64,000 nt of DNA from Flavobacterium sp. 83 (lineage in GTDB: Bacteria; Bacteroidota; Bacteroidia; Flavobacteriales; Flavobacteriaceae), in NCBI RefSeq assembly GCF_000744835.1, contig NZ_JQMS01000001.1, forward strand, positions 1,922,001-1,986,000, read 5' to 3'. Both the position numbers and the translations under genes were made by a program. Under the pieces are notes generated by a model. It was not told the DNA's origin. It ran no database searches and saw only the letters and a program-made list of their open reading frames with translations. Below, one piece after another: positions 1-64,000 of the stretch. How positions within the stretch are numbered: the first letter of the stretch is position 1; each line of letters opens with the position of its first letter.

Positions 1-325
1 TTTTGGATTAATCGATTTATTTGATTTTGATCCAAAGAATAATAGGGCAGGAGTTGGAATTGTAATTCAAGGCAGTGAAAACCGCAAACAGAATATTGGT
101 TCAGAAGCATTAGGGCTATTAATTCGGTATGCTTTTCATCATCTCAATCTCCATCAATTATATGCAAATATTGGGACAGAAAATGTAGCAAGTAATGCTC
201 TTTTTACTAAATTTGGTTTCGAAAAGATAGGAGTGAAAAAAGATTGGAATTTAGTGAACGGCATTTATAAAGACGAAGCGATTTTTCAGTTAATTAATCA
301 CACGGGCGCCAGCGAACTGGTGTAA
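1..325 (+). CDS. GNAT family N-acetyltransferase, 3' part only
   Basis: The reading frame is open from base 2 to a TAA at 323-325, about 107 residues, and has no start inside the window, so the N-terminus lies to the left. The translation shows the acetyl-CoA-binding half of a RimJ/RimL-type GNAT: a beta strand ending GVGIVI, then a helix with IGSEALGLLIRYAF, and the late motif NVASNALFTKFGFEKIG that is characteristic of this family. Such enzymes move an acetyl group to an amine of a small molecule or protein; the substrate cannot be read from the fragment. It ends 21 bases before mltG on the same strand, so the two may be cotranscribed. Confidence 0.8.
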   Translation, partial: FGLIDLFDFDPKNNRAGVGIVIQGSENRKQNIGSEALGLLIRYAFHHLNLHQLYANIGTENVASNALFTKFGFEKIGVKKDWNLVNGIYKDEAIFQLINHTGASELV

Positions 326-346
326 CAATTTTAAAAAATAATTATT

Positions 347-1387
347 TTGAACTTAAAGAAAATTATAACAATTATCGCTGTTGTACTAATATCAGTATTA
401 ATAGGTTATGGAATTGTTTTGATGAACCAAATTTTTTCAGCAAATACAAAGTTTGCAGAAAAAGAACTCTACGTGTACATTCCAACAGATTCTAAATACG
501 AAGATGTCGAAAAAATAATTGCTCCTTACATTGAAAATATGGGCCGTTTTGAAATGGTTGCCAGTAAAAGAGATTATCCGGATAATGTAAAACCAGGTCG
601 CTTTTTATTCACCAAAGGAATGAATAGTTATGAATTAGTAAAAACATTACGATTAAATGTACCGGTAAATTTAGCTTTCAATAATCAGGAACGGATAGAA
701 AATTTAGCTGGTCGTGTGGGTTCTCAAATTGAAGCTGACAGTTTGTCTTTGCTGACTACATTTAAAGATTCTGTTTTTTTGAAAGATAATGGCTTTACTG
801 AAGAAAATATTTTAGCGATGTTTATTCCTAATACGTATGAAACGTATTGGAATACTTCAGCTGAAAAGTTCCGAGATAAAATGATTAAAGAGTATAAAAA
901 CTTTTGGAATAAAGAACGTGTAGCCAAAGCTGCAAAACAAGGATTAACTCCAATTGAAGCGACTATTCTGGCTTCTATAGTTCACAAAGAATCTGTGAAA
1001 AAAGACGAAAGACCAAGAATTGCGGGAGTTTATTTAAATCGCTTAAGAGCACAAATGCCACTTCAGGCAGATCCAACAGTTATTTATGCAATAAAAAAGA
1101 AGTCAAATGATTTTGATCAGGTTATCAAAAGAGTTTTTTATAATGACTTAACAATGAGTTCTCCTTACAATACGTATGTAAATATTGGTCTTCCTCCAGG
1201 ACCTATCGCGATGCCTGATATTACTGCATTGGAAGCCGTTTTAAATCCGGAGAAAAATAACTTTATCTATTTCTGTGCGAGTGTGGAACGTTTTGGATAC
1301 CATGAATTTGCCGCAACTTTAGAAGAACACAATAAAAACGCCAAAAAATATTCAGATTGGATAAACAGTCAAGGTGTAAAAAGATAG
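347..1387 (+). CDS. mltG: Endolytic murein transglycosylase MltG
   Basis: Inner-membrane enzyme that cuts nascent peptidoglycan strands and so limits glycan length. Of 346 residues, the first 25 are one membrane anchor (IITIIAVVLISVLIG); the rest is the periplasmic YceG/MltG domain. The catalytic segment LASIVHKES contains Glu215, which lines up with the catalytic glutamate of the E. coli enzyme (Glu218), followed by RIAGVYLNRL and the family signature MPLQADPTVIYA near residue 237. The length is normal for the family. The start is TTG, chosen because it gives the whole anchor and no ATG or GTG lies upstream in frame. The 3' end overlaps the next gene by about 30 bases. Confidence 0.95.
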   Translation: MNLKKIITIIAVVLISVLIGYGIVLMNQIFSANTKFAEKELYVYIPTDSKYEDVEKIIAPYIENMGRFEMVASKRDYPDNVKPGRFLFTKGMNSYELVKTLRLNVPVNLAFNNQERIENLAGRVGSQIEADSLSLLTTFKDSVFLKDNGFTEENILAMFIPNTYETYWNTSAEKFRDKMIKEYKNFWNKERVAKAAKQGLTPIEATILASIVHKESVKKDERPRIAGVYLNRLRAQMPLQADPTVIYAIKKKSNDFDQVIKRVFYNDLTMSSPYNTYVNIGLPPGPIAMPDITALEAVLNPEKNNFIYFCASVERFGYHEFAATLEEHNKNAKKYSDWINSQGVKR

Positions 1388-2307
1388 TTTTAGAATTAAA
1401 AAAACTGCTTTTTTTATGCTTGTTTTTGAATGGATATCAAACTTGTTTTTCACAAAATATGGTTGATACTTTCCTTTCACCATTAGATTCTATAAATAAA
1501 AAAAGACAAAATACGGTTGTAATTTCTGAAGCGGCATTAGCTTCAGGAATTTTGGTTGGATTAAACCAGCTTTGGTATGCTGATTATCCTAAGTCTGATT
1601 TTCATTTTATAAATGATAATTCCGAATGGCTTCAAATGGATAAACTGGGGCATTCTTTTTCTTCGTATCATTTAGGCAGGTTTGGTGCCGAAATGTTGCA
1701 ATGGAGTGGTGCCAGTAAAAAGAACCAATTAATTTATGGTTCAGGTTTAGGATTTGCTTTTTTGACGGCTGTTGAGGTTATGGATGGATATTCATCTGAA
1801 TGGGGTGCTTCATCAGGGGACATAATCGCAAATGCTTCTGGAACGGCTTTATATGTTTCACAAGAATTAATTTGGAAAGAACAACGTATAACTCCCAAAT
1901 TTTCTTTCCATACCACACAATATGCAACTCAAAGACCAGAGGTTTTAGGGAGTTCATTTACGGAACAAATTCTAAAAGATTATAACGGGCAAACTTATTG
2001 GCTTTCGGTCAATTTATATTCTTTTTCCAAAGGCTCTAAAATACCAAAATGGTTGAACCTTGCATTGGGTTATGGAGCCGAAGGAATGATTACCGGAAAT
2101 AGAGAAAATAATGGGCTTTTTTTGACCCAAAATCCGCAAAGATTGCGACAGTTTTACCTCAGTTTTGACGTCGATTTGACTAAGATTAATACCAAATCAC
2201 ACTTTTTAAAGACACTTTTTTCAGTTTTAAATACAGTTAAAATACCGGCTCCAACGATTGAAATGGCGCACTTCAACGATGTTAAATTACACTTTATCTA
2301 TTTTTAG
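1357..2307 (+). CDS. DUF2279-type exported protein
   Basis: About 316 residues. After a short basic start comes a hydrophobic stretch (LLFLCLFLNGYQ) followed by TCFSQ, read here as a signal peptide. The mature part has LDKLGHSFSSY-like and SSGDIIANASG motifs typical of the DUF2279/YfiM family of periplasmic or membrane-associated proteins, whose function is not known. The only plausible start in frame upstream of the signal peptide is TTG at 1357, inside the end of mltG; a TTG further in is also possible. The overlap suggests translational coupling to mltG. Confidence is good that this is a gene and moderate for the family. Confidence 0.75.
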   Translation: MDKQSRCKKIVLELKKLLFLCLFLNGYQTCFSQNMVDTFLSPLDSINKKRQNTVVISEAALASGILVGLNQLWYADYPKSDFHFINDNSEWLQMDKLGHSFSSYHLGRFGAEMLQWSGASKKNQLIYGSGLGFAFLTAVEVMDGYSSEWGASSGDIIANASGTALYVSQELIWKEQRITPKFSFHTTQYATQRPEVLGSSFTEQILKDYNGQTYWLSVNLYSFSKGSKIPKWLNLALGYGAEGMITGNRENNGLFLTQNPQRLRQFYLSFDVDLTKINTKSHFLKTLFSVLNTVKIPAPTIEMAHFNDVKLHFIYF

Positions 2308-2349
2308 TAAACTTTAACTTGTTGATTATCAGTATAATTATTTTTTACG

Positions 2350-2357
2350 TATATTTG
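2350..2357 (+). promoter_or_regulatory. -7 promoter element (TATATTTG)
   Basis: Perfect match to the Bacteroidota -7 consensus TAnnTTTG, 47 bases before the next start codon. A TTG at 2322-2324 is the nearest -33 candidate, but at 25 bases the gap is longer than the usual 17-23. Confidence 0.5.
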
Positions 2358-2404
2358 CACGTAGAAATTTCTTAACGGGACAGCGTTTTGAAGAAAAACA
2401 ATTT

Positions 2405-3046
2405 ATGATAAAGAAATGGTATTTTTATACAGGTTTGACAATTATTATTGCCTTTTTAAGCTCGGGTTTTAAGCCCTTTAATTTAGACACCAACACTTGG
2501 TTTCTAGTTCACGAAGAAGATGGATCACACTACTTATTTCCATCAGAAAAACAAGAAGATTACACCAATTCGAATATCCCTTTTACTGGAAATTTCTTTA
2601 TTGGATTCAAAGAAGCAATCGGATACAGAGAATCTGAAAGTAAATACAAAAAAATTAATTCGCTCGGATATTTAGGTAAATACCAGTTTGGTATTGAAAC
2701 ACTAAAGACAATTGGTATCCACAATCGTTCTGCTTTTTTGAATAGTCCTGAAATGCAAGAAAAAGCTTTTATAGCTCTTTTGGCAAAAAATAAATGGGAA
2801 TTAAAAAGAGAAATCGAAAAATATGAGGGCACAATAATGAACGGAATTCAAATAACGGAATCCGGAATATTAGCTGCTGCGCATCTTGGAGGTGCAGGCT
2901 CTGTAAAAAAATACTTGAGAAATAAAGGTAAAAGATATTTTCGGGATGCATACGGTACTTCAATACGAAGCTACATGAAAGCTTTTGGAGGGTATGATAC
3001 TTCGTTTATTGTTGCAGATAGTAATGCTAATATAAAGAACATATAA
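2405..3046 (+). CDS. Exported lysozyme-like (SLT-type) protein
   Basis: 213 residues with an N-terminal signal or anchor (FYTGLTIIIAFLSS). The core resembles a small lysozyme-fold peptidoglycan hydrolase: IGYRESESKY puts Glu76 where lytic transglycosylases carry their catalytic acid, followed by the GYLGKYQFG segment (around residues 88-96) and late in the protein AAAHLGGAGSVKKYL, which resembles the AxNxG-type end motif of the fold. It probably acts on the cell wall in the periplasm, in line with mltG two genes upstream. I assign the fold from motifs only; the exact family and activity are not established. A strong hairpin follows. Confidence 0.6.
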   Translation: MIKKWYFYTGLTIIIAFLSSGFKPFNLDTNTWFLVHEEDGSHYLFPSEKQEDYTNSNIPFTGNFFIGFKEAIGYRESESKYKKINSLGYLGKYQFGIETLKTIGIHNRSAFLNSPEMQEKAFIALLAKNKWELKREIEKYEGTIMNGIQITESGILAAAHLGGAGSVKKYLRNKGKRYFRDAYGTSIRSYMKAFGGYDTSFIVADSNANIKNI

Positions 3047-3065
3047 ATTTTTCGGAATTAAAATA

Positions 3066-3098
3066 AAGCGGCTGCCAAAAATATTTTGGCAGCCGCTT
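3066..3098. terminator. Bidirectional intrinsic terminator
   Basis: A nearly perfect hairpin with arms AAGCGGCTGCCAAAA and TTTTGGCAGCCGCTT around a 3-base centre. It lies between the convergent genes ending at 3046 and 3119. The sequence following it on the minus strand is T-rich, so it suits the minus-strand gene best, but the symmetrical stem should stop both transcripts. Confidence 0.85.
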
Positions 3099-3118
3099 CG
3101 GTTATGTTCTAAACGAGA

Positions 3119-3652
3119 TTATTTTATTTTTGTAATTTCTCCATCGGGACGAACGATTAATTTCACGATTTCTTTGTCTTTTTTAATTTTGATGTTATAT
3201 TGTTTTTTAACAACATCTCCTTCCTTTTGTGTATAAAGAAATTGATCGTTTACAATGGACCATCCAGGGTAGGTTCTGTAAACAGAATAGATTACTTCAC
3301 TAGGAAGTTTTATGTTTTTGTATTCTTCAACTACACGTACTAATTTGCCTTTGTCATTATAGGTTGCAGTCAAAGTTCCTTTTTTGGTACTCATAACCAA
3401 AAGATATTCTTCAGATCCTTCATAGTCTTTTCCTAAGTCATAGGCAATGAATTTTTCTTCGATTGTTCTAACGCTTTGATCGGGATTATTGTCAGGAAGA
3501 TACACGGAGAAATCTTTTCCTACTCTTTTAATTACAACCGGCGGTAATTCTATAACTTTTATCTTTCCTTGCTCAGCATCTTTTTTCTGATCTTGTGAAT
3601 AAGATGGTAGACATAAACCTAAAAACAACAAAATAATAATTAATGATTTCAT
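3119..3652 (-). CDS. Small exported PepSY-like protein (paralogue of the one at 13.5 kb)
   Basis: 177 residues with a clear signal peptide (SLIIILLFLGLCLPSYSQ, cut before DQKK). The mature protein has ELPPVVIKRVGKDFSVYLP, EEKFIAYDLGKDYEG, GTLTATYNDKGKLVRVVE and VIYSVYRTYPGW. The pattern of a beta hairpin ending in xKG.L followed by a helix and YPGW is like PepSY/BLIP-like periplasmic proteins, which are thought to bind or inhibit other proteins; that is an inference from shape. It is about two thirds identical to the product of 13531-14049. The function is unknown. Confidence 0.8.
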   Translation of the reverse strand: MKSLIIILLFLGLCLPSYSQDQKKDAEQGKIKVIELPPVVIKRVGKDFSVYLPDNNPDQSVRTIEEKFIAYDLGKDYEGSEEYLLVMSTKKGTLTATYNDKGKLVRVVEEYKNIKLPSEVIYSVYRTYPGWSIVNDQFLYTQKEGDVVKKQYNIKIKKDKEIVKLIVRPDGEITKIK

Positions 3653-3988
3653 GATATTTGGTTTTAAATTAATATTAAATAAGTTAAATTTTAATGAACT
3701 ATAAAAATCTGATTCTTATTGTATTATTGTAGCTTTTTGATTTTTAATTAGCTATTTATCAATATATTAAGTATTGTTATTGTTTTGAGGGGTGCTTTAT
3801 ATGTTGTATTATTTTTAGTAAATTTAACATATTTATGAAGTCTTTTAAGTTAATTTTTTCTGTATGCTGTGTTAAAAAAATCACTTTAAAAAGATTTTTT
3901 TTAGTAGGAATAGGTACTTGTAATTTGGATTTAAAAAAGCAAAAAAAAACACCAACCTTTCGATTGATGTTTTATAATTAGAATTTGC
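3653..3988. other. Intergenic region of 336 bases
   Basis: AT-rich spacer between mutB (ending at 3989 on the minus strand) and the exported protein to its left. It holds the mutB terminator (3941-3973) and, near 3653-3700, a 5' leader of the exported protein that resembles the leader of its paralogue. No convincing small gene is seen in it. Confidence 0.5.
3941..3973 (-). terminator. Intrinsic terminator of mutB
   Basis: On the minus strand the stem CATCAATC / GGTTGGTG (with G-T pairs) closes a GAAA tetraloop and is followed by a run of nine T. It begins 16 bases after the mutB stop codon. Confidence 0.8.
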
Positions 3989-6127
3989 TTACTCGAAACT
4001 TTCTATTAAAATTTCTAAAATTTTAATAGCTGCTTCACTAATTTTTGTGCCAGGTCCAAATACGGCAACTGCACCAGCATCGAACAAAAATTGGTAATCT
4101 TGTGCAGGAATTACTCCGCCTACGACCACCATAATATCTTCCCGTCCATATTTTTTAAGTTCAGAAATTACTTGTGGTACAAGCGTTTTGTGACCAGCAG
4201 CAAGAGAAGAAACACCCAGTATATGAACATCATTTTCTACAGCTTGTTTAGCAGCTTCAGCTGGTGTTTGAAAAAGTGGGCCAATATCAACATCAAAACC
4301 TACATCAGCATAACCCGTTGCGACCACTTTTGCACCGCGATCATGCCCGTCTTGTCCCATTTTGGCAATCATTATCCGAGGGCGGCGGCCTTCTTTTTTA
4401 GCAAATTCATCTGCTAGTTGTTTTGCTTTTTCAAAACTTTTGTCGTCTTTTATTTCTTTACTATACACACCGCTAAAGGATTTAATTTGTGCTTTGTATC
4501 TTCCAAAAATTGTTTCCAGTGCATCGCTAATCTCTCCTAATGTAGTTCTGTTTCTGGCGGCTTCAACAGCAATTTCTAATAAATTGCCTTCTCCTGTTTG
4601 AGCACAAAGGATTAATTTTTTTAGAGAGTTTTGTACTTTTTCAGTATCTCGAGTTGCTTTTATTCGGTCTAATTGTTCTAGTTGTTGCTTACGAACCATT
4701 TGATTATCCACGTCCAAAATCTGCAAAGGATCTTCTTTTTCTAATCGATATTGATTAACGCCTACAATAATATCCTGACCGCTGTCAATTCTGGCTTGCT
4801 TTCTGGCTGCCGCTTCCTCTATCCTAAGTTTTGGAATTCCGGATTCAATAGCTTTGGTCATTCCGCCCAGTTCTTCTACTTCTTCAATAAGTTTCCATGC
4901 ATTTTCGGCTATTTCATTCGTTAAACTTTCTACGTAATAACTACCGGCCCATGGATCGACCGTTTTAGTAATTTTAGTTTCTTCTTGTAAATAAAGTTGC
5001 GTATTTCTGGCAATTCTTGCCGAGAAATCTGTAGGTAAAGCTATTGCTTCATCTAATGCATTGGTATGTAAAGATTGCGTTCCTCCAAAAGCGGCGGCTG
5101 CAGCTTCAATACAAGTTCGAGCTACATTGTTGAAAGGATCCTGTTCCGTTAAACTCCAACCTGAAGTTTGACAATGCGTTCGTAAGGCTAATGATTTATC
5201 GTCTTTTGGTTCAAATTGCTTTACCAATTTCGCCCAAATCATTCTTCCGGCGCGCATTTTGGCAATTTCCATGAAGTGATTCATTCCAATCGCCCAAAAA
5301 AATGATAAACGTGGAGCAAATTCATCAATTTTCATTCCGGTCGCCAATCCAGTTCTGATGTATTCCAATCCATCGGCTAGAGTGTAAGCCAATTCAATAT
5401 CTGCAGTAGCTCCTGCTTCTTGCATGTGATATCCAGAAATAGAAATAGAGTTGAATTTCGGCATTTTTTTGCTGGTAAATTCAAAAATATCAGCAATGAT
5501 TTTCATCGAAGGAGTTGGCGGATAAATATAGGTGTTACGCACCATGAACTCTTTCAGAATGTCATTTTGTATTGTTCCTGAAAGGAATTCAGGTTTTACG
5601 CCTTGTTCTTCAGCTGCTACAATATAGAAAGCCATAATAGGTAAAACAGCACCATTCATAGTCATCGAAACGGACATTTCGTCTAGTGGAATTTGGTCAA
5701 ATAATACTTTCATATCTTCCACAGAATCAATTGCAACTCCCGCTTTTCCAACATCGCCTACTACGCGTTCGTGATCAGAATCATATCCTCGATGTGTAGG
5801 TAAATCAAAAGCTATTGAAAGTCCCTTTTGACCTGCAGCAAGATTTCTTCTATAAAAAGCATTGCTCTCTTCTGCAGTCGAAAATCCTGCATATTGACGC
5901 ACTGTCCAAGGTCGGCGCACGTACATCGTAGCGTATGGTCCGCGTAAATTCGGTGCAAAACCAGCTCCAAAATCAAGATGAGAAAGATGCTCGATATCTT
6001 GTTCTGAATACGTTGGTTTTAATTCAATTCCTTCGGCTGTGAGAAATGCTTCAGCCAAAGTATTTTCATTCTCCACTTTCAACGTTGTGCTTTCTAATTT
6101 TATATGTTGTAAATCTTTTCTTTTCAT
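3989..6127 (-). CDS. mutB: Methylmalonyl-CoA mutase, large (catalytic) subunit
   Basis: Adenosylcobalamin-dependent enzyme that interconverts methylmalonyl-CoA and succinyl-CoA in propionate metabolism. 712 residues, the usual length. The N-terminal TIM-barrel substrate domain contains [20 protein letters not shown] near residue 85, and the C-terminal cobalamin domain has the base-on motif DGHDRG, with axial His595, and a late GG..PAQD segment. The small subunit mutA precedes it by 67 bases on the same strand, so the two form an operon downstream of udk and divIC. The GTPase chaperone MeaB is encoded separately at 42.6 kb. A hairpin terminator follows. Confidence 0.97.
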
Positions 6128-6194
6128 TTGTTTAGTACCAAATTACACGAATGCGGATGAATTTTTAATTTTGATTAGTCGAAATTGTTGAATG

Positions 6195-7559
6195 TTATTC
6201 AAGATCCAATCGCTCTTGCTCTATTTTTTCGGCCAGACGTTTTTCGATTATTGGTGTAATCAATGTTTTTCTTGGTTTGACTTTTACAAAAGGAAATAGT
6301 TCTAAATCATGTTTCATCTTATCCTGTTTGTTGGGATGCTTGTTTGTTCCTAATAAAATTTCTTTTCCGCTATCAAATAAAGCTTGTTGTGTATCTGCGC
6401 TTTCCTGAATTTTTCTTTTAATGGTTCCGTCATTAAGTTGTTTCAGAAAACTACCATTAGACTCCATATCCTTGAATAAAGCCAATGCTTTTTCAGCTAA
6501 TTGATTGGTAAGATTTTCTATATAATAACTGCCGTCAGCCGGATTATTGACTTTGTCAAAATAACTTTCGTTTTTGAGAATCAACAATTGATTTCTCGCG
6601 ATTCGGTCTCCAAATTCATTGTCTTTATGATACAATGCATCGTAAGGTAAATTAGCAATGGCATCGGCTCCGCCAATAATTGCACTCATACATTCGGTTG
6701 TGGTACGCAACATATTTACATTATAATCGTATAATGTTTTGTTTCGTTTGGTTGGCGAAACGATGATGTTACAATTCAGGTTGTGATTGTATTCTTTGGC
6801 AATTAAATTAAAAAGTAATCGCAAAGCGCGCAGTTTTGCTATTTCAAAAAAGTAATTTGTCCCAACAGCAACTTCGAAAACGATTGGTTGTTTTATAGAT
6901 TCAATTCGGTTGAAATATTCATTGGCATGTCCTAAACTATAGGCAATTTGCTGTACCATGTTGGCACCTGCATTTTGATATAAAGCAGTATTAATACTTA
7001 TTAAAGATACAGATGTCGTTGCTGCCGAAAGTAAATTTAGCGTTTCAAAATTACTTTTTTCTGTGGTTACAAACCAGTTTCCATCTTTGGCTAATTGCCC
7101 AATTGGGTCCAGATTACAGAAAATTTGCACATTGTTTTTCTTGGCAAATGCATCAATTTTCTTAACGAAATCGATTGAGATAAAATTCAAATAAAAGTAT
7201 ACAGTAATTTTTTCTAAAGGTAGTTTCTCTAATAGTTTTGTGATGTCAATCGATTCATTTTCTATTGTAAAACGAAGGCTGTCTGCACCACGTTTTAAAG
7301 AATCTAATGCTCTCTCGATTGATTTATCAAAATCATAGACAAATATGTTTTGACAAATTTTAAATTGAGTTGCTTTTGTAATAACTGGAAAAGCTTTCTT
7401 GAATTCATCTTTGTGGTAAAATGGTTTTACCTGAATGTCTTCGGGGGAGTTCCAAACTAAGGTTTCATTATAATCAGCTCCATTGAGTTCAAATTGAATT
7501 TTTTGTTTCCATTGTTTGGAAGAAATGGGATTGAAATCATCGAAAAGGTTTGTAGCCAT
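6195..7559 (-). CDS. mutA: Methylmalonyl-CoA mutase, small subunit (short form)
   Basis: 454 residues, homologous to the barrel domain of MutB: NPADGSYYIENLTNQLAEKA near residue 330 corresponds to the [13 protein letters not shown] of the large subunit. It ends soon after, at KIEQERLDLE, so the degenerate C-terminal cobalamin-like domain present in classical MutA (over 600 residues) is missing. The small subunit is thought to be structural and does not bind cobalamin, so the loss may be harmless; I believe short MutA is usual in flavobacteria. It sits between divIC (50 bases upstream) and mutB. Confidence 0.93.
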   Translation of the reverse strand: MATNLFDDFNPISSKQWKQKIQFELNGADYNETLVWNSPEDIQVKPFYHKDEFKKAFPVITKATQFKICQNIFVYDFDKSIERALDSLKRGADSLRFTIENESIDITKLLEKLPLEKITVYFYLNFISIDFVKKIDAFAKKNNVQIFCNLDPIGQLAKDGNWFVTTEKSNFETLNLLSAATTSVSLISINTALYQNAGANMVQQIAYSLGHANEYFNRIESIKQPIVFEVAVGTNYFFEIAKLRALRLLFNLIAKEYNHNLNCNIIVSPTKRNKTLYDYNVNMLRTTTECMSAIIGGADAIANLPYDALYHKDNEFGDRIARNQLLILKNESYFDKVNNPADGSYYIENLTNQLAEKALALFKDMESNGSFLKQLNDGTIKRKIQESADTQQALFDSGKEILLGTNKHPNKQDKMKHDLELFPFVKVKPRKTLITPIIEKRLAEKIEQERLDLE

Positions 7560-7609
7560 TTTGTTTGTTGATTATTTTATGGTTTTGAATAATTAAAATC
7601 TTTAATTAT

Positions 7610-7933
7610 TTATTTTTTTTCAATCGTATCGCCTTCGAATTCAATGATATAAATATCTTCACTATCTTTTTTCATATAGTATTTTTCGCGGGCGTATTTT
7701 TCTATTTGTTCCGAATTCTTTAGTTCTTTGATATTCTCTTGGTCTTTTTTTATTTCGTCTTGGTAATACTTTTTATTGTCTTCCAGTTCTTCAATTTGCT
7801 TGTCCAAAAATCGGTGGTCGAAATAGGAGTAGTTATCCAGAAATATCATCCAAGTAGCAAAAAACAACAAGACCCAAACGTATTTGTTACTCAAAAATTT
7901 AAACCAAGATTTGTTTTTATATGGATTTTTCAT
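7610..7933 (-). CDS. FtsB/DivIC-type septum formation initiator
   Basis: 107 residues with the layout of DivIC/FtsB: a short cytoplasmic start, one membrane helix (YVWVLLFFATWMIFLD, about residues 18-33), then a charged coiled coil (QIEELEDNKKYYQDEIKKDQ) and a C-terminal EKYAREKYYMKKDSEDIY segment matching the conserved end of the family. These proteins join FtsL and FtsQ in the division complex in the inner membrane. It lies downstream of udk, with a copy of the structured intergenic repeat ending 11 bases before its start, and upstream of mutA. Confidence 0.9.
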   Translation of the reverse strand: MKNPYKNKSWFKFLSNKYVWVLLFFATWMIFLDNYSYFDHRFLDKQIEELEDNKKYYQDEIKKDQENIKELKNSEQIEKYAREKYYMKKDSEDIYIIEFEGDTIEKK

Positions 7934-7944
7934 TTTTGTTTTTT

Positions 7945-8026
7945 TAGCCCCGATTATAGTGAAAATCCTTTTTATTTTTTTTTGACAAAAATAAAAAGAT
8001 TGTAACGGAAAGCGGGAAATAGCTCC
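7945..8026 (-). repeat. Structured intergenic repeat, family 1 (copy D)
   Basis: On the minus strand it begins GGAGCTATTTCCCGC and ends in CGGGGCTA. Between lies a hairpin with arms CTTTTTATTTTT and AAAAATAAAAAG, followed by GGATTTTCACTATAATC. It lies between udk and divIC, and its 3' end is 11 bases before the divIC start codon. Other copies are at 23044, 29229, 37012 and 47247. Confidence 0.9.
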
Positions 8027-8047
8027 TAATAATTAATTTAAACTAAA

Positions 8048-8656
8048 TTATAGTATTTTTTGATTTATTACCGCCCGGACTACGTCAATGGCTACGGTAT
8101 TGTATTTGTCATTTGGTATAATGATGTCCGCAAATGCTTTTGTAGGCTCTATAAACTGCTCATGCATTGGTTTTAATGTTGTTTGGTATCGATTGATCAC
8201 TTCGTGCATATCGCGACCACGTTCTGCAATATCGCGTCTCATACGACGGATTAATCGTTCGTCAGAATCAGCATGAACATATATTTTTACATCAAATAAA
8301 TCTCTTAATTCTGGATTTGCCAAAATTAAAATACCTTCCACAATCATCACTTTTCTGGGATGTGTAAAAACGGTATCGTCAGTTCTGTTGTGCGTTACAA
8401 AGGAATAAACGGGTTGATTGATATTATTTCCTGCTTTTAATTCTTTAAGATGGGTGACTAATAATTCAAAATCAATAGCCCGCGGATGGTCAAAATTAAT
8501 GAGTGCTCTTTCGTCAAATGAAAGTCCGTGGTTTTCTTTGTAATAGGAATCTTGCGAAATGATACCTACTTCTGTTTCTGGTAATTCATTCATAATCTGA
8601 TGAACTACGGTTGTTTTACCGCTTCCCGTTCCTCCTGCAATTCCTATAATGAGCAT
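8048..8656 (-). CDS. udk: Uridine kinase
   Basis: Phosphorylates uridine and cytidine in pyrimidine salvage. 202 residues, the usual length. The P-loop GIAGGTGSGKTT is at residues 5-16, followed by SQDSYYK, the FDHPRAIDF segment and a MIVEGIL strand typical of the family, and a lid with RRMRRDIAERGRD near residue 135. The start ATG opens directly on the P-loop strand, which leaves no room for another start. It is the first gene of a minus-strand run udk-divIC-mutA-mutB. Confidence 0.97.
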   Translation of the reverse strand: MLIIGIAGGTGSGKTTVVHQIMNELPETEVGIISQDSYYKENHGLSFDERALINFDHPRAIDFELLVTHLKELKAGNNINQPVYSFVTHNRTDDTVFTHPRKVMIVEGILILANPELRDLFDVKIYVHADSDERLIRRMRRDIAERGRDMHEVINRYQTTLKPMHEQFIEPTKAFADIIIPNDKYNTVAIDVVRAVINQKIL

Positions 8657-8683
8657 AAAAGATATGTTGTTTATTTATCAAAG

Positions 8684-8691
8684 CAAAAATA
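8684..8691 (-). promoter_or_regulatory. -7 promoter element of udk (TATTTTTG)
   Basis: Perfect TAnnTTTG on the minus strand, 27 bases before the udk start codon. No good -33 element is visible at the usual distance. Confidence 0.45.
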
Positions 8692-8808
8692 GGAATTTAA
8701 TTGCGATGGTTTTTGTTTTTTGAGGAAATGTTGCTAATTTAATATATTTATGGGGTGTTATTAATTAGCAATTTTTTCTATCTTTAGTTTTCTAAAAACA
8801 GAAGCATT

Positions 8809-9390
8809 TTGTATTCACAAATCAATAGAAATATTAGTCGGTACGTAACTTTTCAACAAGAAGAAATGGAAATTTTTAGTTCTTTATTAGAATATAAAAA
8901 AGTCCCTAAAAAAACGGTGTTGCTTCATGAAGGTGAGATGTGCAACTTTGAAGCTTTTGTTATCAAGGGTTGTGTGAGGAAATATTATATTGATGCCACT
9001 GGTTTTGAAGTGATTCTTCAATTTGCCATTGAAAATGCTTGGATAAGCGATATTTCGTTTAGTATTTATGAAGATAAGCCGAGTCGCGTGTTTATAGAGA
9101 CATTAGAAGATTGTGAGTTCTTTATGTTTAATCCTGAAACAAAAGAAGTTTTATTTGCCAAAGCGCCCAAGTTTGAAAGAGCGTTCCGAATATTGATGCA
9201 GCGTAATCTTGCGGTTACTCAAGACCGCTTATTCAATACCATTTCTAAAACGGCTACTGAGAAATATTTAGAATTTCTTGAACATTATCCTTCGCTTTCA
9301 CAGCGTGTTGCTCAGCATTACATTGCTTCCTATCTTGGTATTTCTGCTGAGTTCTTAAGTAAAGTAAGAACCAAAATCGCAAAACAGTAA
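8809..9390 (+). CDS. Crp/Fnr-type transcriptional regulator
   Basis: 193 residues. The N-terminal cyclic-nucleotide-binding jelly roll covers about residues 20-120 (VLLHEGEMCNFEAFVIKGCVRKY, then the GFEVILQFA strand), and a C-terminal winged helix ends in YLGISAEFLSKVRTKIAK, which is the recognition-helix pattern of this family in Bacteroidota. The classic Arg-Ser pair that binds cAMP phosphate is not seen, so the ligand is unknown. It starts with TTG and is preceded by a near-consensus -7 element (TATCTTTA, 8779-8786). The pirin gene follows on the same strand and could be a target; that is inference. Confidence 0.88.
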   Translation: MYSQINRNISRYVTFQQEEMEIFSSLLEYKKVPKKTVLLHEGEMCNFEAFVIKGCVRKYYIDATGFEVILQFAIENAWISDISFSIYEDKPSRVFIETLEDCEFFMFNPETKEVLFAKAPKFERAFRILMQRNLAVTQDRLFNTISKTATEKYLEFLEHYPSLSQRVAQHYIASYLGISAEFLSKVRTKIAKQ

Positions 9391-9480
9391 ATTATAGTCT
9401 TTTTTCATTTCTTGTCCTAGTTCAATGCTTGTGCTTTTTTTTTGGTGCAATTTTGTACCATAGAATTAAAGAACAAAATA

Positions 9481-10233
9481 ATGGAAAATACAGATATAAT
9501 AAAAGATGGAGTAATTACTCATTCAGTTTTACACAAAGCTAATACTCGTGGTCATGCCAATCATGGCTGGTTAGAATCCTATCATACATTTAGCTTTGCG
9601 AATTACCATAATTCAGAGCGCACGAACTTTGGTCTTTTGCGAGTTTTGAATGACGACAGAGTCAGTCAAGGAATGGGTTTTGGGAAACATCCACATGATA
9701 ATATGGAAATTATTTCAATTCCGCTTGAAGGGGATTTAGAGCACCAAGACAGCATGGGAAATATCACCGTCATCAAAGAAGGAGATATCCAGGTTATGAG
9801 TGCAGGAACAGGAATTTTTCATAGCGAATACAATAAAAATAAAGACCAATTGGTCAAATTTTTACAGATTTGGATTTATCCGAATAAAAAAAATGTAACC
9901 CCGCGTTATGATCAGGTGACTTTGGACTTGAAGGATCGCCACAATAAATTACAACAAATTTTATCTCCAAATCCAGAAGATGAGGGCGTTTGGATTCATC
10001 AGGATGCTTGGTTTCATATCGGGAAATTCGATAAGGATTTTTCAACTTCATATCAATTAAAAAAATCAGGAAACGGAATTTATGCTTTTGTTTTGAAAGG
10101 CGATTTCACTATAGGAAACATTGCTTTAAATGAGCGTGACGGATTAGGAATTTGGGATACAGATATGTTTTCAATAACTGCAAATTCTGTTGATGCGGAA
10201 ATTCTTTTGATGGAAGTACCAATGAAAATGTAA
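9481..10233 (+). CDS. Pirin family protein
   Basis: 250 residues, a bicupin. The N-terminal cupin has the metal ligands in GKHPHDNMEI (around residue 76) and the family segment SAGTGIFHSEYN; the second cupin is shorter. Bacterial pirins are iron-binding proteins, and some show quercetin dioxygenase activity, but the role varies. The frame is open upstream to a TTG at 9442, but the ATG at 9481 is preferred because homologues start near this point and the upstream codons look non-coding. YceI starts 46 bases downstream, so these genes may form an operon. Confidence 0.92.
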   Translation: MENTDIIKDGVITHSVLHKANTRGHANHGWLESYHTFSFANYHNSERTNFGLLRVLNDDRVSQGMGFGKHPHDNMEIISIPLEGDLEHQDSMGNITVIKEGDIQVMSAGTGIFHSEYNKNKDQLVKFLQIWIYPNKKNVTPRYDQVTLDLKDRHNKLQQILSPNPEDEGVWIHQDAWFHIGKFDKDFSTSYQLKKSGNGIYAFVLKGDFTIGNIALNERDGLGIWDTDMFSITANSVDAEILLMEVPMKM

Positions 10234-10279
10234 TCAGATAAATAAATAAAAGAAATAACTAATAATAAATAATACTACT

Positions 10280-10810
10280 ATGTCAACAACAAAATGGGCA
10301 ATAGACCCAACACATTCAGAAATTGGTTTTAAAGTAAAACACATGATGTTTACTACTATTTCAGGTAAATTTTCAAAATTTGACGCTTCAATTGAAGCAG
10401 AAGATACTGATTTTGAAAATGCAAAAATTGAATTTACCGGAGCAATTGATTCCATATCTACAGGAAATACTGATAGAGATACGCATTTATTAAGTCCTGA
10501 CTTTTTTGATGCAGCGCAGTTTCCAGAAATCAAATTTGCAGCAATTTCATTTACCAAAGTTAATGAGGGTGAATATGAATTGGTAGGAGATTTAAGCATG
10601 CACGGTGTTACAAAATCAGTGAAGCTTCCCGCAGAATTTAGTGGATTAATGAAGGATCCATGGGGAAATACAAAATTAGCTTTTTCATTGGAAGGAAAAA
10701 TCAATAGAAAGGATTGGGGGTTGAATTGGAATTCTGCTCTTGAAACTGGAGGAGTTTTAGTAGGTGAAGAGGTTCGATTGACTATTGAATTACAATTTAT
10801 TCAATTGTAA
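10280..10810 (+). CDS. YceI family protein
   Basis: 176 residues, the lipocalin-like YceI fold, with the opening KWAIDPTHSEIGFKVKHMMF, then the FSKFDASIEAED and NTDRDTHLLSPDFFDAAQFP segments that define the family. Members bind polyisoprenoid or other amphiphilic chains. Unlike E. coli YceI, it has no signal peptide, so it should be cytoplasmic. It lies in a plus-strand run between pirin and a small receiver-like gene, and in this run may form part of a stress or redox response; that last point is inference. Confidence 0.93.
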   Translation: MSTTKWAIDPTHSEIGFKVKHMMFTTISGKFSKFDASIEAEDTDFENAKIEFTGAIDSISTGNTDRDTHLLSPDFFDAAQFPEIKFAAISFTKVNEGEYELVGDLSMHGVTKSVKLPAEFSGLMKDPWGNTKLAFSLEGKINRKDWGLNWNSALETGGVLVGEEVRLTIELQFIQL

Positions 10811-10883
10811 TTTTTACAAGAACTGAAATAGTAATCTTATTGGATTATAATCTTTGAGATTGTTGATTTATAAAAGTTGAATT

Positions 10884-11195
10884 ATGGAAACCACTAATAT
10901 TCTATATATAGGAAGACATATCGAAATTCTGGCAATTGTTGTTCGACTCATTAATTCTAATGAAGGTTGGAATGGAGTAGGTGCTATGAACGATGAAGAG
11001 GCAAAGGAAATTTTTCGTAAAAAAGAGTTTTCAATGGTATTATTGGGTTCCGGAATTCAGAAAGAAAGTGAAGCTGATTTGTGTTCTTTTTTCAAAAAAC
11101 AGAATCCAAATATAATTGTCATACAGCATTATGGTGGAGGAAGTGGTTTGTTGAAAAGTGAAATTTTAGTAGCTTTGGAGAGTAATAAAAATTAA
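10884..11195 (+). CDS. Small pseudo-receiver protein
   Basis: 103 residues with the alternating strand-helix pattern of a response regulator receiver domain (NILYIGRHIEILAIVVRLI, then FSMVLLGSGI, then NIIVIQHYGGGSGLL). The residues needed for phosphorylation are absent: the acidic pair after the first strand is replaced by Gly-Arg, and the acceptor Asp after strand three is Gly. It has no output domain. It is probably a stand-alone, phosphorylation-independent receiver; its partner is unknown. It is the last gene in the pirin-YceI run and is followed by a palindromic repeat. Confidence 0.75.
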   Translation: METTNILYIGRHIEILAIVVRLINSNEGWNGVGAMNDEEAKEIFRKKEFSMVLLGSGIQKESEADLCSFFKKQNPNIIVIQHYGGGSGLLKSEILVALESNKN

Positions 11196-11210
11196 AAAAT
11201 CTTTTTTTTT

Positions 11211-11272
11211 ACCATTAAGAAATTAAGTTTTATTAAGTTCCATTTCTTAATTTTTCTTAATCTCTTAATGGT
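11211..11272. repeat. Palindromic repeat, family 2 (copy 1)
   Basis: 62 bases with outer arms ACCATTAAGAAATTAAG and CTTAATCTCTTAATGGT (16 of 17 pairs) and an inner pair ATTAAG / CTTAAT. It lies between the convergent genes ending at 11195 and 11290, so it probably works as a bidirectional terminator. Related copies are at 32938 and 35186. Confidence 0.88.
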
Positions 11273-11289
11273 TTATTTCAAAAAAACTA

Positions 11290-12171
11290 TTATTTGTTCT
11301 TCTTTGCTTTAATCATCATTTCTAATTGGTCCCAAAGTTCTTCGGGAATTGCTTCTAGAATATTAAATTGTCCGGCGCCTTTCAGCCATTCACCTCCATC
11401 AATTACGACAACTTCACCATTTACATAGGCAGAAAAATCAGAAACTAAATAAGCCGCTAAATTGGCTAATTCCTGATGATCTCCTACACGTTTTAAAGGT
11501 ACTTTTTTGGCCATATCAAATTTTTCGGCTAAATCTCCAGGTAATAATCGGTCCCAAGCGCCTTTCGTTGGGAATGGTCCCGGAGCAATCGCATTAGAAC
11601 GAATTCCGTATTTTGCCCATTCTACAGCAAGACTTCGCGTCATGGCCAAAACTCCAGCTTTTGCAGTAGCGCTTGGCACTACATAAGCAGAACCTGTCCA
11701 AGCGTAAGTTGTAACAATATTTAAGATGGTAGATGATTCCTGTTTAGTATCAATCCAGTGTTTTCCAAAAGCAAGGGTGCAGTTTTTTGTTCCTTTTAAA
11801 ACAATATCAATTACAGTATCAAAGGCATTTGCGGATAATCGTTCGGTTGGTGAAATGAAATTTCCGGCAGCATTATTAAGTAAAACATCAACTTTACCAA
11901 AAGCTTTCAAAACTTCTTGTAACATGTTTTCAACTTCTTCGTAATGACGTACATCGCATTGAATAGGAAGACAGGTTCCGCCTGTTTCCGTTTCCAGTTC
12001 TGCAGCTGTATTTTTTAGTTTTTCTAAATCTCTGGATGTAATGGCAACTTGAGCTCCTAATTCTAAGAAATATTTAGTCATTGCTTTTCCTAAACCGCTT
12101 CCGCCACCGGTTACGACAATCACTTTGCCTTTTAGCGCATCGTCGCGTAACATTTTATCTGTATAACTCAT
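11290..12171 (-). CDS. SDR oxidoreductase, 2,4-dienoyl-CoA reductase type
   Basis: 293 residues. The NAD(P) motif TGGGSGLG is at about residues 20-27 and NNAAGN at about 99. Instead of the usual YxxxK, the active site reads TTYAWTGSAYVVPSATAK: a Tyr earlier in the chain and Ser-x-x-x-Lys. This arrangement is that of mitochondrial and peroxisomal 2,4-dienoyl-CoA reductases, which remove double bonds during oxidation of unsaturated fatty acids. IAPGPFPTKGA further supports that subfamily. It has its own promoter. The substrate assignment is by motif likeness and is therefore probable rather than certain. Confidence 0.85.
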   Translation of the reverse strand: MSYTDKMLRDDALKGKVIVVTGGGSGLGKAMTKYFLELGAQVAITSRDLEKLKNTAAELETETGGTCLPIQCDVRHYEEVENMLQEVLKAFGKVDVLLNNAAGNFISPTERLSANAFDTVIDIVLKGTKNCTLAFGKHWIDTKQESSTILNIVTTYAWTGSAYVVPSATAKAGVLAMTRSLAVEWAKYGIRSNAIAPGPFPTKGAWDRLLPGDLAEKFDMAKKVPLKRVGDHQELANLAAYLVSDFSAYVNGEVVVIDGGEWLKGAGQFNILEAIPEELWDQLEMMIKAKKNK

Positions 12172-12201
12172 ATTTTGATATTTTTTTTATTGTAAATATA
12201 A

Positions 12202-12232
12202 CAAAATTAAAATAGTATGCGTGCATAACAAA
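12202..12232 (-). promoter_or_regulatory. Promoter of the SDR gene (TTTG-N19-TAATTTTG)
   Basis: On the minus strand TTTG (12229-12232) is 19 bases from TAATTTTG (12202-12209), both matching Bacteroidota consensus at a canonical distance. It lies 31 bases before the start codon and right after the aminotransferase stop, so the SDR gene should have its own transcript. Confidence 0.75.
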
Positions 12233-12242
12233 AAAAATAAAA

Positions 12243-13379
12243 TCAATGCTTATAAATGGCACACAATCTTTTAGCGGCTTCTTCCAGCGTTGCATTGTCT
12301 TTGGCAAAACAAAAACGAATTAATTTCAAGTCTTTCCCATCGGCATAAAAAGTAGAAATAGGAATAGCGGCCACGCCATGTTCAACGATTAGGCGTTTAC
12401 AAAAATCAACATCATTTTCATTTGAAATAGCAGCATAGGAAACAACCTGAAAATAAGTTCCTTCGCAAGGCATGAGTTTGAAACGACTGTCTTTTAATAA
12501 TTGTCTAAAATAATCTCGTTTTTCCTGATAGAATTTCCCAATTTCATCTACAGAAACTAAGTCTAAATAGTCACTAATAGCTACTTGACATATACTATTT
12601 ACACTGAAAACTAAAAACTGATGCACTTTTTTGATTTCCTTCATTAAGTATTCAGGAGCTACTAAATAGCCTACTTTCCATCCGGTAACATGGAACGATT
12701 TTCCAAAAGAGGAAATCATCACGCAACGATTGAGCAGTTTTTTTCGAGTATGAGCAGAAATATGTTTTTCTTCGAAAGTGATGTATTCGTAGACTTCATC
12801 CGATAGAACTAAAATGTCAGGATATTTTTCCAATAGGATTTCCAATGATTCAAAATCAGCTTTCATTAAAATTTTACCTGTTGGATTATGAGGATTGTTA
12901 ATGATAATCATTTTCGTTTTGGACGTACAGGCTTTTTCTATGTTTTCCCAATTTGGAGTGTAGTCATCGTTTAAAGACACTCGAACCGGATTTGCGGCGC
13001 AAAGTAAAACGGGTGCTTCATAACAATCGTAACTTGGATCTAAAATAAGAACTTCATCATTAGTTTTTACTAATGCCAGTATTGTAGTAAAAATAGCTTG
13101 AGTAGCTCCAGCGGTTACTAATAGTTCTGTATCAGCTTGAAGGATTCTATTGTATGATTTTTTGACAAGTGTTGCTATTTTTGATAATAGTGGTGGATAA
13201 CCTGACATTGGGGTGTATTGATGTACATTTTCTTTAGCAAGTTTGGCAACAATGGTTGTTAATTTTTCATCAACAGGAAAATTTGGAAAGCCTTGAGAAA
13301 GGTTGATGGCGTTGTGTTCAGAAGCCATTTTAGACATTACTGTAAAAATACTGGTGCTGATATGTGGAAGTTTACTCAT
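12243..13379 (-). CDS. Class I/II aminotransferase, methionine aminotransferase type (YbdL-like)
   Basis: 378 residues, a fold-type I PLP enzyme. NNPHNPTGKIL lies near residue 165, LSDEVYEYI near 195, and the PLP lysine is in SSFGKSFHVTGWKVGY near 230. The opening LSQGFPNFPV is typical of the YbdL/kynurenine aminotransferase group, which in bacteria prefers methionine and aromatic amino acids and can serve the last step of methionine salvage. It lies between its own upstream gene at 13.5 kb and the SDR gene, all on the minus strand. Confidence 0.92.
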   Translation of the reverse strand: MSKLPHISTSIFTVMSKMASEHNAINLSQGFPNFPVDEKLTTIVAKLAKENVHQYTPMSGYPPLLSKIATLVKKSYNRILQADTELLVTAGATQAIFTTILALVKTNDEVLILDPSYDCYEAPVLLCAANPVRVSLNDDYTPNWENIEKACTSKTKMIIINNPHNPTGKILMKADFESLEILLEKYPDILVLSDEVYEYITFEEKHISAHTRKKLLNRCVMISSFGKSFHVTGWKVGYLVAPEYLMKEIKKVHQFLVFSVNSICQVAISDYLDLVSVDEIGKFYQEKRDYFRQLLKDSRFKLMPCEGTYFQVVSYAAISNENDVDFCKRLIVEHGVAAIPISTFYADGKDLKLIRFCFAKDNATLEEAAKRLCAIYKH

Positions 13380-13479
13380 AAAATAATTTCATTTATTACT
13401 TGATAAATATAACTGGTTTAATCATGATTTCTTTTTTTTAAGATTAAATTTTAAAAAATAAATAATTGTTTAAGACCCC

Positions 13480-13507
13480 AAAAAAAAAGCTATCAGAATG
13501 ATAGCCT
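13480..13507 (-). terminator. Intrinsic terminator
   Basis: On the minus strand the stem GGCTATCA / TGATAGCT closes a 3-base loop and is followed by nine T. It terminates the exported-protein gene whose stop codon is at 13531. Confidence 0.88.
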
Positions 13508-13530
13508 TTAATTTATTTAGTGTTTTTTGA

Positions 13531-14049
13531 TTACATTCCTTTAACAATATCGCCATTCGCATTAACAACTAATTTGCGGACTTCGGTATCTTTTTTTATT
13601 CTTAGATTATATTCTTTTTTAAGAATATCACCTTCTTTTTGAGAATATAAATATTTATCGTTTACAATTTGCCATCCGGGGAAAGCTTTGTAAACAGAGT
13701 AAATGACACTATTCGGCAGTTTTACGTTTTTGTAGTTTTCAACAACCCGTGTCAATTTTCCATTTTCATTATAGGTTGCATTCAATGATCCATTTTTGGT
13801 TTCCATAATTACTAAATAGTTTTCGTATCCTTCATAATCTTTACCTAAATCATAGGCAATAAATTTCTCTTCGAGCGCTCTTACATCTTTATCAGGATTT
13901 TTATCGGGTAGATATACTGAGAAATCTTTTCCAGCACTTTTAATTACAACTCCCGGTAATTCTTCGGCTTTAATATTTCCATCCATATCTTGCGAATATG
14001 ATGTAATGGTCATGCTTAAAAAAAGCAAGACAATAACAAATGATTTCAT
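13531..14049 (-). CDS. Small exported PepSY-like protein (paralogue of the one at 3.1 kb)
   Basis: 172 residues with a signal peptide (SFVIVLLFLSMTITSYSQ). It has the same layout as the product of 3119-3652: ELPGVVIKSAGKDFSVYLP, EEKFIAYDLGKDYEGY, NATYNENGKLTRVVE, and VIYSVYKAFPGWQIVND. About two thirds of the residues are shared. The 5' leaders of the two genes are also alike (TGATATTT, then a TTAAATTA/TAAGTTAAA block), so the duplication included the control region. Function unknown; protein or ligand binding in the periplasm is a guess from the PepSY-like shape. Confidence 0.8.
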   Translation of the reverse strand: MKSFVIVLLFLSMTITSYSQDMDGNIKAEELPGVVIKSAGKDFSVYLPDKNPDKDVRALEEKFIAYDLGKDYEGYENYLVIMETKNGSLNATYNENGKLTRVVENYKNVKLPNSVIYSVYKAFPGWQIVNDKYLYSQKEGDILKKEYNLRIKKDTEVRKLVVNANGDIVKGM

Positions 14050-14533
14050 GATATTTAGTTTTTAAATTATACTTAAGTAAAGTTAAATACATGATCAAAA
14101 TAAAATCATTAAGGTTTATGATTTTCTTCCCCTTTTTGTTTTTTAGATTATTATTTAAATCTCTGTAATACAAAACATTGAAGGTTTTTTTGTTCTGAAT
14201 TTAAAAATATAAAACTGGTAGTGGGTAGTATAAAATTAAGTTTATTTTTGAAATTTTACAGTTAATTTTTCTATAAATAACATTAATATAAAGGCTAATT
14301 GAAGCGTAGTTTTTAGCAGGAAAAATTACTTGAAATTATGATTGAAATTTCGTTTTTAATGTTGAAAATATTTTTTTGCGAAAGCAATGGATTTTAAAAA
14401 TCTGAAAATCATTAAAAATGGGAATTATTAAATTATTTCTTTTAGAGATTAAGAAGTAATTTTTAAAAAAAGAATTGTTTAATTTTTTGTTTGAAATATA
14501 TTTTATTAGAATCAAAATTAAACATGAAAAATA
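14050..14533. other. Intergenic region of 484 bases
   Basis: Very AT-rich spacer upstream of the exported-protein gene and downstream of the RsmI-like gene. A weak minus-strand -7 candidate (TAACTTTA, 14078-14085) fits the exported-protein gene. I see no convincing gene or repeat; short open frames here have no recognisable composition. Confidence 0.5.
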
Positions 14534-15256
14534 TTACATTTTATGAATAATAAAAATAGTAGGACGGTTGTGTAAATCCACTTGTGTTTTTTTCCAATCA
14601 GAACCTCGCATGGTTTTTATATATTCAGTTGGTAAAGTAATATCTGTAGCAATACAAAGATAAGTAGCAGGGTTTATAGCCTGCAAAATATCTTCTAGCA
14701 TTTTATTATTTCTATACGGCGTTTCTATGAAAATTTGAGATTGGTTTTTGTCTTGGGATAGTTTTTCCAAGTTTTTCAAAGCTGTTTTCTTTTCGCCTTT
14801 TTCAATGGGTAAATACCCATTAAAGGTAAAACTTTGTCCATTCATTCCAGATGCCATCATTGCCAAAAGAATAGAAGACGGTCCTACTAGCGGAACAACT
14901 TGTATTCCTTTTTCATGAGCCAGTTTTACAATTACGGCACCAGGATCAGCAACACCAGGGCAACCTGCTTCGCTCATCAATCCCACATTTTTTCCTTCTA
15001 ATAAAGGTTTGATGAAATCTAAATGCTCTTTAGTTTCAGTATGCTTGTTTAAAACAAAAAGTTTTAGCTCTGATTGTTTCTTTTCAGGGCTAACTCCTTT
15101 AATCGATTTTCGAGCTGTTTTTTCGTTTTCAACAATATAGTACTCAATAAAATCAATACTTCTTTTGATGGTTTGTGGTAAAACATCCATAGGATCGCAA
15201 TCTCCCATAGTGGTTGGGATTAGATAAAGTTTTCCTAAAAGAGAGTTTGGTTTCAT
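14534..15256 (-). CDS. RsmI-like SAM-dependent methyltransferase (tetrapyrrole methylase fold)
   Basis: 240 residues. GKLYLIPTTMGD at the N-terminus, then MSEAGCPGVADPGA (around residues 94-107) and VPLVGPSSILLAMMASG are the SAM-binding signatures of the RsmI family, which methylates the 2'-OH of C1402 in 16S rRNA. The first motif normally reads VPTPIGN; here it is IPTTMGD, which fits a second RsmI-like group that Bacteroidota carry beside true RsmI, so the substrate is uncertain. It lies 96 bases downstream of the LMW phosphatase gene on the same strand, in a dnaA neighbourhood. Confidence 0.85.
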   Translation of the reverse strand: MKPNSLLGKLYLIPTTMGDCDPMDVLPQTIKRSIDFIEYYIVENEKTARKSIKGVSPEKKQSELKLFVLNKHTETKEHLDFIKPLLEGKNVGLMSEAGCPGVADPGAVIVKLAHEKGIQVVPLVGPSSILLAMMASGMNGQSFTFNGYLPIEKGEKKTALKNLEKLSQDKNQSQIFIETPYRNNKMLEDILQAINPATYLCIATDITLPTEYIKTMRGSDWKKTQVDLHNRPTIFIIHKM

Positions 15257-15352
15257 TGGTGTGATTTTATGTTTCTAAAATAATCTTTTTTAATGAGGGC
15301 TTCTTTTTTACACGTTCATGTTTCTTTAAGAACTAAAAAAATACATAAAAGA

Positions 15353-15820
15353 TTATTGGTGTTTTTCTATAAGTTTTTTAGCAATTACTTCGCAAACTTC
15401 ATCTAACATATTGTAAACGATTTCAAATCCATTTGGCAAACCAAAATACGGATCAGGTACATCTACATTTTCATTTGGAAATAGATGATTTAAAATGAGA
15501 TTTACTTTGTCTTTTTGATCTTGATTTTGGGCAAGTTCAATCACATTACTGTAATTTGAGTTGTCCATAACATAAATATAATCGAAGGTATCAAAATCAT
15601 TTGAGCTGAATTGACGTCCTTTTTGATTTGAAATATTTATTTTATATTTTTTTGCAACAGCAATGGAACGCTCATCTGGGGAATGACCAATATGCCATGA
15701 ACCAGTTCCTGCTGAGTCGACTGTGAATTTATTTTTTGGAAGTTTTGATGCTAATATACCTTCGGCCAAGGGAGAACGACAAATATTTCCTAGACAAACC
15801 ATTAAAATTTTTATGGACAT
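15353..15820 (-). CDS. Low-molecular-weight protein-tyrosine phosphatase
   Basis: 155 residues. The P-loop MVCLGNICRSP holds the nucleophile Cys9 and Arg15, and the general-acid loop is VDVPDPYFG near residue 118, so all catalytic residues are in place. These enzymes remove phosphate from tyrosines, in many bacteria on capsule kinases, but the target here is unknown. It starts only 8 bases after the dnaA stop codon and is most likely cotranscribed with dnaA. Confidence 0.95.
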   Translation of the reverse strand: MSIKILMVCLGNICRSPLAEGILASKLPKNKFTVDSAGTGSWHIGHSPDERSIAVAKKYKINISNQKGRQFSSNDFDTFDYIYVMDNSNYSNVIELAQNQDQKDKVNLILNHLFPNENVDVPDPYFGLPNGFEIVYNMLDEVCEVIAKKLIEKHQ

Positions 15821-15828
15821 GATGCTTT

Positions 15829-17256
15829 TTATAGCGTTAATTTTTTATTGATATCTTCAACAAATTTCTTGAATTGTTTGTCAGTAGCAACAAGATTATC
15901 AACGGTTTTGCAAGCGTGTAATACTGTAGCGTGATCTCTATCTCCAATTTGTGAACCTATGTTCGCCAAAGATGCTTTTGTGAATTTTTTTGCAAAAAAC
16001 ATAGCTAATTGCCTTGCTTGTACAACATGCCTCTTTCTAGTTTTTGATTGTAATGTTTCTAAATCCAATTGGAAATAATCGGAAACAATTTTTTGAATGT
16101 AATCGATAGAAATTTCTCTTTTTACATTTTTAACAAATTTTTCAACAACACTTTTAGCAAGTTCTAGTGTAACTTCTTTTTTATTAAAGGATGATTGTGC
16201 AATCAGGGAGATAATAGCTCCTTCTAATTCTCGTACATTCGATTTGATGTTTCTGGCAACATATTCAATTATTTCTTCAGGTATTTCGACACCATCTCTA
16301 TACAATATGTTTTTAAGGATAGAAATTCTGGTTTCATAATCCGGTTGGTGCAATTCAGCCGACAATCCCCATTTGAAACGAGATAATAAACGTTGTTCAA
16401 TATCTTGCATGTCAACAGGTGCCTTATCTGATGTTAAGATTACTTGTTTGCCATTTTGATGTAAATAATTAAAAATATGGAAAAACACATCTTGAGTTCC
16501 TGATTTTCCAGAAAGGAATTGAACATCATCAATAATCAAAACATCAATTAATTGATAGAAGTGTATGAAATCATTTCTGTTATTTTTCTTTACCGAGTCG
16601 ATGTATTGTTGTGTGAAAATTTCAGCAGAGATGTATAAGACTGTTTTTTCAGGATATTTGTCTTTTATTTCCACACCTATAGCATGTGCTAAGTGTGTTT
16701 TTCCAAGACCAACTCCTCCAAAAATTAACAATGGATTGAAGGAAGTTCCTCCAGGTTTATTAGCAACAGCCATACCTGCAGAACGAGCCAATCTATTAGA
16801 ATCACCTTCAAGGAAATTATCAAAACTATAATTTGCATTAAGTTGAGATTCGATTTTTAAATTCCGAATTCCTGGGATTACAAATGGATTTTTTAATTCC
16901 GGGTTTAAGTTTTTAAATGGCGCATCAACTTCTTGCGGTTTCATGGGTACTCTATTCGCACTTGGTAACTGCTCCGTAAACGGTTGTTTATTGCCATAAG
17001 TGTTTTCCATTCTAATTTTATAGAGTAACTTTGCGTTTTTTCCAAGTTCTTTCGTAAGCGCTACTTTTAATAATTTCACATAGTGTTCTTCTAGCCATTC
17101 GTAGAAAAATTTACTTGGAACTTGAATATATAATGCGTTATCGGTAAGTTCAACTGATTTGATTGGTTCGAACCAAGTTTTGTAAGCTTGATCCTGAATG
17201 TTGTCTTTTATAAAAGACAAACAGTTTTCCCATACTGATTGAGCAGTTTTGTTCAT
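15829..17256 (-). CDS. dnaA: Chromosomal replication initiator DnaA
   Basis: 475 residues. Domain I is at residues 1-85, the AAA+ ATPase follows with Walker A GGVGLGKT at 180-187 and Walker B LIIDDVQ, and the C-terminal DnaA-box-binding helix-turn-helix contains the signature DRDHATVLHAC. The frame stays open 40 codons upstream, but the ATG at 17256 starts at MNKTAQSVWENC, as in homologues. The upstream spacer (17257-17438) holds at most one DnaA-box-like sequence (TTGTTCACA on the minus strand, about 17340), so no replication origin can be recognised here. Confidence 0.97.
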   Translation of the reverse strand: MNKTAQSVWENCLSFIKDNIQDQAYKTWFEPIKSVELTDNALYIQVPSKFFYEWLEEHYVKLLKVALTKELGKNAKLLYKIRMENTYGNKQPFTEQLPSANRVPMKPQEVDAPFKNLNPELKNPFVIPGIRNLKIESQLNANYSFDNFLEGDSNRLARSAGMAVANKPGGTSFNPLLIFGGVGLGKTHLAHAIGVEIKDKYPEKTVLYISAEIFTQQYIDSVKKNNRNDFIHFYQLIDVLIIDDVQFLSGKSGTQDVFFHIFNYLHQNGKQVILTSDKAPVDMQDIEQRLLSRFKWGLSAELHQPDYETRISILKNILYRDGVEIPEEIIEYVARNIKSNVRELEGAIISLIAQSSFNKKEVTLELAKSVVEKFVKNVKREISIDYIQKIVSDYFQLDLETLQSKTRKRHVVQARQLAMFFAKKFTKASLANIGSQIGDRDHATVLHACKTVDNLVATDKQFKKFVEDINKKLTL

Positions 17257-17438
17257 ATATTCTGTTAAATTATTTTTATTGGTAATTATTATCTTACTAA
17301 AAAAAGTATGATTTTTTATTCTTTTTCGGGGTAACAAATATGTGAACAATTTTTTGTAAAAAAAAATATATTGCACAATGATTTTATAAATTATTGTCGT
17401 AAGGAGCTTTTTAAATTTAAATTTTTAATACATAATTA

Positions 17439-17843
17439 ATGAAAGATCATCAAATTCAAGTTCGTGTACGCTACTCAGAAACAGATCAAATGGGAGTGGT
17501 TTATCATGGGAATTATGTTCCCTATTTTGAGATAGGAAGGGTGGAATGGCTTAGAAACAAAGGGATTTCGTATAAAATTATGGAAGAAAGTGGTATTGCC
17601 TTACCGATTGTTTCCATGAATATAAATTATAAAAAATCAGCTCATTATGATGAGTTGCTTACCGTTCATACAACGTTTAAAAGTCAGAGTTCTGTGAAGA
17701 TTGAATTTGATTGTGCTATTTATAATGAGTCTGATGAGTTATTAACAACTGCCCAATTTATTTTGGTTTTTCTGTCCTTAAAAACGGGTCGTCCAACTGC
17801 TCCTCCAGATTATATTTTAGAATTGTTAAAAACTATAGAATAA
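17439..17843 (+). CDS. YbgC-type acyl-CoA thioesterase
   Basis: 134 residues, a single hot-dog domain. The active-site segment RYSETDQMGVVYHGNYVPYFE contains Asp16 and the Tyr/His pair of the 4HBT family, followed by RVEWLR. Such enzymes hydrolyse acyl-CoA thioesters; YbgC of E. coli belongs to the Tol-Pal cluster, but there are no tol genes here. It is divergent from dnaA, an arrangement that I believe recurs in flavobacteria. Confidence 0.92.
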   Translation: MKDHQIQVRVRYSETDQMGVVYHGNYVPYFEIGRVEWLRNKGISYKIMEESGIALPIVSMNINYKKSAHYDELLTVHTTFKSQSSVKIEFDCAIYNESDELLTTAQFILVFLSLKTGRPTAPPDYILELLKTIE

Positions 17844-17873
17844 ATTTAAAAAAAAAATAATTTCTAACAAAAA

Positions 17874-18503
17874 TTAGAGTTTTTTTATGTCGATTTCAAA
17901 CATCGTATTAAAAATGTCGAATATCATTTCGGCATTTTTTTTTCGGGTTTTTATCTCTATTTTGCCTATTGGAAGTCCGGAATCTTCGTTTACGTCCATT
18001 TCTTGAGTTACGATTTCTAATTTTTTCTCTTTAATTACACGCATCACTTTGTTCATGTTTTTATAATCAAATGTGATTGAATAATGAATATTTATGGTTT
18101 TTTCGATTATCTCACAAGTTTCAAGAACCATTTGAGCTGTGGTCTTATAAGCAGTAATTAATCCACCAACGCCAAGTTTAACGCCTCCAAAAATCCTAAC
18201 CACTACAATTAGTATATTCGTGACAGAAAATGACTGAATTTGTCCGTAAATAGGTGTACCTGCACTGTTGCTGGGTTCTCCATCATCATTAGCTCTATAC
18301 GTTATGGTATCAGTGCCTATTTGATAAGCATAGCAAAAATGTCCGGCATTAGGATGTTGTTTTCGTAAAATTTCTATTAGTGGTTTTACTTCGTTCTCAG
18401 ATTGAATGGGATAGGCATAGCCAAAGAATTTACTGTTTTTTTCTTTGAATAATACTTCTGTAACGGGAAAGTCAATAGTGTTGTAAGTGTCTTTAAATTC
18501 CAA
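17874..18503 (-). CDS. YigZ/IMPACT family protein
   Basis: 209 residues. The N-terminal IMPACT domain has the core motif YRANDDGEPSNSAGTPIYGQI (given here in part, around residues 74-92) and VVVRIFGGVKLGVGGLITAY; a ferredoxin-like C-terminal domain follows. The family is conserved, related to the yeast Yih1/IMPACT regulators of translation, and its bacterial role is not settled. It lies 11 bases downstream of a HAD phosphatase gene and forms an operon with it and ribD. Confidence 0.93.
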   Translation of the reverse strand: MEFKDTYNTIDFPVTEVLFKEKNSKFFGYAYPIQSENEVKPLIEILRKQHPNAGHFCYAYQIGTDTITYRANDDGEPSNSAGTPIYGQIQSFSVTNILIVVVRIFGGVKLGVGGLITAYKTTAQMVLETCEIIEKTINIHYSITFDYKNMNKVMRVIKEKKLEIVTQEMDVNEDSGLPIGKIEIKTRKKNAEMIFDIFNTMFEIDIKKL

Positions 18504-18514
18504 AAGAGAGTATT

Positions 18515-19117
18515 CTAAATTATTTTTTTATCAAATAAATGAACTACATCTTCTTTTCCAACTTGTAGATTCCATACTTGGAAACCTAATGCAAGAGCTG
18601 CATCAGTATTTTCTTTTTTATCGTCAATGAATAAAGTGCGCTTAGGAGCTAAGTCATGTTTGTTTACCAAATAATTGAAAATTTCAGGATTGGGTTTTCT
18701 CATTTCTACTTCAAATGAAAAATAAACTTTCTCAAAACATTGATAAAAATCACTGTAAAATGAAATTCCGTTTTTTTGCTCGAAAGTTTCTATATGAATC
18801 GAATCTGTATTTGATAATAAAAAAAGGCGGTATTTTTTGGAAAGCATTTGAAGAAATTCCAATCGGTATAATGGGAAATCAAGAAGAATAGCATTCCACG
18901 CATCTAAAATTTCATTTATAGAAGCATTTGGTACATGTTTTTGAATGCCAAAAAGAAAATCCTCTCGTGAAATTTGACCTGTCTCAAACTGAGTATTTAA
19001 ATGGTCTAAATCTTCATTCCATTCTGATAGGCCTAATTTTTGTAAGGCATCCATTGTGGCTTGTTTATCTAAATTGATAAATATGTCCCCAAAATCAAAT
19101 ATAATAGTATTAATCAT
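18515..19117 (-). CDS. HAD-superfamily phosphatase (YihX-like)
   Basis: 200 residues. HAD motif I is IIFDFGDIFINLD with Asp as nucleophile; the second position after it is Gly-Asp rather than a DxDxT, as in YihX-type sugar phosphatases. Motif II is FLLSNTDS near 100, and motif III/IV appears as KPNPEIFNYL and LFIDDKKENTDAA. The likely substrates are sugar phosphates, perhaps glucose-1-phosphate or, given the neighbour ribD, a riboflavin intermediate. It overlaps ribD by 8 bases, so the two are coupled. Confidence 0.9.
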   Translation of the reverse strand: MINTIIFDFGDIFINLDKQATMDALQKLGLSEWNEDLDHLNTQFETGQISREDFLFGIQKHVPNASINEILDAWNAILLDFPLYRLEFLQMLSKKYRLFLLSNTDSIHIETFEQKNGISFYSDFYQCFEKVYFSFEVEMRKPNPEIFNYLVNKHDLAPKRTLFIDDKKENTDAALALGFQVWNLQVGKEDVVHLFDKKII

Positions 19118-20153
19118 GGTTTCTAGAAATTATAAGGTCATCATTGGCAATCGTATATTTTTCGAACGGTTTTTTATCTAGTATTGGGGCTTTTATTCCT
19201 GCAGTAAATGCTACATTTCCAATAAATATTTTTGCTTCGTCCCAAAGATTTTTATCAATAAAAGTCTGTAGGGTTTGTTTGCCTCCTTCAATAATAACTG
19301 ATTGAATTTGGTGATTGTAAAGCACTTCTATTATTTGGACAGCAATATTTTGATTAAAATCGATTACTTCAAAGATAGTGTTTTCTTTTTTAATTGTTGT
19401 TTTCGATTTTGAAAATACGATAGTCTTAGACTCATTGTTAAATATATGACTGTCCTCTGGAATGCGATTGTTTTGATCTAAAATCAATCGGATTGGGTTG
19501 TTTCCATACCAATCCCGCGCGTTTAGTTTAGGATTGTCATCTATAACGGTTTGCGTTCCCACTAAAATTGCTTGCTCTTCGGTTCGCCATTTGTGTACTA
19601 ATTGTCGGGAATAAACAGTGGTAATCCAAACTGGTTTTTTTTCATCTTTTTCTAAAGGCGCAATAAAACCATCCTGACTTTCGGCCCATTTCAAAATGAT
19701 GTACGGTCTTTTCTTTTCGTGAAAAGTAAAAAACCGTTTGTTCAGTTCATGACATTCTGTTTCAAGGATACCTACTGTAACCTTTGTTCCTGCTTCAATA
19801 AGTTTTTTAATTCCGTTTCCAGCCACTTTTATATTTGGATCAACGGTACCAATAACCACATTTGGAATTTTGTTTTTGATTATTAAATCGCAGCAAGGTG
19901 GTGTTTTTCCAAAATGACTACAAGGCTCTAAACTCACATAAATAGTCGCTTTTGTTAATAACGATTTATCTTTTACAGAATTCACCGCATTTACTTCGGC
20001 ATGTGGTTCTCCAGCTTTTTTATGCCAGCCTTCACCAATGATTTTATCTTCATAAACAATCACACTGCCTACCATAGGATTAGGGTAGGTGGTGCCTAAA
20101 CCATTTTTGGCTAACTCGATGCACCGTTTTATATATTTTTCATGTATTTTCAC
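19110..20153 (-). CDS. ribD: Bifunctional riboflavin deaminase/reductase RibD
   Basis: Catalyses the second and third steps of riboflavin synthesis. 347 residues: the zinc deaminase domain (1-145) carries HAEVNAV and PCSHFGKTPPC, and the reductase domain follows with WAESQDGFIAP and VIIEGGKQTLQTF. The start is a GTG; homologues also start with a short MKxxxKYxxRCIELA. No rib genes lie next to it other than the HAD phosphatase downstream, which could supply the phosphatase step of the pathway; that is inference. Confidence 0.96.
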   Translation of the reverse strand: MKIHEKYIKRCIELAKNGLGTTYPNPMVGSVIVYEDKIIGEGWHKKAGEPHAEVNAVNSVKDKSLLTKATIYVSLEPCSHFGKTPPCCDLIIKNKIPNVVIGTVDPNIKVAGNGIKKLIEAGTKVTVGILETECHELNKRFFTFHEKKRPYIILKWAESQDGFIAPLEKDEKKPVWITTVYSRQLVHKWRTEEQAILVGTQTVIDDNPKLNARDWYGNNPIRLILDQNNRIPEDSHIFNNESKTIVFSKSKTTIKKENTIFEVIDFNQNIAVQIIEVLYNHQIQSVIIEGGKQTLQTFIDKNLWDEAKIFIGNVAFTAGIKAPILDKKPFEKYTIANDDLIISRNHD

Positions 20154-20237
20154 ATTACAAAAGTAGTAATTTTTGAGTTTAGCCTAGAATCTTCGGGATT
20201 AGTTTTGAAACTTTCGAAAATAACAATAAACAATTTC

Positions 20238-20245
20238 TACTTTTG
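20238..20245 (+). promoter_or_regulatory. -7 promoter element (TACTTTTG)
   Basis: Perfect TAnnTTTG 19 bases before the GTG start of the GNAT gene. No -33 element at the canonical distance (TTTG at 20204-20207 is 30 bases away), so a moderate call. Confidence 0.5.
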
Positions 20246-20264
20246 TATGTAAAATTAGAATCGA

Positions 20265-20756
20265 GTGAAAATGGAAGACTACAGTATTAGAAAAATAAAA
20301 AAAGAAGACAATCAAGCGGTTGCACAATTGATACGAGCGGTTTTTGATGAATTGAACATTCCAAAGGTAGGAACGGCCTATGAAGATCCTTATTTGGATT
20401 TAATGTTTGAAGAGTACAATAAGCCTAAATCTGTTTATTATGTAGTTGAAAAAGAGGGGAGAATCATTGGTTCTGCCGGAGTAGCGCCACTTGAAAATGA
20501 AGCGGAAACTATTTGTGAATTGCAAAAAATGTACTTTCTTCCAGAAACACGAGGTCTTGGAATTGGCAGTAAAATGATGGCGCTATGTCTGCAAAGTGCA
20601 AAGGATTTTGGTTTCGAAAAATGTTACTTGGAAACAATGCCATTTATGCTTGATGCCCAGAAGTTATATAAAAAAGTAGGTTTCGAATACATTTGTTCCC
20701 CAATGGGAAGTACCGGTCATACTAGTTGCCCCGTTTGGATGCTGAAAGAATTATAA
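20265..20756 (+). CDS. GNAT family N-acetyltransferase
   Basis: 163 residues. The acetyl-CoA motif is complete: LQKMYFLPETRGLGIGSKMMALCL, with RGLGIGSKM forming the pyrophosphate loop (about residue 98), then GFEKCYLETMP and the closing AQKLYKKVGFEY. The substrate is unknown. Start: GTG at 20265 or ATG at 20271 are both possible; only two residues differ. It lies 45 bases upstream of prmC and may be cotranscribed with it. Confidence 0.92.
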   Translation: MKMEDYSIRKIKKEDNQAVAQLIRAVFDELNIPKVGTAYEDPYLDLMFEEYNKPKSVYYVVEKEGRIIGSAGVAPLENEAETICELQKMYFLPETRGLGIGSKMMALCLQSAKDFGFEKCYLETMPFMLDAQKLYKKVGFEYICSPMGSTGHTSCPVWMLKEL

Positions 20757-20801
20757 GTTTGAATTGATAGCATTATTCATTAAGAACCGATTTCTACTAA
20801 A

Positions 20802-21662
20802 ATGAAAATAAAAGAATACAGGACCCAATTTATTGACGCGCTTACTCCAATTTACGATCCTGGAGAAGCCGAGAGTTTTTTCTATTTGATTCTTGAAGAA
20901 AAAAAACAACTGAAAAGAATTGACTTAGCGTTGCATCTTGATTTGGTTTTTTCAGATGAAGAAATTTTGATTTGGAATTCTATTTTAGAACAATTGCTAA
21001 AGGAAATACCAGTTCAATATCTATTAGGGAAAACGAGTTTTTATGGATTGGATTTTGAAGTCAATGAAAACGTTTTGATTCCAAGACCGGAAACCGAAGA
21101 ATTAGTTGAATGGGTTTTATCTAATAATCTAATAATCCAAAAGTCTAAAAATCTAAAGATTTTAGATATTGGAACAGGAAGTGGCTGCATCGCAATTTCA
21201 TTGGCTAAAAATCTTCAAAATGCACAGGTTTTTGCTATTGATGTTTCCGAAAAAGCATTGGTCACAGCCCAAAAAAATGCCAAAATTAATGCCGTAAAAG
21301 TTACTTTTATCAATCAAAACATTCTTGAAACGGAAGATTTAAGGCAACAATTTGATATTATCGTTTCGAATCCTCCTTATGTTCGAAATCTGGAAAAAGA
21401 GGAAATTAAGAAAAATGTTTTGGACAATGAACCGCATATGGCTCTTTTTGTCGAAGATAATGATGCTTTGATTTTTTATAAAAAAATAGCCGAATTGGCT
21501 CAAAAAAATCTATCCGAAGACGGACAGTTGTATTTTGAAATCAATCAATATTTAGGAAAAGAAATGATCGATTTGCTCGAAAAAATGAATTTCAAAAATA
21601 TTGAATTGCGCAAAGATATTTACGGAAATGACAGAATGATGAAAGCAGATTTAAGCCTTTAA
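20802..21662 (+). CDS. prmC: Peptide chain release factor N5-glutamine methyltransferase
   Basis: Methylates the GGQ glutamine of release factors. 286 residues: an N-terminal helical domain ending in IPRPETEELVEW, the SAM motif LDIGTGSGCIAISLA near residue 120, and the catalytic SNPPYV near 190. Between the two domains the coding sequence includes an irregular tandem TCTAATAA-like stretch (about 21117-21157) encoding SNNLIIQKSKN; this short simple repeat adds a few residues to a loop compared with the usual sequence and is of the same kind as repeats between genes in this window. Confidence 0.96.
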   Translation: MKIKEYRTQFIDALTPIYDPGEAESFFYLILEEKKQLKRIDLALHLDLVFSDEEILIWNSILEQLLKEIPVQYLLGKTSFYGLDFEVNENVLIPRPETEELVEWVLSNNLIIQKSKNLKILDIGTGSGCIAISLAKNLQNAQVFAIDVSEKALVTAQKNAKINAVKVTFINQNILETEDLRQQFDIIVSNPPYVRNLEKEEIKKNVLDNEPHMALFVEDNDALIFYKKIAELAQKNLSEDGQLYFEINQYLGKEMIDLLEKMNFKNIELRKDIYGNDRMMKADLSL

Positions 21663-21731
21663 ACTTCTAAAATCAAAAATCGTTAATCAATATTCTAAAA
21701 TCAAAAAAAACTTCGTTTTTTTAGCTGCTAA

Positions 21732-22973
21732 CTATTCATATCGCAACGCCTCAATTGGGTCTAGCATTGCAGCTTTTACCGCCGGATATAGACCGGAAAC
21801 AATTGCCACTATAAAACTGGTTATAAATGCCGCCATAATAGCGCCCCACGGAATGACAAAATCAAAACTCATTGCGGTTGCGATACCAAAACCAATCAGG
21901 ATTCCAAAAATTATTCCTACCAATCCACCTAATTGTCCAATAAGTAATGTTTCTATAAAAAACTGAAAAGCAATTGTAGTCTTTTTGGCGCCCAATGCTT
22001 TTCGAACCCCTATTTCCCGGGTACGTTCCGTCACCGAGACAATCATGATATTCATCAAAGCAATAGAAGATCCAAGAACAGTAATAATGCCAATAAGCCA
22101 GGAAGCAAGTCCAAGGTATTTAGTTATTCCAAGGATTCTGTTGATAAGATCATCACTGCGGACAACACCAAAATTATTATCTTTTATAGGGCTTAATTTG
22201 CGTACCCGGCGCATCGTGCTGGTAGCATTATCAATAGCTTGGTCCAGCAATTCTTTTTTGGAAACCATGATACTCATGGTGTAATTGATATTTGGTGCGG
22301 TAAATAAGGAACGAGCGACTTGTATTGGGATTAAAACCCGTAAATCCTGATTATTTCCAAAAGTAGACCCTTTTTCTTTTAGGACTCCTATAACTCTGAA
22401 TCGGGCACCACGAATCGAAATTACTTTGTCAATTGGATTCACATCTTTTAGTAATCCTTTTTCAAAATCAGAACCTACGATACACACATACGCATTGTTA
22501 TCGATGTCAAAACCGGTGAAATTACGTCCTGCGCTGGTTTCTAAACCGGAATTGGTCATGAAATGTTCATCAACACCTACAATTGAATTTTCAGGGTCGG
22601 TTTTAATAGCTCCGTATTTAACTTCCGCTACCGATGTGGCCTTAAAAGAAAGGGAAGTTTCAGTAAAAGGATATTTATATTTGTTTTTGAAAGCGACAGC
22701 TTCCGGATAAGAAATAATGGGATTTATTATTTCACGTTCTTCTCCGCCACGGTTTCGTACTTCGTTTTCGTATTGATTAATATTAAAAGTATTCGCTCCC
22801 ATCGAAGCAAAATCAGTTGAAATCGTGTTTTCTAAAGCTGAAACCACAGTTAAAATCCCCACCAAAGCAGTTATTCCAATCGCAATAATCAGTACAGTGA
22901 GTATAGTTCGCAGCAATTGTGTTCTAATAGAACCAAAGGCAATTCGGACATTTTCTTTGAATAATTTTAGCAT
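21732..22973 (-). CDS. ABC transporter permease, MacB/FtsX type
   Basis: 413 residues: one membrane helix near the N-terminus (LLRTILTVLIIAIGITALVG), a large periplasmic MacB core domain (about 45-290), and three C-terminal helices of the FtsX domain including REIGVRKALGAKKTTI. This is the type VII ABC architecture that couples cytoplasmic ATP hydrolysis to periplasmic work. No ATPase gene is adjacent, so it must pair with one encoded elsewhere. The frame opens 17 codons further upstream, but MLKLFKENVRIAFGS is where homologues start. Confidence 0.9.
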   Translation of the reverse strand: MLKLFKENVRIAFGSIRTQLLRTILTVLIIAIGITALVGILTVVSALENTISTDFASMGANTFNINQYENEVRNRGGEEREIINPIISYPEAVAFKNKYKYPFTETSLSFKATSVAEVKYGAIKTDPENSIVGVDEHFMTNSGLETSAGRNFTGFDIDNNAYVCIVGSDFEKGLLKDVNPIDKVISIRGARFRVIGVLKEKGSTFGNNQDLRVLIPIQVARSLFTAPNINYTMSIMVSKKELLDQAIDNATSTMRRVRKLSPIKDNNFGVVRSDDLINRILGITKYLGLASWLIGIITVLGSSIALMNIMIVSVTERTREIGVRKALGAKKTTIAFQFFIETLLIGQLGGLVGIIFGILIGFGIATAMSFDFVIPWGAIMAAFITSFIVAIVSGLYPAVKAAMLDPIEALRYE

Positions 22974-23285
22974 CATACGAGTTTGACACGAAAATACAAA
23001 TTTTGTTACAAATTTTCTTTTCAAAAAATCTAATTTATTTTTTGGAGCTATTTACTTCGTTAGTTCGCTTCGCTCGTATCCACCTTTTCGCTATAATCAG
23101 TTCGTGAAAACAATATTATTTTTCACTTCCAGATTTTCGCTGTAATCTGGGCTAGTCATCTTGTAATAAAATGCAAAAATTTGTAAACAGATTTATTTTA
23201 AAAATAAGATATTTGCAAAGAATTAGAATCTGGAGTTTTTCAACAATTCCTAAATCTGAAAATATAAAAATACAATAATCAAAAA
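22974..23285. other. Intergenic region of 312 bases between divergent genes
   Basis: Spacer between the MacB-type permease (minus) and hisS (plus). It contains a diverged copy of the family 1 repeat (23044-23154) and, near hisS, a one-mismatch -7 candidate (GATATTTG, 23208-23215) with TTTG 24 bases upstream. Nothing else is recognised. Confidence 0.5.
23044..23154 (+). repeat. Structured intergenic repeat, family 1 (diverged copy E)
   Basis: Begins GGAGCTATTT and ends ATCTGGGCTA like the other copies. The interior is longer and carries TTCGCTTCGCTCG and a hairpin GTGAAAA / TTTTCAC. It is upstream of hisS in the same orientation, 131 bases before the start codon. Confidence 0.65.
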
Positions 23286-24656
23286 ATGGCATCAAAACCG
23301 AGCATTCCAAAAGGGACTAGAGATTTCTCACCAACTGAGGTGGCAAAACGTCAATATATCATTCAGATTATAAAAAGTAATTTCGAAAAATTTGGTTTCC
23401 AACCAATAGAAACACCTTCATTCGAAAACTCCGAAACCTTAATGGGTAAATACGGTGAAGAAGGAGATCGATTGATTTTTAAAATATTAAATTCCGGGGA
23501 TTATTTGGCTAAAGCCAATGCTGCTCATTTAGAAAATAAAGATAGTACTAAATTAACGTCAAGTATTTCCGAAAAAGCCTTGCGTTATGACTTAACCGTT
23601 CCGTTTGCTCGTTATGTAGTACAACATCAAAACGAAATTGAATTTCCATTCAAAAGATACCAAATCCAACCCGTATGGAGAGCTGACCGTCCACAAAAAG
23701 GACGTTTCAGAGAGTTTTTTCAATGTGATGCTGATGTGGTGGGTTCTAAATCCTTGTGGCAGGAAGTAGAATTGGTCCAGTTATACGACACTGTTTTTAC
23801 CAGTTTGGGTTTAGAAGGAGTTACAATCAAAATCAATAACAGAAAAATTTTATCTGGAATTGCAGAAGTAATCGGTGCGTCAGATAAATTAATAGATTTT
23901 ACAGTAGCGTTAGACAAACTGGACAAAATAGGAGAGGACGGTGTAAAAAAAGAAATGATGGAGAAAGGCATTTCTGAAGAAGCCATTGAAAAAGTACAGC
24001 CGCTATTTAATTTCACTGGGTCTATTTCAGAGAAAATAAATCAATTATCGGTTTTGCTTTCGGAATCCAGTGAAGGAATAAAAGGAGTTGAAGAGTTGCG
24101 TTTTATTTGTGACAACGTGATGAAATTGGGATTGAATACTTCTATTTTAGATTTAGATGTGACTTTAGCAAGAGGATTAAACTATTATACAGGTGCGATT
24201 TTTGAAGTGGCTCCGCCAAAATCAGTCGCCATGGGGTCTATTGGTGGTGGAGGAAGATACGATGATTTGACTGGGATTTTTGGACTCAAAAATATGAGTG
24301 GTGTGGGTATCTCTTTTGGATTAGACCGAATTTATTTAGTTATCGAAGAATTGAATTTATTTCCTGAAACCGTAACAGCAACTTCCAAAGCGTTGTTTAT
24401 TAATTATGGTGATATCGAGGCATTTTATGGTTTACAAGCCATAAAAAAATTAAGAACTTCCGGTATAAAAGTAGAATTATATCCAGATAATGCAAAGGTA
24501 GCTAAGCAGTTTCAATATGCAGATAAGCGAGGAATTCCTTTTGCGGTAATTGTGGGCGAGCAAGAAATGGAATCTAATTCTTTTTCGCTTAAAAATTTAG
24601 TGACAGGAGAGCAGGTTTTGCTGGATTTTGAAGGATTGAAAAAGGCACTTTTATAA
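23286..24656 (+). CDS. hisS: Histidyl-tRNA synthetase
   Basis: Class II synthetase that charges tRNA-His. 456 residues: motif 1 near [20 protein letters not shown], motif 2 [19 protein letters not shown] (about 128-146), the histidine-specific [18 protein letters not shown], and motif 3 [12 protein letters not shown] near 345, followed by the anticodon-binding domain. The length is normal. A strong terminator follows, so it is probably monocistronic. Confidence 0.97.
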
Positions 24657-24671
24657 GTGATGTTAAAACAT

Positions 24672-24707
24672 AAAAAAAGCTTCGTTTTATAAAACGAAGC
24701 TTTTTTT
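24672..24707 (+). terminator. Intrinsic terminator of hisS
   Basis: A perfect hairpin, arms AAAAAAAGCTTCGTTTT and AAAACGAAGCTTTTTTT, directly downstream of hisS. It ends in seven T and could also work in the reverse direction. Confidence 0.92.
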
Positions 24708-24900
24708 AATATAGGGTAATATGAATTAATAATTTTTTAGTGGGCAACCTTTTATGTTTTCTTCAAAGAAACATTAACAAATTTATGGAATCATTATCGA
24801 TATAGTCTTAAAATTATATTAAAATTTCAGTGTGATGCATTAAAATTATTTTGCTGAAATGAATTAAAAACAAAAGAGCATTACAATAGTGAGGTGACAA

Positions 24901-24933
24901 TTTGACATTTTATAAGATTTGGCAGTACTTTTG
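24901..24933 (+). promoter_or_regulatory. grpE-dnaJ promoter (TTTG-N21-TACTTTTG)
   Basis: TTTG at 24901-24904 and TACTTTTG at 24926-24933, 21 bases apart: a full match to the Bacteroidota sigma-A promoter. The start codon lies 23 bases further. No CIRCE-like inverted repeat is visible, so the heat-shock control, if present, is not of the HrcA type. Confidence 0.85.
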
Positions 24934-24956
24934 CAATCCAAAGAAAAGAATAAAAA

Positions 24957-25535
24957 ATGAAGTTTAAGAATTTTTTTAAAAACACAAGTAATATGACTAC
25001 TGAAAATACAGAAATCGATCAAGAAATAGATGACGTAACATTAGAACAGAATGCGAATGGTGAGCAGCTTATTATTGAAGAATTAGGTGTTGAAGAGCAA
25101 TTAACTCAAGACTTAGCCAAAGAAAAAGATAAGTATTTACGATTATTTGCTGAATTTGAAAATTACAAACGAAGAACTTCTAAAGAGCGTATCGAGTTGT
25201 TTAAAACAGCTAATCAAGAAGTTTTACTTGCTATGTTGCCTGTTTTAGATGATTTTGACAGAGCTATTGTGGAAATAAGCAAATCTGAAGATGAACTACT
25301 ATTAAAAGGAGTAGAACTTATTCATGAGAAATTAAAAAACACATTAGTTTCTAAAGGATTAGAACAAGTTGAGGTTAAAGCTGGAGATGCTTTTGATGCA
25401 GATTTTGCTGAAGCAATAACTCAAATTCCTGCGCCGTCAGACAAAATGAAAGGTAAAATTGTCGATGTTCTTGAAAAAGGATATAAATTGGGAGATAAGA
25501 TTATTCGTTTTCCAAAAGTTGTTATAGGGCAGTAG
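24957..25535 (+). CDS. grpE: Nucleotide exchange factor GrpE
   Basis: Releases ADP from DnaK during the Hsp70 cycle. 192 residues: an acidic variable N-terminus, a long helix (AKEKDKYLRLFAEFENYKRR around 55-75), and the C-terminal beta domain with the GrpE signature VLEKGYKLGDKIIRFPKVVIG. Both MKFKNFF (24957) and MTTENTE (24993) could start it; the first is taken since it directly follows the promoter. dnaJ follows after 77 bases. Confidence 0.96.
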   Translation: MKFKNFFKNTSNMTTENTEIDQEIDDVTLEQNANGEQLIIEELGVEEQLTQDLAKEKDKYLRLFAEFENYKRRTSKERIELFKTANQEVLLAMLPVLDDFDRAIVEISKSEDELLLKGVELIHEKLKNTLVSKGLEQVEVKAGDAFDADFAEAITQIPAPSDKMKGKIVDVLEKGYKLGDKIIRFPKVVIGQ

Positions 25536-25612
25536 TACAGACTCAGTTTATCAGGTCTTTACATCACGCGTAGAGGAGCGCTGTAGTGCGACTCAACAAA
25601 AGAAAAATAAAA

Positions 25613-26728
25613 ATGAAAAAAGATTTTTACGAAATATTAGGCATTTCAAAGAATGCTGATGCTGCCGAAATTAAAAAAGGCTATAGAAAACAAGCAATAG
25701 CGCATCATCCTGACAAAAATCCTGGAGACAAATCGGCAGAAGAAAAATTTAAATTAGCAGCCGAAGCATACGAAATACTAAGTGATCCCCAGAAAAAGGC
25801 TAAATATGATCAATACGGTCATCAAGCATTTGATGGTTCAGGAGGTTTTGGCGGAGGAGGTCACGGCGGAATGAATATGGATGACATATTCAGTCAGTTT
25901 GGTGATATTTTCGGAGGTGGTTTTGGTGGATTCGGAGGCGGTGGAGGCGGCGGAGTTCGTCGTGCTAAAGGAAGCAACCTTCGTATCAAAGTAAAATTGA
26001 CATTGGAAGAAATTGCCAATGGTGTAGAGAAAAAAGTAAAAGTAAAACGCAAGGTTCAAGCACCGGGAGTTAGCTATAAAACGTGTTCTACCTGTAATGG
26101 TCAAGGACAGGTAATGCGCGTTACTAATACAATTTTGGGTAGAATGCAATCAGCTTCTACATGCCCTACTTGTAATGGTTCAGGTCAAATTTTAGATAAA
26201 AAACCAGCAAATGCGGATTCTCAAGGAATGATTCTTGAAGATGAAACAGTTTCAATAAAAATACCTGCAGGTGTAGTTGACGGAATGCAATTAAAAGTTT
26301 CCAATAAAGGGAATGATGCTCCTGGAAATAGTATTCCTGGCGATTTGATTGTTGCAATCGAGGAAATTGAGCATGAATTATTGAAACGTGAAGGGGAGAA
26401 TTTGCACTATGACTTATACATTAGTTTTGCTGAAGCAGTTTTAGGAATTTCTAAAGATATCGAAGCCATAAACGGAAAAGTGAGAATTAAACTGGAAGAA
26501 GGAATTCAATCAGGGAAAATTCTGAGATTAAAAGGAAAAGGAATTCCGAGTTTAAACGGATATGGTAGTGGAGATTTACTTGTACATGTAAATGTCTGGA
26601 CGCCAAAAACGCTGAGCAAAGACCAAAAACAATTTTTCGAAAAAAATCTTACGGATGAAAATTTTATTCCAAGTCCTGAAAAATCAGATAAATCATTTTT
26701 CGAGAAAGTAAAAGATATGTTTTCATAA
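25613..26728 (+). CDS. dnaJ: Chaperone DnaJ with a reduced zinc domain
   Basis: Hsp40 cochaperone that delivers clients to DnaK and stimulates its ATPase. 371 residues: the J-domain has HPD at 32-34, the glycine-rich linker spans 75-115, and two C-terminal beta domains bind substrate. The zinc domain has only two CxxCxGxG repeats (Cys158/161 and Cys184/187) instead of the four of E. coli DnaJ, so one zinc site at most can form. The start at 25613 (MKKDFYEILG) is chosen over an upstream GTG because the J-domain begins there. A terminator follows. Confidence 0.95.
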   Translation: MKKDFYEILGISKNADAAEIKKGYRKQAIAHHPDKNPGDKSAEEKFKLAAEAYEILSDPQKKAKYDQYGHQAFDGSGGFGGGGHGGMNMDDIFSQFGDIFGGGFGGFGGGGGGGVRRAKGSNLRIKVKLTLEEIANGVEKKVKVKRKVQAPGVSYKTCSTCNGQGQVMRVTNTILGRMQSASTCPTCNGSGQILDKKPANADSQGMILEDETVSIKIPAGVVDGMQLKVSNKGNDAPGNSIPGDLIVAIEEIEHELLKREGENLHYDLYISFAEAVLGISKDIEAINGKVRIKLEEGIQSGKILRLKGKGIPSLNGYGSGDLLVHVNVWTPKTLSKDQKQFFEKNLTDENFIPSPEKSDKSFFEKVKDMFS

Positions 26729-26780
26729 TAAAAAATATGTAGAGACACGATTTATCGCATCTAATCTGAAAAATATATTT

Positions 26781-26812
26781 CCCATCCTTGTTAAAATAAG
26801 GATGGGTTTTTT
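26781..26812 (+). terminator. Intrinsic terminator of grpE-dnaJ
   Basis: Stem CCCATCCTT / AAGGATGGG with an 8-base loop followed by six T, about 50 bases after the dnaJ stop. Confidence 0.92.
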
Positions 26813-26874
26813 ATGTAACAATTCTAAGTATTTCGGTACTAATTATTTACTTTTACACCAATTAAAAATGTAGC

Positions 26875-27795
26875 ATGAGTAATATACTTGAAGTTAATAA
26901 AGTCGTCAAGCAATACGGTGATTATGTGGCGCTTAACGAGGTTTCATTAACTGTTCCCAAAGGAAGTATCTACGGACTTTTAGGGCCAAATGGTGCAGGT
27001 AAAACATCGCTTATCCGAATAATAAATCAAATTACATTACCTGATAGTGGCGAAATTATTTTGGATGGTGAAAAACTGCAACCTAAACACGTTCAATATA
27101 TAGGGTATTTACCTGAAGAAAGAGGATTGTACAACACGATGAAAGTGGGGGAGCAATGTTTGTATCTGGCGCAAATGAAAGGTCTTTCTAAGACTGAGGC
27201 GAAGATACAACTAGAATATTGGTTTGACAGATTGGAAATTCAAGGCTGGTGGAACAAGAAAATTCAGGAACTGTCCAAAGGAATGGCACAAAAAATTCAG
27301 TTTGTCGTTTGTGTGTTGCACAAACCAAAATTGTTGATTTTTGATGAGCCCTTTTCTGGTTTCGATCCTGTAAATGCAAATGTTATAAAGGATGAAATTT
27401 TGAAGTTGCGAGAAGATGGCGCCACCATAATTTTTTCGACACACCGCATGGAAAGTGTAGAAGAATTATGCGATCATATTGCGCTGATTCATAAATCGAA
27501 TAAATTGATTGAAGGAAAACTGGATGATGTCAAGAGACAGTTTAAGACTAATAGTTTTGAAGTGGGTATTTTATCAGATAATGTTGAAGGTTTAATGTAT
27601 GCTGTTACACAAAAATTTACTGTAGGACCGGCGAATTTTAAATCACTCAACAATGAATTGAAACTGGAAATTCAATTGGGAAATTCCACTCCAAATGAAT
27701 TATTGAATATCCTTACGCAACGCGGGCAAGTGACGCACTTTGTAGAAAAAATACCAAGTGTAAATGATATTTTTATACAAACAGTAACAAAATAG
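26875..27795 (+). CDS. ABC transporter ATP-binding protein, NatA type
   Basis: 306 residues. Walker A GPNGAGKTS (about 38-46), the Q-loop at IGYLPEERGL, signature LSKGMAQKI (about 138), Walker B LLIFDEPFSG and the H-loop switch STHRMES are all intact. The C-terminal 80 residues form the accessory domain common in NatA/CcmA exporters. It pairs with the permease that follows; together they form an efflux system resembling the NatAB sodium exporter. The substrate is not determined by sequence. Confidence 0.94.
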   Translation: MSNILEVNKVVKQYGDYVALNEVSLTVPKGSIYGLLGPNGAGKTSLIRIINQITLPDSGEIILDGEKLQPKHVQYIGYLPEERGLYNTMKVGEQCLYLAQMKGLSKTEAKIQLEYWFDRLEIQGWWNKKIQELSKGMAQKIQFVVCVLHKPKLLIFDEPFSGFDPVNANVIKDEILKLREDGATIIFSTHRMESVEELCDHIALIHKSNKLIEGKLDDVKRQFKTNSFEVGILSDNVEGLMYAVTQKFTVGPANFKSLNNELKLEIQLGNSTPNELLNILTQRGQVTHFVEKIPSVNDIFIQTVTK

Positions 27796-27867
27796 ACTTT
27801 CAGATTAATTGACATTTCGATTTTTCGAAAAATCTAACAATCTGACAATCCAATAATCTATATATAA

Positions 27868-29184
27868 ATGAGCATAATTTCATTAATCATAAAAAGAGAA
27901 TTTATTGCCAAAGTGCGTAATAAATCTTTTATTGTCATGACTTTTCTAAGTCCGTTATTGTTTGTGGGAATAGCTGCGTTTGTGGGGTATTTAAGTTCCA
28001 TGAAAGCGGATACCAAACGAATCGCCATTCACGATGAATCTGGTTTATTTGCAAAGGAATTTACAGCTCAAAATGTTAAGAAAGGAGAATACAAATACCT
28101 CGATTTGTCTCAAATAGATTTGAAATTCCTCAAAGACAGCATCACAAACGAAAACTACGAAGGATTACTATATATTCCTAAAGAGAACAATTCTAAAGAT
28201 TTCGAAAATAAAATTCAATTTATTTCAAACAGCAGCCCAAGTATTTCATTCATTGAAAATGTTCAGGATGTGATAGCAAATAAGCTAACAAAAAATAATT
28301 TAGAAAAAGCCCATTTGGATACATTGGCTATCAAAAATGCCCAATCCAAAGTGAATATTAACTTGACAAAAGCTTCTGGAGAAGAAAGTGTTAAAGGATT
28401 GAACGAAATAAAAATAGGTATTGGAGGCGCTTTTGGCTATCTTATTATGATGTTCATTATCATCTACGGCAACATGGTGATGCGAAGCGTTATCGAAGAA
28501 AAAACGAATAGAATTGTAGAAATCATCATTTCCTCCGTGAAACCATTTCAATTGATGATGGGAAAAATTGTAGGAACGGCATTAGCCGGGTTATTGCAAT
28601 TTATTATTTGGGCCGTTATCGGACTGTCTTTAATGTTTGCCGCGTCAATATTTTTTGGTGTAAACGTTGGGCCAACAGCTAGAATTTCACCCGAATTAAT
28701 GCATACTGCCCAACAAGAATTTGCAGGAACTGCTCAAATGTATATCAAAGAATTATGGAATTTACCCATTGCAAGTATCTTGATTGGATTTGTGATTTAT
28801 TTCATTGGAGGTTATTTTCTGTATAGTTCATTTTATGCTGCAATTGGGGCCGCAGTCGACAATCAAACCGACTCACAACAGTTTCTTTTGCCTATCATTA
28901 TGCCATTAATGTTGAGCGTTTACATCGGTTTTTTTACTGTTATAAACGATCCTCACGGAACAATTGCAATCATTTTTTCAATGGTTCCGCTTACTTCTCC
29001 CATCGTTATGCTCATGCGAATCCCATTTGGCGTACCTTGGTGGCAAATTGCAATATCAATAACATTATTATTCGGTACGTTCTTTTCAGTGGTTTGGTTT
29101 GCAGCCAAAATATACCGGGTAGGAATACTCATGTACGGCAAAAAACCAACATGGAACGAATTATACCGATGGTTGAAATATTAA
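27868..29184 (+). CDS. ABC transporter permease, NatB type
   Basis: 438 residues of the ABC-2 family: one N-terminal helix (FIVMTFLSPLLFVGIAAFVG), a soluble external domain up to about residue 185, then about five more helices with EEKTNRIVEIIISSVKP in the first cytoplasmic loop, a motif characteristic of NatB permeases. It is 72 bases downstream of its ATPase gene; the gap contains a short tandem AATCTnAC repeat. Followed by repeat copy A and a sigma-54 activator gene. Confidence 0.93.
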   Translation: MSIISLIIKREFIAKVRNKSFIVMTFLSPLLFVGIAAFVGYLSSMKADTKRIAIHDESGLFAKEFTAQNVKKGEYKYLDLSQIDLKFLKDSITNENYEGLLYIPKENNSKDFENKIQFISNSSPSISFIENVQDVIANKLTKNNLEKAHLDTLAIKNAQSKVNINLTKASGEESVKGLNEIKIGIGGAFGYLIMMFIIIYGNMVMRSVIEEKTNRIVEIIISSVKPFQLMMGKIVGTALAGLLQFIIWAVIGLSLMFAASIFFGVNVGPTARISPELMHTAQQEFAGTAQMYIKELWNLPIASILIGFVIYFIGGYFLYSSFYAAIGAAVDNQTDSQQFLLPIIMPLMLSVYIGFFTVINDPHGTIAIIFSMVPLTSPIVMLMRIPFGVPWWQIAISITLLFGTFFSVVWFAAKIYRVGILMYGKKPTWNELYRWLKY

Positions 29185-29228
29185 GAACTTGGTTTGTTTC
29201 CGCTTCCGTTAAAATTTAATTAATTTAT

Positions 29229-29308
29229 GGAGCTATTTCCCGCTTTCCGTTGCAATCTTTTTATTTTTAAAGAAAAAATAAAAAGGATTTCCACTTCAAT
29301 CGGGGCTA
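29229..29308 (+). repeat. Structured intergenic repeat, family 1 (copy A)
   Basis: 80 bases: starts GGAGCTATTTCCCGC, then TTTCCGTTGCAATC, a hairpin CTTTTTATTTTT / AAAAATAAAAAG, then GGATTTCCACTTCAATC and the end GGGGCTA. Its 3' end is 13 bases before the start codon of the response regulator gene, so it would lie in that gene's leader. Confidence 0.92.
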
Positions 29309-29321
29309 AAAAAATAAAAAT

Positions 29322-30485
29322 ATGTCAAAAATACTAATCATAGAAGACGAAGCCGCTATTCGAAGAGTACTCACAAAAATACTCTCTGAAGAAAATGACA
29401 CCTATCAGGTTGAGGAAGCCGAAGACGGTGCTGTAGGTTTTGAAAAAATAAAAAACAACGATTACGATTTGGTTTTGTGCGATATCAAAATGCCAAAAAT
29501 GGACGGTGTTGAGGTTCTGGAAGCAGTAAAAAAAATCAAACCCGAAATTCCTATGGTTATGATTTCTGGCCATGGAGATATGGAAACGGCTATCAATACG
29601 ATGCGTTTGGGGGCATTTGATTATATTTCAAAACCGCCGGATTTAAACCGATTATTGAATACGGTTCGTAATGCTTTAGACAAAAAACAACTCGTAGTTG
29701 AAAATAAAATTCTAAAGAAAAAAGTTAGTAAAAACTACGAAATGATTGGCGAAAGCGAAGCCATCAATCACATCAAAGTGATGATTGAGAAGGTTGCGCA
29801 AACTGAAGCACGAGTTTTAATTACGGGACCAAATGGAACCGGAAAAGAATTAGTTGCACATCAATTGCACGAAAAAAGTGAACGGGCTAATTTCCCTTTA
29901 ATCGAAGTGAACTGTGCTGCCATTCCAAGCGAATTAATTGAAAGTGAATTATTCGGTCACGTAAAAGGAGCGTTTACATCGGCAGTGAAAGACCGCGCAG
30001 GGAAATTTGAAGCCGCAGATAAAGGAACTATCTTCTTAGATGAAATTGGTGACATGAGTCTTTCGGCGCAAGCCAAAGTATTGCGTGCTTTACAAGAAAG
30101 CATGATTACTAGAGTGGGAGCAGATAAAGATATTAAAGTCGATGTTCGCGTAGTTGCGGCTACCAATAAAGATTTGAAAAAAGAAATTGCCGAAGGGCGT
30201 TTCCGTGAGGATTTATACCATCGTTTGGCAGTTATCCTGATAAAAGTACCATCATTGAATGACAGACGCGATGATATCCCAATGTTGATTTCGCATTTTG
30301 CGGATAAAATTGCTTCAGAGCAAGGAAATACCGTAAAAAAATTCTCTGCAGCAGCGATTCGTTTATTGCAAGAATACGATTGGACAGGGAATATCCGTGA
30401 ATTGAGAAATGTAGTGGAGCGCTTGATTATCCTTGGCGGAAGCGAAATTTCCGAAAGTGATGTGAAGTTATTCGCAAGTAAATAA
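29322..30485 (+). CDS. Sigma-54 activator-type response regulator without DNA-binding domain
   Basis: 387 residues. The receiver domain (1-120) has the acidic pair in IIEDEAAIRR and the phospho-acceptor Asp54 in LCDIKMPKMDG. The AAA+ domain (about 140-380) has Walker A GPNGTGKE, Walker B GTIFLDEIGD and an arginine-finger region. The sigma-54 contact loop reads GAFTSA, not GAFTGA. The protein ends right after the AAA+ lid (SESDVKLFASK), so the Fis-type helix-turn-helix that would bind enhancer DNA is absent. It could act from solution on sigma-54 holoenzyme. No histidine kinase gene is adjacent. Confidence 0.92.
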   Translation: MSKILIIEDEAAIRRVLTKILSEENDTYQVEEAEDGAVGFEKIKNNDYDLVLCDIKMPKMDGVEVLEAVKKIKPEIPMVMISGHGDMETAINTMRLGAFDYISKPPDLNRLLNTVRNALDKKQLVVENKILKKKVSKNYEMIGESEAINHIKVMIEKVAQTEARVLITGPNGTGKELVAHQLHEKSERANFPLIEVNCAAIPSELIESELFGHVKGAFTSAVKDRAGKFEAADKGTIFLDEIGDMSLSAQAKVLRALQESMITRVGADKDIKVDVRVVAATNKDLKKEIAEGRFREDLYHRLAVILIKVPSLNDRRDDIPMLISHFADKIASEQGNTVKKFSAAAIRLLQEYDWTGNIRELRNVVERLIILGGSEISESDVKLFASK

Positions 30486-30544
30486 AATTAATGATTTAAA
30501 GATTTAGCAACTGTTTTAATCTTTCAATCTTTCAATCATAAGAA

Positions 30545-31258
30545 ATGAAACTAAAAAAAATAAACGAAAAGTTACAGGAAGCCTTAATTGAAAACGGTTT
30601 GACAGAGGCCAATGCAATGCAACAAGAAACATTTTCGACACTGAAAAGTGGAGCGGATTGTATTGTTATTGCTCCAAAAGGAAGCGGGAAATCAACAACA
30701 ATTGTGCTAAATGTAATTCAGAGATTGTCTGGTGCAACCGAAGAATCTCCGAGAGCTTTGATTATTGTGGAGGACAAAGCTAAAGTATTAGAAATGGTAG
30801 CGCTTTTTGAAAAATATGGTAAGCATTCAAGTTTAGAAGTGTATGGTGTGCATGACAAAGGCGATATGGAATATGATAAAAATTATATTTCTTCAGGAAT
30901 TGATGTGTTGATTGGGACTCCAAATAAATTAAGTGATATGTTCACTACTGCTGGTTATAATGTAAACCGATTGAAAATGTTTATTTTAGATGATGCAGAT
31001 CCAATTTTAAAATTGCGTCATGAAACTAAAATCATGCGTATTTCGAATAGTATTGTCAAAACGCAACGTATTATCTTTACAGAACAATTCACGGAGCGAA
31101 TAGAAATTCTTGCCGAAAAAATGTTGGTAGAGCCTTTTGAATTCGATTTTGACGGGGATGAAGATGAAGATTTTGAAGAAGAAGAAGAAGATTTAGAGCC
31201 TGAAGCAGGTGACGACTTTGATGAGCAAGAAGGTGATGAGGAAAATGGTAATAATTAA
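30545..31258 (+). CDS. One-lobe DEAD-box-like protein with acidic tail
   Basis: 237 residues matching only the first RecA lobe of a DEAD-box helicase: a Q-motif region (MQQETF), motif I APKGSGKST (43-51), GTPNKL (motif Ib, about 124-129), and motif II as DDAD (149-152) instead of DEAD. Motif III is lost (FTE for SAT), and there is no second lobe with motifs IV-VI. The last 35 residues are almost all Asp and Glu. It may still bind ATP or RNA but should not unwind by itself. It lies between the response regulator and a DUF2007 gene. Confidence 0.85.
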   Translation: MKLKKINEKLQEALIENGLTEANAMQQETFSTLKSGADCIVIAPKGSGKSTTIVLNVIQRLSGATEESPRALIIVEDKAKVLEMVALFEKYGKHSSLEVYGVHDKGDMEYDKNYISSGIDVLIGTPNKLSDMFTTAGYNVNRLKMFILDDADPILKLRHETKIMRISNSIVKTQRIIFTEQFTERIEILAEKMLVEPFEFDFDGDEDEDFEEEEEDLEPEAGDDFDEQEGDEENGNN

Positions 31259-31270
31259 ATAAAGAATAAG

Positions 31271-31489
31271 ATGGGATTAATGAAAGTGTTTTCGGGAAGT
31301 GAAATTTTAGCTTTGGCGCTACAACAGAGAATTGAAGCAATAGGAGTCGATACCGTTTTGAAAAATAACATACAATCAGCTCGATTAGGAGGATTTGGAA
31401 ATTCAGATTTAGCTGTTGAATTATTTGTTCAGGAAACGGAGTTTGCGAAAGTGAATCCAGTTATTGAAGAATTTAGAATGAGTATTTAA
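31271..31489 (+). CDS. DUF2007 family small protein
   Basis: 72 residues, KVFSGSEILALALQQRIEAIG followed by SARLGGFGNSDLAVELFV: the single ferredoxin-like DUF2007 domain, sometimes described as a putative signal-transducing or PII-like domain. The function is not known. It starts 12 bases after the DEAD-box-like gene and is very probably cotranscribed with it. Its 3' end overlaps the promoter of the next gene. Confidence 0.88.
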   Translation: MGLMKVFSGSEILALALQQRIEAIGVDTVLKNNIQSARLGGFGNSDLAVELFVQETEFAKVNPVIEEFRMSI

Positions 31490-31502
31490 ATTTGTACATT
31501 TG
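31464..31502 (+). promoter_or_regulatory. Promoter of the antitoxin gene (TTG-N20-TAAATTTG)
   Basis: TTG at 31464-31466 and TAAATTTG at 31487-31494 form a canonical pair with a 20-base spacing. A second -7 element, TACATTTG, follows immediately at 31495-31502. The first part lies in the end of the DUF2007 gene, so this module has its own transcript. Confidence 0.75.
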
Positions 31503-31523
31503 TTATTCAAATAACTCTCTAAG

Positions 31524-31769
31524 ATGGACATAGCTGCAAAGAAAATAGAATTGATGGATTGGTTGCTTCATATTACTGATGAAAGTAAACTAAAAAAAAT
31601 AATAGCGCTTAAATCTGTTTTAGATAAAGAAGTTGTTGCTCATACTATTAGTGGTTATCCAGTTGACAAAGAAGAATACATCAATATGGTTAAAGAAGCT
31701 GATGGACGAATTTCATCAGGAAAATATACAACTATTGAAGATCTAGAAAAAGAAATCGAGAAGTGGTAA
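31524..31769 (+). CDS. Putative antitoxin of a ParE/RelE-type module
   Basis: 81 residues: KIELMDWLLHITDESKLKKIIALKSVL, then GYPVDKEEYINMVKEADGRISSGKYTTIEDLEKEIEKW. The C-terminal segment RISSGKYTTIEDLEKEIE is typical of small antitoxins that precede a ParE toxin in Bacteroidota. It is intact and has a strong promoter. Its partner gene follows after 1 base and is broken by a stop codon, so the antitoxin is orphaned in effect. Confidence 0.8.
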   Translation: MDIAAKKIELMDWLLHITDESKLKKIIALKSVLDKEVVAHTISGYPVDKEEYINMVKEADGRISSGKYTTIEDLEKEIEKW

Positions 31770-31770
31770 T

Positions 31771-32079
31771 ATGCAAAAGCCAATTACCATACTTTGGGAT
31801 AATCAAGCCAAGGCCGATTTGAAATTAATATTTGAATTTATCAAGTTAAAATCTCCTCAAGGAGCAAAAAACGTTATTAGAGATATTGTGGTTCAAAGTA
31901 AAAATATTCATTTTGCGAAGTAATATCAAGAAGATGAATTTTTAGGAGAACCTTTTAGAAGAATTTTTGTTCGAGATTATAAAATCATTTATAAAAATCA
32001 TTCTGAAAGAGAAATTCGTATTCTTCAAATTTTTGATACAAGACAAAATCAAAGTAAATTAAAAAAAAATAATTTGTGA
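31771..32079 (+). pseudogene. ParE/RelE-type toxin interrupted by a nonsense codon
   Basis: Reading from ATG at 31771, the sequence codes for MQKPITILWDNQAKADLKLI and 30 more residues, then a TAA at 31921-31923, and continues in the same frame with YQEDEFLGEPFRRIFVRDY and YKIIYKNH to a TGA at 32077-32079. The downstream part is the characteristic ParE region, in which homologues read FP(E)QYQxDE, so a CAA (Gln) codon probably mutated to TAA by a single C to T change. Restored, the protein would have about 102 residues, the family norm. Confidence 0.88.
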
Positions 32080-32118
32080 ATTTTCGGTATTTGAAATACT
32101 GCTTTTTAAAAAATAAGA

Positions 32119-32916
32119 ATGAAATATAAAATGTTAGTTTTGGACATGGACGACACTTTGTTGACCGATGACCATACCATATCAAGCGAGAATGCAACAA
32201 TGTTATCTAAAGCAAGGGAATTAGGGGTTTACATTGTTTTAGCTTCCGGTAGACCAACACCTGCGATGATTGCTTACGCCAAAGAATTGCAATTGGATAA
32301 TTCCTATATGATATCGTATAACGGAGCTGTAATTACTGATTTAAAAGAAGATAAAATCATTTTTGAGCAAACTTTGACTCAAGAACAAATTCATGAATTG
32401 TATGATTACAGTTTAAAAAGTAAAACACATATTATTACTTATCTTGATGGGAAAATTGTAAGTGAGACGGATTCTGAGTACATTGACATTGAAAAAAATA
32501 TCACCGGATTAGAGCATAATAAAGTGGTAAGTTTTAAAGATGAGGTTCAGTCTTCGGCCATAAAATGTATTTTATTGGAAGAACCAAGTTATCTTAAAAC
32601 AGTAGAAAAAGACTTGAAAGCGGCTATGCCTCATCTTAGTGTATGTATGTCAAAACCATTCTTTCTTGAAGTAGCCCAAAACGGAATTGATAAAGGCGCC
32701 AGTATCAAATTTTTAGCAGAAAAATTAAATATTCTTCAAAGCGAGATCATAGCCGTTGGAAACGCAGGAAATGATTTGACGATGATTCAATATGCCGGAT
32801 TAGGGGTTTGGGTAGATAATGTAGATCCTGAATTGAGAGATAAAGGAGATGTTATTGTTGCTTCAAATAATGATCATGGCGTAGCCGAAGTGGTGCGAAG
32901 GTTTATTTTGAACTAA
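32119..32916 (+). CDS. Cof-type HAD phosphatase
   Basis: 265 residues. HAD motif I LDMDDTLL is at 7-14 with both Asp residues, motif II contains VLASGRPTPAM, motif III the Lys in GIDKGASIKFLAE, and motif IV GNAGNDLTMI near residue 215. The C2 cap typical of Cof proteins lies between. These enzymes dephosphorylate flavin or sugar phosphates; the substrate here is not known. It lies beside the broken toxin and is followed by a palindromic repeat between convergent genes. Confidence 0.93.
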   Translation: MKYKMLVLDMDDTLLTDDHTISSENATMLSKARELGVYIVLASGRPTPAMIAYAKELQLDNSYMISYNGAVITDLKEDKIIFEQTLTQEQIHELYDYSLKSKTHIITYLDGKIVSETDSEYIDIEKNITGLEHNKVVSFKDEVQSSAIKCILLEEPSYLKTVEKDLKAAMPHLSVCMSKPFFLEVAQNGIDKGASIKFLAEKLNILQSEIIAVGNAGNDLTMIQYAGLGVWVDNVDPELRDKGDVIVASNNDHGVAEVVRRFILN

Positions 32917-32937
32917 GATTTTTCAAATTATATTAAA

Positions 32938-32997
32938 ACCATTAAGAAATTAAGGTGATTTAAGACCAGTTCTTAATAAGCATAATTTCTTAATGGT
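32938..32997. repeat. Palindromic repeat, family 2 (copy 2)
   Basis: 60 bases with perfect outer arms ACCATTAAGAAATTA / TAATTTCTTAATGGT and an inner pair TTAAG / CTTAA. It is between convergent genes: the HAD gene ends at 32916 and the next minus-strand gene at 33102. Confidence 0.88.
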
Positions 32998-33101
32998 TTT
33001 TGTTTTTAGAAAGCGGTCGAGTTGCAAACGCTTTACTTGTTTATAAAAATAAGTTGTCACTCGACACAATTGAGCTTTTGAATAAAAAGATCTATCTTGA
33101 A

Positions 33102-33683
33102 CTAAGATTTTTTCTTTGGAGGTTTACAACTTTTACAAAAATCAGGATATTCTTGTATTCTTTTCAGTACATCAGTTCGTATTTCTAAAAGCTTTTTCTC
33201 ATTTTGTCCAAGGTCTGTTATTTTTGAAGCGGTTGCATGTTCATCGGTGTATTGTTTTTCAATGGTATTATAGATAAGTTGTAAAAAACTGACATCAGAA
33301 AAAGTCCCTTTTTTGTCGTAAATTTCTTTTCGCAATTTTCGGGCATAGAGTTCGGCCAAATCAAATTCATACTGCGCAAAATTTACTAAATAATTTGCTG
33401 TGTTATTATCAGTTGCAATAATGGATGCTGCATCACGCTTGAATGTACAACTTACTTTAGAATTAAAATTCTTGGTAAACATAAACTCAATATTGCTCAT
33501 TTGGAACGCAAAATCAAGACTTGAAGCATTATGAATACTATTAATTTTTACATCCCCAATTTGAGTGGCGCCAGATTGAAAATCAGAAAGTTGTAGTTGA
33601 TATTTTCCGTCCCATTCAATATTGTTTTGAGCATCTATTTGAAACGCAAATAAAAGAAATACAATTGTAATTATTTTTTTCAT
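33102..33683 (-). CDS. Exported protein of unknown function
   Basis: 193 residues with a signal peptide (IITIVFLLFAFQIDAQ, cut before NNIEW). The mature part is rich in polar residues: WDGKYQLQLSDFQS, NFNSKVSCTFKRDAASI, FAQYEFDLAELYARKLRKEI and a C-terminal CKSCKPPKKKS. The motif FAQ.EFDLAELYARKLR suggests a conserved helix seen in several Bacteroidota secreted proteins, but no domain name can be given. The two C-terminal Cys could form a disulfide or bind metal. Confidence 0.75.
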   Translation of the reverse strand: MKKIITIVFLLFAFQIDAQNNIEWDGKYQLQLSDFQSGATQIGDVKINSIHNASSLDFAFQMSNIEFMFTKNFNSKVSCTFKRDAASIIATDNNTANYLVNFAQYEFDLAELYARKLRKEIYDKKGTFSDVSFLQLIYNTIEKQYTDEHATASKITDLGQNEKKLLEIRTDVLKRIQEYPDFCKSCKPPKKKS

Positions 33684-33762
33684 TCTTTAGGGTCTAAATT
33701 ATTTTCCTACAAGATGCTAATATATAGAAAATTATTGATTTCATTTTCCAGAATATTGTGCG

Positions 33763-33770
33763 TAAATTTG
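33763..33770 (+). promoter_or_regulatory. -7 promoter element of mtaB (TAAATTTG)
   Basis: Perfect TAnnTTTG, 46 bases before the mtaB start. The nearest TTG (33735-33737) is 25 bases upstream, a little too far. Confidence 0.5.
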
Positions 33771-33816
33771 CAGACTTAAATTTTTTGACAACGATTTCAT
33801 TAGTTTAAGATAAATT

Positions 33817-35145
33817 ATGGAAAATAGAAAAAAAGTTGCCTTTTATACGCTTGGTTGCAAACTGAATTTTTCGGAAACATCAACTATTGCTCGTTCTATT
33901 CAGGACGAAGGTTTTGATAGAGTTGATTTTGAAGAAGTCGCTGATATGTATGTAATAAATACCTGTTCAGTAACTGAAAATGCAGATAAACAATTCAAGC
34001 AGATTGTAAAAAAAGCAATGAAGCTAAACGATAAGGCTTTTATTGCCGCGGTAGGTTGTTATGCACAATTGAAGCCGGAAGAATTAGCAGCAGTTGATGG
34101 TGTGGATTTAGTTCTTGGTGCAACGGAGAAATTTAAAATCACCGATTATATAAATGATTTGTCCAAAAATGATATGGGCGAGGTGCATTCTTGCGAAATT
34201 GCCGAAGCTGATTTTTATGTGGGAAGCTACTCTATTGGTGACCGAACCCGTGCTTTCTTAAAAGTGCAGGATGGCTGTGATTATAAATGTACCTACTGTA
34301 CAATTCCGTTAGCAAGGGGAATTTCTCGAAGTGATGAATTGGAAAATGTACTGAAAAATGCTTCTGAAATTTCGAAACAAAATATCAAGGAAATTGTTCT
34401 TACCGGAGTCAATATTGGTGATTACGGAAAAGGAGAATTCGGAAACAAAAAACATGAACATACTTTCTTAGAATTGGTTCAGGCTTTAGATAAAGTGGAA
34501 GGAATTGAAAGATTGCGAATTTCGTCTATTGAGCCCAATTTATTGAAAAATGAAACTATAGAATTCGTATCGAAAAGTAGAACATTTGTACCGCATTTTC
34601 ATATTCCATTACAATCTGGAAGTAATGATATTTTGAAGTTGATGAAACGTCGTTACCAACGCGAAGTATATACCGAAAGAGTAAATAAAATTAGGGAAGT
34701 CATGCCACACGCTTGTATTGGTGTTGATGTGATTGTTGGTTTTCCCGGTGAAACCGATGAACATTTCTTGGAGACTTATAATTTCCTGAATGAAATGGAT
34801 ATTTCCTATTTGCATGTATTCACTTATTCAGAACGAGATAATACTGAAGCTGCTGATATGAGTGGAGTTGTTCCTGCTAATGTTCGTGCTAAACGAAGTA
34901 AAATGATGCGTGGATTATCCGTTAAAAAGCGCCGTGCTTTTTACGAAAGTCAGTTGGGTACAAATAGAACCGTTTTGTTTGAAAGTGAAAATAAAGAAGG
35001 ATACATTCACGGCTTTACCGAAAACTATGTGAAAGTAAAAACACCTTGGAATCCGGAATTAGTAAATACTTTGCGTGAAATCAATTTGACTAAAATCGAT
35101 GAAGACGGAAGCGTACGAATGGATTTTGTAGATGTTTTAGTTTAA
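33817..35145 (+). CDS. mtaB: tRNA t6A37 methylthiotransferase MtaB
   Basis: Radical-SAM enzyme that converts t6A37 to ms2t6A in tRNA decoding ANN codons. 442 residues. The N-terminal [4Fe-4S] domain supplies Cys in TLGCKLNFSE, INTCSVT and VGCYAQ, the radical-SAM motif CDYKCTYC is around residue 152, and a C-terminal TRAM domain follows. The CKxN signature distinguishes MtaB from MiaB. The length is normal. Confidence 0.95.
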   Translation: MENRKKVAFYTLGCKLNFSETSTIARSIQDEGFDRVDFEEVADMYVINTCSVTENADKQFKQIVKKAMKLNDKAFIAAVGCYAQLKPEELAAVDGVDLVLGATEKFKITDYINDLSKNDMGEVHSCEIAEADFYVGSYSIGDRTRAFLKVQDGCDYKCTYCTIPLARGISRSDELENVLKNASEISKQNIKEIVLTGVNIGDYGKGEFGNKKHEHTFLELVQALDKVEGIERLRISSIEPNLLKNETIEFVSKSRTFVPHFHIPLQSGSNDILKLMKRRYQREVYTERVNKIREVMPHACIGVDVIVGFPGETDEHFLETYNFLNEMDISYLHVFTYSERDNTEAADMSGVVPANVRAKRSKMMRGLSVKKRRAFYESQLGTNRTVLFESENKEGYIHGFTENYVKVKTPWNPELVNTLREINLTKIDEDGSVRMDFVDVLV

Positions 35146-35185
35146 TTTTTTAAACATATAAGTCATATAAGCAAAAGATTAAAAA

Positions 35186-35244
35186 ACCATTAAGGGATTA
35201 AGTTCATTAAGTTTTACGCTTAATTTTCTTAATCCCTTAATGGT
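35186..35244. repeat. Palindromic repeat, family 2 (copy 3)
   Basis: 59 bases with perfect 17-base outer arms ACCATTAAGGGATTAAG / CTTAATCCCTTAATGGT and the inner pair ATTAAG / CTTAAT. Compared with copy 1, AAA has become GGG in the left arm with matching CCC in the right arm, so base pairing is retained. It separates mtaB from the convergent SDR gene. Confidence 0.9.
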
Positions 35245-35298
35245 TTTTATAGTACCTATCGTCCATTCGACTTTAAGACTTTTGACTTTCGACTACTT

Positions 35299-36015
35299 TT
35301 AAGGATTCGTAGACCAAATACTGCTGTTTTTGATAAATACGCGTCGGTTTAGTTTAAGTTGTGCGATGATTAATTCGGCCATGTCTTCGGCTTGCATGAC
35401 TTTATCAGGATTGCCATCGGTCAAGTTTAATTCTTTGGCCATGTCAGTGGCAACAGTGCTTGGCGTTAATGCCGTCACACGAATATTATGCTTGCGGACT
35501 TCTTGCATCAACGATTCCGTTAATCCTAAAACTGCAAATTTAGAAGCGCTATAGGCACTTGTTAGAGCGTTTCCGCTTAATCCTGCTGTTGAAGAAATAT
35601 TGATGATATCACCCGTTTGTCTTTCGATCATATTTGGCAAAACGGCACGCGTCACATAATAGGTTCCCATCAGGTTTACCTGAATGATGCGTTCCCAATC
35701 CGTTGGTTCTAATTCTAAGAATTTTCCAAAAGCAGCAATTCCCGCATTGTTGATTAAAATATCAATAGTTCCAAATTCGGCCAAGGCTTTTTCAACTGCA
35801 ACGTTTACCGAATTGATATCGGCGACATCAGCGGTTATTGCCAGTGCTTTTACTCTTAACGAACGCACTTTTGCCGCTACACTGTCTATTTCTTCTTGTG
35901 TACGTGCTACCAAAATTATATTTACGCCTTCTTTGGCTAAGGCCAAAGCGATTGCTTTTCCAATTCCTTTCCCTGCGCCGGTGATTAGGGCGTTTTTATT
36001 TTTTAAATCTGTCAT
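35299..36015 (-). CDS. SDR oxidoreductase, FabG-like
   Basis: 238 residues, classical SDR. Cofactor motif [10 protein letters not shown] (12-21), NNAGIAA near 88, and the catalytic Ser-Tyr-Lys in [22 protein letters not shown]. It is close to 3-ketoacyl-ACP reductases by shape, but it stands alone, without fatty acid synthesis genes; the substrate may be another small ketone. The length is normal. Confidence 0.9.
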
Positions 36016-36163
36016 TTTATGAATTATTTGCTGCCAATAAAAGGCTGAGTTTATTGTAAAAGTAGTACGTTTTGCATTTGAAATCTATTTTGATTTTCTT
36101 TTTAATCTAAATTTAACGTTGTGTTATTTTGGATGAAATGAGCATTTTTTATTGGAACAGACT

Positions 36164-36985
36164 TCATTTTTTGTCTAATGTCAGTTTATAAATATCCGTT
36201 TCCAGCGCTTCGGTGTCTTTGTCTTCGCAGAGTAGGAATTCGATTTTTTCTTTTGAATTGGCATATAAAGTTAATCCTTCGAATTTGTGGGTTTCCGAAA
36301 TTTTTTGGGTAAGTGTCAGTTCGAAAGTGTCTAATGACAACGCGCCAATGAAACTTCCCAGGACTTCTCCATCATCATAAGTTGAGGTTGTGTTTTCGAC
36401 AGCTGCTAAGAAGTAGATTTTATCTTCTACGAGAATAGCATCTGTAAAAGTGGCTTCTACGTTTTGGATTTTTGGTAATGCGATTGGAAAAAACTGAATA
36501 CTATTTTCTTCTTTATCTAGAATAAAAATGCCATTTTTAGATTGCGCTCCATTTCCCCGTTGAAACAAATGCCATTTTTCATTATGGAACAAAGCGCCTT
36601 CCAGGTTTAAATCATTATCTGAAATAGAAGCTGTTTGTTTTAGTTTTTCATAAATTGTGGATAAGTCTTTTTCTTCTATTACTTTAGAAATAAGACCGTA
36701 ACTGATGCGTTTGTTTCTATTTGGCGTGGAACCAGAACCGAAAATATATAATTTATTTTCTTTTTGGGTAATGGATTCAAAATCGAATTTGTCTTTTTTA
36801 GGAATGTTTTCCTGGCTGTTTTCGAAGAGTTTTATTTTATGGAGTTCTTTTTCCTTGATGGAGTATTCGTAAAGGAAAGAGCTGTTATCAGAGATTATAA
36901 ACAAGGAATCGTCTTTATGAATGAATCCTGATGCCGAACCAATGCCGATAATTTGAAATAGTAATTCGAGTGTAAATTTTTCCAT
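36164..36985 (-). CDS. Conserved protein of unknown function, propeller-like repeats
   Basis: 273 residues, cytoplasmic (no signal peptide). Repeated beta-strand units such as GSASGFIHKDDSLFIISDNSSFLYEYS, then ENKLYIFGSGSTPNRNKR, HNEKWHLFQRGNG and EDKIYFLAAVENTTST are spaced as in a beta-propeller or a phytase-like sheet. I do not recognise the family with certainty. It starts 26 bases downstream (minus strand) of repeat copy C. Confidence 0.75.
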   Translation of the reverse strand: MEKFTLELLFQIIGIGSASGFIHKDDSLFIISDNSSFLYEYSIKEKELHKIKLFENSQENIPKKDKFDFESITQKENKLYIFGSGSTPNRNKRISYGLISKVIEEKDLSTIYEKLKQTASISDNDLNLEGALFHNEKWHLFQRGNGAQSKNGIFILDKEENSIQFFPIALPKIQNVEATFTDAILVEDKIYFLAAVENTTSTYDDGEVLGSFIGALSLDTFELTLTQKISETHKFEGLTLYANSKEKIEFLLCEDKDTEALETDIYKLTLDKK

Positions 36986-37011
36986 GATTTTTATTTTGAA
37001 AACGGATGCCC

Positions 37012-37092
37012 TAGCCCAGATAGCAGTGGAAATCCTTTTATTATTTTCTTTAAAATAATAAAAGATTGCAACGAATAGCTGGAAATAGCTCC
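37012..37092 (-). repeat. Structured intergenic repeat, family 1 (copy C)
   Basis: On the minus strand: GGAGCTATTTCCAGC, ATTCGTTGCAATC, hairpin CTTTTATTATTTT / AAAATAATAAAAG, then GGATTTCCACTGCTATC and the end GGGCTA. It is in the space between divergent genes, oriented toward the gene starting at 36985, 26 bases away. Confidence 0.92.
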
Positions 37093-37115
37093 TTCCTTCG
37101 ACTGCGCTCAGGATG
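37093..37115 (-). repeat. Short dispersed repeat, family 3 (core GAGCGCAGTCGA)
   Basis: On the minus strand the sequence reads CATCCTGAGCGCAGTCGAAG, directly upstream of repeat copy C. A very similar sequence (ATCCCGAGCGCAGTCGAGGG) lies inside the aminotransferase gene at about 58342. Confidence 0.7.
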
Positions 37116-37142
37116 GCATCAGGATTAATCCTTAATATTTCT

Positions 37143-37150
37143 TATATTTG
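37143..37150 (+). promoter_or_regulatory. -7 promoter element of the PPK2 gene (TATATTTG)
   Basis: Perfect TAnnTTTG, 24 bases before the ATG at 37175. The last three bases TTG could be taken for a start codon of the longer frame; the promoter argues against it. No clear -33. Confidence 0.55.
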
Positions 37151-37174
37151 AGATGTAAAGATAAAATATTTCCC

Positions 37175-38053
37175 ATGAAGTCTATAAAACCCGATGATTT
37201 TAAAGTGATTGACAAAATTGAATTGTCTAAAATCCCTACGAACTTGTTTAGTAAAGCCGATGATGATGATAAAGAAGAGAAACTGGATAAGGTGCAAGTG
37301 AAATTGAGTGAAATACAAGATGTGATGTATGCGCACAATCGCTATGGTGTTTTGGTTTGTTTGCAAGGCATGGATACTTCGGGCAAGGATAGTATGATTC
37401 GGGAAGTTTTTAAGGAATTTAATTCGCGTGGTGTTGTGGTGCATAGTTTTAAAACACCAAATTCAAGCGAGTTAGAACACGATTATTTATGGAGACATTA
37501 TTTGGTTTTGCCTGAAAAAGGAAAGTTTGCGGTTTTTAACCGATCGCATTATGAAAATGTTTTGGTAACCAGAGTGCATCCTGAATATATTATGAATGAA
37601 AATTTGCCGGGTATTGAAACCGTAAATGATATTACACCGGAGTTTTGGGAGAATAGAATGCAGCAAATCAATAATTTTGAGAAGCACATTACCCAAAACG
37701 GAACGATTATGCTGAAATTCTATTTGCACATGAGCAAAGAGGAGCAAAGACAGCGCTTGTTACGCCGACTGGAAGAACAAAAACACAACTGGAAATTCTC
37801 AACAGGTGATTTGAAAGAAAGAGATCGTTGGGATGATTATATGCATTATTACCAAGAGGCAATTAATAATACTTCTACTGATTATGCGCCTTGGTACGTT
37901 ATTCCTGCGGATGATAAAGAAATGGCCCGTTATATTCTAGCCAAAATTATTTGGGAAGAAATGCAAAAACATACGGATATCAAAGAGCCTGAAATGGATG
38001 AAAAAATCAGAGGAAATATTGAAATGTATAAAGAAATGCTGAAGAAGGAATAG
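37175..38053 (+). CDS. Polyphosphate kinase 2 family protein
   Basis: 292 residues. PPK2 motifs: Walker A LQGMDTSGKDSMI (about residue 73), FNRSHYENVLVTRVHP (Walker B region with Arg and Tyr), and the lid RLLRRLEEQKHNWKFS. These enzymes transfer phosphate between polyphosphate and nucleotides, either recharging ADP/AMP or making polyphosphate. The length fits a single-domain PPK2. The frame extends to a TTG at 37148 within the -7 element, so the ATG at 37175 is taken. A strong terminator follows. Confidence 0.94.
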   Translation: MKSIKPDDFKVIDKIELSKIPTNLFSKADDDDKEEKLDKVQVKLSEIQDVMYAHNRYGVLVCLQGMDTSGKDSMIREVFKEFNSRGVVVHSFKTPNSSELEHDYLWRHYLVLPEKGKFAVFNRSHYENVLVTRVHPEYIMNENLPGIETVNDITPEFWENRMQQINNFEKHITQNGTIMLKFYLHMSKEEQRQRLLRRLEEQKHNWKFSTGDLKERDRWDDYMHYYQEAINNTSTDYAPWYVIPADDKEMARYILAKIIWEEMQKHTDIKEPEMDEKIRGNIEMYKEMLKKE

Positions 38054-38056
38054 GTC

Positions 38057-38091
38057 AAAAAAAAATGCGCTGAACGTCAGCGCATTTTTTT
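38057..38091. terminator. Bidirectional intrinsic terminator
   Basis: Stem ATGCGCTGA / TCAGCGCAT with a 3-base loop, flanked by a run of A on the left and T on the right. It serves the convergent PPK2 and outer-membrane protein genes. Confidence 0.93.
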
Positions 38092-38107
38092 ACAAATTCA
38101 AAATAGT

Positions 38108-38659
38108 TTATAGTTTGAAACCATAAGCTACACGAACTCCTATTTGCCCAACACCTTTTCCTACTGAACCATTATTGTTTAATTTTTCAAAATCAGAATA
38201 GTGCTCATAATGTAACGATACGTCAATATATTTTGAAGCATAACCAATGCTAGGAGATAATAATAATGACGTTTTGTTGTAATTATTAGTTACTGCAAAG
38301 GCAGCACCAGCTTCTCCCATTACATAAAATTGATCATTCCATACAAAAGCTTTAAAACCTGCTTTTGCGGGGATAAATCCTAAATCATTCCCGTCAGCTT
38401 TACTTACAAATAAGTTGCTGAAACCAGTTGTTAAAGTTAAAGAGTATCTTTTTGATAAATCGTATTGAACTCTTGCATCAGCCCCAAGTGCCAATTTGTA
38501 AGGATCATTAACCGAATATCCTGCATTTGCTCCAAATCCTAAACGAAATCCTTGATCGTAGTTTGTTGCTTGTTTTGTGTCTTGTGCTTGTACATTGCTA
38601 GCAAACATCATTGCTATTGCAAAAACAAATAACATTTTGATTTTTCCCGTGCTTTTCAT
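38108..38659 (-). CDS. Outer-membrane beta-barrel protein
   Basis: 183 residues. Signal peptide IKMLFVFAIAMMFASNVQAQ, then eight or so alternating strands (RLGFGANAGYSVND, KLALGADARVQYDL, SLTLTTGFSNLF, KAGFKAFVWNDQFYVMGEAGAAFAV, SPSIGYASKYIDVSLHYEHY) and an aromatic/hydrophobic C-terminal strand VGQIGVRVAYGFKL, the pattern recognised by the BAM machine. It is a small porin-like or structural barrel; no specific function is known. Confidence 0.88.
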   Translation of the reverse strand: MKSTGKIKMLFVFAIAMMFASNVQAQDTKQATNYDQGFRLGFGANAGYSVNDPYKLALGADARVQYDLSKRYSLTLTTGFSNLFVSKADGNDLGFIPAKAGFKAFVWNDQFYVMGEAGAAFAVTNNYNKTSLLLSPSIGYASKYIDVSLHYEHYSDFEKLNNNGSVGKGVGQIGVRVAYGFKL

Positions 38660-38728
38660 AATTGTAATTTTTTTATTAATATTTTTTTTGGTGCTGTCCT
38701 GATTTTTATTTGATTCAAAACAACATTA

Positions 38729-38736
38729 CAAATGTA
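38729..38736 (-). promoter_or_regulatory. -7 promoter element of the beta-barrel gene (TACATTTG)
   Basis: Perfect TAnnTTTG on the minus strand, 69 bases before the start codon. No -33 element is obvious. Confidence 0.45.
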
Positions 38737-38867
38737 TAGCCCGTAATTGCTAGGATTGTTATAGAATTAATCGGTTTTGTTATAGAATTCATTGTTGATT
38801 GTGATTAATAATTATAAGGGAGTATTTAATATTTGTAATAGTGTCGATACAATTGAAACCTTCTAAT

Positions 38868-38875
38868 TATCTTTG
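38868..38875 (+). promoter_or_regulatory. -7 promoter element of the MATE gene (TATCTTTG)
   Basis: Perfect TAnnTTTG, 18 bases before the GTG start at 38894. Its last three bases form the TTG that would open a longer frame at 38873. Confidence 0.5.
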
Positions 38876-38893
38876 CCAACAAAAAAACAGAAA

Positions 38894-40273
38894 GTGAATT
38901 TATCTCATTATACCAAAGAGTTTTCTTATAATATCAAATTAGCATACCCTGTGATTTTGGGAATGCTAGGTCATACATTGATAGGCATCGTAGATAATTT
39001 CATGGTGGGTAACCTTGGTTCTACTGAGTTAGCCGCTGTTTCGTTGGGTAATAGTTTTATCTTCATTGCTTTGTCTTTAGGTATAGGTTTTTCTACGGCT
39101 ATAACGCCATTGACTGCTGAGGCTGATGCCGAAAAAGATGATAAAAAAATCCGAACTACTTTTCATCATGGATTATTGCTGTGTACGGTTTTAGGTATTG
39201 CTTTATTCATTTTGACAGTATTGTCTAAACAAATTATGTACTTGATGCACCAACCCAAAGAAGTGGCCGATATGGCAGCTCCTTATATTGATTGGGTCGC
39301 TTTTTCTTTAATTCCGGTTATAATGTATCAGGGATATAAACAATTTGCTGATGGTTTAGCGAAAACAAAATATTCGATGTATGCTATTTTTATGGCAAAT
39401 GTGGTGCATGTGTTTTTTAATTATGTATTGATATATGGATTTTGGATTTTTCCTAAATTAGGAATTCTTGGTGCGGCTTTAGGAACGGTAATTTCAAGAA
39501 TTATGATGGTAGTTTTTATGCATTATCTTATGAAAAGAAATGAGGCATTGAAACGGTATTTTAAAAATTTTAGTTTCAAAGAAATCCGAAAATCAGTTCT
39601 GAAAAAAATTATCAATTTGGGTTTGCCTTCAGCGATGCAAATGCTCTTTGAAGTAACTTTATTTACTGCGGCAATATGGCTTTCCGGTTCTTTGGGTAAA
39701 AATAGCCAGGCGGCTAATCAAATAGCATTAACTCTTGCTTCATCAACATTTATGGTAGCTATGGGTTTGAGTGTCACTGCGATGATTAGAGTGAGTCATA
39801 CTAAAGGAATGAACGATTACAAAAATTTGATTATTGTTGCACGCTCCATTTTTTTATTGGCGATTATGCTGGAAACACTTTTCGGGATTGTTTTTGTTGT
39901 TTTTCATAATTTTTTGCCACACTTGTTTTTGAATATGACTGATGCTGCTCAAGTTTTAGACAATCAGGAAATAATTATAATAACAGCCAAGTTGCTTTTG
40001 GTAGCTGCTGTTTTTCAAATTTCAGATGGTATTCAAGTGGTTGTTTTAGGTGCTTTAAGAGGTTTACAAGATGTGAAAATTCCTATGTATATTACGTTTG
40101 TTGCATATTGGGTTATTGGTTTTCCTATTTCATATTATCTTGGAAAATATACTTCTTTGCAAGCAGTAGGAATCTGGATTGGACTTTTGGCGGGATTAAC
40201 TGCAGCCGCTTTATTTTTGTATATTCGCTTTGCGAGATTAACAAGAAAATTAGTTTTAAAGAATCATAAATAA
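38894..40273 (+). CDS. MATE family efflux transporter
   Basis: 459 residues with 12 hydrophobic helices arranged as two halves of six. Typical MATE segments are LAYPVILGMLGHTLIGIVDNF near the start (shared with NorM/DinF), VSLGNSFIF, and in the second half NLGLPSAMQMLFEVTLF. These transporters export cationic drugs or toxins using Na+ or H+. The frame extends to TTG at 38873, but that codon overlaps the predicted -7 element, so GTG at 38894 (MNLSHYTKEF) is preferred. Confidence 0.92.
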   Translation: MNLSHYTKEFSYNIKLAYPVILGMLGHTLIGIVDNFMVGNLGSTELAAVSLGNSFIFIALSLGIGFSTAITPLTAEADAEKDDKKIRTTFHHGLLLCTVLGIALFILTVLSKQIMYLMHQPKEVADMAAPYIDWVAFSLIPVIMYQGYKQFADGLAKTKYSMYAIFMANVVHVFFNYVLIYGFWIFPKLGILGAALGTVISRIMMVVFMHYLMKRNEALKRYFKNFSFKEIRKSVLKKIINLGLPSAMQMLFEVTLFTAAIWLSGSLGKNSQAANQIALTLASSTFMVAMGLSVTAMIRVSHTKGMNDYKNLIIVARSIFLLAIMLETLFGIVFVVFHNFLPHLFLNMTDAAQVLDNQEIIIITAKLLLVAAVFQISDGIQVVVLGALRGLQDVKIPMYITFVAYWVIGFPISYYLGKYTSLQAVGIWIGLLAGLTAAALFLYIRFARLTRKLVLKNHK

Positions 40274-40354
40274 TAATGTTCATACAATGTAACTTCTAAT
40301 TTCTTTACTCGTATAATAAGCATATAAACAAAACCTAACCAACCAAACAAAAAA

Positions 40355-41263
40355 ATGATACTATTTATTATTCTTGGAATAATTTTATTGATTACAAGTT
40401 TTTCATTAAAAAGTAATGTAAATCCGTTTTCAAAATTTGCAAATGTTCTAAAAATTATTGGCGTTTTAGTAATTGCTTTAGGGCTTTTTTCTTCTATGTT
40501 TAAACAAATTGATGCCGGAAAAGTAGGCGTTCAATCCCTATACGGAAGTGTGCAACCCGATGTTTTGGAAAGTGGGCTGCATTTGATAAATCCATTATTG
40601 GATATTACAGAGTTTGATATACAAACCCAAAACTATACTATGTCAGCTGTTCATGGAGAAGGTGCTCAGGAAGGTGATGATGCGATTCGTGTTTTGTCAA
40701 ATGACGGTCTGGAAGTAGTAATTGATTTGACCGTTTTATTCCGAGTTTCGCCTGAGTCAGCACCTAAAATTTTGAAACAAATTGGGGTTGATTATTCCGA
40801 TAAAATTGTTCGTCCCGTAACAAGAACACGTATTCGTGATAACGCTGTTTATTATGATGCAGTCGCTTTATATTCTACTAAAAGAAATGAATTTCAACAA
40901 CGAATTTTCAAAACGATAGAAGCTGATTTTAAAACAAGAGGATTGGTTTTGGAGCAATTGCTAATTAGAAATATTAACCTTCCTACATCAGTAAAAGCAT
41001 CTATTGAAAGTAAAATTAATGCCGAACAAGACGCTCAAAAAATGACTTTTGTACTTCAAAAAGAAAAACAGGAGGCCGAACGAAAAAGAGTAGAAGCGCA
41101 AGGTATTGCTGATTATCAAAGAATTATTTCAACGGGATTGTCAGATAAACAATTGCAATACGAGCAAATAAAAGCTCAAAAAGAACTGGCGGCTTCTCCC
41201 AATACTAAAATTATTTTTATGAATGGAAGAGGAAATACACCAGTTATTCTTTCTGATAAATAG
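40355..41263 (+). CDS. SPFH/prohibitin family membrane protein
   Basis: 302 residues. Two short hydrophobic stretches at the N-terminus (FIILGIILLITSFSL and FAVNLKIIGVLVIALGLF), then the SPFH domain with DAGKVGVQSLYGSV and LYSTKRNEFQQRIF, and a C-terminal coiled coil (AEQDAQKMTFVLQKEKQEAERKR). The layout is that of HflK/HflC, QmcA and prohibitin, which form large ring scaffolds in membranes and regulate proteases such as FtsH. The specific partner is unknown. Confidence 0.9.
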   Translation: MILFIILGIILLITSFSLKSNVNPFSKFANVLKIIGVLVIALGLFSSMFKQIDAGKVGVQSLYGSVQPDVLESGLHLINPLLDITEFDIQTQNYTMSAVHGEGAQEGDDAIRVLSNDGLEVVIDLTVLFRVSPESAPKILKQIGVDYSDKIVRPVTRTRIRDNAVYYDAVALYSTKRNEFQQRIFKTIEADFKTRGLVLEQLLIRNINLPTSVKASIESKINAEQDAQKMTFVLQKEKQEAERKRVEAQGIADYQRIISTGLSDKQLQYEQIKAQKELAASPNTKIIFMNGRGNTPVILSDK

Positions 41264-41339
41264 ATTTTAAAAAAGTTTATTCGGTTATTTGTTAATCGAA
41301 ATAAAAACAAAAATGATTTAACTGATTAAACATTAAAAA

Positions 41340-41570
41340 ATGGAATTACCAAAATTTTTACTAGGCGACAATACTGATTTTCCGGAAGATATTTTCATCA
41401 TACACTTAGATTACCCAAGATTTATCATTAATCTTAAAGATGATGAGGTAGAATTTATGGAAGAAGCAGAAGATCTAGACGAAGGAGAATTGAATGCTGA
41501 AATGGAAGGATTAATTGTTCTTGCGAATGATTTTTATGATAGAGAAATGGAGCGTTACGAAAAAGAGTAA
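41340..41570 (+). CDS. Small acidic protein of unknown function
   Basis: 76 residues, strongly acidic (LPKFLLGDNTDFPEDIFIIHLDYPRFIINLKDDEVEFMEE). Nothing catalytic is visible. It follows the SPFH gene after 76 bases on the same strand and could be cotranscribed. Good coding quality and a normal start make it a real gene; I cannot name its family. Confidence 0.7.
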   Translation: MELPKFLLGDNTDFPEDIFIIHLDYPRFIINLKDDEVEFMEEAEDLDEGELNAEMEGLIVLANDFYDREMERYEKE

Positions 41571-41596
41571 ATATTTTCTACTGCCTTATTTTAAAC

Positions 41597-41643
41597 AAAG
41601 CTATACGAAAAGACAATTGTGTTTTTCAAATAGCTTTTTTTTT
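41597..41643 (+). terminator. Probable intrinsic terminator
   Basis: Eight-base stem AAAGCTAT / ATAGCTTT with a 25-base loop and a run of nine T, 27 bases after the small acidic protein gene. The long loop makes it less certain. Confidence 0.55.
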
Positions 41644-41804
41644 GTTTTGTAATTTTTTGTAAAAATAAAAATAAAAGCAAGATTCAAAGATTTTTTGTAA
41701 TTTAACAAACTGATTTTTAGGATTATTTATTAAAGACAACAGAGAATTAGGCTCTGGATTTACTGTTTTTGAAGACTATTATAAACCATTAATTTTGAAC
41801 CAAG

Positions 41805-42602
41805 ATGAGAAATAAAAATTCAATTTTACAAATTGTGATTGTTCTGCTTTTAGTTGCTCAAAATAATTTTGCACAACTGAAAAGATTAGATGCAGCTATA
41901 AAAGAGAAAAAGGTACAAACAGATATCTCTTTAAATGGAATAGAAAAAAAGTCAGCGACTGAAACTTTAGAGAATGCAAAAAGCAATATAAATAACATAA
42001 ATGGAGGGATGCCAAACAGAATTTCGATGAATGTTACCGTTCCAAAACAAACTCAAGGAGCAACATTTGGTGAGAAAGTAAATGCGGGTAAAATAGATGT
42101 GGTATTAACGGATGGAGGTTGTATCGTTTTATTTCCTTCTAATACAGGATATAAGGTCAATATAGCCAATAGCAACATTGTTGAATTATCGAGAAATGAG
42201 AGTCTTGCTTTTGGTGAAAAAGTAAATCAGGGATTACATGCAGCTGGGAGTGCATTATCACAGGGCGCTTCGTTATTGGGTGGTGCTTTGCCGGGAGGGG
42301 CTATTATATCGGCGGCAGTTTCTAGTGTGGGTAATTTAGCAGGAGGTGCTGGTGGTGGTGCAGCTGCGGCTTCCTATGCAAGAACGGGAAAACTGGTTTG
42401 GAAAATGGAAGATAACGCAAGTGATTCTAAGTTGGAATTATCAGAAGGTGATTTTGAATTAGCATTTGTTGTAGCTGAAAAAGCAACTTCGGGTTTAAAA
42501 GATGCCTTAAAAACTCAGGTTCGCATTAGTTTTACCATAGAAAATGGTGTTTTAAAAACGAAACATGATACGGCTAAAAATTCCGTCGGTAACATTCGTT
42601 AA
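41805..42602 (+). CDS. Exported glycine/alanine-rich protein of unknown function
   Basis: 265 residues with a signal peptide (SILQIVIVLLLVAQNNFAQ). The middle (about 140-195) is a Gly/Ala/Ser-rich hydrophobic stretch such as GAALPGGAIISAAVSSVGNLAGGAGGGAAAAS (quoted here in part), reminiscent of a membrane-inserting hairpin. The motif FGEKVN occurs twice (about 88 and 136). C-terminal part resembles an immunoglobulin-like beta domain (KLVWKMEDNASDSKLELSEG). No family recognised. Confidence 0.7.
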   Translation: MRNKNSILQIVIVLLLVAQNNFAQLKRLDAAIKEKKVQTDISLNGIEKKSATETLENAKSNINNINGGMPNRISMNVTVPKQTQGATFGEKVNAGKIDVVLTDGGCIVLFPSNTGYKVNIANSNIVELSRNESLAFGEKVNQGLHAAGSALSQGASLLGGALPGGAIISAAVSSVGNLAGGAGGGAAAASYARTGKLVWKMEDNASDSKLELSEGDFELAFVVAEKATSGLKDALKTQVRISFTIENGVLKTKHDTAKNSVGNIR

Positions 42603-42635
42603 AAAATAATAGTTCTGAAATTTAGTTATTCGGGA

Positions 42636-43724
42636 TTAAAATTTAAAATATTTTTCCAATAATAATTGAGCGGCTGCAAAGGGTGAAATTTCATCAGTTG
42701 AAACCGCTTTTTTAGTTGAATCCAATAATTGGTGAATTTCGGGATGATTATAAAAATTCAATTTCAACTGTTCGTTGATGGTTTCTAACATCCAATAGTG
42801 GTTTTGTTCTTTTCGCTTTTCAAAGAAATAATTATTGTTTTTTGTCAGTTCCAGAAATTGTACAATAGTTTTCCAAACAGCAATAATTCCTTCATGTGTT
42901 ATTGCACTACAAGTTGAAGTGGTCGGTATCCAACCCGATTTTTTAGCAGGAAAAAGATGCAATGCTCTATTGAATTCTAGTTTTGCTAAGTTGGCTTTTC
43001 TAATATTATCACCATCGGCTTTATTGATTACGATAGCATCTGCCATTTCCATAATACCGCGTTTGATACCTTGCAATTCATCACCAGCACCTGAAATTTT
43101 TAGAAGTAAAAAGAAATCCACCATACTGTGAACAGCAGTTTCGCTTTGACCAACTCCTACAGTTTCAATAATTATGGTGTCAAACCCGCAAGCTTCACAA
43201 AGCGTAATGGTTTCCCTGGTTTTTCGGGCAACACCACCCAAAGTTTCTCCTGATGCCGAGGGGCGAATAAAAGCGTTTTTATCTTTAACCAATTCTTCCA
43301 TTCGGGTTTTGTCACCTAAAATACTTCCATGTGAAATCGTACTACTGGGATCAACGGCGAGAACGGCCACTTTTTTTCCTAAACTGGTCAAGTGTTTTCC
43401 AAAAGCTTCAATAAAGGTGCTTTTTCCCACACCGGGAACTCCCGTTATACCTATTCTGACAGATTTATTGGCATGAGGTAAGCAAGCATTTATAACTTCA
43501 TTGGCTTTCGCTAAATGTTCGCTATTTGTACTTTCAACTAAGGTAATTGCCCGACTCAGCGCCGTTATATTTCCTGCTAAAATCCCGTCAACCAATTCTT
43601 TGGGGGAAGGTTGAATTTTTCTGAATTTTTTAATGTGCGCAACAGCGATTGGACTGATGATTTCTGGTTGAGAAATCCCAGGTTTTTCATGTAAGGTGCT
43701 AGGATGTTGTTTTTTATTCGGCAA
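42636..43724 (-). CDS. meaB: Methylmalonyl-CoA mutase-associated GTPase MeaB
   Basis: GTPase chaperone that guards methylmalonyl-CoA mutase and gates adenosylcobalamin loading. 362 residues. G1 GVPGVGKST (95-103), G2/G3 region VDPSSTISHGSILGDKTRM and IIIETVGVGQSE, G4 NKAD (NxxD) near 230 and a C-terminal dimerisation arm. The start is TTG at 43722-43724; no other initiation codon occurs before the conserved part. A TAGTTTTG sequence overlaps it, which I regard as chance. Its client mutAB is 36 kb away, so they are not cotranscribed. Confidence 0.95.
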   Translation of the reverse strand: MPNKKQHPSTLHEKPGISQPEIISPIAVAHIKKFRKIQPSPKELVDGILAGNITALSRAITLVESTNSEHLAKANEVINACLPHANKSVRIGITGVPGVGKSTFIEAFGKHLTSLGKKVAVLAVDPSSTISHGSILGDKTRMEELVKDKNAFIRPSASGETLGGVARKTRETITLCEACGFDTIIIETVGVGQSETAVHSMVDFFLLLKISGAGDELQGIKRGIMEMADAIVINKADGDNIRKANLAKLEFNRALHLFPAKKSGWIPTTSTCSAITHEGIIAVWKTIVQFLELTKNNNYFFEKRKEQNHYWMLETINEQLKLNFYNHPEIHQLLDSTKKAVSTDEISPFAAAQLLLEKYFKF

Positions 43725-43759
43725 AACTATTTATTTGAAAAGTAAAAGTAGTGAAAACA

Positions 43760-43799
43760 AAAACAGTTTCAAAAAGCGAATGCCTTGTGAAACTGTTTT
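43760..43799 (-). terminator. Intrinsic terminator
   Basis: Twelve-base perfect stem AAAACAGTTTCA / TGAAACTGTTTT with a 16-base loop, 21 bases after the stop of the NmrA-like gene on the minus strand, followed by a T-rich tract. Confidence 0.85.
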
Positions 43800-43820
43800 G
43801 ATTAAAATTATTAATCTAAA

Positions 43821-44468
43821 TTAGTAAGCCGCTGTAAAACGTACTTGATGGTGTTTTGGATTTTCTGCTTCATCCGCAATGACAACGGCTAAGTCTTCGA
43901 CTGATAAAATACTTCTTTGATTTTCATCAAAAACTGGAGTGTCTAATCCCAAACGGTATTTTCCAGTTCGTCCTGTAGTAATTCCTTGGTGCATTTCAAA
44001 AGCCGGGCTAAAAAATGCCCAATCCAACTCTTTTTCCTCTTTTATAATGTTCAAATAATCCCTTGCTGCTGTGGCTCCGGCATAATATTCTTTAGGAAAA
44101 TCGGGGGTATCTACGGCTTGTAAATTTGGAGCGACAAATAAACTACCTGCGCCACCAATAGTAATAAATCGTTTCACACCTGATTTTTTAACCCCTTTCT
44201 GAATCGCTTTTGATCCTTCAAGAAAATCGGTATATAAATTTGGATTGGTCCATCCAGCATTGAAAGCACTTATTACCACATCACTTCCTGCAGTAATTTT
44301 AGCTAGTTCTTCGATGTTATTTATATCTGCTTTCTCCCATTTGATAGTTGTGTTTTCATCATTTTTTGGATTTCTGGCAATAGCGGTAATTTCATGATTA
44401 CGACTTGCTAATTCATTTAAAATAGCGGAGCCTACAAATCCTGTGGCTCCAATAATGGCGATTTTCAT
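43821..44468 (-). CDS. NAD(P)H-binding NmrA-like protein
   Basis: 215 residues, an atypical short-chain dehydrogenase. Rossmann motif GATGFVGSAIL (8-18), then NHEITAIARNPK, DVVISAFNAGW and RFITIGGAGSLFV near 105. It resembles the YwnB group, whose gene in Bacillus is next to an Rrf2 regulator (YwnA), just as here. The reaction is not known; such proteins often reduce quinones or serve as NADP sensors. It is preceded by an operator-like sequence that matches the one at the rrf2 gene. Confidence 0.88.
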   Translation of the reverse strand: MKIAIIGATGFVGSAILNELASRNHEITAIARNPKNDENTTIKWEKADINNIEELAKITAGSDVVISAFNAGWTNPNLYTDFLEGSKAIQKGVKKSGVKRFITIGGAGSLFVAPNLQAVDTPDFPKEYYAGATAARDYLNIIKEEKELDWAFFSPAFEMHQGITTGRTGKYRLGLDTPVFDENQRSILSVEDLAVVIADEAENPKHHQVRFTAAY

Positions 44469-44486
44469 AATTATATGTATTTAAAA

Positions 44487-44505
44487 GTAATAAAAAATGT
44501 TACAG
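44487..44505. promoter_or_regulatory. Putative Rrf2 operator O2
   Basis: AGTAATAAAAAATGTTACA, which agrees with the O1 site at 44935-44953 in 16 of 19 positions and keeps the GTAA/TTAC half-sites. It lies 18 bases before the start of the NmrA-like gene, between the two genes of the pair. Confidence 0.65.
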
Positions 44506-44524
44506 TTTAATTCAAAAAAATAGT

Positions 44525-44932
44525 TTAAAATTTATTCGAAAAATCTTCCAATGAAATGCCGCTTAATTGCAAGCTGATTTTTTCGTTGATGTTTTCATAT
44601 AAATTTTCTAAATTTTCATTGATTTTGTTTCCTACAAGGCAATCTGGATTGGGTTTGTTTTTTGAGAAACCTAAATTTACCGTGTCAAAAGTCATTTTAA
44701 AAATGGCGTCTAGTGAAATACTTGAAGCAGATTTCAGCAGTTTCGTTCCTCCATTTTTACCTTCTTTACTTTCTACAATATTATTTTTCTTCAGATTTGC
44801 TATTTCCTTTCGTACTAAAACTGGATGTAAATTCATGCTTCCCGCTATAAATTCAGAAGATAAATAGTCCTCTGGAAATTTAGAAAGTAAAGTAAGGATA
44901 TGGATTGTTATTGCAAATTTACCTGAAATCAT
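44525..44932 (-). CDS. Rrf2 family transcriptional regulator (YwnA type)
   Basis: 135 residues. The winged-helix DNA-binding domain covers ITIHILTLLSKFPEDYLSSEFIAGSMNLHPVLVRKEIANL (quoted in part, about 8-48), followed by the GKNGGTKLL wing. Of the Fe-S-type Cys triad only one Cys is present (Cys98 in NPDCLVG), so it is not an IscR/NsrR-type cluster sensor but probably a single-thiol sensor. It lies 56 bases upstream of the NmrA-like gene on the same strand. A 19-base palindrome overlaps its own transcription start, indicating autoregulation. Confidence 0.93.
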   Translation of the reverse strand: MISGKFAITIHILTLLSKFPEDYLSSEFIAGSMNLHPVLVRKEIANLKKNNIVESKEGKNGGTKLLKSASSISLDAIFKMTFDTVNLGFSKNKPNPDCLVGNKINENLENLYENINEKISLQLSGISLEDFSNKF

Positions 44933-44934
44933 AC

Positions 44935-44953
44935 TGTAATAAAATATATTACA
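44935..44953. promoter_or_regulatory. Putative Rrf2 operator O1
   Basis: TGTAATAAAATATATTACA, a palindrome with 8 of 9 pairs around a central A. It directly overlaps the expected transcription start, next to the -7 element (44952-44959), and ends 2 bases before the start codon. This is a classical repressor position. Confidence 0.75.
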
Positions 44954-44981
44954 AATTTACAAATAAAATTGAAATCAGCAA
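44952..44981 (-). promoter_or_regulatory. Promoter of the rrf2 gene (TTG-N19-TAAATTTG)
   Basis: On the minus strand TTG (44979-44981) and TAAATTTG (44952-44959) are 19 bases apart, a full match to consensus. Confidence 0.8.
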
Positions 44982-45044
44982 GTTTTTTACATAATGAAAA
45001 AGCAAAATGGTAATTTCCTTTTTTTTCTAAATAAATTTAAATAG

Positions 45045-45052
45045 TATTTTTG
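45045..45052 (+). promoter_or_regulatory. -7 promoter element of the AEC gene (TATTTTTG)
   Basis: Perfect TAnnTTTG 16 bases before the start codon; no clear -33. Confidence 0.45.
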
Positions 45053-45068
45053 CATTTAATTCTACATT

Positions 45069-45980
45069 ATGAATAACATTATCCTAATCTTCGTTTGTCT
45101 GTTTCTTGGAATCGCATTGCAAAAAGTGAAACGTTTTCCGTCTAATACCTTCAAGATTTTAAATAATGTGGTTATTTATATTTGTCTTCCTGCTTTGGCC
45201 TTGTATTATATCCCTAAAATTGAGTGGGATAATAAGCTGCTTTTTCCTATTGGTGTTACTTGGATTGGATTTACGGTTTCGTATTTCTTTTTTAGCTTTT
45301 TAGGGAATAGATTTGGATGGTCAAAAAAGCTTACGGGTTGTTTGATTATAACAGCCGGTTTGGGAAATACTTCCTTTTTAGGTTTCCCCATAATTCAAGC
45401 TTTGTACGGTGAAGAAGGTTTAAAAACTGCCATTCTGGTTGATCAGCCTGGTACTTTTGTAGTGCTTTCCACCTTAGGAATTCTTGTGGCTACTTTATTC
45501 TCTAGTGGAAGTCCAAATGGATTTCATATTGCAAAGAAAATATTGTTCTTTCCTCCATTTATCACTTTTCTGTTGGCTTGTTTAATGAATGTATTCGATT
45601 TTGATTTCCACGAATATATTCAGTTTGGTTTGCAAAAAGTGGGAAGTGTGATGACTCCTTTGGCGATGCTTTCTGTTGGATTGCAATTGCGATTTGATAG
45701 GAAAAGCCAACATTGGAAATTTTTGGGATTAGGACTTTTGTATAAATTATTAGTGACTCCGGCGCTGATCTATTTATTGTATGTCGTAATTTTGCAACAG
45801 CATTCAAAACCAATTCAGGTATCCATCATGGAAGCGGCTATGGCCCCAATGATTACAGCAAGTATTTTGGCTACTTCTCATGGTTTAAAACCCAGATTGA
45901 GTAGTATGATGATTGGTTTTGGAATACCATTGTCATTTGTCACATTGATTTTTTGGTATTTCGTTGCACAATTTATTTAA
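45069..45980 (+). CDS. AEC family transporter (auxin efflux carrier type)
   Basis: 303 residues and about ten membrane helices in two five-helix halves with the unwound crossing motif in ITAGLGNTSFLGFPIIQALYG (quoted as GLGNTSFLGFPII) and the late MAPMITASILATSHGL. Family members carry small organic anions such as malate, malonate or auxins, driven by the membrane potential. The substrate is unknown. The MFS gene follows after 25 bases on the same strand. Confidence 0.92.
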   Translation: MNNIILIFVCLFLGIALQKVKRFPSNTFKILNNVVIYICLPALALYYIPKIEWDNKLLFPIGVTWIGFTVSYFFFSFLGNRFGWSKKLTGCLIITAGLGNTSFLGFPIIQALYGEEGLKTAILVDQPGTFVVLSTLGILVATLFSSGSPNGFHIAKKILFFPPFITFLLACLMNVFDFDFHEYIQFGLQKVGSVMTPLAMLSVGLQLRFDRKSQHWKFLGLGLLYKLLVTPALIYLLYVVILQQHSKPIQVSIMEAAMAPMITASILATSHGLKPRLSSMMIGFGIPLSFVTLIFWYFVAQFI

Positions 45981-46005
45981 TTTAGATCTTTTTTACAATT
46001 CGAAT

Positions 46006-47232
46006 ATGAATATTTCTTCAGAGACTACATCACAAACCATCAACGCTCCAATCGTTCAAAAAACAGTATATTCGGTGTTGTTTTCAATAGCTTTCGCTCA
46101 TTTGTTAAACGACTTAATGCAATCCGTTATTCCTTCGACCTATCCAATTTTAAAAGAAAATTTTAATCTTAGTTTTACTCAAATTGGATTGATAACATTC
46201 GTTTTTCAGCTTACGGCTTCTATTCTGCAGCCTTTCATCGGTTTTTATACAGATAAATATCCAAAACCGTATTCTCTAGTAATTGCGATGTTATTTACAA
46301 TCACAGGATTAGGATTTTTATCGATTTCAACTTCTTTTTGGATGTTGTTGGTGTCAGTTGCATTTGTAGGAATTGGTTCTTCCATATTTCATCCCGAAGC
46401 GTCTCGTGTTGCTTATTTAGGTTCAGGAGGAAAGCGAGGTTTGGCACAATCTATTTTCCAGTTGGGAGGTAATTCAGGAAGTGCAATTGGTCCTTTATTA
46501 GTGGCACTGGTTGTTGCTCCTTTTGGACAATCAAATATAATATGGTTTGTAATAGTAGGTATTTTAGGAATCATTATTTTGTCCCAAATTGCGCTTTGGT
46601 ACCAAAACCATTTGAATCTTCGTGCTGCCAAAAAAATAGTAAATGAAGACGTTGCAGTTCCATTATCCAAAAGGAAAATTAATATTGCTTTAGCTGTTTT
46701 ATTGTTGTTGATATTTTCCAAGTTTTTTTACATGGCGAGTATGTCAAGTTATTTTACATTTTATCTCATGCATAAATTTGGATTAACAGTACAAGAATCG
46801 CAGTTCCATTTGTTTCTTTTTTTAGCATCAGTTGCTGCAGGAACATTAATAGGTGGGCCTTTAGGAGATCGTTTTGGCAGAAAATATATCATTTGGATTT
46901 CGATACTTGGAGCAGCTCCATTCACTTTATTATTGCCTTATGCCGATTTGTTTTGGACAGGAGTATTATCAGTTATTATCGGAATTATTATTGCTTCAGC
47001 GTTTTCAGCAATTTTAGTTTTTGCACAAGAATTAATGCCAGGAAAAGTGGGGATGATTTCGGGACTGTTTTTTGGTTTTGCCTTTGGTATGGGAGGTTTA
47101 GGTTCGGCAATTTTGGGTTATGTTGCAGATCAAACCAGTATTGAATACGTTTATAAATTAAGTTCTTTTCTACCGCTGATTGGCGTTTTTACTTATTTCT
47201 TGCCCAATATGAAAAAGAATATTCCTTCTTAA
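46006..47232 (+). CDS. MFS transporter, fosmidomycin-resistance (Fsr) type
   Basis: 408 residues with 12 helices. Fsr-type features are AFAHLLNDLMQSVIPSTYPIL in helix 1, GIGSSIFHPEASRVAYL in helix 4, and the MFS loop GGPLGDRFGRKY between helices 8 and 9 in the second half. Such proteins are H+-driven exporters of small molecules, including fosmidomycin and other xenobiotics. The frame opens at 45964, inside the AEC gene, but the ATG at 46006 is preferred: homologues start at this point. It is followed by repeat copy B. Confidence 0.93.
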   Translation: MNISSETTSQTINAPIVQKTVYSVLFSIAFAHLLNDLMQSVIPSTYPILKENFNLSFTQIGLITFVFQLTASILQPFIGFYTDKYPKPYSLVIAMLFTITGLGFLSISTSFWMLLVSVAFVGIGSSIFHPEASRVAYLGSGGKRGLAQSIFQLGGNSGSAIGPLLVALVVAPFGQSNIIWFVIVGILGIIILSQIALWYQNHLNLRAAKKIVNEDVAVPLSKRKINIALAVLLLLIFSKFFYMASMSSYFTFYLMHKFGLTVQESQFHLFLFLASVAAGTLIGGPLGDRFGRKYIIWISILGAAPFTLLLPYADLFWTGVLSVIIGIIIASAFSAILVFAQELMPGKVGMISGLFFGFAFGMGGLGSAILGYVADQTSIEYVYKLSSFLPLIGVFTYFLPNMKKNIPS

Positions 47233-47246
47233 ACTATTTGTTTTTT

Positions 47247-47337
47247 GGAGCTTTTTCCCGCTATCCGTTGCAATCTTTATAACAGTAAACCTTCCAGAGT
47301 TTACTGCTATAAAGGATTTCCACTTTTATCGGGGCTA
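47247..47337 (+). repeat. Structured intergenic repeat, family 1 (copy B)
   Basis: 91 bases: GGAGCTTTTTCCCGC, then ATCCGTTGCAATC, a hairpin TATAACAGTAAAC / GTTTACTGCTATA (one mismatch), then GGATTTCCACTTTTATC and the end GGGGCTA. Located between the MFS and peroxiredoxin genes on their strand, 170 bases before the latter start. Confidence 0.92.
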
Positions 47338-47507
47338 GGGATTTTTGTCTTCTAGCTATTTTTGGATTGCTTAGATGATTCTTAATAACCATAAACACGT
47401 ACCGGCATCTTCTTTAATTTTTATTAGAACTTTAAGATTTGTTTTGATTTTTATTGCCCTTAATTCAATAACTTAGTTTATTAATAATCAATAAAAAAGA
47501 AATTAGT

Positions 47508-48146
47508 ATGGCATCATTACGATTAGGCGATATTGCTCCGGATTTCGAAGCAGAAACTACACAAGGAAAAATAAAATTTCACGAATGGCTGGGAGATTCT
47601 TGGGGCGTATTATTTTCGCATCCTGCTGATTTTACACCAGTTTGTACTACCGAATTAGGAACCGTAGCCAATTATTATCCTGAATTTGTAAAGAGAAATG
47701 TAAAAGTAATCGCATTAAGCGTTGACGGATTAGATTCTCATATGGAATGGATTAAAGATATTAATGAAACGCAAAACACAACGGTTAATTTTCCAATTAT
47801 AGCGGATGAAAATAAGCATGTTGCACAATTGTATGATATGATTCATCCCAATGCCAATGAAAGTTTTACAGTTCGTTCGGTTTTTATAATTGGGCCTGAC
47901 AAAAAAATAAAATTAACATTGACTTATCCAGCCTCTACAGGTAGGAATTTTGATGAATTACTGCGTGTAATTGATAGTTTACAGTTGACAGCTAATTATA
48001 GCGTAGCAACACCGGCAAACTGGAAAGATGGTGAGCGAGTGGTAATTTCAACAGCGGTAAAAGATGAAGATATCGCTGCTAAATTCCCAAAAGGATACGA
48101 AAGAGTAAAACCTTATTTGAGAATGACACCGCAACCTAATAAGTAA
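47508..48146 (+). CDS. 1-Cys peroxiredoxin (Prx6 type)
   Basis: 212 residues. The peroxidatic Cys46 is in FSHPADFTPVCTTELG; it is the only Cys of the protein, so the enzyme must be regenerated by an external thiol. The C-terminal extension with YPASTGRNFDEL and WKDGERVVI is the Prx6 signature. It detoxifies hydrogen peroxide and alkyl hydroperoxides. It is preceded by repeat copy B and followed by a strong terminator, and is thus a single-gene transcript. Confidence 0.96.
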   Translation: MASLRLGDIAPDFEAETTQGKIKFHEWLGDSWGVLFSHPADFTPVCTTELGTVANYYPEFVKRNVKVIALSVDGLDSHMEWIKDINETQNTTVNFPIIADENKHVAQLYDMIHPNANESFTVRSVFIIGPDKKIKLTLTYPASTGRNFDELLRVIDSLQLTANYSVATPANWKDGERVVISTAVKDEDIAAKFPKGYERVKPYLRMTPQPNK

Positions 48147-48174
48147 TTGTTTTTCTCGGATAAGACTTTACATG

Positions 48175-48210
48175 AAAAAGTGCAATGAAAACATATTCAT
48201 TGCACTTTTT
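48175..48210. terminator. Bidirectional intrinsic terminator
   Basis: Perfect 15-base stem AAAAAGTGCAATGAA / TTCATTGCACTTTTT with a 6-base loop, between the convergent peroxiredoxin and EamA genes. Confidence 0.93.
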
Positions 48211-48237
48211 TGTTTTTATAAAAGAAACTAAAAATAG

Positions 48238-49119
48238 TTACTTCTTATTGGTTATCAATAAACCGGTAATAATGATACCCATGCTTATAATTTGAGTGAT
48301 TACAATAGCCTGACCCAGAAAAAAATACGCTAAAATTCCACTGAACACTGGAATTAAATAATAGATTAATGCCGTTTTTGAAGTACCAATTAATCGGATT
48401 GCTTCGTTCCACAAATAATAGGAAACTAGCGAAGCAAATATGCCTACATAGCTAGTTGCCAATACGGTTTTAGTGTCGAAAATTACTTTTTTATAAAATA
48501 AATGTTCCCAAATATAAAAGGGAAATAGGAAAATGGTACCAATAACAAAAACGCTAAATAAAAATACTTTTGGGGTTAACTTATCTGGTTTTTGCCGAAC
48601 TAGTATCGTATAATAGGCAAAAAAGAAACAGGCCACAAGCATCAATAAATCTCCAATTGTAAAGTTGATATGTAGTAATGCTTCTAGAGACCCTTTGGTA
48701 ATAAGAACAAGAACTCCTGTAATTATTGTTATAATTCCAACTATTTTTATAGTGGATACTTTTTCTTTAAAAATAATTCTGGAGAGTACCACAATGAACA
48801 ACGGAATCGAAATGGCTATTAAAGATAAATTGACAGCGCTTGTTGTTTTTCCAGCAAAGTAAATCAGTGTGTTAAAAATAGTAATGCCTAATACTGCTGT
48901 GCCCATGAGATACCGAATGTGTTTCTTTATAATGGTGAAACTTTCGATGGTACTTTTAATTGCAAATGGAGCCAAGACGATACAAGCGATTGTCCAACGC
49001 CAAAAAGCCAGTCCAATAGGAGGAATGTGCCCTTTAATACCGCTGGCGATTACCATATTTACGGACCAAAGTAAAGTGGCTAATAAAGCGAAAAATGCTC
49101 CTTTAGTTTGATTGCTCAT
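48238..49119 (-). CDS. EamA/DMT family transporter
   Basis: 293 residues with ten predicted helices in two EamA repeats. Typical repeat segments are GLAFWRWTIACIVLAPF in the first half and SLVSYYLWNEAIRLIGTSKTALIYYLIPVFSGILAYFFLGQ (quoted in part) in the second. DMT proteins export metabolites or drugs; the substrate is unknown. It starts 5 bases after the nudK stop and is cotranscribed with it. Confidence 0.93.
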   Translation of the reverse strand: MSNQTKGAFFALLATLLWSVNMVIASGIKGHIPPIGLAFWRWTIACIVLAPFAIKSTIESFTIIKKHIRYLMGTAVLGITIFNTLIYFAGKTTSAVNLSLIAISIPLFIVVLSRIIFKEKVSTIKIVGIITIITGVLVLITKGSLEALLHINFTIGDLLMLVACFFFAYYTILVRQKPDKLTPKVFLFSVFVIGTIFLFPFYIWEHLFYKKVIFDTKTVLATSYVGIFASLVSYYLWNEAIRLIGTSKTALIYYLIPVFSGILAYFFLGQAIVITQIISMGIIITGLLITNKK

Positions 49120-49124
49120 TTAAA

Positions 49125-49706
49125 TTAAACTAGATTTTTTATTTTAGCGTATTGTAACAACATGATGGTTTTGGCGTCTTTTATTTCCCCAGATTCAATC
49201 ATGGCGTAAGCTTCGTCATAAGTCATTTCTAAGACATCTATATTTTCCTCTTCATGTTCGACTCCACCGCCATCACTGACTTTCATGGATTCATCATATT
49301 CTCCAACAAATAGATATAAAATTTCAGTTACTGCTCCAGGAGACATATAGGTTTCCATTATTTTAGTGACTTTTGTAAGGCGATATCCGGTTTCTTCTTC
49401 GGTTTCTCGAATGATGCATTGCTCCGGATGATCTTCGTCCAAAAGTCCTGCGCAAACCTCAATCATCATTCCTGTTTTATTTCCGTTAAGGTAACTTGGC
49501 AAGCGGAATTGTCTGGTTAGAATAACAGTTTTTTGTTGGGTGTTGTATAATAAAATGGCAGCACCGTTTCCTCGGTCATAAACTTCTCTTTTTTGGGTAA
49601 TCCAAGAGTCGTCTTTTTTTTGGTAATCAAAAGTTACTTTGTTTAAAAGGTACCAATTATCAGAAAGTAATTCGGTTTTTTGTATTTTAATGGTTGGATT
49701 TTTCAT
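49125..49706 (-). CDS. nudK: GDP-mannose hydrolase, NudK-type Nudix protein
   Basis: 193 residues. The Nudix box has EVCAGLLDEDHPEQ leading to RETEEETGY with all metal-binding Glu in place. GNGAAILLYNTQQKTVILTRQFRLP upstream and METYMSPGAVTEILYLF downstream are characteristic of NudK, which hydrolyses GDP-mannose and related sugar nucleotides. It is cotranscribed with the EamA gene that follows. Confidence 0.92.
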   Translation of the reverse strand: MKNPTIKIQKTELLSDNWYLLNKVTFDYQKKDDSWITQKREVYDRGNGAAILLYNTQQKTVILTRQFRLPSYLNGNKTGMMIEVCAGLLDEDHPEQCIIRETEEETGYRLTKVTKIMETYMSPGAVTEILYLFVGEYDESMKVSDGGGVEHEEENIDVLEMTYDEAYAMIESGEIKDAKTIMLLQYAKIKNLV

Positions 49707-49756
49707 TCGTTGGGAAGAGATTATGTAATGATTTTTGTTTTAAATTAAAGTGATTA

Positions 49757-50788
49757 TTATGGATTTCGAACTTTAGTAGTTAAGTTTTTATAAGTAGTTC
49801 CCCAATTATTGTTGTTGTTGTCATTTGGCATGCCAGCGGCAGTTAATAATGCATCTTTGTCATTTTCATCTTTTTTCCAAACCCAGCCGCAAATAGAAAG
49901 TCCTCTGTTGTAGATGATTTCTAAAAAAGATTGTGGATTCATTAATATTCCTGCATTCATTGGAGCACATTCACCAAATATAATAGGGATATTTTTATGC
50001 TCTAATTGCTGTAAACGATTGTTAATAGAAGAGTCGCTGTCTAGAAGCCATTTTTCATAAGCATGAATATCATAAATTATATTTGATTTATTTGCTAGAA
50101 ATTCAGTCCCTTTATTGATTAAGACACTTTCATCTTGACCTTGTTCTGCACAAGGAACTAAAACAATATTCTGATTGCCGGTATTTCGGATAGTTTCAAC
50201 CATTTCGTTCATGTCATTCATCCAGACTGCATCGGTATAGCCATCCGCACGATCAAATCGATAAGGTTCATTCCATACTTCAATCCAAACATCCGGTTGG
50301 TCTTTGAAGTACATTGCCCATGACTTCAGTTTTATTTTATAATCATTCCACCAAGTTGTTTGAGTAGGGTTTTTACCGGTAAACTCGGTTTCATTTTTTC
50401 CATCCCAACCAAAAGCACAAAGAATAGTAACTCGATTATTAATGCGATTACCGTCAATGATATTTTGTAGCGAATATAAATAAGCGCCATTGCTGTCTTT
50501 GATAGGATTTCCTTGCAGTTGTATTTCTTTTATATTGCCAATAAACTCTCTTGCAATATCAATATTCCAACTATTCATATCAGTACTGCCAGCACTAAAA
50601 ACATGAAAAGCATTAACCCCTAAAAGTTGGATGGGCTGGGTCTTTAAAAGTATTTTTGATCCAGATGTTGTGTATTTTTGAGAAGAATTATTTGGTATAG
50701 GCAGTTCGTCTTTCTTGCAAGAAAAGAAGGTATTTAAACTAGCAATTAGTAGCAGAGAAAGTAGAATAGTTTTACTTTTTAACATCAA
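49757..50788 (-). CDS. Glycoside hydrolase family 5-type lipoprotein
   Basis: 343 residues. Lipoprotein signal peptide with Cys24 (NTFFSC, then KKDELPIPNNSS), so it should be anchored to the outer membrane. The (beta/alpha)8 barrel has the acid/base Glu174 in IEVWNEPYRFD and the nucleophile Glu273 in IIFGECAPMN, as in GH5 cellulases and mannanases. There are no neighbouring SusC/SusD genes, so the target polysaccharide cannot be inferred. It forms a unit of its own between nudK and purA. Confidence 0.9.
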   Translation of the reverse strand: MMLKSKTILLSLLLIASLNTFFSCKKDELPIPNNSSQKYTTSGSKILLKTQPIQLLGVNAFHVFSAGSTDMNSWNIDIAREFIGNIKEIQLQGNPIKDSNGAYLYSLQNIIDGNRINNRVTILCAFGWDGKNETEFTGKNPTQTTWWNDYKIKLKSWAMYFKDQPDVWIEVWNEPYRFDRADGYTDAVWMNDMNEMVETIRNTGNQNIVLVPCAEQGQDESVLINKGTEFLANKSNIIYDIHAYEKWLLDSDSSINNRLQQLEHKNIPIIFGECAPMNAGILMNPQSFLEIIYNRGLSICGWVWKKDENDKDALLTAAGMPNDNNNNNWGTTYKNLTTKVRNP

Positions 50789-50839
50789 TGTAATTTGAGT
50801 TCCGTTATTTTCAAATAAGTATAAATGTAAGCTTTTTTC

Positions 50840-50871
50840 AAAAAAAAAACGCTCTGAATTTTCAGAGCGTT
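50840..50871 (-). terminator. Intrinsic terminator of purA
   Basis: On the minus strand AACGCTCTGA / TCAGAGCGTT around a 4-base loop and then a T run, 9 bases after the purA stop. Confidence 0.93.
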
Positions 50872-50879
50872 GAATAATC

Positions 50880-52151
50880 TTATTTTAAGATAGTTTGTTT
50901 TCTATCCGGTCCTACAGAAACAATTTTGATAGGAACTTCAACTTCCTTTTCAATGAATTCAATGTATTCTTTCAATTCAATTGGTAATTCATCGTAAGTT
51001 GTCATACCAGTTAAATCAGCTTGCCATCCTTTGAAATCTTGGTAAACTGGAGTTACATTTTCCGGCTCGATGTTATAAGGGAAGTGAGAGATGTTTTTTC
51101 CTTTATAATTATATTCTGTACACACTTTTAAAGTCTCAAATCCTGAAAGTACATCACCTTTCATCATCATCAGTTGTGTTACGCCATTAATTTGAACAGC
51201 ATATTTTAGTGCCACTAAATCTAGCCATCCACAACGTCTTTGTCTTCCTGTGACAGACCCAAATTCATTTCCTACACGTGCCATAGTTGCGCCATCTTCG
51301 TCAAAAAGTTCCGTTGGAAATGGACCACTTCCTACGCGTGTTACATAGGCTTTAAAAATTCCGTAAACTTCTTTTATTTTATTTGGAGCAATTCCTAAAC
51401 CAGTACAAGCACCGGCAGCAGTAGTATTTGATGAAGTTACAAATGGGTAGGTTCCAAAATCAACGTCTAATAATGAACCTTGAGCTCCTTCACATAATAT
51501 TGATTTACCTGCTTTTTGAGCTTGGTGTAAATATTCTTCACTATCAATAAAGTCTAACTTTTTTATATCTTCAATTGCTTCAAAGAATTCTTTTTCTAAT
51601 TCTTCCAAGTTGTATTGAATAGCAACATCGTAGAATTTAATCATCGCTTCATGCTTGTCTGCCAAAGCTCTGTAACGATCTGCAAAATCTTCTAATTCAA
51701 TATCACCTACACGAAGACCATTTCTTCCTGTTTTGTCCATATAAGTTGGACCAATTCCTTTTAATGTAGAACCAATTTTTGCTTTACCTTTAGAAGCTTC
51801 AGAAGCAGCGTCTAATAAACGGTGTGTTGGTAATATTAAATGTGCTTTTCTTGAAATGATTAATTTGCTTTTGATGTCTAAATTAAATTTCTCAAGACCT
51901 TCAATTTCTTTTTGAAAAACTACAGGATCTATTACAACTCCGTTTCCAATGATGTTTATAGCTGTTTTATGAAAAATACCAGAAGGAATAGTTCTAAGAA
52001 CATGTTTTATTCCGTCAAATTCCAAAGTGTGTCCTGCATTTGGGCCACCTTGAAAACGAGCAATAATATCATAATTTGAAGTAAGAACATCAACAATTTT
52101 TCCTTTTCCTTCATCTCCCCATTGTAATCCTAGTAATAAATCTGCGGTCAT
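50880..52151 (-). CDS. purA: Adenylosuccinate synthetase
   Basis: First committed step from IMP to AMP, using GTP. 423 residues. The GTP-binding loop GLQWGDEGKGK is at 8-18, GPNAGHT near 37-43, and the base-recognition end region has the SVGPDRKQTI segment. The length is normal. Fur is 60 bases upstream, spoT further upstream, all on the minus strand, an order I recall as common in flavobacteria. Confidence 0.97.
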   Translation of the reverse strand: MTADLLLGLQWGDEGKGKIVDVLTSNYDIIARFQGGPNAGHTLEFDGIKHVLRTIPSGIFHKTAINIIGNGVVIDPVVFQKEIEGLEKFNLDIKSKLIISRKAHLILPTHRLLDAASEASKGKAKIGSTLKGIGPTYMDKTGRNGLRVGDIELEDFADRYRALADKHEAMIKFYDVAIQYNLEELEKEFFEAIEDIKKLDFIDSEEYLHQAQKAGKSILCEGAQGSLLDVDFGTYPFVTSSNTTAAGACTGLGIAPNKIKEVYGIFKAYVTRVGSGPFPTELFDEDGATMARVGNEFGSVTGRQRRCGWLDLVALKYAVQINGVTQLMMMKGDVLSGFETLKVCTEYNYKGKNISHFPYNIEPENVTPVYQDFKGWQADLTGMTTYDELPIELKEYIEFIEKEVEVPIKIVSVGPDRKQTILK

Positions 52152-52211
52152 TCTATGTGTTTTATTTGTAGTTAGTTTTATATTTATGGGACAACTAATA
52201 AGTTATCGGTA

Positions 52212-52667
52212 TTATTTTTGCTTTTTTATTCCGTATAGATATAAAGAATGATTGGTAATTTCTATGTCAAATATTTCTTCGATTGTCTTTTTAATACTTT
52301 GGATTCTTGGATCACAAAACTCAATTACTTCTCCAGTATCCGTCATAATAATATGATCGTGCTGTTTATCAAAGTATGATTTTTCGTAGTGTGCTTGATT
52401 TTGTCCAAATTGATGTTTTCGAACCAATGCACAATCTAATAATAATTCAATAGTATTGTAAAGAGTTGCTCTACTGACGCGATAGTTCTTGTTTTTCATT
52501 TTAATGTAAAGATTTTCTACATCAAAATGCTCTTCGCTATCGTATATTTCCTGAAGGATAGCATAACGTTCAGGAGTTTTGCGATGTCCTTTTTTTTCAA
52601 GATACATTGTAAAAACATTTTTTACAATTTCTTGGTTTTTAGTATTATCTGTGGAAATGAGTGTCAT
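52212..52667 (-). CDS. Fur family transcriptional regulator
   Basis: 151 residues. The N-terminal winged helix ([33 protein letters not shown]) and a C-terminal dimer domain with the metal site [17 protein letters not shown] are present. The two CxxC pairs that hold structural zinc in Fur and PerR of other phyla are missing. It may respond to iron, peroxide or zinc; with no operator recognisable, the signal stays open. It lies between spoT and purA. Confidence 0.92.
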
Positions 52668-52674
52668 ATGTGGG

Positions 52675-52682
52675 CAAAGATA
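52675..52682 (-). promoter_or_regulatory. -7 promoter element of the fur-type gene (TATCTTTG)
   Basis: Perfect TAnnTTTG on the minus strand, 7 bases before the start codon, so the leader would be nearly absent. No -33 element is evident; the region upstream is a repeated TTTAAAGT tract. Confidence 0.45.
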
Positions 52683-52787
52683 ATTTTTTTAGTTTAAAGT
52701 TTAAAGTTTCGGCTTTGTTTAGTTTTAAGTTTTTTTAGTTTCTAATTAAAAAACGGACAGATAGAAACAAAATTTTTCGAAACTTTT

Positions 52788-55010
52788 CTACGTTTTATAT
52801 ACCCTTGTTACCTTATCGATTCCGTCAATTTTTTTGATATTACTAATCATTTTTTTTAAAATTGTATTGTTTTGAACGATTACAGCCACTTGACCATGAA
52901 AAATTCCCGCATCGGTACTCAAAGAAATACTTTGAATATTAACATGCATATTGTTTGAAATTACCTTAGTTAACTGGTTCGTAAGTCCTAAAACATCCAT
53001 TCCTGTTATATTTATGATGGCTTTGAATTCTTCTTGTGAAGAGTCAATCCATTTGGCTGTCATAATTCGGTAAGCATAATTAGATTGCATCCCAATAGCG
53101 TTTGGACAATCTTTCTTATGCACTTTTATTCCTTCGTTGATAGTTACAAAACCAAATACGTCGTCGCCTGGAATGGGGTTGCAACACGGAGATAATTTAT
53201 AATCGAGTTTGTCATGCTCTTTTCCAAAAACAAGCAAATCGTAATTACTGCTTATTACTGGTTTATGTATATCTTCATTAGCAGTGCTACTTGGGGAACG
53301 TTTTATTTTATTTTTGAAAAAATTAATAAAAGTGTTGCTTTTTTGGGCAGCATAATCTTTGAGTTGCTGATTCTCTATGGCTCCAATTCCAACTCTGTAA
53401 AATAAATCTAAACTTGTTTTTAATTTGAAAAAGTTGACTAATTCATTTACAACCGATTCGTTTAACGTTATTTTTAAATGTTTTAATTTTCGGGTAAGCA
53501 GTTCTTTTCCTTCTTCACCAATTTTCTTGGTGTTTTCATTTAAAACGTTTTTAATTTTAGTTTTAGCTCTTGAAGTGGTTACATAATCAAGCCAGTTTGC
53601 CGTAGGTTTTTGATGTTGAGAGGTAATGACTTCAATTTGATCACCACTTTTTAATTCGAAATTCAAAGGAACTAATTTTCCATTGACACGGGTTCCGCGG
53701 GTGCGAATTCCTATTTCTGAGTGAATACTGAAAGCAAAATCAAGTGAAGTGGCTCCTTTAGGCAATGATTTTATTTCTCCTTTTGGAGTAAATACAAAAA
53801 TTTCTTTTGAATATAAATTCATTTTGAAATCTTCCACAAAATCCACAGCATTGGTTTCTGAACTTTCTAAGGCTTCTTTTAATAAATTAAGCCAAGCATC
53901 AAGTTCATTTTCTTCAGTAGCTCCATTTTTATATTTGTAATGTGCTGCGTAACCTTTTTCGGCAATTTCATCCATACGCTCGCTTCGTACCTGCACTTCT
54001 ACCCAACGACCTTTTGGCCCCATTACTGTGATATGCAGCGCTTCATAGCCAGTAGATTTCGGCGAAGAAATCCAATCTCGTAAACGGCTTGGGCTTGGTC
54101 TGTAATAATCAGTTACTATGGAATATATTTTCCAAGCAAGAAATTTTTCTTCGTGTGGATTTGATTTGTATACAATACGGAGCGCAAACTTATCATAAAC
54201 TTCATCGAAGCTTACGTTTTGCGCTTTCATTTTTCTACGGATAGAATAGATTGATTTTGGACGACCTTTTATGATGTAATCCATTCCTTCAGCATCCAAT
54301 GCTTTTTTTAATACATCAGAAATGTCTTTTATATAAGCATCCTGTTCTTCTTTGGTCTCTTTTATTTTGCTTACAATCTCATTGTAAATAGCAGGTTCTG
54401 TATATTTTAATCCTAAATCTTCGAGTTTTGTTTTAATGTTGTATAGGCCCAATCGATGGGCTAACGGAGCATATATATATAAGGTTTCAGATGCAATTTT
54501 GGTTTGTTTGTCTTCTTGCATTGAATCCATTGTTTGCATATTGTGCAGACGATCGGCTAATTTTATAAGAATTACACGAACATCATCATTGAGTGTCAAT
54601 ATCATTTTACGGAAGTTTTCCGCTTGTATTGATGCATTCAAATCCTTTTGGACCATGGAGATTTTTGTCAATCCTTCTACAAGTTGAGCCACCTTAGGAT
54701 TGAATAAGCGTTCAATGTCTTTTACCGTCATTGGTGTGTCTTCAACGACATCATGCAGTAATGCAGCAGCAATAGATGTGGCTCCCAGACCTATTTCTGA
54801 AGCAACAATTTTTGCCACAGCAATAGGATGAAAAATGTAGGCTTCCCCTGATTTTCTTCGTTGTTCTTTGTGTGCGTCAACAGCAACATCAAAAGCTTTA
54901 CGGATGAGCTTTTTATCGTCATCTGTAAGGGTTTGATAACTTATGCGAAGTAGTTCTTTGTATTCTTGCGCAATTGCTTTGTTTTCTTTTTCTATATCTA
55001 TTTCTATCAT
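52788..55010 (-). CDS. RelA/SpoT-type (p)ppGpp synthetase/hydrolase
   Basis: Sets the alarmone level for the stringent response. 740 residues: HD hydrolase domain with ALLHDVVEDTP (about 80), where His-Asp is intact; synthetase domain with the G-loop-like STGYEALHITV (about 310); TGS domain with FTPKGEIKSLPKGATSLDFAF; a helical region, and the C-terminal ACT domain. Both catalytic domains appear complete. The frame opens at 55025 but MIEIDIEKENK at 55010 is the likely start. Confidence 0.95.
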   Translation of the reverse strand: MIEIDIEKENKAIAQEYKELLRISYQTLTDDDKKLIRKAFDVAVDAHKEQRRKSGEAYIFHPIAVAKIVASEIGLGATSIAAALLHDVVEDTPMTVKDIERLFNPKVAQLVEGLTKISMVQKDLNASIQAENFRKMILTLNDDVRVILIKLADRLHNMQTMDSMQEDKQTKIASETLYIYAPLAHRLGLYNIKTKLEDLGLKYTEPAIYNEIVSKIKETKEEQDAYIKDISDVLKKALDAEGMDYIIKGRPKSIYSIRRKMKAQNVSFDEVYDKFALRIVYKSNPHEEKFLAWKIYSIVTDYYRPSPSRLRDWISSPKSTGYEALHITVMGPKGRWVEVQVRSERMDEIAEKGYAAHYKYKNGATEENELDAWLNLLKEALESSETNAVDFVEDFKMNLYSKEIFVFTPKGEIKSLPKGATSLDFAFSIHSEIGIRTRGTRVNGKLVPLNFELKSGDQIEVITSQHQKPTANWLDYVTTSRAKTKIKNVLNENTKKIGEEGKELLTRKLKHLKITLNESVVNELVNFFKLKTSLDLFYRVGIGAIENQQLKDYAAQKSNTFINFFKNKIKRSPSSTANEDIHKPVISSNYDLLVFGKEHDKLDYKLSPCCNPIPGDDVFGFVTINEGIKVHKKDCPNAIGMQSNYAYRIMTAKWIDSSQEEFKAIINITGMDVLGLTNQLTKVISNNMHVNIQSISLSTDAGIFHGQVAVIVQNNTILKKMISNIKKIDGIDKVTRVYKT

Positions 55011-55216
55011 AACAGCATGGTTCAATTCCTAAAAATAGAAATTAGTTCCGAGATATGCAAGTTAAAAAGGGTTTCTGGCTATAAAATTCAAAATGGAATT
55101 GTTGAGATTGTTATTGTACCCTTTTGAAATTCAAAACCTGAAAATCATAACTAAAATCGCTTGATTTAGGTATTGAGTTCATTTTCAGGTTGATCTAATT
55201 TGTTATTTACAGCAAT

Positions 55217-56002
55217 CTAAAATCCTCTTTGTCTTTTGGCTTCAAAAATCAAAATTGCTGCAGCAACTGAAACATTCATAGAATCGATTTCGCCTTGCAT
55301 TGGAATTATAATATTCTGGGTCGCTTCTTTTCGCCATTCTTCGGTCAATCCAGTTGCTTCTGTTCCTACGACTAGTGCCGTTGGAGTAGTATAATCTTGC
55401 GTGTGATACGAAGTTGAATTTTGTAAAGTCGCACAATAAAAATTTATTTTTCGTTCTTTCAAAAAAGCAATAATTTCTGATGTTGTTCCGGTGGCAATTT
55501 GATTGGTAAACAAACAGCCTACGCTGGAACGCACAATATTAGGATTGTATAAATCACTTTTTGGGTTAGCAATAATCACAGCATCAAGATTAGCTGCATC
55601 GGCTGTTCTAAGTAATGCTCCAATGTTTCCTGGTTTTTCAGGAGCTTCGGCAACAAGAATCAATGGATTTTTGGATAATTCTAAATCGGATAATTGTAAT
55701 GATTTAGTTTTGGCAACAGCCAAAATTCCTTCGGTGGTATCCCGATACGCGAGTTTTTGATAGATTTCTTTGTTGATTTCTATGAGTTCCGCATTTTTTG
55801 ATAATTGATGTGCTTCAGTCTCTGTGCAAATTTCAGGCAAAAACAATAACGTTTCGATTTCATAACCACCTTTTATGGCAATCGAAATTTCACGTTTTCC
55901 TTCAATTAAGAATGTTCCGGATTGTTTGCGCGCTTTTGCTTTTTCCTGCAATTGCACTAAAGATTTGATAAATGGATTTTGTATTGAAGTGATTTGTTTC
56001 AA
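55217..56002 (-). CDS. SpoU/TrmH family RNA 2'-O-methyltransferase
   Basis: 261 residues: an N-terminal substrate-binding domain (GTFLIEGKREI) and the SPOUT knot with motif 1 EKPGNIGALLRTADAAN (about 118-134), motif 2 ALVVGTEATGLTEEW and motif 3 PMQGEIDSMNVSVAAAI. Methylates ribose in tRNA or rRNA; the target is not determined. Its start is at 56002, and a 16-base tandem repeat lies just upstream. Confidence 0.94.
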   Translation of the reverse strand: MKQITSIQNPFIKSLVQLQEKAKARKQSGTFLIEGKREISIAIKGGYEIETLLFLPEICTETEAHQLSKNAELIEINKEIYQKLAYRDTTEGILAVAKTKSLQLSDLELSKNPLILVAEAPEKPGNIGALLRTADAANLDAVIIANPKSDLYNPNIVRSSVGCLFTNQIATGTTSEIIAFLKERKINFYCATLQNSTSYHTQDYTTPTALVVGTEATGLTEEWRKEATQNIIIPMQGEIDSMNVSVAAAILIFEAKRQRGF

Positions 56003-56011
56003 TGGAAAGGA

Positions 56012-56040
56012 TGCTAAGTTACTAAGGTGCTAAGTTACTA
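56012..56040. repeat. Short tandem repeat (unit TGCTAAGTTACTAAGG)
   Basis: Nearly two copies of a 16-base unit just before the start of the SpoU gene. Similar short tandem tracts occur at 27828-27860, 30515-30538 and 52691-52709. Confidence 0.7.
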
Positions 56041-56118
56041 CCTTTTTTTAAATTCTAAAATGCAATAGCAGTTGGGCTAGAAAACGCAGTTAGTTCAGTT
56101 ATTACGGAGTATTTTCTC

Positions 56119-56126
56119 TAAATTTG
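56119..56126 (+). promoter_or_regulatory. -7 promoter element of the TRIC-type gene (TAAATTTG)
   Basis: Perfect TAnnTTTG, 25 bases before the GTG start; no good -33. Confidence 0.45.
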
Positions 56127-56151
56127 TAAAAATCTAAATCCTAAATTATAA

Positions 56152-56754
56152 GTGTTTCATCTATTAGATATTATTGGTACGATGGCTTTTGCCATGTCAG
56201 GTGCATTGACTGCGATGAATAAAAAGCTGGATCCTTTTGGCGTTTTTATCATTGCTTTTGTAACGGCTGTCGGTGGAGGAACTTTGCGGGATATCATGAT
56301 TGGTAGAACACCGGTTGGGTGGATGCTAGATTTGAAGTATGTTTATGTGATAATTATGGGCTTTGTTTTAGCCATCATTTTTAGAAAAAAATTCGACAAA
56401 TTACGAACATCATTATTTTTATTTGACACGATTGGGTTGGGTGTTTTTACATTAATTGGTCTCGAAAAAGGTATGAATATTGGACTTCATCCTGTTATAT
56501 GTATTGCATTAGGGACGATGACGGCCTGTTTTGGAGGTGTTATTCGCGATATTTTATGCACTGAAATTCCCGTTATTTTTAGAAAAGAAATTTATGCCAC
56601 AATTTGTATTTTGGGCGGAATTGTCTTTTTTCTCCTTCGAAAATTAGATTTAGATAACGATGTTTTATACTTGACGACTTCTTTAGTTATCATTTCAGTT
56701 CGTTTGTTGGCTGTGAAATACAAATGGTATTTACCTACTTTAGAACATAAATAA
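56152..56754 (+). CDS. TRIC-type channel protein (UPF0126)
   Basis: 200 residues with seven hydrophobic helices in two repeats, FHLLDIIGTMAFAMSGALTAM with the GGGTLRDIMIGRTP loop, and then GTMTACFGGVIRDILCTEIPVIF in the second half. The paired G(G/V)xxRD motifs mark the family, homologous to eukaryotic trimeric intracellular cation channels; bacterial members conduct K+ or related ions. Starts with GTG. Confidence 0.94.
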   Translation: MFHLLDIIGTMAFAMSGALTAMNKKLDPFGVFIIAFVTAVGGGTLRDIMIGRTPVGWMLDLKYVYVIIMGFVLAIIFRKKFDKLRTSLFLFDTIGLGVFTLIGLEKGMNIGLHPVICIALGTMTACFGGVIRDILCTEIPVIFRKEIYATICILGGIVFFLLRKLDLDNDVLYLTTSLVIISVRLLAVKYKWYLPTLEHK

Positions 56755-56789
56755 AAAATGATTACTTTCACGAAGTCTAAATTAAAACA

Positions 56790-57791
56790 GTGAGAAATTA
56801 TTCCGTTAAACAATATCAGGAAAGCGATTATGACAATTGGAATGCCTTTATTGGTCAAGCCAAAAATGCTACCTTTCTCTTTCATCGTGATTTTATGGAA
56901 TACCATAAGGATCGATTTGAGGATTTTTCGTTGTTGATTTTTGAGGACGAAAAGGTAGTTGCAGTTTTGCCAGCGAACAGAGTTGGGAATGAAATTTTTT
57001 CACATCAAGGATTGACTTATGGTGGATTAGTTTATAAGGAAGAATCTAAATTGACAACAGTAATTATTGCCTTTAGAGCTGTTTTGTTGTTTTTGGAAGC
57101 TAATGGAATTCAAAAATTGCATCTAAAAACGATTCCATCGATTTATCATAGTAAACCTGCAGAGGAAATTCAATATGTTTTGTTTTTGGCGGAAGCCCAA
57201 TTAGTGAGAAGAGATAGTTTGTCAGTTATTGATTTATCTCAGCAATATATTTTTTCAAAAATCAGAAAAAGAGGGATTCAAAAAGGAAAAATAAACAGGT
57301 TGATAATCAAAGAGGAAACTGATTTTGAATCTTTTTGGAACGAAGTTTTGATTCCGAATTTAGACAAAAAACATGGCGCAAAACCAATTCACTCTTTAGA
57401 AGAAATGAACGTGTTAAAAAATATTTTCCCTTCTAATATAAGGCAGTTTAATGTGTATTATAAAGATAAAATTGTTGCGGGAACAACTGTTTTCGAAAGT
57501 GAAAAAGTCGCTCATTGCCAATATATTTCTAAGTATGAAAATAAGGAGAATCTTGGAAGTTTAGACTTTTTGTATCATTTTTTGATTACTGAAGTTTTTG
57601 CTAATAAGCGGTTTTTTGATTTTGGAATTTCAAATGAATCACAAGGGAAAAAGCTGAATGATGGCTTATCGTATTGGAAAGAAAGTTTTGGAGCCAGTAC
57701 CATAGTGCATGATTTTTACGAAGTGGAAACTGCAAATTATGTTAAGCTAGATTCCTTTTTTGCCGAATCAAAAAACAAACGAAATAAATGA
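56790..57791 (+). CDS. FemAB/GNAT-type acyltransferase of the polysaccharide locus
   Basis: 333 residues. Two GNAT-like halves: the first has [25 protein letters not shown], the second [25 protein letters not shown] and [27 protein letters not shown] (quoted in part). Proteins of this type in sugar clusters transfer acyl groups, probably to the amino sugar made by the aminotransferase that follows. It overlaps that gene by 4 bases (ATGA), hence translational coupling. Starts with GTG. Acyl donor and acceptor are inferred from context. Confidence 0.8.
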
Positions 57792-58954
57792 TTCCATTTC
57801 TTGATTTAAAAAAAATAAACGAACCTTATGAAATTGCTTTTCAAGAAAAATTGAAAGCAGTTTTAGCTAATGGTTGGTATATTTTAGGGAATGAAGTCAA
57901 GGAATTTGAAACCAATTTTGCCAAGTATTGCGGGACAGACTATTGCATTGGAACAGGAAATGGTTTTGACGCTTTAGTTTTGATTTTTAAGGGCTACATT
58001 CAGCTTGGAAAATTACAAAAAGGCGATGAAGTTATTGTTCCTGCAAATACATATATTGCCAGTATTCTCGCTGTTTTACAAGCCGATTTAATTCCTGTTT
58101 TGGTCGAACCAAAGTTGGAAACCTATAATATTAATCCAGATTTAATTTCAGAAAGAATTACTTCAAAAACCAAAGCAATTTTAGTCGTTCATCTTTATGG
58201 CCAACTGGCTGAAATGGATGCAATAAATGAAATTGCTGCTGCAAATGATTTGCTAGTTATTGAAGATGCGGCTCAGGCTCACGGATGTGTTCAGTGTTCA
58301 GCGCTCAGTGCTCAGTCAATAGATTGTCGTCCTGAATATGTCATCCCGAGCGCAGTCGAGGGACTTTTTTTGAGAGCCGGAAATCTTAGCGATGCTGCCG
58401 CTTTCAGTTTTTATCCTGGAAAAAATTTGGGAACTTTAGGCGATGCTGGTGCAGTTGTTACAAATGATTCAGAGCTAGCCAAAGTGATTCAATCGCTACG
58501 AAATTATGGTTCAGAAACGAAATATCACAACGATCATATCGGTATAAATTCACGATTAGATGAATTGCTAGCGGCTTTCCTGAATGTGAAATTACCGTAT
58601 TTAGATACCGAAAATGAACATCGTAGAATAATCGCTAAACGCTATTTATCTGAAATAAAAAATGAAAAGATAATGCTTCCGTTTTGGGATTTGTCAAACA
58701 ATCATGTTTTTCATTTGTTTGTGATTCGGACTCAAAACAGACTTGATTTGCAAAATTATTTACATGAAAATAGGATTCAAACGGTAATACATTATCCAAT
58801 TCCGCCACACAATCAAAAGGCTTTATCATTTTTGAACCATTTGTCTTTTCCGATTACCCAAAAAATTCATGATGAAGTATTAAGTTTACCTATAAGTCCT
58901 GTTTTGACAATGGATGAAGTGGGTTTCATTGTTTCAATTTTAAACAAGTATTAA
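57788..58954 (+). CDS. dTDP-3-oxo-6-deoxyhexose 3-aminotransferase type (DegT/DnrJ/EryC1)
   Basis: 388 residues, PLP-dependent sugar aminotransferase. GTGNGFDAL (about 55-63) and the aspartate in [10 protein letters not shown] (Asp160) bind PLP; Lys212 in [16 protein letters not shown] is the Schiff-base lysine. It is closest to FdtB/QdtB, which make dTDP-3-amino-3,6-dideoxyhexoses; a matching 3,4-ketoisomerase is at 62.3 kb. Between AHG and AGN, where homologues have about 7 residues, this protein has 30 (about 167-196), from a repeat inserted in the gene. Activity is likely but uncertain. Confidence 0.9.
58285..58374 (+). repeat. Dispersed repeat inserted in the aminotransferase gene (family 3)
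   Basis: Two parts: a tandem GTTCAGT-like tract (TGTTCAGTGTTCAG, then CGCTCAGTGCTCAG) and CATCCCGAGCGCAGTCGAGG at about 58341-58360. The second part resembles the sequence at 37093-37115 near a gene border. It is in frame and adds about 23 residues net. Confidence 0.8.
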
Positions 58955-58956
58955 AA

Positions 58957-60231
58957 TTGGAATTTATAAAAAAAATAACCAGAACACAGCTGTTTAAAAT
59001 CTCATCTTTAAACAGTTTAAGTGTTATTCTAAAAATTGGAATTGGATTAATAACTTCAAAATTATTAGCTGTTTTTGTGGGGCCAAGTGGAATGGCTTTG
59101 GTGGGAAATCTTAGAAATTTTTTAACTTCATTAGAAAGTATTTCGACTTTAGGATTTCAAAACGGAATTATAAAATACGTTGCTGAAGAGGAAAAAAATG
59201 AAAATCAGCTTAAGAAGATAGTTGCAACGGTTTTTATCAGTTTGTTAGGTATTGCTATTGTTTTAAGTAGCGTTTTGTATTTTTTTGCCACATTTTGGAA
59301 TAAAGAAATATTTGGGAATAATTTTGATTATCCGTTTGTTTTTAGGGCGTTAGCATTGGCTTTGCCTTGGTATGCGATTTCTGTTTTTTTGCTCTCCATA
59401 ATTAACGGTTTAGGACAATTCAAAAGAGTGATTTGGATTAATATAATAGGAAATACAATTGGGTTATTGGTGTCAATTAGTATGATTGTCAATTATCAAA
59501 CGTTGGGGGCTTTACTTTCGTTGGTGATTTCGCCGGCTTTGTTATTTTTCGTGACATTTTATTTTATAAACAAGAAAATCAATTTTTTTAAAACAATTCG
59601 GTTTTCTCATTTTGATTTTAAAATCATAAAGAATTTATCATCGTATTCTTTGATGGCTCTAGTTTCCTCGGTTTTGGGACCTTTAGTTTTTTTAGCCATC
59701 AGAAAAAATGTAATTGCGATTGTTGGATTAGAACAAGCTGGTTTTTGGGAAACAATAACCCGAATTTCAACTTATTATATGCTGTTTGTCACTACAATTT
59801 TGAGTGTTTATTTTTTACCAAAATTGGTTGTTGCCAAGAATAATTTGGAGACCAAAAAAGTGTTTTGGAGTTTTTATAAAATGATTTTACCCGTTTTTGT
59901 AATTGGATTAACGGTGATTTATTTTTTGCGCTTCTTTATTGTTAATTTGCTTTTTACCAATGCATTTCTTCCTGTTACGACTTTGTTTTTTTGGCAGTTG
60001 CTAGGTGATGCTTTAAAAGTGGCTTCTTTGATTTTAGGATATCAATTTTTCGCAAAAAAGCTAACAGCAGCCTTTATAATCTCTGAATTGTTTTCACTTG
60101 CCGTTTTGTATTTTTCAAGCCTTTATTTTATTAATGAATTTGGAATTCAAGGAATAGTAATGGCACAAGCTTTTGATAATTTTGTTTATTTGTTAGTGCT
60201 GTGTGTTTATTTTAGGAAGAGTTTGTTCTGA
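58957..60231 (+). CDS. Wzx-type polysaccharide flippase
   Basis: 424 residues with about 12 hydrophobic helices, RTQLFKISSLNSLSVILKIGIGLITSKLLAVFVGP in the first two, and GNLRNFLTSLESISTLGFQNGIIKYVAEEE in the first loop. The composition matches Wzx/O-antigen translocases, which move undecaprenol-linked repeat units across the inner membrane. It starts with TTG, 2 bases after the aminotransferase stop, and lies in the sugar locus. Confidence 0.92.
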   Translation: MEFIKKITRTQLFKISSLNSLSVILKIGIGLITSKLLAVFVGPSGMALVGNLRNFLTSLESISTLGFQNGIIKYVAEEEKNENQLKKIVATVFISLLGIAIVLSSVLYFFATFWNKEIFGNNFDYPFVFRALALALPWYAISVFLLSIINGLGQFKRVIWINIIGNTIGLLVSISMIVNYQTLGALLSLVISPALLFFVTFYFINKKINFFKTIRFSHFDFKIIKNLSSYSLMALVSSVLGPLVFLAIRKNVIAIVGLEQAGFWETITRISTYYMLFVTTILSVYFLPKLVVAKNNLETKKVFWSFYKMILPVFVIGLTVIYFLRFFIVNLLFTNAFLPVTTLFFWQLLGDALKVASLILGYQFFAKKLTAAFIISELFSLAVLYFSSLYFINEFGIQGIVMAQAFDNFVYLLVLCVYFRKSLF

Positions 60232-60242
60232 ATTTAAATCAA

Positions 60243-61139
60243 TTAGGTTTTGTTTCTCCAAAATAATATAAATCTAAGACTAAGATTCTTAAATAATAAA
60301 ACATAGTTGTTGTTGTTTAAGCAATGCTTAATTTCAAAATGGATTCTTTTCAGGATTGCTAAATCTTCGTCTTTAGTTTTATTTAAATTGACTGCCTTTT
60401 TTAGAATCAAATACGTAGAATGATTAATTTTTTTTGCTCTGGCGTCATTTTTCTTAAAAAAATCGGTTCCTAAGGAATTCGGAACAATCCTTTTCTGCAT
60501 TAGGATTTCGTCTATAAAATCAAAATCATAAATTCGGGAAGCGCGAATCCAAAAATCTAAATCTTCGTAAACAAGCGTTTCATCATAGCCATTTAAATAA
60601 TCAAACACCGTTTTTTTTATCATCGCCGAAACCGAACACATGCAGTCTCCACCGGAAAGCACTGATTTATAAATACCGCCTGTTATTCTCGGGCGAATTA
60701 CTTTTTGAAAACTATCAACAGGGAAATAATAAGATTCAAATGCGCCTTTTTTAGTAATTAATTCAACATTTCCATATACAATTCCCAGATTTTTAAAGGT
60801 TGTTTTTTTGAAAGCATTTATTTGTGAAGTAACACAATTGGGCAATAAAATATCATCTGCAGCCAAGTCAATGATATATTCTCCTTTAGCTTTTTTCAAG
60901 GCTTTATTAAACGATTTTGTGCTTCCTAAATTAGTTTCATTTGCAATAAATTGAATTTTAGGGAAATCGACACCCCATTTTTTAATTACTGATTGTGAAT
61001 TGTCAGTACTGCAGTCGTCAACAATAATAAGTTCTACAGAAGGATAATCTTGATTAATTACCGAAAATAAACTATCCACAACATAATCTTCCTGATTGTA
61101 ACACAAGCAAATAATGGTAACCAATGGATTGTCTTGCAT
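60243..61139 (-). CDS. Family 2 glycosyltransferase
   Basis: 298 residues, GT-A fold. Nucleotide-binding strand TIICLCYNQEDYVVDSLFSVINQ at the N-terminus, then the acidic VDDCSTDNS, the metal-binding region IDLAADDILLPNC (DxD-like ADD), and the acceptor side YEDLDFWIRAS with the catalytic Asp. It is the only gene of the locus on the minus strand, between the flippase and the next glycosyltransferase. The donor and acceptor sugars are unknown. Confidence 0.93.
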   Translation of the reverse strand: MQDNPLVTIICLCYNQEDYVVDSLFSVINQDYPSVELIIVDDCSTDNSQSVIKKWGVDFPKIQFIANETNLGSTKSFNKALKKAKGEYIIDLAADDILLPNCVTSQINAFKKTTFKNLGIVYGNVELITKKGAFESYYFPVDSFQKVIRPRITGGIYKSVLSGGDCMCSVSAMIKKTVFDYLNGYDETLVYEDLDFWIRASRIYDFDFIDEILMQKRIVPNSLGTDFFKKNDARAKKINHSTYLILKKAVNLNKTKDEDLAILKRIHFEIKHCLNNNNYVLLFKNLSLRFILFWRNKT

Positions 61140-61163
61140 ATTTTTTTAAAAGAGTTATATTTG
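61134..61163 (+). promoter_or_regulatory. Promoter of the GT4 gene (TTG-N19-TATATTTG)
   Basis: TTG at 61134-61136 and TATATTTG at 61156-61163 with a 19-base spacing, a full consensus pair; the -33 is inside the 5' end of the divergent GT2 gene. It should serve the run of genes from 61186 onward. Confidence 0.8.
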
Positions 61164-61185
61164 ATACGAAAATAACAAATCGATA

Positions 61186-62289
61186 ATGATTTTGCCTAAC
61201 AAAAAAATTAAAATTGCTTTAATTGGTTATCGATTAAGTCATGGTGGAGCCGAAAGGGTTATGGCTTCTTTATCTCATTTTTTTGAAAAACAAGGTATAG
61301 AAATTCATAATATTATTGTTGTCGATGAAGTTTCCTATTCTTATTCCGGGAAACTGGTCAATTTGGGAAAAATGAAAAACACCTCCAACGGACTTTTTAA
61401 TAAGTGGACCCGCTTGATGTTTTTGAAAAAATATCTCGTCGAAAATAATTTTGATTTCATCATTGATTTCCGATTCAGGATTAAACCCATTCAAGAATTT
61501 TTAATTGCAAAATGGCTTTATAAAACGAAATCTATTTTTACGGTTCATAGTTATTTAATTGATCATTACATGCCCAATTGGTCTTTTCTTACTCGCTTGA
61601 TGTACGCGGATTGTTATAAAATGGTCAGTATTACAGATGAATCTAAAGCTTTGATAGAAAATAAGCATCACCTCAATAATGTTATCCGAATTTATAATCC
61701 TATCGATATTGAAAGTACTAGGGAGAAGAGTGAGGAAGCAAATGAACTTGCTTATGATTATATTATTGGCGTAGGCCAAATGGAAACAAACATGAAACAA
61801 TTTGATAAATTAATAGAGGCATATTCACAATCTATTTTGCCAAAAAGCAATATTCATTTAGTTTTATTGGGCGATGGAGAACGAAAATTAATCCTGCAAA
61901 AGTTAGTTAGAGATAAAAAGGTTGATGATAAGGTACATTTTTTGGGATATCAAAATAATCCGTTTAAGTATTTGAAAAAAGCTAAATTTTTTGTTCTGAG
62001 TAGTTTAAATGAAGGATTGCCAAATGTTATTTTAGAAGCATTAGCTTGCGAAACGCCGGTTATTGCTTTTGATTGTTTGTCAGGTCCAAATGAAATGATT
62101 CAGCATAAAGAAAATGGATTGCTAGTCGAAAATCAAAATGTTGAAAAACTTACGGAAGCCATGAATTTATTTGTAGAAGATGGGAATTTATATCGATATT
62201 GCAAACAAAATGCACCGCAGAGCGTGCAGTCTTTTTCGATTTCGTTTATTGGAAAACAATGGTTGGATTTGATGAAAATTAGTTTGTAA
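61186..62289 (+). CDS. Family 4 glycosyltransferase
   Basis: 367 residues, GT-B fold. N-terminal acceptor domain with RLSHGGAERVMASLSHFF, C-terminal donor domain with GDGERKLILQKLV, and the signature SSLNEGLPNVILEALACETPVIAF, where the EGLPNVILEAL segment contains the ExxxE pair. Such enzymes build glycan repeat units using nucleotide sugars. It is the first gene of a plus-strand run with the ketoisomerase and another GT4. Confidence 0.94.
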   Translation: MILPNKKIKIALIGYRLSHGGAERVMASLSHFFEKQGIEIHNIIVVDEVSYSYSGKLVNLGKMKNTSNGLFNKWTRLMFLKKYLVENNFDFIIDFRFRIKPIQEFLIAKWLYKTKSIFTVHSYLIDHYMPNWSFLTRLMYADCYKMVSITDESKALIENKHHLNNVIRIYNPIDIESTREKSEEANELAYDYIIGVGQMETNMKQFDKLIEAYSQSILPKSNIHLVLLGDGERKLILQKLVRDKKVDDKVHFLGYQNNPFKYLKKAKFFVLSSLNEGLPNVILEALACETPVIAFDCLSGPNEMIQHKENGLLVENQNVEKLTEAMNLFVEDGNLYRYCKQNAPQSVQSFSISFIGKQWLDLMKISL

Positions 62290-62296
62290 CGCAATT

Positions 62297-62701
62297 ATGA
62301 CAACATTAAAAGACATACAATTAATTAAATTACCCGTTGTACAAGATACCCGCGGGAATCTGGCATTTGTTCAAAATGATGTTTTGCCATTTGAATTTAA
62401 GCGCGTTTATTACCTTTTTGATGTCCCTAGTAATTCTTTTCGGGGAAGTCATGCTCATATTAATCAAAGTGAAGTCCTAATTGCCTTGAGTGGAAGTTTT
62501 GAGGTTGTGTTAAATGACGGATTCGAAAAAAAATCATTCCTATTGAATAAACCCAATATTGGATTGTATATACCAACAGGAATGTGGCGTGAATTAGAAA
62601 ATTTTTCATCTGGTGCGGTTTGCTTAGTTTTTGCATCTGGCACTTATGATGAACAGGATTATATTAGGGATTTTGATCAATTTTTGGCTTTTAAAAAATG
62701 A
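62297..62701 (+). CDS. dTDP-4-oxo-6-deoxyglucose 3,4-ketoisomerase (FdtA/QdtA type)
   Basis: 134 residues, a single cupin of the WxcM C-terminal family. The catalytic segment FRGSHAH contains Arg49, His52 and His54, the residues known to act in FdtA; KPNIGLYIPTGMWREL is the other family motif. It isomerises dTDP-4-oxo-6-deoxyglucose to a 3-oxo sugar, which the aminotransferase at 57.8 kb would then convert to the 3-amino sugar. It is 7 bases downstream of the GT4 gene and overlaps the next gene by 4 bases. Confidence 0.9.
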   Translation: MTTLKDIQLIKLPVVQDTRGNLAFVQNDVLPFEFKRVYYLFDVPSNSFRGSHAHINQSEVLIALSGSFEVVLNDGFEKKSFLLNKPNIGLYIPTGMWRELENFSSGAVCLVFASGTYDEQDYIRDFDQFLAFKK

Positions 62702-63798
62702 GGCTTATTTATATAGTTCCAAACATAAATAATGAAGGTGGTGTTGCTAGAGTCCTTTCGATAAAAGCTAATTATCTTGTTGAAAAATTAGGATATGAAG
62801 TTCATATTCTAACGCAAAATGAAGGTTTTTATCCTTTGTTTTATTCTTTTAATTCCAATATTGTTTTTCATGATATACATTTGAAAGGTAATTTTTTTCA
62901 GTTTTTTAATTCTTATTCTAAAGGTTTAAAAAGTAAAATTAAAGTAATTCACCCCGATGTTATTGTTGTTTGCGATAATGGTTTAAAAGCATATTCAATT
63001 CCTTTTATTTTAAAAAACAAAATCCCGCTTATTCTGGAAATGCACAGTTCGAGGTTTATTGAGGAAAGAGAATTTAGTAAAAATATTTTAATAAAAGTTA
63101 GAACTGATTTTATCCATGCCCTTAAAAAAATCGGAATAAAGAAATACGATCAATTTGTTGTTGAAACAAGGGAAAGTGTGGCAGAATGGGAAGTGAAAAA
63201 TACAACTGTAATTCCAAATCCCCTTTGGTTTGCACCAGGAAAATCCAGTGCTTTAGAAAATAAAAAAGCTATTGCTGTTGGGCGACATGTTTATGAAAAA
63301 GGATTTGATCGAATGTTGCAAATTTGGGAAAAAGTGGTTGCCAAACATCCGGATTGGATATTGGAAATTTATGGAAAATCATCAGAAAATTTTGCTTTGC
63401 AATCGTTAGCTAAAAGCCTGAATATTTCTGATAATGTTGTTTTTTATGAACCGGTTCAAGATATTGATGAAAAGTATTTACAAGCTTCATTTTATCTGAT
63501 GACTTCTCGATTTGAAGGTTTTGGTATGGTTTTGATTGAAGCTATGGCTTCCGGATTGCCATGTATTGCTTATAATTGTCCTTGTGGCCCAAGAGCTATA
63601 ATTTCTCATAACGCAGATGGTTTTTTAATCGAAAATGGGAATGAATCGGATTATATTAAAGCAATTGAGACTCTGATCGAAAATGCGGCATTAAGAAAAG
63701 AAATGGGTAAAAATGCGAAAATAGCAACCGAAAAATACAATATAGACTCCATCATGCAAACATGGAATCAACTATTTATTGAAATCAAAAAGAATTAA
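62698..63798 (+). CDS. Family 4 glycosyltransferase
   Basis: 366 residues, GT-B fold: EGGVARVLSIKANYLVEKLGY at the N-terminus, KKAIAVGRHVYEKGFDRMLQIWEKV at the domain border, and TSRFEGFGMVLIEAMASGLPCIAY containing the ExxxE pair. NCPCGPRAII is typical of sugar-transferring GT4 enzymes in the O-antigen or capsule loci. It starts in an ATGA overlap with the ketoisomerase gene. The substrate is unknown. Confidence 0.94.
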   Translation: MRLIYIVPNINNEGGVARVLSIKANYLVEKLGYEVHILTQNEGFYPLFYSFNSNIVFHDIHLKGNFFQFFNSYSKGLKSKIKVIHPDVIVVCDNGLKAYSIPFILKNKIPLILEMHSSRFIEEREFSKNILIKVRTDFIHALKKIGIKKYDQFVVETRESVAEWEVKNTTVIPNPLWFAPGKSSALENKKAIAVGRHVYEKGFDRMLQIWEKVVAKHPDWILEIYGKSSENFALQSLAKSLNISDNVVFYEPVQDIDEKYLQASFYLMTSRFEGFGMVLIEAMASGLPCIAYNCPCGPRAIISHNADGFLIENGNESDYIKAIETLIENAALRKEMGKNAKIATEKYNIDSIMQTWNQLFIEIKKN

Positions 63799-63803
63799 AT
63801 TTT

Positions 63804-64000
63804 CTATTTTATTGAACACAAATATCCAATTCGGAACAAATTAAAAAAGAATAAATTCGGGTTATTTCCAGTTAAATTTTTTGTCAGTGGTTTTTCATTA
63901 AATGTATAGATTTTTGAAATGAAACCAGTAGATTTTGTTCTTTTTAAAAAATGATATAATTGAAGTAATCGTATAAAATCAATATCAATTTTCTTTTCTT
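63804..64000 (-). CDS. Partial open frame at the window edge (minus strand)
   Basis: The minus strand is open for 64 codons from the right edge to a TAG at 63804-63806, ending FNLFRIGYLCSIK. The hydrophobic and aromatic composition looks like coding sequence, and the frame would be convergent with the GT4 gene, but nothing specific is recognised. It could be the C-terminus of a further polysaccharide locus protein. Confidence 0.4.
   Translation of the reverse strand, partial: EKKIDIDFIRLLQLYHFLKRTKSTGFISKIYTFNEKPLTKNLTGNNPNLFFFNLFRIGYLCSIK

Follow-up and report, generated by a model that had tools for sequence, protein, structure and literature searches.

Flavo-1 elements of Flavobacterium sp. 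83 preserve a fold on one strand and are probably mobile intergenic repeats

The window analyzed here is a stretch of 64,000 nucleotides from Flavobacterium sp. 83 (contig NZ_JQMS01000001.1, positions 1,922,001 to 1,986,000), and it carries five copies of a short intergenic element with conserved ends and a variable hairpin. An earlier sequence-only reading had reported this element, and inspection of the sequence finds what it described at all five places, with both the fixed ends and the varying hairpin tips as reported. The distances of 11, 13, and 26 bases that it gave between three of the copies and a start codon also agree with the list of open reading frames (from 7945 to the ATG at 7933, from 29308 to that at 29322, and from 37012 to that at 36985). 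Up to about 20 kb, the long open reading frames of the window lie mainly on the minus strand; over the stretch that follows, they lie mainly on the plus strand. We note that a DnaA domain (PF00308) matches at window positions 16357-16842, and the start of the contig is therefore not dnaA.

The sequence-only reading gave the element no known-family name, but it already has one: it is Flavo-1, Rfam family RF01705. Four of the five copies exceed the curated threshold of the RF01705 covariance model (42 bits) in a scan with Rfam 15, with E-values from 1.3e-17 to 2.7e-13, and these matches are on the strand opposite to that given earlier. The copy at 23044 scores under the cut-off (genome positions 1945073-1945157, minus strand) and has a different 3' hairpin module, preceding AAATAGCTCC. 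Copy 3 lies upstream of a response-regulator-like gene (29322-30485), and two plus-strand ORFs flank copy 5 (Table 1). The udk-like protein encoded next to copy 1 reaches 99% identity to that of named Flavobacterium records, in keeping with a Flavobacterium host.

Table 1. Flavo-1 copies in the window, with the genes on either side of copy 1; strands of the copies follow Rfam.
Feature	Position in window	Strand	RF01705 match
Flavo-1 copy 1, short form	7942..8026	+	80 bits at 7942-8023
udk-like gene beside copy 1	8048-8656	-	
Gene beside copy 1 noted earlier as divIC	7610-7933	-	
Flavo-1 copy 2, diverged	23044..23157	-	32 bits at 23073-23157, below cut-off
Flavo-1 copy 3, short form	29228..29311	-	85.5 bits
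Flavo-1 copy 4, short form, divergent genes on either side	37009..37092	+	78.9 bits
Flavo-1 copy 5, short form, different tip stem	47247..47340	-	69.9 bits

Flavo-1 is abundant in its own genome and patchily distributed outside it. The 3.79-Mb genome has at least 101 matches to RF01705 at E ≤0.001 and at least 89 above the cut-off, which are lower bounds from scoring 150 of 1201 first-look candidates; the copies are on both strands and spread all round the chromosome. All 12 other genomes of the genus carry Flavo-1, with at least 4 to at least 101 matches each, as do two of eight genomes from other families (14 and 42 matches), the remaining six having none among the candidates scored (up to 137 per genome in both searches). 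In a sample of Bacteroidota, with stricter filters and up to 22 candidates scored per genome, at least 28 of 198 genomes have a match, the Flavobacterium sp. 83 genome counted in, and eight of these 28 have a single one.

The family also occurs in a Bacillota species, on plasmids of Paraclostridium bifermentans that match at 64.2 and 62.2 bits. There the Flavo-1 cores are bounded by distinct outer ends, GGAGTTTGGC...GCTAACTC (loci L208 and L209), and the stretch carrying them contains no annotated genes and is common to several of these plasmids. Five viral contigs with Flavo-1 were found as well. A single pattern brought out four of them; of three further patterns, one gave no match, one returned two contigs already known, and one added the fifth contig. 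L210, a microvirus-like viral contig of 5.7 kb (5676 bases) encoding major head, replication-initiation, and pilot proteins, carries a type-B Flavo-1 with ends GCTTAGGG...AGCCCGACCC just 3' of the stop codon of the replication gene. Two short-form Flavo-1 queries had no match in annotated phages, nor did the type-B query in plasmids.

On the Rfam strand, Flavo-1 folds as one long hairpin, in which the ends pair, the basal core contains two conserved internal loops, and the tip varies. The conserved ends and covarying stem proposed from the window are borne out by the larger set, in which paired bases change together far above shuffled controls. Four variable core pairs are Watson-Crick in 79, 79, 77, and 74 of 84 distinct cores of this genome (two of the 89 copies were not parsed, and identical cores were merged), compared with means of 24, 29, 50, and 40 of 84 when the right-hand letters are shuffled. 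The lengths of the internal loops also match between the two arms: among 193 distinct copies, 123 are long on both arms, 68 are short on both, and two are mixed, with 10 of 84 mixed under a looser parse. One copy (L084) has become perfectly palindromic, the outcome expected of template switching; that the other copies keep mismatched internal loops suggests that the loops are under selection.

Which strand folds can be asked of single transitions, each of which turns a G-C or A-T pair into either G.T or A.C, with the kind that is tolerated showing the folding strand. Read on the Rfam strand, the four core pairs contain 22 G.T and two A.C mismatches in the 193 distinct copies, a set defined by a stricter pattern (62 distinct copies from this genome, 25 from udk loci, and 106 others), with 16 of the 22 G.T cells at one pair. 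The tip stems show the same asymmetry, with 29 isolated G.T mismatches and two A.C in 179 distinct tips, although related tips, including those of the udk site, share ancestry and the counts are not independent. At the udk-divIC site, where the Rfam strand is antisense to the operon, there are nine G.T and no A.C mismatches, all of them in tips (19 distinct copies restricted to the site; a whole-locus count of 22 copies gives 11 and none). In tandem-antisense copies of the Flavobacterium sp. 83 genome, cores show two G.T and no A.C mismatches, and tips three and none. The mRNA of the udk-divIC genes is thus not the selected molecule. The G.T excess may alternatively reflect a strand-asymmetric mutation bias. 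The fold itself is preserved on Rfam's strand, a statement that holds for RNA and single-stranded DNA alike.

These observations bear directly on the possibility that the element is a cis-acting RNA leader, with a hairpin in the 5' end of an mRNA that controls translation or transcription of the gene downstream. The sequence-only reading had suggested a structured RNA leader, or a mobile palindromic unit tolerated only in leaders, and had reported that all five copies face the downstream gene; the position of three of the five, 11 to 26 bases before a start codon, does speak for a leader. The genome-wide count of orientations that it called for yields no rule, however. Among the 89 copies above the cut-off, with strand as in Rfam and genes called by a simple ORF rule, 29 are in tandem and antisense, 20 in tandem and sense, 23 in divergent and 10 in convergent regions, and seven overlap an ORF call. 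The 29 antisense and 20 sense copies fit chance (p 0.25), and their bit scores do not differ (p 0.92). Nor is facing the downstream gene general: on the strand used earlier, the gene on the 3' side starts there in 55 of the 88 copies that have a called gene on that side, and about 50.5 are expected by calculation from random flipping of every copy within its own intergenic region. Given the mixed orientation, tolerance only in leaders is likewise not supported, and the preserved strand is antisense to the genes named earlier, with the udk-divIC site keeping its fold on the strand that is not the mRNA. Genes adjoining the copies share no recurring family, none being found at more than three of 90 loci in this genome or more than two of 37 long-form loci. 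A published F. psychrophilum transcriptome study (PMC9723704) places Flavo-1 matches in both orientations, many of them away from transcribed regions, although several 5' transcribed regions do overlap them. Taken with these counts, a leader function is very unlikely. By raw counts, divergent regions (23) outnumber convergent ones (10), and the copies may prefer regions with gene starts on both sides.

A search for element halves that the list of Rfam matches did not explain brought out a longer form of Flavo-1, of about 143 nt. Its outer ends and basal core are those of the short form, to which it adds a middle helix with conserved runs of A and T and an apical module, AGCGACCNNNGGAAGCT. This 17-base pattern occurs 15 times in the Flavobacterium sp. 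83 genome and is present in 11 of 21 genomes, all 11 of which have Flavo-1; the reversed pattern, as a control, is found in none of the 21. The pattern gave 80 matches, 30 of which were taken as loci, and nine of the 15 in this genome were inspected. Thirty-nine distinct long-form stretches have Flavo-1-like frames, three of them chimeric and some diverged, mainly in genome G013.

We aligned 31 of these (leaving aside the three chimeric ones and L183, L381, L387, L398, and L405), and RNAalifold predicts 40 pairs, 27 of which have changed on both sides. The alignment contains 269 doubly changed cells, against 91.5 when shuffled and at most 95 when the structure is slid, the structure having been derived from the same alignment on which it is tested. 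That the apical module does not vary among these rows follows from its use in finding them. G.T clearly exceeds A.C in the distal helix, at 19 to 2; for the alignment as a whole the excess is weaker, at 41 to 20 (26 to 12, p 0.03, when each column pair is counted once). The 76-position model of RF01705 takes the part added in the long form for a loop; nine long copies were scanned with it, and six score below threshold. Short forms are likely to have been derived from the long one. Upstream of an ABC-transporter-like gene, two genomes have the long form at the place where the Flavobacterium sp. 83 genome has a short form with other hairpin modules incorporated. The apical motif has at least 120 matches in viral contigs, and two of the 120 listed have at least eight of 12 outward pairs, which looks like chance; these matches were left aside, although the measure is crude (true long copies often score low because of bulges) and a few real viral ones may be included.

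Several observations suggest that Flavo-1 copies move. Copy 3 shares 81 bases, at 100% identity, with contig 27 of genome G251, a non-orthologous place in another species, and the identity stops at the edges of the element, as judged from the alignment match; the orthologous site in G251, on contig 1, matches at 79%. Copies at different places within the Flavobacterium sp. 83 genome can also be close, as with L015 and L018, which agree at 82 of 86 bases. The mobile palindromic unit that had been offered as an alternative to a leader is supported. What occupies the site at window position 29229 varies across species: a Flavo-1 copy, a different palindromic repeat, or next to nothing, as in L264 with 21 bases. 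The udk-divIC site was compared at 80 loci, of which a loose end motif flags 42, and 18 have 36 or fewer bases between the genes; some copies there have decayed, by eye, past pairing, and close species have wholly different hairpin tips. At some orthologous sites, many species retain paired copies, a pattern that a host function would account for as well. In 57 short-form copies, with offsets from -2 to +2, we found no consistent target-site duplication, the agreement being at most slightly above that of shuffled partners.

In the reading that we prefer, and to which we assign a probability of roughly 0.6, Flavo-1 is a non-autonomous mobile repeat recognized in trans as a folded single strand. 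Copies would be intergenic and about 75-145 nt in length, each forming on its Rfam strand a single long hairpin with a tip that is free to change provided it pairs. A trans-acting recombinase or transposase would recognize this folded strand, either as single-stranded DNA or perhaps as an RNA intermediate, insertion would be tolerated between genes in either orientation, and copies would then decay, be renewed, or swap tips, which could account for the differences among tips. A comparable case is that of the attC sites of integrons, imperfect hairpins with a conserved base and variable terminal structure that are recognized as folded single strands. Flavo-1 is likewise an imperfect hairpin with a conserved base and variable tip, for which single-strand recognition is proposed here, but the R boxes of attC (RYYYAAC/GTTRRRY) are in none of the 89 copies. 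ERIC, BOX, and Correia elements are also interspersed structured intergenic repeats, with a mobilizer that is unknown or borrowed, and Flavo-1 resembles them as they are generally described.

The nature of such an enzyme can be approached through known modes of spread. REP/REPIN elements and Flavo-1 are both short, folded, intergenic, and high in copy number, with a variable middle and conserved ends (PMC3733652), and a palindromic repeat with this life style might be moved by a RAYT, a Y1 HUH transposase (PF01797). In the Flavobacterium sp. 83 genome, the stop codon of one intact RAYT-like gene is followed, after about 90 bp, by a Flavo-1 copy, and this single adjoining gene prompted us to consider the link. 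It was dropped after 30 RAYT loci and four genomes without RAYT had been compared. A Flavo-1 above threshold lies within about 1.5 kb at two of the 30 loci, with about 1.3 expected from density (calculated for 31), and genomes G004, G011, G012, and G013, with 101, 46, 12, and 14 Flavo-1 matches, respectively, have no PF01797 match at E 0.001, although a RAYT may have been lost there or be very divergent. In contrast to REP/REPIN elements, no link of Flavo-1 to RAYT genes was found; GTAG is near an end in eight of 89 copies and CGTC in one of 89. Mobilization by a RAYT is, on these grounds, quite unlikely. The intact gene (L032:1423-1989) is flanked by an inverted repeat of its own, CGCTACCGCACGAATCCTTTCGTGTGGTTCG, that is unlike Flavo-1. 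A second RAYT-like gene (L033, at C1:3491525 of the same genome) has an in-frame TGA and is probably a pseudogene.

IS608-like single-strand transposons insert with an orientation bias relative to replication that follows a lagging-strand rule. This expectation for an IS200/IS605-like element is not borne out in Flavo-1, for which we find no replication-orientation bias (49:40, p 0.40, on the assumption that dnaA marks the origin; 39:50 if the sampled skew minimum is used instead), and this counts against the reading that we prefer. An ordinary MITE, that is, an internally deleted DDE transposon whose transposase acts on double-stranded ends, would be consistent with the fixed ends, the size, and the interspersed intergenic copies. 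It is nevertheless highly improbable, given the lack of a consistent target-site duplication and a structure that is kept on one strand. We also considered an autonomous element lying between two half-copies; among ten loci in the Flavobacterium sp. 83 genome with half-element patterns, seven are complete long copies and three are rearranged short ones, and in the loci inspected no gene lies between the halves.

A further alternative is spread through an RNA intermediate, in which the Rfam strand would be transcribed, folded, and reverse transcribed in trans, as for a SINE. The strong tolerance of G.T (G.U in RNA) on one strand, the RNA-like long form with its internal loops, the absence of target-site duplications, and the lack of replication-strand bias are all compatible with this, but G.T tolerance fits single-stranded DNA too, and we regard an RNA intermediate as unlikely. 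Returning to the non-autonomous repeat recognized as a folded single strand, its broadest version would make Flavo-1 a short and decayed derivative of a non-coding element of about 143 nt, a bacterial counterpart of SINEs or REPINs. This element would spread through bacteria, phages, and plasmids of two phyla as a folded single strand, by means of an enzyme not yet known for such elements. We put this forward tentatively, as a doubtful extension.

The family itself has been known since 2010 (PMC2864571); its anatomy, in particular the long form, and its interpretation are new relative to the entry there, a table row reading y, n, n for Bacteroidetes (Weinberg et al. 2010), which we take to mean that a structured RNA is likely and cis-regulation is not. 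In a literature search that had most subscription papers outside its scope, we found no description of Flavo-1 as mobile, of its strand polarity, or of its long form. The window and genome copies agree with RF01705 in sequence and secondary structure, but Flavo-1 appears to behave here as a mobile repeat and not as the sRNA gene of its Rfam class ("Gene; sRNA"), and the long form extends beyond the model. In one review, Flavo-1 is among the most abundant sRNA families (PMC9029176). Because the family is filed as an sRNA, Rfam annotation may call dozens to about 100 sRNAs per Flavobacterium genome, and if Flavo-1 is a mobile repeat, those calls and the regulatory stories built on them are wrong. 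Flavo-1 also offers a large natural data set in which a mobilizer could be sought, since each Flavobacterium genome has tens to about 100 folded copies that show compensatory changes and strand polarity.

Other palindromic repeats were encountered in the course of this work. Before the response-regulator gene (loci L244-L273), species lacking Flavo-1 often carry another palindrome, of the AAAGTTGCAAAGGTTC...GAACCTTTGCAACTT type, as if this intergenic site attracted repeats. In the Flavobacterium sp. 83 genome, a Y1 (IS200-like) transposase domain lies, by Pfam, within an Eco57I-type restriction-methylase protein (L031, C1:2631231-2634428). The protein contains repeated in-frame peptides such as DKGFKPLVDS, one of which is encoded by the palindrome AAGGGGTTTAAACCCCTT; this was not found in the 64-kb window, and it may be mobile and able to insert within coding frames. 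Finally, the tips of the Flavo-1 copies L020, L049, L064, L065, and L070 are built of another palindrome, GAACTTGTTTCAGG and its complement, so that one repeat seems to be nested in the apex of another.
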